IMG/VR virus record: IMGVR_UViG_3300049477_000036
Location: 1-29,712 of that record
DNA length: 29,712 nucleotides
Source: a virus
Reading direction: 5' to 3' (one strand)
The notes under the pieces were generated by a model, which was given only the letters and a program-made list of their open reading frames with translations, was not told the origin of the DNA and did no database searches. This document shows, piece after piece, positions 1 through 29,712 of this stretch. Positions within the stretch are counted from its first letter, which is position 1, and every line of letters begins with the position of its first letter. The translations under genes were made by a program, and so were the position numbers.

Positions 1-111
1 ACCCAGCGCCAATAGTAACTGCTTGACTTCTACGCGCTGCTTGCCTAGACGGCGATAGTCTAGAGCTTGTGCGCTCTGCCGGAAATCCGGGTATGGCAAA
101 AACGTCTGCAT
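1..111 (-). CDS. Partial gene, N-terminal 37 aa only; possible pyrimidine-dimer glycosylase-type family
   Basis: Only the first 37 codons are in the window; the rest lies off the left edge. The ATG at 111 follows a good Shine-Dalgarno (AGGAG, 4 nt upstream). The N-terminus starts MQTFLPYPDF, followed by a basic LDYRRLGKQRVE segment. From memory, this opening resembles small phage and bacterial proteins often annotated as pyrimidine dimer DNA glycosylase or endonuclease V-like; that link is not tested here. The gene lies just downstream of an intrinsic terminator, so it is either read through or has its own start signal outside the recognised pattern. Existence is well supported; function is tentative. 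Confidence 0.6.
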   Translation of the reverse strand, partial: MQTFLPYPDFRQSAQALDYRRLGKQRVEVKQLLLALG

Positions 112-147
112 ATTTCTCCTTTATCAAGTGCTCACCATGAACACTTG

Positions 148-178
148 AAAAAAGACCCTAGCCTTTTACAGCTAGGGT
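148..178 (-). terminator. Intrinsic terminator after the 230-aa gene
   Basis: On the minus strand, a perfect 8-bp stem (155-162 with 171-178, ACCCTAGC/GCTAGGGT, 8-nt loop) is followed by a U-rich tract containing six consecutive U (148-153). This is a textbook rho-independent terminator located 49 nt past the stop codon of the gene ending at 227. Confidence 0.85.
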
Positions 179-182
179 AAAC

Positions 183-218
183 CCCGCGGCTTTGGCAGAC
201 TGCGAAGTCAGCCGCGGG
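183..218 (-). other. Strong GC-rich hairpin upstream of the terminator
   Basis: Arms 182-191 and 210-218 pair over about 9 bp (CCCGCGGCT/AGCCGCGGG). Inside, a second small stem pairs 198-201 with 206-209. It lies between the stop codon of the 230-aa gene and its terminator, so it may protect the mRNA 3' end. No protein is encoded here. Confidence 0.6.
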
Positions 219-226
219 AGAGGAAC

Positions 227-919
227 TCAGTCAAACGTGGGATACGGCTGCATCGCCAGTTGGTACGCTTCTTCTTGCTTGTTCAGCAGAAGCAACTGGT
301 CCAGACTGTCGGTGTATTCCTTCATGGTCAGATGCACCTTGAAAAAGCTCTTCTTGTCTTCGACCACGGACAAGGTAGCAACGAATTCCCCCGTCAACTT
401 GCCAGAGGCACTGCAGCGATCCGTGAAGTTCGTCACCGTAGACAAACTCGTCACAGGAATCTTGGCAATCGACATTGGCGCCGACTTCAAAGGCACATTC
501 GCGGGGACGATGATGACACGAGCGCCCTCACGACAGGCCTTGCCTTTGCCTGGAACCGTACTACCAGGACGCGGTGGTGCCGAACCCCACTTATTCTTGG
601 GGCAATCCGCGCAGAACTCAGCCTGAGGATCTCGCGCGTCGTCGTGGGGACCGTCGCTGTCCAAGCTGTAGCATGCCGGCACTTGAGTCTGATCGGCGTC
701 GAACGGGCCGTCGTACCATGCACGCTCGCTTACTGCCGCGAGGACACGGACATCGGCCATGTTGTTCGGAATCGGCTGCCCATCGATCTTCAGATTGGCA
801 TTCTTGAAGCTGACGTAGCTTCCCGACGTACGCATGGCATTAGATGCCTCGCGCTGCCGCTCCAGTTGTTCCTCGAGACGTTTCTTGATAACGTCCATGC
901 TTTCGAGTTCGTTGCTCAT
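227..919 (-). CDS. Four-cysteine DNA-metabolism-type protein (230 aa), possible ssDNA-binding protein
   Basis: The 230-aa product opens with a charged coiled-coil-like helix (residues 1-30). It then has a cysteine cluster C83, C103, C106 and C129 in the arrangement C-X19-C-X2-C-X22-C, followed by a basic GKGKACREGAR segment. This looks like a zinc-binding site within a beta-rich fold. Proteins with an FCADCPKNKWGS-type motif are common in phage replication modules, and ssDNA binding is one reasonable guess, but I cannot name the family. The start is supported by AAGGAG 8 nt before the ATG, and it overlaps the stop of the 46-aa gene upstream (ATGA), which implies translational coupling. It is the last gene before the terminator. 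Confidence 0.85.
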   Translation of the reverse strand: MSNELESMDVIKKRLEEQLERQREASNAMRTSGSYVSFKNANLKIDGQPIPNNMADVRVLAAVSERAWYDGPFDADQTQVPACYSLDSDGPHDDARDPQAEFCADCPKNKWGSAPPRPGSTVPGKGKACREGARVIIVPANVPLKSAPMSIAKIPVTSLSTVTNFTDRCSASGKLTGEFVATLSVVEDKKSFFKVHLTMKEYTDSLDQLLLLNKQEEAYQLAMQPYPTFD

Positions 920-1056
920 TTTGCGTACTCCTTAATGTACAATATTGTAAAACCGCTTATGTTGCAGTATTCAATTTTTGAATCAGTCATTTTACAAATG
1001 ACTGGGCGATCTTGCTCATCAAAGTATCCTATAGCCCTATATACAAACTTGCTCAT
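916..1056 (-). CDS. Small hypothetical protein, 46 aa
   Basis: A 46-codon ORF fills almost exactly the gap between two larger minus-strand genes. Its ATG at 1056 is preceded by GAGG at 5 nt, a plausible Shine-Dalgarno that lies over the end of the upstream gene (stop at 1058). Its TGA overlaps the ATG of the 230-aa gene in an ATGA junction. The product (starts MSKFVYRAIGYFDEQDRPVI) is mixed alpha/beta in composition with two cysteines and has no motif I recognise. Spacing on both sides and the SD make it a credible gene; function unknown. Confidence 0.75.
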   Translation of the reverse strand: MSKFVYRAIGYFDEQDRPVICKMTDSKIEYCNISGFTILYIKEYAK

Positions 1057-1057
1057 T

Positions 1058-1441
1058 CTAGCCTCGTGTGCTCTTCGTCAATGAAATGTCCACATCTTCG
1101 ATGGACTCGGTACCAGGAACAAGCGTTCCAGATTCTTTGAGATCACGCCATGCAATGGTGCTGATACGCTTTTGCATGAGGTCAAAGCGATCATGCTCTG
1201 CGATGTACGTATACACTTCGTCCCAGTCTGTAACAACAGGAATCTCGCTGGTACGCACGCTTGCAGTTGCCATTTGACCAGAAGCTTTGGCCAGACCGCT
1301 TTCGCCAAGTGCAAGAAGAATCTCGTTGCGCAGCTCGTACTCTTGCGCCTTCAACTCCTTGACTTGCTTTTCGATGTTCAGCCGCTTCTCACGAAGGGCA
1401 TACAGAGCATCGATACCTAAACCTAGTTCATTCAGTTGCAT
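1058..1441 (-). CDS. Hypothetical early protein with N-terminal coiled coil, 127 aa
   Basis: The 127-aa product has a strongly heptad-like charged helix at residues 15-45 (REKRLNIEKQVKELKAQEYE). A more globular half follows, with DWDEVYTYI and FDLMQKRISTIAWRD segments (about 90-115). I recognise this as a type found among phage replication or recombination genes but cannot assign a function. The ATG is preceded by AAGGA at 6 nt. It is the first gene of a transcript driven by the promoter at 1485-1535, whose 5' end carries a stem-loop, and it is followed without a gap by the 46-aa gene. Confidence 0.8.
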   Translation of the reverse strand: MQLNELGLGIDALYALREKRLNIEKQVKELKAQEYELRNEILLALGESGLAKASGQMATASVRTSEIPVVTDWDEVYTYIAEHDRFDLMQKRISTIAWRDLKESGTLVPGTESIEDVDISLTKSTRG

Positions 1442-1456
1442 CGTAGTTCCTTGTTT

Positions 1457-1478
1457 GTAAGCACGGGATTGTGCTTAC
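1457..1478 (-). promoter_or_regulatory. 5'-terminal mRNA stem-loop
   Basis: A perfect 8-bp inverted repeat (GTAAGCAC/GTGCTTAC, 6-nt loop) begins exactly at the +1 expected 7 nt past the TATAAT at 1485-1490. A hairpin at the extreme 5' end would shield the transcript from 5'-dependent decay. The same arrangement is seen at 4496-4514 and 5959-5981. Confidence 0.7.
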
Positions 1479-1484
1479 GATGTA

Positions 1485-1535
1485 ATTATAGCGCTTCCAA
1501 CGTCTCCGTGTAAACGCTTGTTACACACTGTTACA
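1485..1535 (-). promoter_or_regulatory. Minus-strand promoter with tandem TGTAAC boxes
   Basis: The -10 is TATAAT (1485-1490). TTTACA (1509-1514) sits at an 18-bp spacer and matches five of six bases of a sigma70 -35. Upstream are two TGTAAC hexamers (1520-1525 and 1530-1535), exactly 10 bp apart; the nearer one ends 29 bp before the -10. The farther box includes the TAA stop of the ligase gene. It drives the 127-, 46- and 230-aa genes. Confidence 0.75.
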
Positions 1536-2400
1536 CCTTGTAGAGCGACTTGAAGGTGCAGAATCTCGGCTGGTCTTTAATGCCGTATTCAAACCACTTG
1601 ATCGTAATGGTCTTCCCCACCAGTTCAGAGGGGTTGTTCCAATAGTGGATCCGATCTTCAGCGGTCATCTCTCCTGGGGATACTCGGAGTTGCTGTCCAG
1701 TAGTGACATTTGTAGCAAGGATTGTGCCCACTCGTCCTGCGTTAACCATGCCATCTTGTGAATGAGAGCGTTTGCTATGTCCAAGGGCATCAACTGTCTG
1801 AGGGTTATGATTAGACACACCCTCTTCGAGACCTGTGACAAGTGCTTCTCCGTCGCTAAATCGCTTAAACTTCCAAAGAATCTGGTCATTATGAGTTGCA
1901 CGTCCGAACTTGTATTGTCCATGAACACTCCTAATCATGACTCCTTCGTAGCCCAGGTCAACAGTGTCTTGCTCAAGCTGCAGAAACTGCTCGTACCCAT
2001 GCACGTCAAAGTGAGGGACAACAGAAATCCGGTGGTGCCTCACGTCGTACAAAGACCAATGCCGTGCTTTGAAGGCACGATTCGGTTGGTCAAAGTTATC
2101 AAACACGTGGAATGTAAACTCAGGTTCACCCTCCGTCGACATGATTCCAGACTGCGTACGTCCTAGTACGTTGCCCTTATTGGGCGCCCCCACTATTAGT
2201 TCGCCGTCCAAACCGGTGGGGAGGCCAGCCAGTTGATCTTGCACGAACTTATTGCGGAACGGCTTGAGGTTCCTGCTAAGTGCCACGCCGTCCCTAATAA
2301 TGCAACGTAGCCCATCGAGCTTCGGACTAACCATTATAGGAAACGTCAGTCGCAGAGGATCCTCCAACGTGGCTGACAGCAGTGGTCTAAAGTCTTTCAT
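1531..2400 (-). CDS. ATP-dependent DNA ligase
   Basis: The 289-aa product seals nicks in duplex DNA through a lysyl-AMP intermediate and probably joins lagging-strand fragments during phage replication. Visible nucleotidyltransferase motifs are: I, SPKLDGLR with catalytic Lys27; an LSR segment at 41-43; LDGELIV at 64-70 (motif III region); EGVMIR at 152-157 (motif IV); and LWKFKR at 175-180 (motif V). The C-terminal 90 residues would form the OB fold. It is compact, somewhat shorter than T7 ligase (about 359 aa). The start overlaps the primase stop by ATGA and has AAGGA 6 nt upstream, so the two are co-translated. Its stop codon lies inside a promoter element of the next operon. Confidence 0.93.
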   Translation of the reverse strand: MKDFRPLLSATLEDPLRLTFPIMVSPKLDGLRCIIRDGVALSRNLKPFRNKFVQDQLAGLPTGLDGELIVGAPNKGNVLGRTQSGIMSTEGEPEFTFHVFDNFDQPNRAFKARHWSLYDVRHHRISVVPHFDVHGYEQFLQLEQDTVDLGYEGVMIRSVHGQYKFGRATHNDQILWKFKRFSDGEALVTGLEEGVSNHNPQTVDALGHSKRSHSQDGMVNAGRVGTILATNVTTGQQLRVSPGEMTAEDRIHYWNNPSELVGKTITIKWFEYGIKDQPRFCTFKSLYKV

Positions 2401-4400
2401 GCGTTTTCCTTTTTGGTGGCAATGTAGCCGTTGATCATGAGTTGATCGTTGTTAATACCTTGTGTGTAGCTGTATCGTTGGCCCTCCGTCATGATAAGTT
2501 GTGGGAGTCTCTTACGTTGATTTACTAGCTTAAACGGGAAGGTGGGGGACGATGCCGCAGCTGAGAGCATACGAGCACACATGTTCTTGTCACGGGAGGA
2601 GTCCTCACCAAGACGCGCGGCTAGATACCCCGCAGTAATGTACAACTCATCAGTATCCCTAAGCTTCGCGGTATCCGCAGCTTCAAGCAAATTGACAAGC
2701 AACTCACTAATAGTATCAGCTCTGTGATACTGCGCATTGATAAGCTCTTGCACATTCGTGATATGTCTATGCTCATCTCGAAGTTGCTGCGGAGCTTGAT
2801 CCAAAGTCACTTGTAGCTTGTACCACTCGCTAGCACGAATCTCGGCTTCTTTGTGCCTCACTTCTGCTAGTATCTGAAGCTTCTCAGCATAAGGCAGCCG
2901 AGTTATTCTGCTAACTTCAAGATTAAGAAAACGACGACTACCAGTCTGGTCACCAAGCTGGTCTGTTCTGTTGGTAGTTCCCACAAACACATAGCCACGA
3001 GGCTCAATAGTAGGAACTTTTGAATAAGCCACTCGATATTCATCATGCGTCTGGGTAAGCATCTGCTTAACCCGATCCATAGTTGCTTTCTTAGTTTCGA
3101 AGATCACGCCTTCTGCTAGGTCAACAACCACGGACTTTGTGAACATCTGACCTTGTGTCCGGTTACTGTCACCAGCATTTCCAGAGACGTCAGTCACTGC
3201 GTAGTAAAACTGGTGCCCATCGAACTTGCTTAGGTCTTCAAAGAAAGAGGACTTTCCAATTCCCTGGGGACCGATAAGAATGCAAGCGAAGTCACACTTA
3301 GTACCTGGCCGTAGGATTCGAAGTCCCATGCTTGTCATGAGAATACGACCCCAGTCGTCCGCAAACGCGGGGAAGGCAGACTCTAAGTACTGACTACCCC
3401 AATGTGCTAAGCGCTCTGTGCCATCCCACTCAAGTGCTTGGATCTTCTCTTGCACTAGATCGCGTCGAACGCTTAGCGCCATCTGCATACCAGTACGAAT
3501 CTGGTGATGCTTGTAATAACTACTGATCTCATCTTGCATGTATGCTATGCAAGAAAACTCGAGATCCTGCGGGTCCGATAGCTCCCCGTCTTTGATAATG
3601 CCCAAGCGTTTGTCTGTGTAAACACGCCCATCGAAGTAGTATTTCAGGATCTTGCTTGCGTTGATCTCATTAAGTATCAGCTTATCCTCGTTGAGACTGC
3701 AACCAAGTGTCTTGTACAGCTGCTTTTTCGATTCCTCAAGCTGCTCGAAGGGTATGCCGATCAAGTCGGTAAGCGTGGCTGCGGTATCTGCCTCAAGCCA
3801 ATCGTCAACACCTTTGCCTTCAGGAACTCGAAAGACCTCGAGCTCACACGAGAAAGCTTTAATGGCATGCTTGAGCGCAGTTGCAGCCATCTGGATATTC
3901 GGCTTGCTAACAATGTCCCCATCAAAGATCGCGATCACGCGCATCTCCGGGGCCAGACACTGCTGAAGATTCGACAGCAACCGTCGAGTGCCATCGGCTA
4001 GCTGCTCAAGGCCATTCCACGCGCCACCGATACCTACTACAGAAGTATTGGGCCACCGCTTATGAAACCGAGCTGCCTTCTTCTCACCTTCAATGATGAA
4101 AAGAACATCGTCTTTGTTAGTTCGTGGATCTCGCTGATGCGGCCACCAAATGTCCCGAATGCCTTTTGGTTGGATGTACTTGTTAGTGGCACGATCTATC
4201 CTGATCCGGTACATGAGCGGGGAGCGATATGGCAAGACATACGCTCCGGCACCATCATAGCGCACAGAACTTATCGGATACGCTTGGACATCTTCAGGAG
4301 TCAGACCTGATCGCGCTAGGTCCTCGTGCATGAACTTAACGCTAAGCTCGTCTTGTGACGGGGAAGGCGCAATCAGTGAAAGTTGTGGCAAGGCTGCCAT
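2397..4400 (-). CDS. Primase-helicase (toprim-like N-terminus plus VirE-type P-loop ATPase)
   Basis: The 667-aa protein probably primes and unwinds the phage replication fork. The N-terminal half has toprim-like elements: IIEGEKKA (102-109, Glu104), IAIFDGD (157-162) and GKGVDDWL (195-202). The C-terminal half is a superfamily III-like ATPase as in VirE (virulence-associated E) proteins: Walker A GPQGIGKSS at 377-385, Walker B VVVDLAEG at 424-431, a TTNRTD sensor at 475-480 and a TGSRRF arginine finger near 486-491. The start has AAGGAGCT 2 nt before the ATG, and that SD is complementary to an upstream octamer in a folded leader (see 4403-4494). It is co-translated with the ligase. Confidence 0.9.
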   Translation of the reverse strand: MAALPQLSLIAPSPSQDELSVKFMHEDLARSGLTPEDVQAYPISSVRYDGAGAYVLPYRSPLMYRIRIDRATNKYIQPKGIRDIWWPHQRDPRTNKDDVLFIIEGEKKAARFHKRWPNTSVVGIGGAWNGLEQLADGTRRLLSNLQQCLAPEMRVIAIFDGDIVSKPNIQMAATALKHAIKAFSCELEVFRVPEGKGVDDWLEADTAATLTDLIGIPFEQLEESKKQLYKTLGCSLNEDKLILNEINASKILKYYFDGRVYTDKRLGIIKDGELSDPQDLEFSCIAYMQDEISSYYKHHQIRTGMQMALSVRRDLVQEKIQALEWDGTERLAHWGSQYLESAFPAFADDWGRILMTSMGLRILRPGTKCDFACILIGPQGIGKSSFFEDLSKFDGHQFYYAVTDVSGNAGDSNRTQGQMFTKSVVVDLAEGVIFETKKATMDRVKQMLTQTHDEYRVAYSKVPTIEPRGYVFVGTTNRTDQLGDQTGSRRFLNLEVSRITRLPYAEKLQILAEVRHKEAEIRASEWYKLQVTLDQAPQQLRDEHRHITNVQELINAQYHRADTISELLVNLLEAADTAKLRDTDELYITAGYLAARLGEDSSRDKNMCARMLSAAASSPTFPFKLVNQRKRLPQLIMTEGQRYSYTQGINNDQLMINGYIATKKENA

Positions 4401-4402
4401 AC

Positions 4403-4494
4403 AGCTCCTTAGTGTAGCCCCTAGACGCGAAACCCTAGGCTGGTAAGGCCTAGGGCTTTGTACTTCGCGGATGGTTACCAGCCATCAAGGAGCT
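4403..4494 (-). promoter_or_regulatory. Structured primase leader: three-way junction with complementary loops masking the SD
   Basis: In the minus-strand RNA, P1 pairs 4487-4494 with 4403-4410 (AGCTCCTT/AAGGAGCT), burying the primase Shine-Dalgarno in an 8-bp helix. P2 pairs 4482-4486 with 4470-4474 around a 7-nt loop (CTGGTAA). P3 pairs 4464-4469 with 4426-4431 (CGCGAA/TTCGCG) and continues, past an internal loop, as 4448-4455 with 4433-4440 around a 7-nt loop (CTTACCA). P1, P2 and P3 abut with no linker; only 4411-4425 joins P3 back to P1. The P2 and P3 loops are complementary over six bases (TGGTAA/TTACCA), allowing a kissing contact. The linker can pair alternatively with the 5' arm of P3. 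The layout recalls purine-riboswitch topology but the sequence does not. Ligand or trigger is unknown. Confidence 0.65.
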
Positions 4495-4495
4495 A

Positions 4496-4514
4496 GTGCA
4501 GCATTGCACTGCAC
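4496..4514 (-). promoter_or_regulatory. 5'-terminal mRNA stem-loop of the primase-ligase transcript
   Basis: A 6-bp stem (GTGCAG/CTGCAC, 7-nt loop) starts at the +1 predicted from the -10 at 4522-4527. It is directly followed by the folded leader at 4403-4494. Confidence 0.6.
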
Positions 4515-4521
4515 AGGTGTA

Positions 4522-4562
4522 ATTATATCGCAGCATTCGGCCTTTCGTTTACCTGCGTTACA
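4522..4562 (-). promoter_or_regulatory. Promoter for primase-ligase, YGTAAC class
   Basis: The -10 is TATAAT (4522-4527), with no recognisable -35 hexamer. TGTAAC lies at 4557-4562, 29 bp upstream of the -10, and GTAAAC at 4547-4552, 10 bp nearer and 19 bp from the -10. The same hexamers at the same distances occur at the late promoter (7433-7483). The missing -35 suggests activator dependence. Confidence 0.65.
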
Positions 4563-4569
4563 CCTTGTT

Positions 4570-4797
4570 TCACTTGCCAACGCGATTCTGGAGGGGCTCG
4601 ACCAATGTGATGGTAGCGCGTTTCCGGTCTGCGGACAGAGACAATCTCACGACGTCCTCCCCCGTTTCACGGTCTGTGATCGTCGCCCGACTGTAACCAT
4701 CGTTCACCAAGTGCCGAGTAGCAGCAACAATCGCGTTCTCGCGCGTCTTGCAATAGCCACTCCAGAGACCTGCATAGCTTGTTTGAAATCGTCTCAC
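4570..4797 (-). CDS. Small hypothetical protein, 75 aa, GTG start
   Basis: I place the start at the GTG at 4797, because AAGGA sits 7 nt upstream and because the longer reading from an ATG at 4896 would run through the 3' end of the neighbouring gene. The 75-aa product (RRFQTSYAGLWSGYCKTREN near the start) is basic, with an ITDRETGEDVVRLSLSADRKRATITLVE beta-rich second half. It has no family I know. It is the last of the small-gene cluster before the primase leader; its stop is only 8 nt from the TGTAAC box of the next promoter. Confidence 0.7.
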   Translation of the reverse strand: MRRFQTSYAGLWSGYCKTRENAIVAATRHLVNDGYSRATITDRETGEDVVRLSLSADRKRATITLVEPLQNRVGK

Positions 4798-4816
4798 TTC
4801 ATGTTCCTTAGTTTTA

Positions 4817-5242
4817 TTACAACGAAGCAAACTCGTTGACTTTGATGTACTTGTCGATTCGCGCGAACAAGTCGTTGTCAATCTCCATGAACTCATTGGT
4901 TATGACCATGAGCCTATCACTGTCATAGTGCTTTACACTTTTGGTTTCGTCTCCGATGTCAGGTTTTCTTGCCGTAACAATAACACCTACAGTCGGTCGT
5001 CCAGCACGCAAAGCTTTAACGTGTTCCTTGCGTTCTGGAATTCCATTTGATACCTTACCTTTTGGTACGACAAGGTAGTCAATGGATACCCACCAGGCAC
5101 CATTGATTCGCTTTGTATCATGCGCCCACACCCGAAGCGCTTGGCGTGTGCCATCTTCAGATACAGCTCCCCATGACCAGACGTTATTGTGAAGAGGTGC
5201 CTTCAAATCGAACTTGAAGAAGTCAGACATTGCTTTTTGCAT
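4817..5242 (-). CDS. Hypothetical protein with WSWGAV...LRVW signature, about 141 aa
   Basis: The reading frame is open from an ATG at 5278, but AAGGA at 5 nt points to the ATG at 5242 as the start (an adjacent ATG at 5245 is too close). The product has a conserved-looking N-terminal segment, NNVWSWGAVSEDGTRQALRV, and later GVIVTARKPDIGDE and SDRLMVITNEF strands. The WSWGAV/LRVW pairing reminds me of N-terminal domains seen next to HNH-type nucleases in restriction-related proteins, but no catalytic motif is visible, so this is only a hint. It is an accessory gene in the early operon; a host-takeover or anti-defence role is possible but unproven. Confidence 0.7.
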   Translation of the reverse strand: MQKAMSDFFKFDLKAPLHNNVWSWGAVSEDGTRQALRVWAHDTKRINGAWWVSIDYLVVPKGKVSNGIPERKEHVKALRAGRPTVGVIVTARKPDIGDETKSVKHYDSDRLMVITNEFMEIDNDLFARIDKYIKVNEFASL

Positions 5243-5312
5243 CATATTCCTTATACTGGTATTAAGCACCAGCTGCATGCCCTCATTGTGGGGAGGACAT
5301 GCTAGCTATTGC

Positions 5313-5633
5313 CTACTCGTCCAGCTCTTCGTGCTCTTCGTGCTCTTCGTGTTCAAGCGCCAAGAAGTTGTACTTCAAACCACGCAGCTTTTGAACCTGG
5401 TCCTCGATCGATGCGTATAGCGCATCGACCTTCTTGTCAATCGCTGCCATAAAGACGGGGGCGATCTCCTTCCGCGTGGGTATCTCAATCTCGAATCGCG
5501 CCTTGTGCGTTGCTACGCGAATCCAGCCTTCGTCTGTCATGTCCACAGTGTCGCTCGTGGTATGCAAGTAGGGCTCCGAAGAGCTCTCAGGGTTCGTCCA
5601 CCACACCGAGAGTTTAGCGGTTATCGTCTTCAT
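5313..5633 (-). CDS. Hypothetical protein with acidic EHE-repeat tail, 106 aa
   Basis: The best start is the ATG at 5633 (MKTITAKL), with GGAG 6 nt upstream; an ATG 12 nt earlier lacks that SD. The product has a beta-rich N-terminal half, a KEIAPVFMAAIDKKVDALYA helix, and a C-terminal tail of HEEHEEHEE encoded by a 9-bp tandem repeat. The 5' end overlaps the 45-aa membrane ORF by 20 nt, so the two are probably coupled. No family recognised. Confidence 0.75.
   Translation of the reverse strand: MKTITAKLSVWWTNPESSSEPYLHTTSDTVDMTDEGWIRVATHKARFEIEIPTRKEIAPVFMAAIDKKVDALYASIEDQVQKLRGLKYNFLALEHEEHEEHEELDE
5324..5350. repeat. Three tandem copies of a 9-bp unit
   Basis: GCTCTTCGT is repeated three times in register at 5324, 5333 and 5342, encoding the acidic HEE tail of the 106-aa protein. 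Copy number could vary between isolates by slippage. Confidence 0.85.
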
Positions 5634-5751
5634 AGTCATCTCCATTCAAAATTGCAACTACCTTCATGACTGCACCCACAAGAAATATGAGTGCTCCGAC
5701 TGCGACCGTAATGGCACACAGTATTACTGCGATCAAACCCAATGCGTTCAA
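5614..5751 (-). CDS. Small single-pass membrane protein, 45 aa, TTG start
   Basis: An ORF of 45 codons begins at a TTG (5751) that directly follows the TAA of the upstream 63-aa gene. GAGG lies 7 nt upstream, and the ORF ends 20 nt inside the 106-aa gene. Residues 4-35 are strongly hydrophobic (ALGLIAVILCAITVAVGALI, then FLVGAVMKVVAIL), enough for one membrane span, followed by an acidic C-terminal tail (NGDDYEDDNR). It fills an otherwise empty 118-nt gap. Small early membrane proteins in phages can be holin-like or exclusion factors; nothing here decides which. The non-ATG start and short length are why it is easily missed. Confidence 0.65.
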   Translation of the reverse strand: MNALGLIAVILCAITVAVGALIFLVGAVMKVVAILNGDDYEDDNR

Positions 5752-5943
5752 TTACCGACCTCTCACAATCATGGGGGAGACAGCCTGATCCGAAGCGTGC
5801 TTTTGGGCAGCTCTACGCGCGTCGCCCATTGTGGGCCAGGTCTTGCCAGCGTAAAGACGCATGACGTCCAAAAGACCCCAAACGACTTCCACACCGTAGC
5901 ATCGTGGGGCCAGTCGATTGATTCGATACTCTACTTGCTTCAT
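5752..5943 (-). CDS. Small basic hypothetical protein, 63 aa
   Basis: The 63-aa product is basic and Arg/Ala-rich (MKQVEYRINRLAPRCYG at the start, ARRAAQKHASDQA near the end). The ATG has AGGAG 6 nt upstream. It is the first gene of the transcript from the promoter at 5988-6027 and is coupled to the 45-aa membrane ORF. No recognised family. Confidence 0.75.
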   Translation of the reverse strand: MKQVEYRINRLAPRCYGVEVVWGLLDVMRLYAGKTWPTMGDARRAAQKHASDQAVSPMIVRGR

Positions 5944-5958
5944 TCCATGCTCCTAGTT

Positions 5959-5981
5959 CCACGGAAACTATTTTCGCGTGG
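5959..5981 (-). promoter_or_regulatory. 5'-terminal mRNA stem-loop
   Basis: CCACG (5959-5963) pairs with CGTGG (5977-5981), and GAAA (5964-5967) with TTTC (5972-5975), leaving a one-base bulge. The stem begins at the +1 predicted from the -10 at 5988-5993, as at the other two minus-strand promoters. Confidence 0.6.
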
Positions 5982-5987
5982 TTACTA

Positions 5988-6027
5988 ATTATAACGCAAA
6001 AAGATAACCGAGAGAATTACTGTTACA
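5988..6027 (-). promoter_or_regulatory. Promoter for the small-gene cluster, YGTAAC class
   Basis: TATAAT (5988-5993) is preceded by TGTAAC (6022-6027) at 28 bp, one base shorter than in the related promoters. No good -35 is present. It drives the 63-, 45-, 106-, 141- and 75-aa genes. Confidence 0.6.
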
Positions 6028-6084
6028 TTCTGTTTCTTTTTGATCGGGGCACATTGTGCTAACTGTTTGGTGGGGGCGAATCTT

Positions 6085-6140
6085 GTGCTATGTGCTTAGT
6101 GCTATGTGCTAACTGCTATGTGCTTAGTGCTATGTGCTAA
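6085..6140. repeat. Eight tandem heptamers, consensus GTGCTWW
   Basis: Eight contiguous 7-bp units run from 6085 to 6140 (GTGCTAT, GTGCTTA, GTGCTAT, GTGCTAA, then the same four with the fifth starting C). They form a higher-order 28-bp duplication. A further isolated GTGCTAA lies just upstream near 6056. The block is non-coding. Confidence 0.85.
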
Positions 6141-6164
6141 CTTCTGGTGGGGCGAAATCTCGCG

Positions 6165-6280
6165 CAGCGGTATAAAGATATGTATAAAGAAATGTAATAC
6201 GTTAATACGAACGTGTGTGTGTGATTATTTAATTATTAATATATTATTGAATTTACCCATATATATATATATAAAGTTCG
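6165..6280. other. AT-rich tract beside the repeats, possible DNA-unwinding element
   Basis: This non-coding stretch is very A+T-rich, with an alternating (TA) run near 6259-6274 and a short (GT) run near 6210-6220. A cluster of CGAA tetramers and a 10-bp palindrome (GTCGTACGAC, about 6309-6318) follow. Together with repeats on both sides it resembles a replication-origin melting region. This is inference from composition only. Confidence 0.4.
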
Positions 6281-6376
6281 GCTTCGATTTTCGATCGAAC
6301 GAACGAACGTCGTACGACACAGAGTTGTTTTTAATGCTAAAAAAGGCCGATTTCGCCCCCATAAAACGGAAGTGCA

Positions 6377-6467
6377 TAGCGCGAAGTGCTTCCTTTTGTT
6401 TACCACAAAATTAAACTGAGCACAACGAGCACAGTGTGCTAGCGCGAAATGCTTCCTTTTGTTTACC
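6377..6467. repeat. Long imperfect direct repeats, 28 bp, two copies 63 bp apart
   Basis: Copies at 6377-6404 and 6440-6467 (TAGCGCGAA...TTTGTTTACC) differ at one base. They are interleaved with second-order repeats: AACTGAG at 6414 and 6487, GCACAACGAGCA at 6420 and 6500, and GATTTTTGGGGCT at 6527 and 6548. The whole block 6370-6600 is repeat-built and non-coding. With the heptamers and AT tract it occupies the 638-bp gene-free stretch 5994-6631. Confidence 0.8.
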
Positions 6468-6595
6468 CGATTGAAAACATAATTCGAACTGAGGGCTAGG
6501 CACAACGAGCATAGCGCTCTGGGCGAGATTTTTGGGGCTTCAAGCGCGATTTTTGGGGCTCTGGGCGAAGCGCTTGGCGCATTGGGCGATGGGCA

Positions 6596-6626
6596 AAATA
6601 AAAAGGGCCGGATTTTATTCCGGCCC
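6596..6626 (-). terminator. Intrinsic terminator after the 76-aa gene
   Basis: A 7-bp GC stem (GGGCCGG 6605-6611 with CCGGCCC 6620-6626, 8-nt loop) is followed on the minus strand by a run rich in U (complement of 6596-6604). It ends the transcript from the 7125 region before the repeat block. Confidence 0.85.
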
Positions 6627-6631
6627 CATCG

Positions 6632-6691
6632 TCAGTCCATCAGGACTGCGTAAACCACGAAGAACACGAGTATACCAAGCTGCCAGTTCAT
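6632..6691 (-). CDS. Possible 19-aa membrane micropeptide
   Basis: A 19-codon ORF (MNWQLGILVFFVVYAVLMD) lies between the 76-aa gene and its terminator. Thirteen consecutive residues are hydrophobic. A GC-rich hairpin (8-bp arms, about 6700-6723) precedes it and there is no clear Shine-Dalgarno, so translation is doubtful. It is noted because it is on the transcribed strand, before the terminator, in a phage that packs real small genes elsewhere. Confidence 0.3.
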   Translation of the reverse strand: MNWQLGILVFFVVYAVLMD

Positions 6692-6731
6692 AGCGTGCTG
6701 CGCGAGGCCTTTCGACCTCGCGCTTCGTGCT

Positions 6732-6962
6732 TTACTCTTCGCTACCGAACTCGGCCAGCAGCTCTTCCTCGCTCATGTCGAGCTTGAACTTGCTCCCCGT
6801 CTTCTCGATGAGGCCTTGCTTGCGCAGCTTGGTCTTGTACCAAGCCACGCATGCCGGACTGGTCTTGCAGCCCTCGAACTTGGCCTTCACAGCCTCCAAG
6901 ATTTCAGAGTTGCTCTTGGTCGTGTTGAGAATCATCCACGTGATGAATTGCCCGATGTTCAC
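6732..6962 (-). CDS. Small hypothetical protein, 76 aa, possibly winged-helix-like
   Basis: The start is a GTG at 6962 with AGGAG 8 nt upstream. The 76-aa product is helical: TTKSNSEILEAVKAKFEGCK, then ACVAWYKTKLRKQGLIEKTG, ending in an acidic tail (SEEELLAEFGSEE). The pattern resembles small phage winged-helix-type DNA-binding proteins, but I cannot assign a family. It is the first and only clear gene of a short transcript that begins in the iteron-like array and stops at 6596, with a 9-bp inverted repeat 28 nt upstream of the start. Such a position would suit a regulator or replication-initiation accessory factor. Confidence 0.75.
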   Translation of the reverse strand: MNIGQFITWMILNTTKSNSEILEAVKAKFEGCKTSPACVAWYKTKLRKQGLIEKTGSKFKLDMSEEELLAEFGSEE

Positions 6963-6989
6963 AGTACTTACTCCTAATACGCTGTTACT

Positions 6990-7011
6990 ATCAAATTAGA
7001 CTTAATTTGAT
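6990..7011. promoter_or_regulatory. Perfect 9-bp inverted repeat upstream of the 76-aa gene
   Basis: Arms ATCAAATTA (6990-6998) and TAATTTGAT (7003-7011) are separated by GACT. The element lies in the leader, between the SD and the repeat array, and is A+T-rich with no U-tract. It may be an operator rather than a terminator. Confidence 0.55.
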
Positions 7012-7064
7012 TTATTCACAACGTAGAGATATTATGCCACGAATAATAGTCGACAAAAACGCTT

Positions 7065-7228
7065 TTTACATTTGTTGCACTCGTTACACTCGTTACAGGT
7101 TGTTGCATGTTGTTACATTCGTTGATTATACCACATGTTATACCCGACTGTTTTACTCGTTGCGTTTGTTGCAATGCGTTACGCGTGTTACGCGTGTTGC
7201 GTTTGTTACGCATGTTGCATTTGTTACG
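7065..7228. repeat. Iteron-like array of GTTRCR units at 9-10 bp spacing, with an embedded minus-strand -10
   Basis: On the plus strand GTTAC/GTTGC hexamers start at 7074, 7083, 7092, 7102 and 7112, and again at 7159, 7168, 7178, 7187, 7196, 7205, 7214 and 7223. Weaker units lie at 7065, 7121 and 7150. The 9-mer consensus is NYGTTRCRY. The complement (YGYAAC) is the hexamer found upstream of the phage promoters. In the gap between the two halves lies a minus-strand extended -10 (TGGTATAAT, -10 at 7125-7130), with a unit 28 bp upstream of it. The array fits a cooperative binding site for a replication initiator or master regulator. The rest of the gene-free stretch 6963-7492 holds the inverted repeat at 6990, a 9-bp inverted repeat around 7320 and 7405, and the late promoter. 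Confidence 0.8.
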
Positions 7229-7432
7229 GTTTTGCGAGGCGAAGTTGGATTTCGCAGGGCGGTGGGGGCGGCCTCGCTGCGCTCGGCACCAGTACGTCCA
7301 GCCAATTACAAAATCCGTCATTGGTAACACATCGCCCATCGCACATCGCCCAAAGCACTAAGTCCATCGTCCTCAAATCCATATACACTTTTTCTCAAAT
7401 CGTGGTTACCAATATATGCATACCACCAAAAT

Positions 7433-7483
7433 CGTAACGAATCGTAACAGTGGTAAACAAAGGCTGATCCTCCCCGCTATAAT
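7433..7483 (+). promoter_or_regulatory. Late promoter for the structural operon, YGTAAC class
   Basis: TATAAT lies at 7478-7483. CGTAAC at 7443-7448 is 29 bp upstream, a second CGTAAC at 7433-7438 is 10 bp further, and GTAAAC at 7453-7458 is 10 bp nearer (19 bp from the -10). This three-box, 10-bp phasing matches the minus-strand promoters at 1485-1535 and 4522-4562. No normal -35 is present. The predicted +1 (about 7490) is only about 3 nt before the terminase start codon. Confidence 0.7.
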
Positions 7484-7492
7484 GAAGCTGCC

Positions 7493-7849
7493 ATGAGCCT
7501 TATTCCCTCCCCACCGTCGAAGCCTCAGTTGCGGGTCACCCCACTTACTGAAGACGTCGGCCCCATCAAAGTCAATCGGCAACTGCGTGAGTTGTTCCGC
7601 GATGCCTTTGACCAGCTCGGTGGTGTGAACTTCCTTGTCGAGTTTGCACTCGAGTCCGAAGCCAATCGTCGAGTCTTTGTCCAAGCGATCTCGAAACTTC
7701 TTCCTGCCAGTGCGCAAGATACCAAGCAGGATAAGATTGTAATCGACGTTCCATGGTTGACCAGGGATCGTCTGGCGTACAAGGAAGGCGCGCTTGATTC
7801 CGACATCTCAGACGTTCTCCCCATAAAGGCAGTAAGTAATGGCGACTAA
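7493..7849 (+). CDS. Probable small terminase subunit, 118 aa
   Basis: The product would recognise phage DNA and load the large terminase. Assignment rests on position (first gene of the late operon, upstream of terL) and size. The centre is helical (LRELFRDAFDQLGGVNFLVE, ANRRVFVQAISKLLP) and the N-terminus is Pro-rich. There is no Shine-Dalgarno before the ATG, and the -10 box ends 9 bp upstream, so the message is probably leaderless. There is no other Met before residue 118 that could serve as an alternative start. It overlaps the next gene by 11 nt. Confidence 0.6.
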   Translation: MSLIPSPPSKPQLRVTPLTEDVGPIKVNRQLRELFRDAFDQLGGVNFLVEFALESEANRRVFVQAISKLLPASAQDTKQDKIVIDVPWLTRDRLAYKEGALDSDISDVLPIKAVSNGD

Positions 7850-8942
7850 CGACCTAGACCAGTCTGTCAGTAACGCTATTGCCAGTGGCGTCAGTGGACC
7901 AGTTGACCTTATCGCATGGCTCCTCCGGAAGGGTGGCCTCCCCGTCGATAAGCCGGTAGGTGGTTCTGACTGGATGGAAGAGAAGGGGCTTACTCGGAAA
8001 GTGAAACCGGGCGGGGCTCAAGTGGTTGGAGAAACTGTTGGTAGTTTGATGGACCCGCTGTCGACGGGAGCGGCTGCCGCTAAAGGCGCGATGCTGCTCC
8101 CCGCCTTGCTACGGTACGCGGACCTTGATGCGGTAACGAGGGCCGAGAAGCTTAAAAAGCTCGGTGGTAATGCGCAAGATATTTGGGAACAAACGCGACT
8201 GTTCAAGTATCCAGGCCAAATAACTGACAATCCTACAGCTGGTGCTAATCAGGTACGTTGGGGCATGGAAGCGCCGAGTAGGTCAATTGACCTTTCGAAG
8301 CTGTCAGATTCGCCTAAAACGCTAGATAACTTTGTTGATAACCCCACGTTGTTTGATAAGTTTCCGCAATTGCTAAAAACTGAGGTGGTAGAAGCACTGC
8401 ACCCTAAGAAGGCTAACTCAGCAGGTGTATACGCGCATTATGAGGGCCCAGCTGGTCGGATTTACATAAGCCCGAAAGCAAACAAAGAGTACGCGCGTGT
8501 TCTCCCCCACGAATTGAATCATGCGATAAACGCGCATGCAAATCAACTCGGGTCTATTGGCTACGTTGGTGAGCCTTTGGACCCCAGTCATATGCTAGTA
8601 CCGGCGCTCGTGGCGCAGGAACTTAGAAAAGCTGCTACTACTGCAGACGTAGGACTTCTGGCAAAGCACATTGAAGACGTGGGTATTACGCAAGCTATGA
8701 CTAAGCGTGATCCGTGGGCGTATTCCGCCGGTGAACGTCTGGCAGAAGCCGATGCCCATCGGAACCGTGATTCGGTATCACGTCATTTCGCCCCCACGTA
8801 TGATTTGAATGCTGGAATATACCCACGTAAAGACACTAAGATGCTTGTGCCAGATGATGTAGCTTGGCATTTGGGCAACGCGCTTAAACTAGACGCTGAT
8901 CCGAAGGCAGCTCTGGCGTACATGCTCCAGAAATTGAAGTAA
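7839..8942 (+). CDS. Zincin-like putative metallopeptidase between the terminase genes, 367 aa
   Basis: The 367-aa protein carries an HExxH-type site, VLPHELNHAINAH at 221-233 (His224, Glu225, His228). Downstream is AYSAGERLAEADAHRNR (294-310), whose Glu299 or Glu303 could be the third zinc ligand. This H-E-L-x-H plus GE.x.EA arrangement resembles peptidase-like domains found in large polyvalent phage and plasmid proteins. The N-terminal 100 residues hold a glycine/alanine-rich amphipathic stretch (GSLMDPLSTGAAAAKGAMLL). It is coupled to the small terminase (11-nt overlap) and terL (TAATG). A role in prohead maturation or in delivered-protein processing is possible; neither is shown. Confidence 0.65.
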   Translation: MATNDLDQSVSNAIASGVSGPVDLIAWLLRKGGLPVDKPVGGSDWMEEKGLTRKVKPGGAQVVGETVGSLMDPLSTGAAAAKGAMLLPALLRYADLDAVTRAEKLKKLGGNAQDIWEQTRLFKYPGQITDNPTAGANQVRWGMEAPSRSIDLSKLSDSPKTLDNFVDNPTLFDKFPQLLKTEVVEALHPKKANSAGVYAHYEGPAGRIYISPKANKEYARVLPHELNHAINAHANQLGSIGYVGEPLDPSHMLVPALVAQELRKAATTADVGLLAKHIEDVGITQAMTKRDPWAYSAGERLAEADAHRNRDSVSRHFAPTYDLNAGIYPRKDTKMLVPDDVAWHLGNALKLDADPKAALAYMLQKLK

Positions 8943-10267
8943 TGGCCCTCGCGTACAAGCCGCGGGAGCAGTTTCTCCCCCTCCATAATAGGAAACAGCG
9001 CTTTGCAGTCATCAATACGCATCGACGAGCTGGTAAGACGGTGGCCCTCGTTAACGACCTCATCTTCGGGGGTCTGGAATGTCGGCTCCATAAGCCACAG
9101 CTTGCGTATGTTGGACCTACTTATTCGCAAGCGAAGCGAGTCGCCTGGACTTACCTTAAGGATTTTGCAGAACCATATCTGTCCAAGCCGCCCCAAGAAG
9201 CTGAACTTAAGGTAACACTGAAAAATGATGCCACCATATATGTTCTGGGAGCGGATAACGCCGATTCCCTCCGGGGTATGTATCTTGATGGTTGTGTACC
9301 AGATGAGTACGCCCTATTCAAGCCGTCCGTTTTCTCACAAGTTATTCGCCCCGCGTTATCAGACAGAAATGGCTGGGCAATCTTCGCGTCCACCCCGCGC
9401 GGGAAAAACCTATTCTATGATGTAACAGAGACTGCAAGGAAGAATCCTGCTGATTGGTATTCGCTGACTCTGAAAGCGTCGACGTCGGGCATCATACCAC
9501 AGTCTGAGCTCGAAGCGCTTCGTAGGGACATGGATCCCGAGGAGTACGCACAAGAATACGAGTGTTCTTTTGATTCCGCGCTCAAGGGAGCTATCTATGC
9601 GGATGAAGTTAACACAATGTTCGCGGAAGGTAGGCTTGTTTCTTCTGGACTTTACGATGCTAACCTCCCCACTCACGCTGCCTTCGATCTTGGATTTACT
9701 GACGCAACTGTTTGCATCTTCTTTCAAATAGGCAAAGACGGCACGATTCGACTCGTTGCATGTGAGGCAACTACCGGTACTGACATCTTCCATCATATCG
9801 AGAAGCTCCACCAGTTCCGTGGTGAGCTCGGTGAGGTTTGGCTCCCGCATGATGCGCGAGCTAAGAATCTTCAAACCGGGCGGAGCATCGTCGAACAGTT
9901 CCTGAAAGAGGATATTCGGCCCCGTATAGTTCCGGCGCATAAGGTTAGAGACGGGATTTCAGCTGTTAGGCGTATTTTTACCCGGTTGTACGTAGATGAG
10001 CAGACAACTGGGGACCTCGTAGAGGCAATGAAGGCGTACCGGCGGCAGTGGGATGACAATAAACTCATTTTCGCCGATGCGCCACTGCATGATTGGGCTT
10101 CTGACTACTGCGACTGTCTTCGGTATGTTGCATTAGCAGCTGGAGTAATGGGCTTCAAATCAAATCCTAGAGCTGATCTTAAGTCTGAGATTGCGAATGA
10201 GTTCAATCTGATTAACTTGTTCGAAGATAATGAAGCTCGGATGAAACAAGTTCGGAGAATCGCATGA
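8942..10267 (+). CDS. terL: Terminase large subunit
   Basis: The 441-aa packaging motor cuts concatemers and pumps DNA into the prohead. The ATPase half shows a Walker A variant, THRRAGKTVA (26-35), a Walker B, MYLDGCVPDEY (113-123, Asp121-Glu122), and a coupling motif, FASTPRGKN (148-156). The RNase H-like nuclease half shows FDLGFTDATV (248-257, Asp249), LPHDARAK (301-308, Asp304) and HDWASDYCDCLRY (383-395, Asp384/Asp388), consistent with an intact metal site. The length is typical for a compact TerL. The start overlaps the previous stop by one base (TAATG). Confidence 0.93.
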   Translation: MALAYKPREQFLPLHNRKQRFAVINTHRRAGKTVALVNDLIFGGLECRLHKPQLAYVGPTYSQAKRVAWTYLKDFAEPYLSKPPQEAELKVTLKNDATIYVLGADNADSLRGMYLDGCVPDEYALFKPSVFSQVIRPALSDRNGWAIFASTPRGKNLFYDVTETARKNPADWYSLTLKASTSGIIPQSELEALRRDMDPEEYAQEYECSFDSALKGAIYADEVNTMFAEGRLVSSGLYDANLPTHAAFDLGFTDATVCIFFQIGKDGTIRLVACEATTGTDIFHHIEKLHQFRGELGEVWLPHDARAKNLQTGRSIVEQFLKEDIRPRIVPAHKVRDGISAVRRIFTRLYVDEQTTGDLVEAMKAYRRQWDDNKLIFADAPLHDWASDYCDCLRYVALAAGVMGFKSNPRADLKSEIANEFNLINLFEDNEARMKQVRRIA

Positions 10268-12378
10268 CACAAACTACTGCTACTATCGAGAACCCCAGTG
10301 AATTGACGTCAGTCGAGCTGTGGGGTGGTGAAATCGAGGCTGCTGCGAAAGAGCTGCGTAAGTTTCATGAGCGCGCGCGAGTAGTCACACGCAAGTTCTT
10401 GGACGAGCGCGATGCACTTGAAGGTAACTTCAAGTGGTTTAACATCTTTTACGCCAACACGCAAATCCTTGAGTCAGCATTGTATGCCCAACTACCGAAG
10501 CCAGCTGTATCAAGGAAATATCTTGACTATAACGATGATGTTGCACGAGTCGCTGCGATCATCATCCAACGAAACATCAGTCAAGATTTGGACGACCCCT
10601 GTGACAACTTCGACGCAGTTATGCGGCACTGTGTCCAGGACAGACTTGTACCCGGTCTCGCCCAAGCATGGTTGCGGCTCGAGACGGATACCGAAGAGAT
10701 TTCAGTCCCGCCCACCCCAGGCAATGATACTGAAGAAGAGCCGCTGAAGAAGGTTACTGACCAGCGCGTGGTCGTTGACTACATTTTCTGGAGCGATTTT
10801 CTCTGGAGTCCTTGCCGTGTTTGGGAGGAGCGTCGCTGGGTGGCCCGCAAAGTGTATATGACACGTGAAGAACTCATCGAGCGATTCGGTGAAGAGAAGG
10901 GCAATGCTTGCCCACTTAACTTTACGGTAACTACGCTTAACGAGAATATCCAAGCAAGCACGCCGCGCGAGGATGTGCTAAAGAAAGCAGTTGTGTACGA
11001 GATCTGGGACCGGACTACACGTAAAGTCTTCTGGTACAGTAAGGGCATGACCGTCATGCTTGACGAGCAAGACGACTTTCTCAACTTACTTGGCTTCGAA
11101 CCATGCCCGAAGCCGATGCTGGCTAACATCTCGACATCGAACACGGTGCCACGTCCTGATTACTACATGATTCAGGATCAGTACCAGGAACTGGATAATG
11201 TTAATAACCGAATTAGCATGCTTGTTCAGGCCTGTAAGGTCGTGGGTGTCTATGACAAGTCTGCTATTGGTGTTTCTCGGATGCTCACTGAAGGATTCGA
11301 TAACCAGCTTATTCCCGTAGACGATTGGGCAATGTTCGCCGAGAAAGGTGGTTTGAAGGGCACAATCGACTGGCTGCCCCTTGAATCGATTGTTCAGGCG
11401 CTTCAACAACTCAACATGGCTCGTGAAGTCATCAAGGGCCAGATTTATGAACTTACTGGAATTGCGGATATTGTTCGTGGCGCCTCGAAGGCGTCTGAGA
11501 CCCTCGGGGCCCAGCAAATCAAAGCCCAGTTCGCTTCTGTTCGTATCAAGAAACTCCAGGACGAGGTTGCGCGTTTTGCGGCTGACATCATGCGGATCAA
11601 GGCGGAACTTATGGTCAAGCACTTTGACCCTGAGATCCTACTGAAGAAGTCGAATATCTTTGCGACGGGCAACGACCAGTACATCGGCCCAGCCATGGAG
11701 CTTCTTGACTCAGAAGAAGGCTTTGAATGGCGTATTACCATCAATGCAGATACCTTGGCGCAAGCAGATTACGCCATGGAGAAGCAAGATCGCATGGATA
11801 TGATGACCTCGGTCAGCAAGTTCATGCAAAACATGGTCCCGATGCTCCAACAAGCGCCAAAATCAGCCCCATTGCTGCTCACAATGATGAAGTGGGCTAT
11901 CGCAGGTTTCAAGAACGCCGACGAGATCGAGGGTATGCTTGATAAGGAGCTGTCCGCGCTCGAGCAAATGGCCATGCAACCGCCCCCGCCGCCGCAACCT
12001 TCGCCTGAAGAGCAAAAAGCGCAGGCAGAGATGCAGAAACTGCAGGTTGAGCAGCAGAACGACCAGCAGAAGATGCAGATGGAGATGCAACAGGATCAAC
12101 AGAAGCATCAACTGGAGATGCAACAGGCCCAAATGGAGATGGCACTCGAGCAACAGCGTCTTCAGATGCAGCTGGAAATGGAGAAACAGCGCCTTGCACT
12201 TGATATGCAACAGCAGCAAATGGAGTTCAAGTTCACCATGTTGATGGAACAGCTGAAGCTGCAAAGCGCGCAAAGCCAGACTGAACTCAAACTGGAAGCT
12301 CAAGATGCCCAAAATCAAGCAACGCTCGAGACGCAAGCTCAGTCCGCAGCAATTGCACGAGATAATGACGACGACTGA
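10264..12378 (+). CDS. Portal protein with long Gln-rich coiled-coil tail
   Basis: The 704-aa portal forms the dodecameric DNA channel at the capsid vertex. Placement after terL and size support this, as do a podovirus-type body with YVLESALYAQLPKPAV-like and ELTGIADIVRGASKASETLG segments (the latter typical of podoviral portals). Residues from about 575 start with PPPPPQPSPEEQ and continue as about 110 residues of Gln/Met/Glu-rich heptad repeat (KMQMEMQQDQQKHQLEMQQ), reading like a long coiled-coil barrel inside the capsid. The start overlaps terL by ATGA and has GGAG 6 nt upstream. The end overlaps the 39-aa HTH-like ORF. Confidence 0.9.
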   Translation: MTQTTATIENPSELTSVELWGGEIEAAAKELRKFHERARVVTRKFLDERDALEGNFKWFNIFYANTQILESALYAQLPKPAVSRKYLDYNDDVARVAAIIIQRNISQDLDDPCDNFDAVMRHCVQDRLVPGLAQAWLRLETDTEEISVPPTPGNDTEEEPLKKVTDQRVVVDYIFWSDFLWSPCRVWEERRWVARKVYMTREELIERFGEEKGNACPLNFTVTTLNENIQASTPREDVLKKAVVYEIWDRTTRKVFWYSKGMTVMLDEQDDFLNLLGFEPCPKPMLANISTSNTVPRPDYYMIQDQYQELDNVNNRISMLVQACKVVGVYDKSAIGVSRMLTEGFDNQLIPVDDWAMFAEKGGLKGTIDWLPLESIVQALQQLNMAREVIKGQIYELTGIADIVRGASKASETLGAQQIKAQFASVRIKKLQDEVARFAADIMRIKAELMVKHFDPEILLKKSNIFATGNDQYIGPAMELLDSEEGFEWRITINADTLAQADYAMEKQDRMDMMTSVSKFMQNMVPMLQQAPKSAPLLLTMMKWAIAGFKNADEIEGMLDKELSALEQMAMQPPPPPQPSPEEQKAQAEMQKLQVEQQNDQQKMQMEMQQDQQKHQLEMQQAQMEMALEQQRLQMQLEMEKQRLALDMQQQQMEFKFTMLMEQLKLQSAQSQTELKLEAQDAQNQATLETQAQSAAIARDNDDD

Positions 12379-12484
12379 GTCGTTGGCACGCTTAGCTGAT
12401 AAGTTTGGAATGTCCCAGTCGTGGCTTTCGCATGTTAAGTCTGGTAAATATGCTTACAAGGAGCTTCTAAATGGCAGTACGTGA
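12365..12484 (+). CDS. Possible 39-aa helix-turn-helix micro-ORF
   Basis: An ATG within the last codons of the portal gene opens a 39-codon frame spanning the 92-nt gap and the first 14 nt of the next gene. Residues 5-28 (ESLARLADKFGMSQSWLSHV, then KSGK) match the spacing of a Cro/repressor-type helix-turn-helix: LADKFGM turn SQSWLSHVKSG. There is only a weak GAG as SD. It may be a genuine tiny regulator, or the remnant of a larger domain. The clean HTH pattern, unlike random frames, is the main argument. Confidence 0.4.
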   Translation: MTTTESLARLADKFGMSQSWLSHVKSGKYAYKELLNGST

Positions 12485-12791
12485 AACTTGGGTATACCCC
12501 GAACGTGGTGAGCCCTACATAAAGGGTACTCGACCAGAGACATTCGGGTCTGGTGTTACCATTATGCCAGATCTGCCGGATTTCGTCTCCCCCATCGACG
12601 GGAAGCTCTACTCAGGCCGTGCTGGCATGCGCGACCATTGTGCTCGTCATGATGTGGTACCAAATGCAGATCTCAAAGGCCTAAAACCTTTGACTGCTAA
12701 CTCGGACATGAGAACGCCCGAGCAAAAGCGTGCTTCCGATCAACATCGAAAGCAACTGATCATCAATCAAGTCAACAAACACTATAGGTGA
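12471..12791 (+). CDS. Conserved-type phage protein of the portal-scaffold interval, 106 aa
   Basis: The 106-aa product includes FVSPIDGKLYSGRAGMRDHC (near 38-57) and HDVVPNADLKGLKP. This FVSPIDG/RxxMRDHC pattern is one I associate with small proteins found beside portal and scaffold genes in podoviruses, with no known function. The C-terminus is basic and helical (EQKRASDQHRKQLIINQVNK). The start is firmly placed by AAGGAG 7 nt upstream. Confidence 0.8.
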   Translation: MAVRETWVYPERGEPYIKGTRPETFGSGVTIMPDLPDFVSPIDGKLYSGRAGMRDHCARHDVVPNADLKGLKPLTANSDMRTPEQKRASDQHRKQLIINQVNKHYR

Positions 12792-12795
12792 ACTG

Positions 12796-13887
12796 ATGGA
12801 CGACGACCGAAAGGCCACGTTGGAAGCCGCGTTTGATGCAGCGGAACAAGGACAAACTGTAAACGAAGCTGTTGAGCAAATTACCACAGCAGAACCTATC
12901 GAAACTGTCGAGCCCGCAGCCGAAACGACGGCCGAAAAAGTTGCCGAAAAGGAGCCACAATCGGCCGTCGCAGCTTCTGAAACGACGGCTGTTGAAACGA
13001 CTAAGCCTGAAGCAGAAGCTGCGACAGATGACCAAAATAAGGGCAAGCCACTTAATTTGGATCGCGCACCACAGGCTTGGAAACCAGCTCAAAAAGCAAA
13101 GTGGGCATCGCTCGATCCTGAGATTCGTCAAGAAGTGCTACGTCGTGAGCATGAGACCACACGAGTATTGAACGAGACTGCGCAAGTTCGACAGTTTACT
13201 ACGCAGTTTCAACAAGCAGTACAACCTTACATGGCACGGATCTCACAAGTTGGAGATCCAGTCAAGGCCATTGCGAACTTGCTTGCTGCGGATAACCTGC
13301 TTGCGACTGGGCCGAAGGTTGCAAAGGCGCATTACCTTGCGAAGCTTATCAAGGAATACGAAGTTGACATCCATGAGCTTGATGCTGCTTTGGCCGGTTC
13401 TGCCCCCGCAGATCCTGTAGAAAGTCGTGTTGAGAAGCTTTTGCAAGAGCGTCTCACGCCATTCCAGCAGTACATCTCTCAACAGCAACAGCGCGAGCAA
13501 CAGCAAGCACAACAGACTCAGCAGCAACTGGCACAAACGATCCAGCAAATGACTGAAGATCCAGCGTTTCCGCATTTTGAAGAGGTGCGTGAAGCAATGG
13601 CCGATTTAATTGAACTGAGGGCGCGAAAAGGGCAAACGATAGATTTGCCGACGGCGTACAATATGGCTGTAGCGATGGATCCAGTCCTTAGCAAACAGGT
13701 CGCGGAAACTAACTCGGTAGCTACCCAAGTTAAGCAGGCAGCCCAGGCGAATAGCCGAGCTCAGCGTGCTCTTAGGGCATCCTCCTCAGTTAGCGGTACC
13801 CCTGGTAGTTCAACCTCTGGAGCACCAAAGTCTACGGACCGACGCGCTCAGCTTGAAGCCGCATTTGCATCCTGGGAAGGTCGATAA
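12796..13887 (+). CDS. Probable scaffolding protein
   Basis: The 363-aa protein sits directly before the capsid gene and has scaffold-like composition: an acidic Glu/Ala/Thr-rich disordered N-terminal third, a helical middle, and a Gln-rich stretch near 225-250 (YISQQQQREQQQAQQTQQQL). Its C-terminus is short and basic. The N-terminal RKATLEAAFDAAEQ and the C-terminal RRAQLEAAFASWEG are strikingly alike, as if one binding helix were used at both ends. SD AGGTGA lies 4 nt before the ATG. Scaffold would direct prohead assembly and leave before packaging. Confidence 0.75.
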   Translation: MDDDRKATLEAAFDAAEQGQTVNEAVEQITTAEPIETVEPAAETTAEKVAEKEPQSAVAASETTAVETTKPEAEAATDDQNKGKPLNLDRAPQAWKPAQKAKWASLDPEIRQEVLRREHETTRVLNETAQVRQFTTQFQQAVQPYMARISQVGDPVKAIANLLAADNLLATGPKVAKAHYLAKLIKEYEVDIHELDAALAGSAPADPVESRVEKLLQERLTPFQQYISQQQQREQQQAQQTQQQLAQTIQQMTEDPAFPHFEEVREAMADLIELRARKGQTIDLPTAYNMAVAMDPVLSKQVAETNSVATQVKQAAQANSRAQRALRASSSVSGTPGSSTSGAPKSTDRRAQLEAAFASWEGR

Positions 13888-14033
13888 TGTTACTGCTTGT
13901 CCGCCGCATCCTTGGTTCCGCGCGCTTCCCGTTCGTGAAACCGCCTGGTCCGCAGCCAGCACCACAGCCTGGAAGCTACCCTGTCTTCCAACCGTACCAG
14001 TCATCTTGGCCTAAGCCAACTCATGAGGATTAA
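13887..14033 (+). CDS. Small proline-rich protein between scaffold and capsid genes, 48 aa
   Basis: A 48-codon ORF starts in a TAATG overlap with the scaffold stop. GGAAGG lies 6 nt upstream, and the ORF ends 2 nt before the capsid start. The product has a basic hydrophobic N-terminus (MLLLVRRILGSARFPFV) and then a Pro/Gln-rich tail (KPPGPQPAPQPGSYPVFQ, YQSSWPKP). Proline makes up about a quarter of the tail. Perfect tiling between two essential genes and the SD support a real gene; it could be a minor capsid or coupling peptide. No family known. Confidence 0.7.
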   Translation: MLLLVRRILGSARFPFVKPPGPQPAPQPGSYPVFQPYQSSWPKPTHED

Positions 14034-14035
14034 TC

Positions 14036-15058
14036 ATGGCCTTCCCAAATTCGTCCATCAGTGACGTCATCGCTACCACGATCCAGTCTCGTACTGGCGT
14101 TATCGCGGATAACGTTACCTCCAACAACGCGCTACTGATGAAGCTGAAGCAACGCGGCAACATCAAGACGTTCTCTGGCGGTAATGTCATCTTCCAAGAA
14201 CTCTCGTTCGCGTCCAATGGCAACGCCGGATGGTACTCGGGCTACGAAGCCCTGCCGATCGCAGCGCAGGACGTCATCAGCTCGGCTGAGTACACCATCA
14301 AGCAAGCTGCCTGCCCCGTCACCATCAGCGGCTTGGAACAGCTGCAAAATGCTGGCAAGGAACGCATCATCGACCTGCTCGATGCGCGCATGGATGTTGC
14401 CGAATCTTCGATGGCCAACCTGATTTCTTCGGGCTTGTACAGCGACGGTTCTGCGGCGTCTGGTAAGCAGATCGATGGTCTGCTGAAGCAAGTGTCGACC
14501 ACGCCCACGACGGGAGTCGTTGGTGGTATCGATCGTGCCACGTGGCTGTTCTGGCGCAACCAGTACTTTCGCTGCACCACGACGGGCGGCGCGGCCATGT
14601 CGGCGACCAACGTCCAGACGTACTTCAACCGTCTGTGGGCCAGCCTCGTTCGTGGCAACGATCGTCCTGACCTTATCATGGTTGACAACATCACGTGGGC
14701 GTTCTACATGCAGTCGCTGCAAGCGATCCAGCGCTTTACTGGTACGGATACCGCCAAGCTCGGTTTCGTGTCTGTCAAGTACATGGACGCTGACGTGGTG
14801 CTCGACGGTGGTATGCAGATCAACTGGACGACGACGGGGGCCGCTGGTACCACGCCGTCGGCCGTGCCTGCAACGAGCGCGTACTTCCTCAACACGAAGT
14901 ACCTGTTCTACCGCCCGCATGCGCAGCGCAACATGGTGCCGCTGTCCCCGGGTCAACGTTATTCGGTCAACCAGGACGCCGCTGTGCAGATCCTGGCCTG
15001 GGCCGGTAACCTGACCTCGTCTGGTCTGCAGTTCCAAGGCCGGATGGACAACACCTAA
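14036..15058 (+). CDS. Major capsid protein
   Basis: The 340-aa shell subunit follows the scaffold gene and looks like a HK97-fold capsid protein of the podoviral type. It has an N-arm beginning MAFPNSSISDVIATTIQSR, an E-loop-like FQELSFASNGNAGWYSGYE (about 62-80), and a C-terminal GQRYSVNQDAAVQILAWAGN. Codons end mostly in C or G and avoid rare ones, unlike the T- and A-ending codons of neighbours such as 15131-15742, as expected of the most highly expressed gene. GAGG lies 7 nt before the ATG. A tRNA-like element begins 8 nt after its stop. Confidence 0.9.
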   Translation: MAFPNSSISDVIATTIQSRTGVIADNVTSNNALLMKLKQRGNIKTFSGGNVIFQELSFASNGNAGWYSGYEALPIAAQDVISSAEYTIKQAACPVTISGLEQLQNAGKERIIDLLDARMDVAESSMANLISSGLYSDGSAASGKQIDGLLKQVSTTPTTGVVGGIDRATWLFWRNQYFRCTTTGGAAMSATNVQTYFNRLWASLVRGNDRPDLIMVDNITWAFYMQSLQAIQRFTGTDTAKLGFVSVKYMDADVVLDGGMQINWTTTGAAGTTPSAVPATSAYFLNTKYLFYRPHAQRNMVPLSPGQRYSVNQDAAVQILAWAGNLTSSGLQFQGRMDNT

Positions 15059-15065
15059 TTGGTTC

Positions 15066-15122
15066 GGGGAGCGCCTGGGGCGGCTGAATAGTCAAGAGCG
15101 GTTCGAGTCCGCCTTGCTCCCC
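15066..15122 (+). ncRNA. tRNA-like element lacking an anticodon arm
   Basis: A 7-bp acceptor-like stem (GGGGAGC 15066-15072 with GCTCCCC 15116-15122) encloses a T-arm-like hairpin. In it, GCGG 15098-15101 pairs with CCGC 15109-15112, and the 7-nt loop is TTCGAGT. Read together, 15100-15110 is GGTTCGAGTCC, an exact match to the tRNA T-arm consensus. A short D-arm-like hairpin (GCC 15073-15075 with GGC 15082-15084, G-rich loop) follows the acceptor strand. The remaining 13 nt (15085-15097) cannot form an anticodon arm and there is no encoded CCA. The total is 57 nt. It lies between the capsid stop and a gene with no Shine-Dalgarno. It may be an RNase P or Z processing signal, an RNA stabiliser or a degenerate tRNA. 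It lacks a U-tract, so it is not a standard terminator. Confidence 0.6.
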
Positions 15123-15130
15123 TTCTAATT

Positions 15131-15742
15131 ATGCCAGATACCTGGGTAAATCTAAAGGACGGTGTCCCCCCACCGTCTTTGTTTGCCACAACGAATGGTA
15201 ACGGGACTGCGCTTGTGATAGACACGTCTAAGGACGTGCCGTACTACAAGAAGCAGGCTGGCCCCGTTACTCCTCTGCGTGGGAATGGTAATGTCGTTGC
15301 AGCAGTTGGTGGGATGCGTAGAACTACGCGGATCGCCATTCCAGATCTTGGTGCGGCGTACTATCAGGTCAAGCCTTACGAGGTCCTGACTTACGCGGTA
15401 CCCAAGTTTGTTTCGGTTGATTTGGTAAACGGAACCATTGCGGTTGATCGGGCTTCTGATTACCAAATCACCTTTGACATCAATCTTGAGTTTGACACTA
15501 CCACCCAAAGCCGAAACTTGTTCTTGCGGCTTCGGAATCTGGATAATGTCACGACTGGGGTTACAACTGAGTTGTTTGTTGGACGTAACACTGAAGGATT
15601 GGCTGAGTTCTTGATCTTCGGGGTTACAGCTACTGATGCAATTCTTGGAGATCGGTACATAATGGAGATTGGTGGCGGTGATGCCTTCACCAATGTGTTT
15701 CTGCGTGGAGCACGCTTTGAAGTGTGTGGAGTTGGTACTTAA
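15131..15742 (+). CDS. Hypothetical virion-type protein, 203 aa
   Basis: The 203-aa product is beta-rich (YQITFDINLEFDTTTQSRNL, FVGRNTEGLAEFLIFGVTAT) with a Pro/Gly-rich N-terminus. Its place after the capsid gene suggests a head decoration or head-completion protein. No Shine-Dalgarno precedes the ATG at 15131; the 3' strand of the tRNA-like element ends 8 nt upstream. Either initiation relies on that structure or on coupling, or the true start lies downstream. Codon use is T/A-ending, unlike the capsid gene. Confidence 0.7.
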   Translation: MPDTWVNLKDGVPPPSLFATTNGNGTALVIDTSKDVPYYKKQAGPVTPLRGNGNVVAAVGGMRRTTRIAIPDLGAAYYQVKPYEVLTYAVPKFVSVDLVNGTIAVDRASDYQITFDINLEFDTTTQSRNLFLRLRNLDNVTTGVTTELFVGRNTEGLAEFLIFGVTATDAILGDRYIMEIGGGDAFTNVFLRGARFEVCGVGT

Positions 15743-15751
15743 GGAGCAATC

Positions 15752-16159
15752 ATGAGTCAAGGTAATGGTCAAGCAATGATCGGGTTGGCTAACACCAACA
15801 AGATTCCCGCAATTGGTGCCTACGTTCAAACGGCAACGCCCCCGCCGGGACCTGAGGCCGATGGTCCCTACATCGGGGTCAACGGCACGGGCTGGTGGTC
15901 GTACAATCCGGTTCAAGAGTCGGACTACGCCATCACCAACGGGTTCACCGTCAATGGCAACTCTGGTGCGGCTACCGGTAAGGCAGCCCGACTGGTGTCC
16001 ACCGGCGGTTCGGCGATGACGGTTGCAGCTGACGGGTTGTGCTCGGTTTCTGCAACGGGTGTGGTCACTGCGACGGCGACCACCGGGCTGTACAAGACGT
16101 ACATTGCCCCCGCAACGGTAGTTCCTGCAGGTGCGTTCCTGTGGGTTTTCCTGGTCTAA
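15752..16159 (+). CDS. Hypothetical virion-type protein, 135 aa
   Basis: The 135-aa product is small, Gly/Ala/Thr-rich and non-charged, with alternating beta-type sequence (SAMTVAADGLCSVSATGVVT) and a hydrophobic end (PAGAFLWVFLV). The composition fits a capsid decoration or minor head protein. AAGGAG lies 5 nt before the ATG. Codon use is G/C-ending, like the capsid gene, which suggests high expression. Confidence 0.7.
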   Translation: MSQGNGQAMIGLANTNKIPAIGAYVQTATPPPGPEADGPYIGVNGTGWWSYNPVQESDYAITNGFTVNGNSGAATGKAARLVSTGGSAMTVAADGLCSVSATGVVTATATTGLYKTYIAPATVVPAGAFLWVFLV

Positions 16160-16199
16160 TTTGACGCCTGACCAGCGTTTCACCTAGTAAGGAACAGAA

Positions 16200-16775
16200 A
16201 TGTCCACCTTGGATTTTGACATGAATTTCGAAGACGGCCAACAGGATGAGGCTGACAAGCGTCTGATGATCAAGTTCGCAGTCGTCCCCACGTATTGCGA
16301 GTACGAGTCCATTCAACAAGGCCGCCCTGTGTACAAGGATGAGGAAGTTATCCACATCATGGTGCCAGGTTCTCGTGATGTAACGGCTAATCTGGTCGAT
16401 GACAACTATCGTCGTCGGTTTGCCAAGCAGTACGAGCGATTCAAGAAAGGTGCTGCAGAGCTCCAAAATGGTACGCCGTTGTCAGTGCTTGTTTGGCTGA
16501 CTCCAGCACAGATCGCGGAGCTCAACGCGGTTAATTGTCATACCGTTGAGCAATTGGCTGGTATGCCTGATAATCTTGCGCAGAAGTTCATGGGTGCTCA
16601 GGCACTCAAGCAACGCGCGCAAGGTTACTTGGATACCGCAAAAGATCAAGCGCCTATGCTTAAGCTCCAAGCCGAGCTTGAAAAGCGTGACGAGACAATT
16701 GCTCAAATGCAAGCTCAACTTGCGCAGTTGATCGAAGCGCAAAAAGCACCACCAAAGGTGCCAGTAAAGGCATAA
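16200..16775 (+). CDS. Head-region protein with HhH-like segment and C-terminal coiled coil, 191 aa
   Basis: The N-terminal 90 residues form a mixed domain with a basic RRRFAKQYERFKKG helix. Residues 92-144 (PLSVLVWLTPAQIAELNAVN, then CHTVEQLAGMPDNLAQKF) read like a helix-hairpin-helix or SAM-like repeat of the TPAQVAEL...TVEQLA type often seen in phage head proteins. Residues 152-182 are a coiled coil (LQAELEKRDETIAQMQAQLA). SD AAGGA lies 6 nt before the ATG. Exact function unknown. Confidence 0.75.
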   Translation: MSTLDFDMNFEDGQQDEADKRLMIKFAVVPTYCEYESIQQGRPVYKDEEVIHIMVPGSRDVTANLVDDNYRRRFAKQYERFKKGAAELQNGTPLSVLVWLTPAQIAELNAVNCHTVEQLAGMPDNLAQKFMGAQALKQRAQGYLDTAKDQAPMLKLQAELEKRDETIAQMQAQLAQLIEAQKAPPKVPVKA

Positions 16776-16776
16776 A

Positions 16777-17520
16777 ATGGCCGTAGGATACTGGACAGCC
16801 CTTAATCTACTGAACCAAATTGCCGGGGAACTTGGGCTCCCTAAGGTAAACACGCTTTCTGGTTTGGTCGATGTCCAGTCTAGCCAACTGCTGGCATTGC
16901 TCAATTCCGCGGGTAATGAGCTCATGCTCTACTATCCGTGGGAGCAGTTCGTCAAAGAATGGGAGTTCGTAACAGAGCTTAACAAGTCTGACTACGAACT
17001 CCCTGATGACTATAATTACTTCCGTGACCAGACCCAATGGGATCGCACTAACCATTGGCCGCTACTAGGTCCGAAGTCTGCCCAAGAATGGGCTTGGCTT
17101 AAGGGCTCTCTTGTCGCCCCACTGCCACGGCTACGGTTTCGCGTAGCCAATAATCTTTTTAAGATCTACCCGACGCCGACTGAAGTCACGTCGCCCCCGT
17201 CATTCCGACTTGCTATGGAGTATATCCAGAAGAACTGGGTACTCTCAGTTGATGGGATAACCGAAAAGGACATGGTTTCGGTAGACGGGGATACGATCCT
17301 GTATAATCCTTGGCTGGTTATCAAGTTTGTCAAGTTTAAGTTCTATGAGCTTAAGGCATTTGATACCAAGGGTGTAAATGCCGATTTCATGCGTATCTTC
17401 ACCAGTTTGACGGGCAAAGATACTGGCGCACAGAAGTTGTCGCTTTCTGGAACACAGGCACCAGTTGGGTATATTGGTCCGTGGTCTATTCCGGATGGCT
17501 CTTGGAACGTGTACCCGTAA
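16777..17520 (+). CDS. Probable head-tail adaptor / tail tubular A-like protein, 247 aa
   Basis: The 247-aa product begins with helices (ALNLLNQIAGELGLPKVNTL, LLALLNSAGNELMLYYPWEQ) and then a beta-rich region (ELPDDYNYFRDQTQW). This arrangement is typical of podoviral adaptor proteins such as T7 gp11-type tubular A proteins. Position between head genes and the 524-aa nozzle candidate agrees. AAAGG lies 6 nt before the ATG. It ends in a TAATG overlap with the next gene. Confidence 0.65.
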   Translation: MAVGYWTALNLLNQIAGELGLPKVNTLSGLVDVQSSQLLALLNSAGNELMLYYPWEQFVKEWEFVTELNKSDYELPDDYNYFRDQTQWDRTNHWPLLGPKSAQEWAWLKGSLVAPLPRLRFRVANNLFKIYPTPTEVTSPPSFRLAMEYIQKNWVLSVDGITEKDMVSVDGDTILYNPWLVIKFVKFKFYELKAFDTKGVNADFMRIFTSLTGKDTGAQKLSLSGTQAPVGYIGPWSIPDGSWNVYP

Positions 17521-19094
17521 TGGGATCAGGCAACAAAATCAGTACGGTCCCCGCACCTGTTGGGGGACTAAACGCAAGAGACTCTCTGGCTACGATGCCA
17601 GAGACGGACGCCTATATCCTGAATAACTTTTGGCCACAATCCTACGGTGTTTCTATTCGTAAAGGGTTTCGCAAGTGGGCTAGTATCGCTGGAGGCGGTG
17701 AAGTTGGTACACTTGCACCATGGAGTAGCGTTACAGGTACTCAAAAGCTGTTTGCGTGGTCTACAGGCGGTCTATGGGATGTAACAAGTAGCGGTAATGC
17801 ACTTGTACCAATACTGACCGGTCTGACAAATGACTACTGGCAGTATACCAATATGTCAAACGCAGCAGGAAGTCATCTGTTGGCGTTCAATGGCGTAGAC
17901 GACGGTATTCTGTACAGTGAAGATGGTTTGCATAGCTTGATAGCTGGCAATGGCACGGACCCGTATACCTGGTCTGGACTAGATCCTGCTGAAGCTGCCC
18001 AAACTACTGTTCACCAGAGTCGTGTTTGGGTGACACGTGTAAATAGTTCGTCTGGGTACTACCTGCCCCTCGATGCAATCTACGGGGTGGTTGAAGAATT
18101 TGACTTTGGTCCAAAGTTTGTTAAAGGCGGCTATCTCGCTTTTCTGGCTACTTGGACCATAGATGATGGTAACGGCGCGGAAGATCATCTTGTAGCAGTA
18201 TCCAGTACAGGTACAGCTGTAGTCTACGGTGGTATTGATCCTGCGGATGCTGCTACATGGGCGCTTGTAGGCGTATACAACATTGGTGCCCCTGTGCTTG
18301 GGCGCAGAAGCTACGCCAAAGTGGGCGGTGATTTGTATATCCTGACCTCGCAAGGTGTTGTGTCAATGTCAGGTATGCTGGCTTCTACTAAGGTCAATGA
18401 TCAGAAGTTGTCCTTCCCATCGGATAAGATTCAGTTTCTTTTGTCTGAGCTCATTAGTAAGTACGGCACACTGAATAACTGGCAGCTGAATTACGTGCCA
18501 GATATTAACATGCTAATTTGCAATGTACCAACTACGGTGCCTGTTGGTAATTTTCAGTTAGCTGCGAACCAAATTACGTATGCTTGGACTCAGTTTTCAG
18601 GCATGGATGCAACGACATGGGTTGTGTTTAATGATAACCCGCTTTTTGGTACGTACGATGGGTATGTATGTCTTGCATGGGACGGTTACGTAGATAATGT
18701 AGGACTTGATAACCTTGGTGGCACTAGTGTTGTTGCTTATGCTGCGCAAGCGTACTCATATCTTGGCTCGCTTGGTACACAAAAGCAAGTAGGCATGTAT
18801 CAGCCTAACTTTATCACGTCTGCCCCATTTGCATACAACTCGGATATAACCTACGACTTTAGGGACGCAACTACCACACCGCCTGATTCGCTCCCCATCG
18901 TTGATGGGTTTTCGATTTGGGATGTTGGCGTTTGGGATGGCGCATTTTGGGCTGGCGGTGTAGAATCAGTTCGTGGCTGGCGTCAGGCACAAGGCATGGG
19001 AATTGCTGCATCTTTGACACTTGCGACTAAGTCCAACGGCGAAGTGCTTTGGATTAGCACTGACTACTCGTACAGAATTGGTGGTGTGCTATGA
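17520..19094 (+). CDS. Probable tail nozzle / tubular B-like protein, 524 aa
   Basis: The frame is open from 17481, but the natural start is the ATG at 17520, which overlaps the preceding TAA. The 524-aa product is almost all beta, with repeating aromatic/Gly strands (LNNFWPQSYGVSIRKGFRKW near the start, later LGRRSYAKVGGDLYILTSQG). This is consistent with a beta-propeller nozzle as in T7 gp12-like proteins, though shorter than T7 gp12 (about 794 aa). Position after the adaptor and before the ejection proteins fits. Confidence 0.65.
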   Translation: MGSGNKISTVPAPVGGLNARDSLATMPETDAYILNNFWPQSYGVSIRKGFRKWASIAGGGEVGTLAPWSSVTGTQKLFAWSTGGLWDVTSSGNALVPILTGLTNDYWQYTNMSNAAGSHLLAFNGVDDGILYSEDGLHSLIAGNGTDPYTWSGLDPAEAAQTTVHQSRVWVTRVNSSSGYYLPLDAIYGVVEEFDFGPKFVKGGYLAFLATWTIDDGNGAEDHLVAVSSTGTAVVYGGIDPADAATWALVGVYNIGAPVLGRRSYAKVGGDLYILTSQGVVSMSGMLASTKVNDQKLSFPSDKIQFLLSELISKYGTLNNWQLNYVPDINMLICNVPTTVPVGNFQLAANQITYAWTQFSGMDATTWVVFNDNPLFGTYDGYVCLAWDGYVDNVGLDNLGGTSVVAYAAQAYSYLGSLGTQKQVGMYQPNFITSAPFAYNSDITYDFRDATTTPPDSLPIVDGFSIWDVGVWDGAFWAGGVESVRGWRQAQGMGIAASLTLATKSNGEVLWISTDYSYRIGGVL

Positions 19095-20071
19095 ATCTTG
19101 GTGATTACACCAACTTGAAGAACACGTTCTTCAACGACTACTCCAAGACCAATCCATTTACTGGGAATACCGGCAATTTCTCGCAGGCCCAGATGGAAGA
19201 AATGGGCAATGCTACAAATGAGTCACGTCAACAGTTCGCCGATCAGGATGCGTACAGCCAAGACGTGATGAACAAGTGGCGGGGTACGATGACGCCACAG
19301 CAACTGGCTGAGTATGATAGCCTAAAAGACGCAGACTACGCCAAGAAGCAAAAGATGGGCCAGATGGCCTTTCTTGCCGCAGCTGGTGCGATGGCTGCCC
19401 CCGGTATTCTAGGGGCGCTCGGTGGTACAAGTTCTAGTGCCGGAGCTGGTGCCGGTATGGCCGATTGGATGGCAGGAATGCCCGCTTGGGGCGGTGCAGA
19501 AGCAGGAGCAGGTGCAATGGGATCATTCATTCCTGGTGTGGACTCGGCTGGTATGGGTGCGCTCGGTAGCTGGTCTGGTGGCATCCCATCGGGTGTGGAC
19601 CTTGGCTCCCTTGGCGGCGTCATGTCTACCGGCGGAGGTGGCGGTGGTATAATGGACATGCTCAGCAAGTATGGACCTGAAGTTCTCAAGATGTTCGGAG
19701 GTGGTGGTTCTGGTGGTTCTGGTGGCGGCAGTAACCTCCTCACTAATAGCGGTCTGGGGCTGACTGCCCTGTCCGCCATTATGGGCCTGCGCAACAACCA
19801 GAAGCTGCCGGGTATCCCTGACTACACGAAGCTGGCCGAGCAGACGGCTGACTCGCGTCTGTACAACCAAGCGAACGCGCAGGGCGACACTTCGTCATGG
19901 GCCAAAGACCCCAACGGGCGCTGGACCCAGAGCGTCAACCTGAGCGCGCCGAACCAGCAGCGGATGTTGGAGCAGCAGCAGATGGCTGCCGCGCTTCGGG
20001 GTAACATCATGAATACGCAAAAGAATCCACCGACGCTCCCCGCCATGGACAACTTCTCTTGGGGAGGCTGA
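19091..20071 (+). CDS. Gly/Ala/Met-rich protein, probable ejection (internal virion) protein, 326 aa
   Basis: The 326-aa product has a polar N-terminus (NFSQAQMEEMGNATNESRQQ). A hydrophobic Ala/Gly segment follows at about 90-135 (MGQMAFLAAAGAMAAPGILG), then runs of Gly near 185-215 (GGGGSGGSGGGS). Such low-complexity, membrane-active character is usual for proteins that leave the capsid with the DNA and line a channel in the envelope. It overlaps the nozzle stop by ATGA. No enzyme motif. Confidence 0.6.
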   Translation: MNLGDYTNLKNTFFNDYSKTNPFTGNTGNFSQAQMEEMGNATNESRQQFADQDAYSQDVMNKWRGTMTPQQLAEYDSLKDADYAKKQKMGQMAFLAAAGAMAAPGILGALGGTSSSAGAGAGMADWMAGMPAWGGAEAGAGAMGSFIPGVDSAGMGALGSWSGGIPSGVDLGSLGGVMSTGGGGGGIMDMLSKYGPEVLKMFGGGGSGGSGGGSNLLTNSGLGLTALSAIMGLRNNQKLPGIPDYTKLAEQTADSRLYNQANAQGDTSSWAKDPNGRWTQSVNLSAPNQQRMLEQQQMAAALRGNIMNTQKNPPTLPAMDNFSWGG

Positions 20072-20072
20072 A

Positions 20073-20798
20073 ATGCCCACCACTCCAATGTTCGCCCCCA
20101 CCGCATCGGCTGGCATGATGAGCGGTACGCCGCAGTCCAGCACGCGGGGCTATATGAGCCCGAACTCTCAGGTTCAGCTGAACTCGGGGTTCGACGCGGT
20201 GCAGCCAATTCAGGATGCTTGGATGGGACGGCTGCAACCGCAGATGGACCAAGCTCGCCAAGCGGAAATGGCTCGACTCAAGGCACAAGGTATTTCTGAG
20301 AATAGTGGGGCCTGGGCGCGCTCCATGGATACGCTCAACCGTAATGACGTGGACGCCCGCAATCAGGCGCTGCTGGCGGGAGCCCAAGAGAATAACAACA
20401 TCTTCAATCGTGGCTTGGCCCAGAACAACCAGGTCTTTGGGCAGGCGATGCAGGGCAATCAGATGACACTGCAACAACGTCAGCAGTTGATGGAAGAGGC
20501 GATGCAGCCCTACCGTCAGCTTGGACTGTTGAGCGGTACCGAGTACAACCCGATCTTCGGTGGCTCCGGGCAGAACCAGGGCACCGACTACTTCGGGGCT
20601 GGTCAGAACACGTATCTGGGCAACCTCGGGAACTACAACGCCGAGACTGCTGCCAAGAACGGTATGATCGGTGGTATCGGCCAACTCGGCGGTGGCTTGA
20701 TCCAAGCTGGACAAACCGGTGGATGGGGCGGTGGAAGTACCGGTGGTATGCTCGGTGGTCTTGGCGACTTCCTGAAAATCTTCGGGATCGGGGGTTGA
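20073..20798 (+). CDS. Gln/Met/Asn-rich probable ejection or inner-tail protein, 241 aa
   Basis: The 241-aa product is rich in Met, Gln, Asn and Gly. It has a helical middle (DARNQALLAGAQENNNIFNR, QQRQQLMEEAMQPYRQLG) and a Gly-rich C-terminus. It resembles its upstream neighbour in composition, suggesting a shared role in the internal core. SD GGGGAGG lies 5 nt before the ATG. Confidence 0.6.
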   Translation: MPTTPMFAPTASAGMMSGTPQSSTRGYMSPNSQVQLNSGFDAVQPIQDAWMGRLQPQMDQARQAEMARLKAQGISENSGAWARSMDTLNRNDVDARNQALLAGAQENNNIFNRGLAQNNQVFGQAMQGNQMTLQQRQQLMEEAMQPYRQLGLLSGTEYNPIFGGSGQNQGTDYFGAGQNTYLGNLGNYNAETAAKNGMIGGIGQLGGGLIQAGQTGGWGGGSTGGMLGGLGDFLKIFGIGG

Positions 20799-20799
20799 A

Positions 20800-22041
20800 G
20801 TGAACTTCGACTTTGAATCACAAGACATTGAGCGTCAAGCGCTCATGGCGGCAATGCTTCGCAAGCAGGCAATGGAATCTGCTGCGCAAGGAATGCCTCA
20901 AGGGCAAATGATCTCTGGCCGGTACGTCGCGCCCCACTGGACTCAGCAACTTGCTAGTACGCTCAATCCGGTATTGCAGCAAGCCGGTGCTGGTAATCTT
21001 GAAAATCAGGTCAGTGGGCGTAAAGCAGTCCTGTCACAAGCTATTGAGAAGGCCCGTCAAGATTGGCTCGAGCGCATGCCGCAAGGTACTCCGGCACAAC
21101 CTGCACAAATGTCGCCAGAAGTGCAAGGCAATAACCCGTCAGCATACGTTCCTCCGCAGCAGACTGCCACCGCAGCACCGGCACAGCTTCCAAGTGCCAT
21201 GGAACGCATGAAGTGGATGGCCGAAGGCAGTAGGGTTCCCGGCAACGGGCCGCTTGCTTTGACTTTGGGCAAGATGATGGAGAGCGAAGTTACACGCGAA
21301 GATACGCAGCGAGCACGTCAAGAGCAAGCTCAGCTCGAGGCGCAACTTCGTTTGCAGCAGAAGCAGCAGGAACTGCAAGCACGACTTGAAGAAGCACACA
21401 TGCGTGGCGCCACCCAGCGTGATCTTGCAGCAATGGCACTCGAGGGTCGTCGTGAGATTGCAGCTATGGCTGCAGGTTTCAAGTCGGAAGCTAGCGAAGA
21501 CCGCAAAGAACGTCATGCACAACTTTCGACTGAAAAGCTTGGTAATGCGGCCCAAGCTATCGCCCCCATGGTCGTTACTGGGCAAGCAGTTCAAGACATG
21601 CTTGATCGGTATGGTTCTGGTAAGTCTATTCCTGGTGTTGGTTACGAGGCGCGGCTGGCTCCTGAAGCTATCAAGCGCGAAGCTAACGTGAACCGCGCGA
21701 CGATACAACGCTTTGCTAACGCGGTTGCGCGTAGTGAGATTGGTTTGTCACAGACGCTTAGTGAGCAAGCGCAACAAGCACTTTCTAACATGTCCAATGG
21801 TCGGTTTAGTGAGGACGAGTTCAAGGCAGCTTGGCCTGAGATCCTTGCCAAAACCAATGCTTCGATCGATAACCTGTATGGCGCGTATGGACCTACAGTT
21901 ATTGACCGGTATAACTCGCAAGGTGGCAATCTTAAGCGAGTTCAATCCAAGAAGCCGCAGCAAACGCCAGAGCAACGGTTGCAAGAGCTACGCGCTAGGA
22001 AGCAAGCAACGCAAGGTACAGTTCCTGAAGGGACGTTCTAA
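20800..22041 (+). CDS. Coiled-coil probable ejection protein, 413 aa, GTG start
   Basis: The start is a GTG (20800) one base after the preceding stop, with only a poor G-rich SD, so coupling is likely. Residues about 165-235 form a long Gln/Glu/Arg coiled coil (QARLEEAHMRGATQRDLAAM) and the rest is helical. It is placed in the internal virion protein block. No catalytic motif seen. Confidence 0.65.
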   Translation: MNFDFESQDIERQALMAAMLRKQAMESAAQGMPQGQMISGRYVAPHWTQQLASTLNPVLQQAGAGNLENQVSGRKAVLSQAIEKARQDWLERMPQGTPAQPAQMSPEVQGNNPSAYVPPQQTATAAPAQLPSAMERMKWMAEGSRVPGNGPLALTLGKMMESEVTREDTQRARQEQAQLEAQLRLQQKQQELQARLEEAHMRGATQRDLAAMALEGRREIAAMAAGFKSEASEDRKERHAQLSTEKLGNAAQAIAPMVVTGQAVQDMLDRYGSGKSIPGVGYEARLAPEAIKREANVNRATIQRFANAVARSEIGLSQTLSEQAQQALSNMSNGRFSEDEFKAAWPEILAKTNASIDNLYGAYGPTVIDRYNSQGGNLKRVQSKKPQQTPEQRLQELRARKQATQGTVPEGTF

Positions 22042-23696
22042 TGCTTACGCCAGCTGAAGAAGCTGAACTGGCAGCACTCGAAGCCCAGTACGGTGAAGTC
22101 GCCCCCACTTCGGGGCTTTCTACCAAGGCACAGAAGTTTCTTGGTGGCAAGGAGGCGTCGCATACTCAAGAATTTCTGGGTGGCTTGAAGCATAGTCTTG
22201 ACCGAGCTGCGTATGGTGTTAAGTCGCTTCTGCCACAATCGGTTCAGCGGTTCGGTGATGAGCTTGACCGTAAACTCGGGCTTGGCGGACTTGGCCAAGA
22301 GCAATACGAGCAAGGAAAAGCATTTGTTCAAGAGTCTAGTCCGGTTGCTAACTTTGGTGATGTTACTGGTGATGTGCTTCTGGGTTTGGCTCCAGGTAGC
22401 GCAGCTATGCGGGGTGGCAGTGTTCTGAAGCAAGCACTTGGACGTCGAGCACTTCCAGGTACTAAGATAGCGGCAGAAGCTGCTGGTAATGCTGCATGGA
22501 ATGCCGCTACCTCACCTGAAGACCGTGAAGTAGCTGCTTTGCTTGGTGCTGGTGGTGCTGTTGCAGGTTCTGCAGTAAACCGTTTGATCTCAGGTCCTTT
22601 GGCGAATCAAGTTACGCCCGAAGCGCGACGCCTTATGGATAAAGGCATTGCGCTTACGCCTGGTCAAATGGTTTCGGGCGGTACTGCAGGCATGCTACCA
22701 CGTACCTTCCGTAATTTGGAAGATACCGCTACGTCTATCCCGTTGCTTGGTGATGTTATCAAGCATCGCTCTATTGGCGCAATCGAGGATTGGAACCTCC
22801 GCGAAATCAATAATGCCCTGAAGCCGGCAGGTGTCAAGGTAAAGAATGTTGGTGTCACTGGTTTTGATGATGCTCGTTCAGCTCTTCGTACCAAGTATGA
22901 TGAAGTAGTTGAACATGTCACGGTTGATCCTGCTGAAGCCAAAGTCTTCTTGGATGATATGGCAGAAGGACTCAAACATCACAACTTACTTAACGACAAC
23001 CAACGCAAGTATGTTGAAAAGTGGGTAAACCTGCATCTTGGCCGTCACATCAAAGAAGGTGAGCCTATTGTCGGCCCCACCGCTAGGACTATTGATCGAG
23101 GCTTCGAAGAAGAGGTTGCTAAGTGGCGTACCAAGGGTAGCGCCTGGGACCAATCACTTGTTGACGCGTTTGAAGAGCTCCATAAGGGTTGGCGTGGTAC
23201 GCTGCTTAAGGGTACATCAGATAATCCTAAAGCGGGCGAAGAGCTGGCTAAGCTTGTTGAAGCACAAAACAACTTGGATTTCTTGCAAAAGGCTGCCAAT
23301 AAGTCTACTTCGGGTGTATTCTCCCCCATGCAATTGCAACGTGTGAATGAACGTGCCAATAGGCCGTTCAGTCGTACTTTGAAAGATGCGAAGTTAGTAT
23401 TACCACAGACGGTGCCAAGTACTGGTAGCGCAGAACGTGCTATCCTGTACCATATGGCTACTCCGGGTGGTGTCTCGGCTACTGCTGCTGGTGCTGGTGC
23501 AATGGGTGGGCTCGCACCGCTTGCGGCTACTGCGGCAGGACTTGCGGGTATGTATACAAAACCAGGAGCGCATTATATGGCTTCTGGAATTCTGCCTAAG
23601 AAGCTAACCGATAAGTTTTCTCGTGAAGAAGTTGAGCATGTGATTAAGCTGCTTAGCCAGCAAGGTTCTCGTGCTACGCTTAATGACTACGAGTAG
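22041..23696 (+). CDS. Probable DNA transfer / internal virion protein, 551 aa
   Basis: The 551-aa product has two hydrophobic Ala/Gly stretches, near 165-185 (VAALLGAGGAVAGSAVNRLI) and near 473-505 (GGVSATAAGAGAMGGLAPLA). A helical charged middle lies between them (RTKYDEVVEHVTVDPAEAKV). This fits a protein ejected into the cell envelope. SD AAGGGA lies 7 nt before the ATG, which overlaps the previous TAA. It is the last gene of the ejection block. Confidence 0.65.
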   Translation: MLTPAEEAELAALEAQYGEVAPTSGLSTKAQKFLGGKEASHTQEFLGGLKHSLDRAAYGVKSLLPQSVQRFGDELDRKLGLGGLGQEQYEQGKAFVQESSPVANFGDVTGDVLLGLAPGSAAMRGGSVLKQALGRRALPGTKIAAEAAGNAAWNAATSPEDREVAALLGAGGAVAGSAVNRLISGPLANQVTPEARRLMDKGIALTPGQMVSGGTAGMLPRTFRNLEDTATSIPLLGDVIKHRSIGAIEDWNLREINNALKPAGVKVKNVGVTGFDDARSALRTKYDEVVEHVTVDPAEAKVFLDDMAEGLKHHNLLNDNQRKYVEKWVNLHLGRHIKEGEPIVGPTARTIDRGFEEEVAKWRTKGSAWDQSLVDAFEELHKGWRGTLLKGTSDNPKAGEELAKLVEAQNNLDFLQKAANKSTSGVFSPMQLQRVNERANRPFSRTLKDAKLVLPQTVPSTGSAERAILYHMATPGGVSATAAGAGAMGGLAPLAATAAGLAGMYTKPGAHYMASGILPKKLTDKFSREEVEHVIKLLSQQGSRATLNDYE

Positions 23697-23705
23697 GAGT
23701 AGATA

Positions 23706-24626
23706 ATGCCGCGCGATAGTTCAGGTAACTACACACTTCCTGCGGGCAACCCCGTAGTCACGAACACCATCATCGAGTCCGCATGGGCGAACTCGACGAT
23801 GGGGGATGTCGCCACGCAGCTGAATGGCGTGGTTACTCGTGATGGCTTGCTGAGCCCTACCGGGCAAATCCGATTCGTCAATGGGACTGCGGCTGCTCCG
23901 GGCATCTCGTTCTCGGGCGCTCCGACCACGGGCTTCTACCGGCTCAATAACGCTATTGGTATTTCAATCAATGGTGTTGAAGCTGCGACTAGTACAGCTG
24001 ACGGGCTTTTTTCAAAGAAGTTGCTCGGTGCACTGAATTCCACCGGTGGTAAGGGTATTGCATTCCAATACTACGAGCCTAGAGACTCTGGGGCCGTAAT
24101 CTTCGGACCTAAGTGGGATTGGTTCTTTGCGGTAAACGAAACAACTCCAGGTGTAGTTATTAACCGTGACACGTCTAGCGTACCAAGCCTATATGGTGTG
24201 GCCGGGTTCAACTTCTACACAAAGGAGGCCAACACCACCCCGCTTCTCGAAATCGAGGAAGATGGCGGTACGATCGGCAAGTTCCACATCAACGGGATCA
24301 CTGACTACCTCGGGCACGAGATTGGGTTCCGTGACATTGTGACCCGCTCTGCTACCGGAACTGCGTTTATAGCCGATGACCGAGGATCGTGCGTTCTTGC
24401 TATCGCCAACATGAACATCCCGGCGAGTGTGTTCAACTCGGGTGATGTCATAACGGTAGCGAATCTGTCCGCTACCCCGAGAACCATCACGGCAGACGCA
24501 GGGTTGACGCTTCGGCTTGCCGGCACGACCACCACCGGAAGCCGCACCATCGGTCCATGGGGTCTTGCGACGATCCTCTTCCCTTCCACGACAACAGTGT
24601 TCATCAGTGGTCCGGGGGTAACATGA
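23706..24626 (+). CDS. Tail fiber protein, short (306 aa)
   Basis: The 306-aa product opens MPRDSSGNYTLPAGNPVVTN followed by TIIESAWANSTMGDVATQL, a recurrent N-terminal anchor of proteobacterial phage tail fibers. The last 80 residues (FNSGDVITVANLSATPRTIT, LAGTTTTGSRTIGPWGLATI) form a small beta domain also common at the ends of such fibers. The middle is unlike either end and may carry the binding surface. AGGAG lies 6 nt before the ATG. G+C rises from about 24200 onwards. Confidence 0.8.
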   Translation: MPRDSSGNYTLPAGNPVVTNTIIESAWANSTMGDVATQLNGVVTRDGLLSPTGQIRFVNGTAAAPGISFSGAPTTGFYRLNNAIGISINGVEAATSTADGLFSKKLLGALNSTGGKGIAFQYYEPRDSGAVIFGPKWDWFFAVNETTPGVVINRDTSSVPSLYGVAGFNFYTKEANTTPLLEIEEDGGTIGKFHINGITDYLGHEIGFRDIVTRSATGTAFIADDRGSCVLAIANMNIPASVFNSGDVITVANLSATPRTITADAGLTLRLAGTTTTGSRTIGPWGLATILFPSTTTVFISGPGVT

Positions 24627-26353
24627 CCGGTAGCGTGCAGGGTCTGTTGGCGTATGGGGCGAACAGCCCGCCCCCGCCGTCGTGCTATCTCGAGGATTAC
24701 GACGGCGGCGTGGTAGGACTGACCGTCTACGAGGGGAGCACGACTGGCCTGCAAGACATCAGTACGCCCTACGGTCCCGGCATCTACGTGCCGAACATCG
24801 CAGGCGTCATTCGGGTGGGGAACCCAATCCCGACCACCGATGCGGTTCATATCAAGGGGTACTTCAAGATCCGCAGTTCGCCCGCGTCCAACGACGATGC
24901 GTTCCTGTACATCTATGAAGCAGCCATAGCCGAGCCGATCTGCTCGTTCAATGTACGACGCGAGATAACGTACGACTCGGCCCAACGCGCAGCGTTCAAT
25001 ATGAACGCGGACCCCGACAGTGGGTTCGCTGGGTACGGCGCATCTGTTGGTGCTCAGGCACTACCACTCGACGTTTGGCTCCGGCTTGAAATCCGTATCA
25101 GTGCGGTCGCTGGGGTGTCGTTCTGCCGGGTCATGGACGACGCCACCGATGTGATCGTCGCCAGCCTTACGATTCCTGTTGCGCTGCCGATCCGCCCCGC
25201 GAATGCCTATGCGCTCACGACCGAGGGCGTAGGCAGCTTCACTTCGGCCCCCGTGGATTGGGCCCCGTTCGAGGTCTGCCCGTTCTACGCAGCCATTCCA
25301 GCGTTCGGCGTCAAGAGCACCTATGGCTACGGGCCGGTGTTCTTGACGCCGAACATGACCCCGACGCTGCCGGATGGCATCATTGCGGGCGACCTGATTC
25401 TGGTCGCGGCCTGGACGGGCAACACTGCTGGTGGACCAGGAAGTGCGGCGGGTTATGAGCGCGTCGGCTACGTGAACCCCGGTGGTGGGCAAATAGGCTT
25501 CGGCGTGTTTGCGCGCGTCGCCACGGGCACGGCTGCGGATACCTGCATCATTGTGAATCCAGGCTTGGGTTGGGCATCCGCGCTTAGTTGGGTTATCGCG
25601 GGAGCGTCTGCCAACTCGGTCGGCGTTGTGACCGATTACACGCCAGACTCCGGCACGGCTGTCGCCTTCCCTGACGTTACCGACCAAGAGGCAGGGTTCC
25701 TCGCCATCGCTGCCGTGCAGATGGCAACGGGGGCGCAGATCAGCAGTTGGCCCTCGGGCTACTCGAACACCGTGTTCGCGGTCAACACGCTCAACGGGGG
25801 CAGCTCGGCGGCAAGCTCGAAGTACTATTCAGCTGGGGATGCTGTCACGCCTGGAATGACGCTCGTTGGCGGTGGGTACGCCTCCTCCATGACCATCACG
25901 GTTCTGGACAATGCCCCGTCTGCGGCGCGCGGCGTCGTTGACCCGCTCCCGATTGGGCAGATTGGCGACGATGTGCTGTCCCCCACGAACCCGAGCGCGT
26001 CACTCAACGTTGACAACCAGGGCTTGATCTCAGTTACGGGCAACGATTCAATTCTCACGGACCCAAGCAGGTGGTTCAACCCTGCGACCTCGGACATTGG
26101 GCGGAGTTACTACTTCAAGCTCACTGTGCTGAGCGGTTCTGGCCCCAACACCGGCCCCGGAGTTGGTGTCTGGCTCACCCCGCCGATGTTCAATAATTAC
26201 TACGGATGGCTCGCCGGGTACACCTGGACTTGGAGCCGTACCATCAACGGTACGACGACTGCCCAATGCCGCTTGGACGTTGCGACCTCGGCCAATGACG
26301 CCGATATCGTGGCATCCGCAACGTTCAACGTCACTGTGGTGAGGGGCCTATGA
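24623..26353 (+). CDS. Second fiber / receptor-binding protein, 576 aa
   Basis: The start is taken as the ATG at 24623, which overlaps the previous stop (ATGA). The frame is open for a further 66 nt upstream, but that lies inside the first fiber gene. The 576-aa product has three beta regions: residues about 40-200, resembling a lectin-like jelly roll (AVHIKGYFKIRSSPASNDDA); about 240-440, a fiber domain with ADLILVAAWTGN-type strands; and a C-terminal region with YYFKLTVLSGSGPNTGPGVG. G/C-rich codon use differs from the ejection genes, hinting at a modular or transferred fiber block. Confidence 0.65.
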   Translation: MTGSVQGLLAYGANSPPPPSCYLEDYDGGVVGLTVYEGSTTGLQDISTPYGPGIYVPNIAGVIRVGNPIPTTDAVHIKGYFKIRSSPASNDDAFLYIYEAAIAEPICSFNVRREITYDSAQRAAFNMNADPDSGFAGYGASVGAQALPLDVWLRLEIRISAVAGVSFCRVMDDATDVIVASLTIPVALPIRPANAYALTTEGVGSFTSAPVDWAPFEVCPFYAAIPAFGVKSTYGYGPVFLTPNMTPTLPDGIIAGDLILVAAWTGNTAGGPGSAAGYERVGYVNPGGGQIGFGVFARVATGTAADTCIIVNPGLGWASALSWVIAGASANSVGVVTDYTPDSGTAVAFPDVTDQEAGFLAIAAVQMATGAQISSWPSGYSNTVFAVNTLNGGSSAASSKYYSAGDAVTPGMTLVGGGYASSMTITVLDNAPSAARGVVDPLPIGQIGDDVLSPTNPSASLNVDNQGLISVTGNDSILTDPSRWFNPATSDIGRSYYFKLTVLSGSGPNTGPGVGVWLTPPMFNNYYGWLAGYTWTWSRTINGTTTAQCRLDVATSANDADIVASATFNVTVVRGL

Positions 26354-26508
26354 AGTTCATTTACTTCTTGCTCGGGGTGCTCGGGGCGTGTGCCCTTAGC
26401 ACTGGTTCCGGCCCCGCCACCGTGTCAATCAGTCGAGAGATTGGCGTGGATACAACCATCGAGGCGAATGCCTCCGCTGCCTCGGCTCCGTACAGGGAGA
26501 AGAAATAA
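26350..26508 (+). CDS. Small predicted lipoprotein, 52 aa
   Basis: A 52-codon ORF overlaps the previous stop (ATGA) and the next start (TAATG), with GAGG 5 nt upstream. The N-terminus, MKFIYFLLGVLGAC, is a short signal peptide ending in a perfect lipobox (LGAC, Cys14). The mature part is small and polar (ALSTGSGPATVSISREIGVD then TTIEANASAASAPYREKK). Phage lipoproteins of this kind can be superinfection-exclusion factors or spanin-type proteins. The location inside the fiber block favours the former, but nothing decides it. Confidence 0.75.
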   Translation: MKFIYFLLGVLGACALSTGSGPATVSISREIGVDTTIEANASAASAPYREKK

Positions 26509-29500
26509 TGGCTGACGGTACGATCTCCCCCATCGGTGAAATCTATGCCACTACGGACGCTCCTAGTGCTACGTCCGTCTGGCATAACGGACTCTGCTAC
26601 GCGGCCAACGGAAACCTGCACATCTCTACGACGCCCGCACCTACTGACTTCTACCTGCGGGGGCAGCGGTTCAACGCCAACGGTGCAATGGTCGTCGGGG
26701 TGGGGGACGTAGCCAATCGTCCGTACTGGGGCAACAACGGCTTCCCCGCCCGCAAGACCGATGACGGTCTGGTTTATCAGGCCAATCAGACACCAGATCC
26801 AGTGGATCCGTATGTCCATGGAGTACGCATCGGACTACTTGGTGGGGTATATATGATCACTGGCGTGGTCGTACTCCCACCGCAGATCCTTACAGAACCA
26901 GCTATTCTCCCACCAGTTCAGCAAGGTACAGCTGTTTCAGCAACCTCTGCAGTAGTATCCAATGGGGCTACGCTCACGCAACGTCGCTGGTACGTCGCTG
27001 CTGTTCAAGTTGCTACCACAGCCACGTACACGCCTGTTGCTGGCGATGTCGGTAAGGAACTCACCTATCAAGAGACCTGGACCAATTCAGCTGGTTCAGT
27101 AATCGGATACGCACTGCCCGCCACCGTAGGAGCATTGCCGGTATCTCCCCCTACCGTCACTACGCAGCCTGCTATCACCCCACCTGTGGGCGTGGGGCTG
27201 GTCGTAGCTGCTACTTCTGCAACCGTGACTAATGGCGCCACGCTTACGTCTAGGCGCTGGCTCGTCGCCAATGTACAAGTAGCTACCACGGCGACCTATA
27301 CTCCAGTTGCTGGGGACGTAGACAAGCAGCTCACCTACGAGGAAACCTGGACCAATTCGGCCGGTTCTGTGATCGGGTACGCCCCCGGCGTGAACATCGC
27401 TGGTACCGCTCCTGGTACCACGACATTGCCCGTGATCAATACTCCGGTAACTGTTGGGGTAGCCACGACATATGTGCCGGGTGCAGCTAGTGGGGTCCCG
27501 GCACCTATCGTATCCGCTAGGCAATGGTTCCTCGATGCAGCCCCCATCAGTGGGGCGACAGGTACTACATACACACCGGTTTCTGGTGATGTCGGTAAGG
27601 CGCTTACTATTCGTGAAACCTGGACAAACAACGTAGGTAGTGTGTTTGCTACGTCGCTGCCGCAGACGGTGGGGGCGGCGTCGAGCCCGCCTGTTGTTGT
27701 AACAAACCCAACTGTTAATGACCCCGTAAGTGTAGGTGTTGCTTGCACATACAGCCCGGGCTCTGCTAGTGGCTCGCCTACGCCAACTGTGTCTGCGCAA
27801 GCGTGGTATCTTGATGGTATGGCAATTCCCGGAGCAACTGCCCCCACCTATACGCCTGTTCTAGGGGATTACGGTAAAGCGTTGTCGATTAAGGTCACGT
27901 GGCTTAATGCTAGTGGTACTGCTGAGGGCACGTCTGCTAGTAAACCAGTTGCAAATATGTTTCCGCAAATTGAGTTCGATTTCATGACGGGGAGCATGGA
28001 TTCACGACTCACGTTTACTCGCACTAGTGTAGCTACCTATTTCGATGCTGCTGGGATTATGCAGACGGCATCAGCTAACATTTTGCGGTTTGACCATGAT
28101 CCTATTACACTTACGCTTAAGGGCGCATTGATTGAGAATACCTCAACCAATTCGTTCCTAAATAGCGAAGTACCTATAGACCAAACCGTTAACGTTACTG
28201 GTGCACTATGGACAGTTAGCTTTTATGGTACCGGTACGATCGGTCTTACTGGGGCACATGTCACCACAATCAATGGTACAGGCGCGTATCCTATTCGTAC
28301 ATCATTGACGTTTACGCCTACCGCAGGGCCGTTGGTTATTGACGTTACTGGAGACGTACAGAAGGTTCAAGTGGAACTTGGCTTCCAAGCGTCCAGCTAT
28401 ATTTTGACGACAGGTGCTGCAGCAACGCGCGCATTTGAACGCCTGTATTGGACAGGTACGACGTTCGACAATACCTACAATTCGCAAGCTGGAACAATGC
28501 AGATCAACGCATTGACCCAGAACACGCAGCCGAGTACCGGGAATCTCTTTGGCGCCATAGGAACTACTGCGTTTAGCGCGGATCGTCAACTCAGCCTGGA
28601 TTGGTTGAATACAGGGGTCAGTGTAGCCGTCAACGACCTTGGTACTACATTGACCGTATACACCGGCACGGTCGCCAATTCGGCACTACAGATAATTGGC
28701 GGCTATGACTACGGCCTAGGCGTCAAACAAGGCACGGTGAATGGTGGCACGGTGTCTAGCAATGCCAAGTCGACGCAGCCCGCAAACACCGCCACACGGC
28801 TGACTATCGGTTCCGCGCCGAACGCTGCGGCATACGTCCCTGGTTGGTACCAGATAGTGCGGTACTGGGCGACTATGCTTGATGATACGGAAATGCAAGA
28901 TTGGACCGGAGGCGTACCACCAGTAGTCACGCCCGTAGGTACTATAAATTACAGTCAAGCTTGGGATCAAACGGCCGGACCCGCTGCTTGGGTTGTGCAG
29001 TCCACCCCGGCTACGTCTATCCCAGTCCAAGTCGTCAATGGCGAGGTATCCATCAATGGCGTGCCAAGCAACACTTTCTTCAACACGTTGATGGGCCCTG
29101 GCACGATGTTGAAAGTGGACTCTGAAATTACGGCGAGTATTGCTCGTCTGGTCAGTGATGGGGTTGATGGCCTGCGGTTACGCGGGATGATCGAAAACTG
29201 GTGGGAGGAAAACTCTCAGAACTGGGGGTTGTGGGCGCACCCGGTAGATTGGCCTGTGGTGGCGGAGCGTGCGGACTTTGCCGAAGCTGCACTAGTGCAG
29301 CTGGACAAGACCGTAGCCACGGCCCTAGCCGAGGGTATAGCAGTCTTCACTATCGACATTGACTGGTGGCATCACGTAAATGACCGCAACGATCCGCAAA
29401 TGCCTTGGGGCACGTATCGCGGCACGGGCATGTACTGGAGCCCCGACTACAATGCTAGGTCGTGGAGCTTGTGGCTCAAACTCCTGAATCGCGTCAACAC

Positions 29501-29712
29501 GGTAACAGGTACCCGGTACTACGAAGAGCCCCGCATCATCTGGTATTCCAACAACGAGGACGGTATATCAGACGCCTACTTCCGCAACGACCCCAAGGTA
29601 TGGGGAGGCTCTACGGAAGCGTATCAATGGTTCGACAAGATTGTGGACGGCATCGCGGATGACACGGGCGATAACGGCATGTACTACGCCGAACTGAACG
29701 CCCGTCTGACGG
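26508..29712 (+). CDS. Giant tail spike, partial: Ig-like repeats, lectin-like region, and GH-A-type glycosidase (>1068 aa)
   Basis: The frame is open from the ATG at 26508 (TAATG overlap with the lipoprotein gene) to the window end; the C-terminus is missing. After an N-terminal region (1-125) come four Ig-like repeats: about 133-208, 223-297, 311-390 and 401-480, each with YTPV.GD.GK.LT..ETW.N..GS. Residues 486-800 start FDFMTGSMDSRLTFTRTSVA and include LKGALIENTSTNSFLNS, a pattern I know from phage spike domains with concanavalin-like folds. From about 868 the sequence looks like a TIM-barrel glycoside hydrolase: GIAVFTIDIDWWHH (943-956), RVNTVTGTRYYEEP (995-1008) and IIWYSNNEDG (1010-1019). 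In the last motif, Asn1016-Glu1017 fits the acid/base of clan GH-A (GH5-like) enzymes. It probably degrades host surface polysaccharide. Confidence 0.8.
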   Translation, partial: MADGTISPIGEIYATTDAPSATSVWHNGLCYAANGNLHISTTPAPTDFYLRGQRFNANGAMVVGVGDVANRPYWGNNGFPARKTDDGLVYQANQTPDPVDPYVHGVRIGLLGGVYMITGVVVLPPQILTEPAILPPVQQGTAVSATSAVVSNGATLTQRRWYVAAVQVATTATYTPVAGDVGKELTYQETWTNSAGSVIGYALPATVGALPVSPPTVTTQPAITPPVGVGLVVAATSATVTNGATLTSRRWLVANVQVATTATYTPVAGDVDKQLTYEETWTNSAGSVIGYAPGVNIAGTAPGTTTLPVINTPVTVGVATTYVPGAASGVPAPIVSARQWFLDAAPISGATGTTYTPVSGDVGKALTIRETWTNNVGSVFATSLPQTVGAASSPPVVVTNPTVNDPVSVGVACTYSPGSASGSPTPTVSAQAWYLDGMAIPGATAPTYTPVLGDYGKALSIKVTWLNASGTAEGTSASKPVANMFPQIEFDFMTGSMDSRLTFTRTSVATYFDAAGIMQTASANILRFDHDPITLTLKGALIENTSTNSFLNSEVPIDQTVNVTGALWTVSFYGTGTIGLTGAHVTTINGTGAYPIRTSLTFTPTAGPLVIDVTGDVQKVQVELGFQASSYILTTGAAATRAFERLYWTGTTFDNTYNSQAGTMQINALTQNTQPSTGNLFGAIGTTAFSADRQLSLDWLNTGVSVAVNDLGTTLTVYTGTVANSALQIIGGYDYGLGVKQGTVNGGTVSSNAKSTQPANTATRLTIGSAPNAAAYVPGWYQIVRYWATMLDDTEMQDWTGGVPPVVTPVGTINYSQAWDQTAGPAAWVVQSTPATSIPVQVVNGEVSINGVPSNTFFNTLMGPGTMLKVDSEITASIARLVSDGVDGLRLRGMIENWWEENSQNWGLWAHPVDWPVVAERADFAEAALVQLDKTVATALAEGIAVFTIDIDWWHHVNDRNDPQMPWGTYRGTGMYWSPDYNARSWSLWLKLLNRVNTVTGTRYYEEPRIIWYSNNEDGISDAYFRNDPKVWGGSTEAYQWFDKIVDGIADDTGDNGMYYAELNARLT
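27012..27382 (+). repeat. Internal DNA-level duplication of the Ig-like unit
   Basis: The segment 27012-27112 is closely repeated at 27282-27382, 270 bp (90 codons) downstream. The two encode nearly the same residues (VATTATYTPVAGDV) with mainly third-position differences. The third and fourth repeats downstream are more diverged. This marks a relatively recent tandem duplication of one Ig-like domain. Confidence 0.75.

Follow-up and report, generated by a model that had tools for sequence, protein, structure and literature searches.

The add adenine riboswitch of Vibrio vulnificus acts on translation through a three-way junction and strand exchange, with the closed junction as the ON state (PMC10907184). 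The maturation gene of phage MS2 has a leader whose Shine-Dalgarno sequence (SD) stays open in a transient structure until a cloverleaf forms and buries it (cited in PMC6733600). The T4 gp43 operator keeps its loop bases on a variable stem (PMC3014915). One paper regards riboswitches as rare in phages; the glutamine riboswitch that it reports from phage Melnitz belongs to a family described earlier in bacteria (PMC9004378). The element presented here precedes a primase-helicase gene of a dsDNA phage and is probably a cis-acting, bistable leader RNA, which would control the translation of the primase-helicase and of the DNA ligase whose gene overlaps it by 4 nt. To our knowledge, conserved bistable leader RNAs have seldom been described in dsDNA phages, and literature searches yielded no paper on this leader element.

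The analysed stretch of DNA, called the window in the following, is an entire virus record of 29.7 kb. Judged by its terminase and portal genes, it is a tailed phage. The nearest known relatives of the portal protein, including those of the Myxococcus phages Mx9 and Mx8, are 35-40% identical. Among known phages no DNA-level match to the window was found, the protein-level matches reaching only ~30% identity or lower, and no relative turned up in the bacterial genomes searched. The primase-helicase, encoded on the minus strand, has a length of 667 aa, contains a VapE-like domain (PF05272) as well as a DUF3854 region and starts with an ATG at 4400-4398. The first 4 nt of the ligase gene are also the last of the primase gene, likewise in the related phage L002, and the two genes would be translationally coupled via this overlap.

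The genes and the elements of the leader are listed in Table 1. Transcription would start ~7 nt downstream of the TATAAT box, at the first base of the hairpin H0; a consensus -35 was not found for this promoter. The initial annotation had reported an SD octamer perfectly complementary to an upstream strand, two hairpins abutting this helix and each other, and a six-base complementarity of their loops. All three are present in the minus strand: AGCTCCTT (4494-4487) is fully complementary to AAGGAGCT (4410-4403), 76 nt separating the two, P1, P2 and P3 abut without linkers, and TGGTAA (4480-4475) is complementary to TTACCA (4446-4441). P3 is divided into P3a with 6 bp, a 7-nt 5′ bulge GTACAAA (4457-4463), P3b with 9 bp and the loop CTTACCA (L3, 4441-4447). 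This bulge, H0 and the ability of the linker to pair with the anti-SD strand (TAGCTCCT/AGGGGCTA, one G-U) were absent from that description.

Table 1. Genes and leader elements of the window with positions, strand and basis or remarks.
Feature	Positions	Strand	Basis or remarks
Primase-helicase gene	2397..4400	-	Pfam PF05272 E 1.9e-37; PF12965 E 1.9e-11; PHROG helicase/primase families
ATP-dependent DNA ligase gene	1531..2400	-	phrog_114 E 6e-45; PF01068
-10 box TATAAT	4522..4527	-	sequence; leader promoter
H0 hairpin GTGCAG-TGCAATG-CTGCAC	4496..4514	-	5′-terminal; begins 7 nt after TATAAT
P1 5′ strand (T)AGCTCCTT, anti-SD	4487..4495	-	two alternative partners
P2 hairpin GATGG-CTGGTAA-CCATC	4470..4486	-	5 bp; loop CTGGTAA = L2; covariation
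P3 hairpin CGCGAA-(GTACAAA bulge)-GCCCTAGGC-CTTACCA-GCCTAGGGT-TTCGCG	4426..4469	-	covariation
P1 proximal 3′ strand AGGGGCTA (decoy, anti-anti-SD)	4415..4422	-	3 nt after P3; pairs with 4488-4495
P1 distal 3′ strand AAGGAGCT, primase SD	4403..4410	-	pairs with 4487-4494

In the window alone, the 106-nt region folds with a z of -2.7, and 2 of 200 shuffles were equally good. In comparison with 5000 shuffled versions of the anti-SD strand, the true strand pairs better with the SD (p 2e-4); likewise, shuffled linkers pair less well with this strand than the real linker does (p 4e-4). The unconstrained minimum free energy structure of this single sequence keeps P1 with the SD, and P2 is displaced by another pairing. 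The junction is therefore not settled from one sequence, and it is the comparison with relatives that settles it.

The leader was found directly before the primase gene, in the same architecture as in the window, in four relatives, whose primases are 68% (L004), 54% (L002), 54% (L011) and 49% (L010) identical to that of the window (protein search; upstream region intact). The common order consists of a -10 box (TATAAT or TAAAAT in the relatives), 7 nt, H0, the anti-SD strand, P2, P3, a short U-rich J3/1, the proximal strand, the SD and the start codon. In all five phages J2/3 has 0 nt, and the 5′ bulge of P3 lies at an equal position with 5-7 mostly A-rich nucleotides. The letters of the junction vary, and junction and bulge contain almost no invariant nucleotides among these phages, whose proteins are 49-68% identical. 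All five sequences of this comparison set are metagenomic, and a sixth did not turn up within the limits of the scans: pattern searches that combined H0 and a downstream ACCA or CTCC revealed no further leader, and further primase scans yielded only truncated or leaderless relatives. L003, L005 and L131 end before the leader. Second copies within the same phages were not found.

More distant primases lack the element. Those of L006-L009 (43-45% identity) have a short leader without this structure, and that of L012 (41%) is preceded by a different junction leader (3835-3982) with the +1 hairpin loop ACTC. The device is therefore dispensable. Upstream of position 4001, the SD of L006-L009 is ACAAGGGG, and a AGGATTGTACAAAGGAACAAAAAAG promoter region with strong conservation stands in place of the switch. 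The junction leader of L012 comprises a P2 loop GTGA, a P3 loop TAGC and an ACAAA bulge.

When a covariance model was made from the window only, with the proximal P1, its top match in each relative was this leader, with E-values of 2.8e-14 (L004), 4.2e-5 (L002), 1.3e-4 (L011) and 8.1e-4 (L010) with filters off and 28 kb searched; default filters recover only L004 and L010. The refined model R2 was run on 12 records: the five with the leader gave one site each, and the other seven gave none. In 1.25 Mb of unrelated phage DNA it gave no convincing match (best E 0.41). This model is usable for finding further copies.

In the alignment of the five leaders, which had been fitted to the structure, 97.6% of the cells are paired, compared to 41-49% with the partners slid by 1-3 columns. 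Two-sided changes occur in 26 of the 34 pairs of this alignment and in 9/9 pairs of P3b. RNAalifold returned the same fold unaided from the structure-fitted alignment, with a covariation term of -12.0; MAFFT alone misaligns the helices and its consensus is poor. Independently of columns, helix arms were segmented by hand from the raw sequences, the segmentation and the descriptor limits being chosen after inspection of the sequences: 127/130 were paired with both arms from one phage, compared to 36-58% with arms combined across phages, and for each helix the own arms were the best of 120 assignments. Over the five leaders, 12 G-U pairs and 0 A-C pairs were counted; hence, the fold is kept in the minus-strand mRNA. 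The three-way junction able to sequester the primase SD in the mRNA sense, as originally proposed, thus recurs in four more phages with strong covariation. The covariation suggested as a check was obtained for the helices P1, P2 and P3 but not for the loop pair.

The anti-SD strand, whose CUCC core lies between H0 and P2, has two partners in each of the five phages. The first is the proximal decoy, which starts 3-5 nt after P3 and closes a compact three-way junction with the SD free. Its pairing is UAGCUCCU/AGGGGCUA in the window, UCUCCGU/ACGGGGA in L002, UGUCUCC/GGGGACA in L011, CUCCAG/CUGGAG in L010 and ACCUUCU/AGAAGGU in L004. The second partner is the SD itself, with AGCUCCUU/AAGGAGCU in the window, CUCCGU/ACGGAG in L002, UCUCCUG/CAGGAGA in L011 and AUCUCC/GGAGAU in L010. 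This distal pairing is clear in these four phages and weak in L004, where it comprises CCUU/AAGG only (4 bp). The GGAG-like strand found in the proximal helix of L010 and L004 is not the SD. For the own-strand totals, the proximal pairing was the best of 120 assignments and the SD pairing among the best 2 of 120, and shuffle tests gave Fisher p-values of 8e-10 and 6e-7, respectively. Both pairings exist and have co-evolved, and two mutually exclusive folds, one of them burying the SD, are found in these phages (weakly in L004). A second fold had been expected in the initial annotation as well, based on the 15-nt linker (4425-4411) and the 5′ arm of P3. This pairing (AGCCCTAG/CTAGGGGCT) can form, but in the window only; the conserved alternative is that between the anti-SD strand and the proximal decoy.

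The energies of the state with the SD free (ON) and with the SD paired (OFF), which leave aside a possible loop-loop contact, proteins and the speed of transcription, are -45.6/-46.5 kcal/mol in the window, -53.2/-51.7 in L002, -45.4/-46.6 in L011, -42.6/-42.5 in L010 and -44.8/-39.2 in L004. The gap is ≤1.5 kcal/mol in four of five phages, and L004 prefers the proximal form by 5.6 kcal/mol. In growing transcripts, folded at equilibrium without pseudoknots and not kinetically, the proximal form has a probability of 0.94-1.00 in all five phages before the SD is made. Once it is made, the SD-paired form reaches 0.95-1.00 in the window, L002 and L011, L010 is mixed and L004 remains proximal. For some of the longer transcripts, the computed balance fluctuates between both forms. 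As its SD pairing is weak, L004 would be ON by default.

The loop of H0, UGCAAUG, and its closing G-C pair are identical in all five phages and form the most conserved element of the leader. The arms of H0 pair at 30/33 positions within their own phage (closing pair excluded) and at 36% when swapped between phages. As its 7-nt loop with UGCAA is closed by G-C, H0 was considered as a possible T-loop. Hairpins capped by GUGCAAUGC were also observed at +1 of unrelated phage genes in L017 (1924-1960), L032 (4079-4110) and L087 (1805-1835); judged by its sequence, the gene in L017 resembles the T4-type late sigma factor gp55. In these three records, GTGCAATGC-capped hairpins after the -10 box are commoner than chance pairing predicts. 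Since the capped +1 hairpins of unrelated phages occur without a junction, H0 may be a separate and wider module or a general 5′-end hairpin.

The loop motifs TGGT in L2 and ACCA in L3 are common to four phages; L011 has AGTCA and TTGACC, which still form 4 bp. In register, 84% of the cells of the loop pair are paired, compared to 10-44% when slid, and the complementarity exceeds that of shuffled loops (p 0.0045). The proposed loop-loop pair is conserved to this extent, but it does not covary, as letters dealt among the sequences do as well (276 of 500 shuffles as good), and six pure Watson-Crick base pairs are found in the window alone. Based on the complementarity, a kissing contact between L2 and L3 is possible. 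The UGG of L2 and the ACCA of L3 also recall T-box and tRNA ends; a T-box was rejected, as neither a family match nor a specifier was found.

For the action of the leader, the following course is proposed. The transcript would begin at H0, and P2 and P3 would fold as they are transcribed. The anti-SD strand would then take the first complement to emerge, the proximal decoy, so that the junction is closed and the SD is free (ON). The emerging SD would subsequently capture the anti-SD strand by strand exchange and become buried (OFF), and the change between the two states would alter expression. As the input, a trans-acting protein or the folding delay itself is preferred, acting via the invariant H0 loop UGCAAUG and the conserved loops L2 and L3. 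The placement of invariant loops on variable stems favours such a protein input or a timing by structure only; a small-molecule input is less likely.

The folding delay on its own would make the leader a pure kinetic timer without a ligand, in which the nascent mRNA is translated and then refolds with the SD paired, giving a short burst of primase. Tentative support for this possibility comes from the dominance of the proximal form before the SD is made, with a flip in three of the five phages, from the near-equal energies of both states and from the absence of a conserved ligand core. The MS2 maturation leader is a precedent: its transient structure is described as permitting translation until the cloverleaf has buried the SD (PMC6733600). 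Both are branched phage mRNA leaders in which a far-upstream strand buries the SD, and this burial in the final fold is found in the window, L002 and L011 and partly in L010. However, MS2 is an RNA phage, in contrast to the dsDNA phage here, and here a conserved decoy acts as the transient partner and closes a three-way junction. Slow refolding might open a period for translation, the folding computed here being equilibrium folding only. The timer leaves the invariant UGCAAUG loop, the conserved loops L2 and L3 and the bulge of P3 unexplained, and L004 and partly L010 would fail to switch off.

A tentative explanation is a protein operator, where a phage protein (the primase, the ligase or another) would favour the ON or the OFF state by binding to H0 and the junction, as T4 gp43 and gp32 do on the leaders of their own genes. 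A phage replication protein as an autogenous regulator is the simplest candidate for such an input. The most conserved letters form a hairpin loop on freely changing stems, comparable to the gp43 operator (PMC3014915), replication genes are a precedent for autogenous control, and the leader occurs in a single copy per phage, always preceding the primase. Like the T4 gene 43 and gene 32 operators, the leader is structured and lies at the ribosome site of a gene for replication, and its position and conserved loop are compatible with an autogenous operator of the gp43/gp32 type. The T4 operators are a simple hairpin or a pseudoknot, in contrast to the bistable three-way junction here. A point against a dedicated operator is that the H0-like hairpins also occur at +1 of unrelated genes without the junction.

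A doubtful reading is that the leader represents a new class of dsDNA-phage RNA sensor. In such a sensor, the junction and the H0 loop would detect a nucleotide, a replication intermediate or a replication protein, and the conserved exchange of SD and decoy would adjust the synthesis of primase and ligase to how far replication has come.

A metabolite or ion riboswitch, in which the binding of a small molecule to the compact three-way junction and its kissing loops would stabilise them and switch translation ON as in the add adenine riboswitch, is unlikely. The conserved strand-exchange expression platform, the junction with its complementary 7-nt loops, the short U-rich J3/1 and the mostly A-rich bulge in all five phages would fit such a device. 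Both RNAs are three-way junctions with complementary P2 and P3 loops, and in both a P1 strand is swapped to a partner that hides the SD. However, the leader has no J2/3 core, a far longer P3 with a 7-nt bulge, an extra 5′ hairpin and a variable junction sequence, and the purine-type ligand core of J2/3 and J1/2 is absent from all five leaders. A conserved aptamer core was not found, as the invariant letters lie in the H0 loop and a few positions of L2 and L3 and not in the junction; a classical metabolite aptamer is disfavoured because the junction lacks such a core. The loop pair, in addition, does not covary. In Rfam searches with the leaders of the window, L011 and L004, no riboswitch was matched even at E 10: the purine riboswitch (RF00167) gave no match at the gathering score or at E≤10, and no other family did so beyond chance, the chance matches (e.g., OrzO-P, P26 and NsiR1) lying far below the cut-off. 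The Melnitz glutamine riboswitch has a known family and ligand, and the leader shows no Rfam match to that family. By these tests, the leader belongs to none of the compared systems, as it has neither an Rfam match nor a purine-type core.

Finally, a static role, as protection of the 5′ end, constant damping of translation, a DNA element (origin or protein site) or a terminator, is improbable: stable 5′-end hairpins do occur in other phage leaders and one terminator-like site lies on the plus strand at P3b, but two mutually exclusive pairings of one strand both co-evolve, the excess of G-U over A-C pairs indicates the mRNA strand and speaks against a DNA element, and for an intrinsic terminator or attenuator neither the U or A run beside P3b nor the plus-strand site is conserved, a U run after P3 being present in L010 and L011 only.

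The leader adjoins genes that initiate DNA replication, is supported by strong covariation and can be read mechanically as one strand with two partners. In the preferred reading, it would show timing or autoregulation of phage replication proteins at the RNA level.

Several repeats were observed in the window besides the leader. A GGTAAAC(A/G)AAAGG... repeat on the minus strand is present at 4526-4553, 6377-6404 and 6440-6467; the first copy sits where the -35 would be expected, just 5′ of the leader -10 box, and the two others are intergenic, near 6.4 kb. It is possibly an activator or operator site or a replication iteron. The long intergenic region contains tandem 14-nt repeats (ttagcacatagcac / taagcacatagcag) at 6055-6141, and a similar ttagtactaagcactaagtacttag repeat was found in L010 at 1140-1175. 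At ~5950-5998, also on the minus strand, a second TATAAT stands ~7 nt ahead of the hairpin CCACG...CGTGG, which immediately precedes AGGAG/ATG; this is another leader of the phage whose hairpin lies close to +1. Furthermore, imperfect repeats of ~270 nt (2-3 copies, 74-76% identity) at 26940-27800 are likely repeated domains of a structural protein, and a 19-nt inverted repeat (95% complementary, 14-nt spacer) lies at 25303-25354 within a plus-strand open reading frame.

Follow-up and report, generated by a model that had tools for sequence, protein, structure and literature searches.

Why does a phage genome carry 13 exact copies of one hexamer, all in the same orientation, in the gap between two divergent genes? 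The question is raised by an IMG/VR virus record of an uncultured phage, whose 29,712 bases were analysed in full and are referred to here as the window. In the left part of the window the minus strand encodes a ligase, a VapE-type primase-helicase and several small genes; in the right part the plus strand encodes the terminase, the portal and the major head protein. The array occupies the gap between the gene of a 76-aa protein (6732-6962, minus strand) and that of a 118-aa protein (7493-7849, plus strand), the latter in what appears to be the usual place of the small terminase. As detailed below, the array is very probably a set of docking sites for a gene-activating protein that would switch on two early promoters. 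Further downstream, a 367-aa ORF (7839-8942) between the 118-aa gene and the large terminase gene has no homologue in the 15 compared records; since L005 and L013 carry different sequence at this place, it looks like an insertion hotspot.

Results

A clustered array in promoter register

The original prediction described about 15 GTTRCR units, 9 or 10 bp apart on one strand, in two blocks flanking an extended -10, and this description is borne out. There are 13 exact copies, all on the plus strand: a block of five (starts at 7074, 7083, 7092, 7102 and 7112; spacings of 9, 9, 10 and 10 bp) and a block of eight (starts at 7159, 7168, 7178, 7187, 7196, 7205, 7214 and 7223; spacings of 9, 10, 9, 9, 9, 9 and 9 bp). 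Two or three degenerate units, including TTTACA (7065-7070) and GTTGAT (7121), bring the array to about 15. Dinucleotide shuffles of 6963-7492 contained GTTRCR 1.2 times on average and at most 5 times, with a longest chain at 9/10-bp steps of 2 units, against 13 copies and a chain of 8 in the actual sequence. No other word of its kind comes close to GTTRC in the array stretch (13 occurrences; 5 for the next). The window as a whole shows no enrichment of the hexamer (84 copies against 72 +/- 8 expected), and the signal therefore resides in the cluster and its register. On the transcribed minus strand the unit reads YGYAAC, and the extended -10 between the blocks (TGTGGTATAAT; hexamer 7125-7130) is read on the same strand.

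Based on exact units and register, each block can be assigned to a predicted leftward promoter. The extended -10 would be that of P2 (TATAAT, 7125-7130, minus strand; predicted start site near 7118), with the distal block of eight exact YGYAAC units at 9/10 bp (7159-7228, minus strand) as its putative upstream activating array. Counted from its start, the proximal unit of this block, CGCAAC (7159-7164), lies 34 bp before the P2 -10, which is the register seen throughout the clade. The proximal block (five exact YGYAAC units, 7074-7117, minus strand) falls inside the predicted P2 leader and, together with a degenerate proximal unit TGTAAA (7065-7070, minus strand), would form the upstream array of P1, whose -10 is CATAAT (7031-7036, minus strand; predicted start site near 7024). 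The distance from TGTAAA to this -10 is also 34 bp, start to start, and TGTAAA or TGTAAT recurs at this place in relatives. The first gene read from both P1 and P2 is that of the 76-aa protein (6732-6962, minus strand; GTG start), for which a three-helix, HTH-like fold is predicted.

The same arrangement is found elsewhere in the window. A scan showed a preferred step of 28/29 bases from YGYAAC to a TATAAT-like -10 at 7443 (+), 7164 (-), 6027 (-), 4562 (-) and 1525 (-), in front of the packaging operon and of the 76-aa, 63-aa, primase-helicase and 127-aa genes, respectively; a sixth promoter at 7070 (-) is P1, with its variant proximal unit and -10. The divergent promoter of the packaging operon (7433-7483, plus strand), assigned by register, consists of CGTAAC-N4-CGTAAC (7433-7448) and TATAAT (7478-7483). 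Further promoters of this type precede the 63-aa ORF 5752-5943 (AGAAAC/TGTAAC; 5988-6037, minus strand), the 127-aa ORF 1058-1441 (TGTAAC-N4-TGTAAC, -35 TTTACA, -10 TATAAT; 1485-1535, minus strand) and the primase-helicase gene 2397-4400 (TGAAAC-N4-TGTAAC, -10 TATAAT; 4522-4572, minus strand). In the last of these, 35 bp separate the start of TGTAAC from that of TATAAT, and the -35, TAAACG, is poor. The initial observation that array and promoters share a hexamer can thus be sharpened: the unit keeps a fixed distance to the -10 and a fixed orientation relative to transcription. Since the array units are the promoter-associated site itself, one and the same protein very probably binds both, as first suggested. 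In the rightward promoter only 9 bp lie between the -10 and the ATG of the 118-aa gene, so that the mRNA of this gene should be leaderless or nearly so; similarly short distances are found in L005, L007, L010 and L013.

A promoter class conserved across the clade

Relatives were gathered by their terminase and by their 76-aa protein, as whole contigs where available. They yielded 46 distinct promoters in the clade, in which YGYAAC-N3/4-YGYAAC lies 28/29 bp before a TATAAT -10 and just upstream of the -35, with the consensus AARR-TGTAACA-N2/3-TGTAACARGG-N-TTTAC...GYG-N-TATAAT. The half-sites are 10 bp apart in 28 of the 46 and 9 bp apart in the other 18. A strict form of the pattern matched about 30 promoters in 11 near records, compared with 0-0.1 per record in shuffled sequences, and had no match in six more distant relatives (G006, G008, G013, G015, L023 and L027) or in the stretches read of five isolate phages. 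Two short near records, L007 and L013, have a strict count of 0 in spite of units at the junction; the L013 sequence stops short of the -10. Further exact units upstream of the pair occur in only four of the 46 promoters, two of which are those of the window, and the pair is therefore regarded as the working unit and the array as its multiplication. The best-supported account of the array is promoter anatomy rather than a set of iterons.

At the homologous junction the number of exact plus-strand units is far from constant: 13 in the window, 24 in L013 (22 of them consecutive, at exactly 10-bp steps), 3 in L010, 3 in L004 and about 5 in the others. This number looks as if it varied by expansion and contraction of a tandem tract. 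In L010 (8280-8460) and L007 (4860-4945), palindrome-like unit repeats (GTTAGTTAGTACTTACTTAC) replace the long GTTRCR block at the same junction.

The range of 3 to 24 units bears on the original prediction, in which the array was linked to replication initiation or partition and a comparison of copy number across relatives was proposed. The units would then be iterons of an origin, or a partition site, recognized by a phage or host initiator, and the VapE-type primase-helicase might be the protein that binds. In favour of such a site, the direct repeats are dense, lie on one strand and mark a divergent junction, the left operon contains replication genes, and a low-GC patch (31% at about 6961) is close by. 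However, the position of the units is set by the -10 of each promoter, and single pairs elsewhere in the genome keep this register without any array. An essential iteron set is moreover hard to reconcile with the variable copy number, and an origin would hardly tolerate a reduction to three exact units. The lowest-GC 100 bp of the window also lie elsewhere, at 6171-6270 (19%), beside two perfect 28-bp direct repeats (6086-6142). The stretch 6086-6270, 0.9 kb from the array, belongs to a 790-bp region in which no gene is convincing, and AT-rich islands occur at comparable places in L004 (481) and L007 (4051); we consider it a better candidate origin than the array. Weakened by the promoter register, the variable copy number and this more AT-rich candidate, an origin or partition function of the array seems improbable.

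If the array belongs to the promoters, its ligand could still repress, the units being operators of a lysis-lysogeny or an early-late switch. A protein on the proximal block, which lies between P1 and P2, could block P2 transcripts, and pairs in the opposite orientation are found in T5-like phages (see below). Across the 46 promoters, however, the pair stays outside the core, at a constant distance upstream of the -35, which is the place of an activator, and some -35 elements of the class are poor, such as that before the primase-helicase gene. From this placement we infer activation rather than repression, and give the repressor only a slight chance.

Candidate binding proteins

The main rival for the role of binder is encoded next to the array. 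With the promoter architecture unchanged, the 76-aa protein would activate or repress its own gene and the other promoters. AlphaFold2, run with 17 relatives, predicted three helices in an HTH arrangement (mean pLDDT 77, pTM 0.55), and this protein may well bind DNA. The fold matches are weak: Foldseek returned no match to the model at E <= 0.001 (E at least 0.6), and the best VIA-align hit, PerR at Z 6.0, is within the range of common arrangements. A sequence search found no solved relative, and the protein falls into PHROG families of unknown function. Its gene is the first after the array, and it is present in nearly all clade records that have the promoter and absent from those that lack it; this co-occurrence may be simple kinship. 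Outside the clade the two dissociate in both directions. An identical box-promoter is found in T5-like and other phages, in whose fetched stretches no 76-aa homologue was detected, whereas the stretches read of isolates with 76-aa homologues (ZQG1, RDJL6, PaMx28 and Mallos) lack such a promoter. The 76-aa product, named at the outset as a candidate binder, is consequently not favoured, and we regard it as rather unlikely to be the ligand. L016, L019, L025, L026 and L001 each encode at least two paralogues of this protein, some adjacent and several preceded by an array-type promoter.

The box-promoters outside the clade came from an unbiased scan of the viral collection with the strict promoter, which returned 43 stretches, many of them from other phages; a small number, from AT-rich contigs, may be chance matches. 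These other phages include a group of contigs of about 100 kb, a 123-kb contig and others. The ~100-kb contigs, with a terminase that shares 49% identity with its counterpart in Vibrio phages of 113-118 kb, are taken to be T5-like phages. The box of this group keeps the same distance upstream of a TTGACA...TATAAT promoter, and GTTACA-N4-GTTACA sometimes occurs in the opposite orientation. L136, L134, L140, L147, L156 and related ~100-kb contigs have the promoter consensus TTGACA...TATAATTTTGGCGC, in some cases with an upstream TGTAACA pair in either orientation.

OmpR, RstA and RpaB are members of the OmpR/PhoB family, which bind head to tail at about one helical turn. Published sites of this family resemble the phage word: GTTACATTTTGTTACAT or KWWGTTACAT for E. 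coli OmpR (PMC5438342), TACATNTNGTTACA for RstA (PMC4117788), a predicted OmpR box GTAACAAGTTGTAACAGGTG in Acidithiobacillus (PMC9861516) and the cyanobacterial HLR1 of RpaB, KTTACAWW-N2-KTTACAWW, which activates from about -66 to -45 (PMC13421787). The phage pair, at about -42 to -59, is close to this activating position, and, like OmpR-family sites, it immediately precedes a sigma70 core promoter, adjoining the -35 and with 28/29 bp to the -10. Tandem head-to-tail GTTACA/TACA units of the OmpR/RstA type are found in general, but those of the window are often GTTGCR. The fit is better in L013, where RstA boxes occur without mismatch and OmpR boxes with one; the best full OmpR box in the window has two mismatches, and GTTGCR and GTTACG, both abundant there, make poor OmpR half-sites. 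The exact KWWGTTACAT occurs in only 5 of the 46 promoters. The window array is also mostly spaced at 9 bp, against 10-11 bp in OmpR-family sites, and long 9-bp runs drift around the helix.

No OmpR-type DNA-binding domain (PF00486) is encoded in 14 phages of the clade, and a binder of this family would therefore come from the host. A host protein is favoured because the box-promoter occurs in phages without a 76-aa homologue, PF00486 is absent from the clade and the box word has been published. Within the promoter model, the assignment to the OmpR family, made from word, period, position and exclusion, is about evenly balanced. No PubMed Central paper matched all terms of a search for phage promoters under OmpR control, which does not prove that there is none.

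A hint at the host comes from the capsid, whose closest isolate relatives are those of Stenotrophomonas phage BUCT555 (62%) and Myxococcus phage Mx8 (56%); this similarity favours a proteobacterial or myxobacterial host. The terminase had a best match of only 42% in bacterial genomes and is uninformative in this respect. About 800 genomes sampled from the Pseudomonadota and Acidobacteriota contained no instance of the promoter pattern with exact TGTAAC units; the two samples, G020 and G030, share a phylum and hence overlap. An initial lead was that the phage infects cyanobacteria and that its sites are HLR1 boxes of RpaB, in keeping with the activating position of HLR1, with exact HLR1 matches in two of the 46 promoters and with one weak portal relative that infects Microcystis. 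Most of the 46 promoters are nevertheless at least two letters off HLR1, the best match in the window array has two mismatches, and the closest capsids are those of phages of Stenotrophomonas and Myxococcus. Mismatch counts and host relatives have demoted this lead to a rival, and a very improbable one.

Discussion

The reading that we consider probable is that the two blocks at the junction are upstream activating sites arranged in tandem, at which an activator that binds direct repeats would serve two tandem sigma70-type early promoters, the binder being most likely a host response regulator of the OmpR/PhoB family. Leftward transcription from P1 and P2 would enter the 76-aa HTH gene and continue towards the replication operon. 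One half-site would correspond to one GTTRCR (YGYAAC along transcription), and the basic element to a pair of half-sites spaced 9-10 bp apart and located just upstream of the -35, between about -42 and -59. At the junction this element appears to be multiplied to 5-6 and 8 units. The extra half-sites may allow several monomers or dimers to be loaded side by side, so that P1 and P2 would be the first or the strongest promoters to fire, and the array may also serve the divergent promoter at 7433-7483 as a local reservoir of activator. Our levels of confidence in this reading and in its rivals overlap, as the one with the 76-aa protein as binder shares the promoter model.

A broader proposal, which we put forward tentatively, is that this clade and the T5-like phages have independently wired their promoters to one host OmpR-family regulator, and that the array was amplified to sense a host two-component signal and to concentrate the regulator at the start of the programme. 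If a host regulator is indeed the binder, early transcription of the phage would be tied to a host two-component pathway. The results also provide a testable promoter grammar, with two half-sites and a constant distance of 28/29 bp to the -10, for a large clade of uncultured phages and for the unrelated phages that share it. With exact units ranging naturally from 3 to 24, the junction offers ready-made material for measuring the effect of tandem regulator boxes.

Among known systems, the iteron arrays of plasmid and phage origins share the dense one-strand direct repeats of this array, whereas the phage units follow a promoter register, collapse in number in relatives and enclose no AT-rich tract. 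The HLR1 of RpaB has a tandem KTTACA at 10 bp in an activating position upstream of the core promoter, but its flanking WW letters are mostly lost in the phage promoters. The RstA box is likewise a tandem TACA at 10 bp, with exact copies in the L013 array; the known RstA boxes are single pairs, unlike the phage array. Direct repeats beyond the minimal pair, cooperatively bound, are usual for ArcA and have been reported for OmpR and PhoB (PMC3798270). The multi-repeat ArcA sites of E. coli, with direct repeats about one helical turn apart, differ from the phage array in having another word, 11-bp spacing, two to five repeats and a mostly repressing role. The OmpR boxes of Proteobacteria, such as those of E. 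coli, where several monomers bind in tandem at ompF, have in common with the phage sites the GTTACA half-site, the head-to-tail step of 10 bp and the tandem placement upstream of a sigma70 promoter. In the window array, by contrast, 9-bp spacing is commoner than 10 and GTTGCR/GTTACG units are abundant, a relative (L013) has 22 consecutive units, and the phage site is hard-wired 28/29 bp before the -10. The doubled upstream activating array would represent a new form of a known type of regulatory site.
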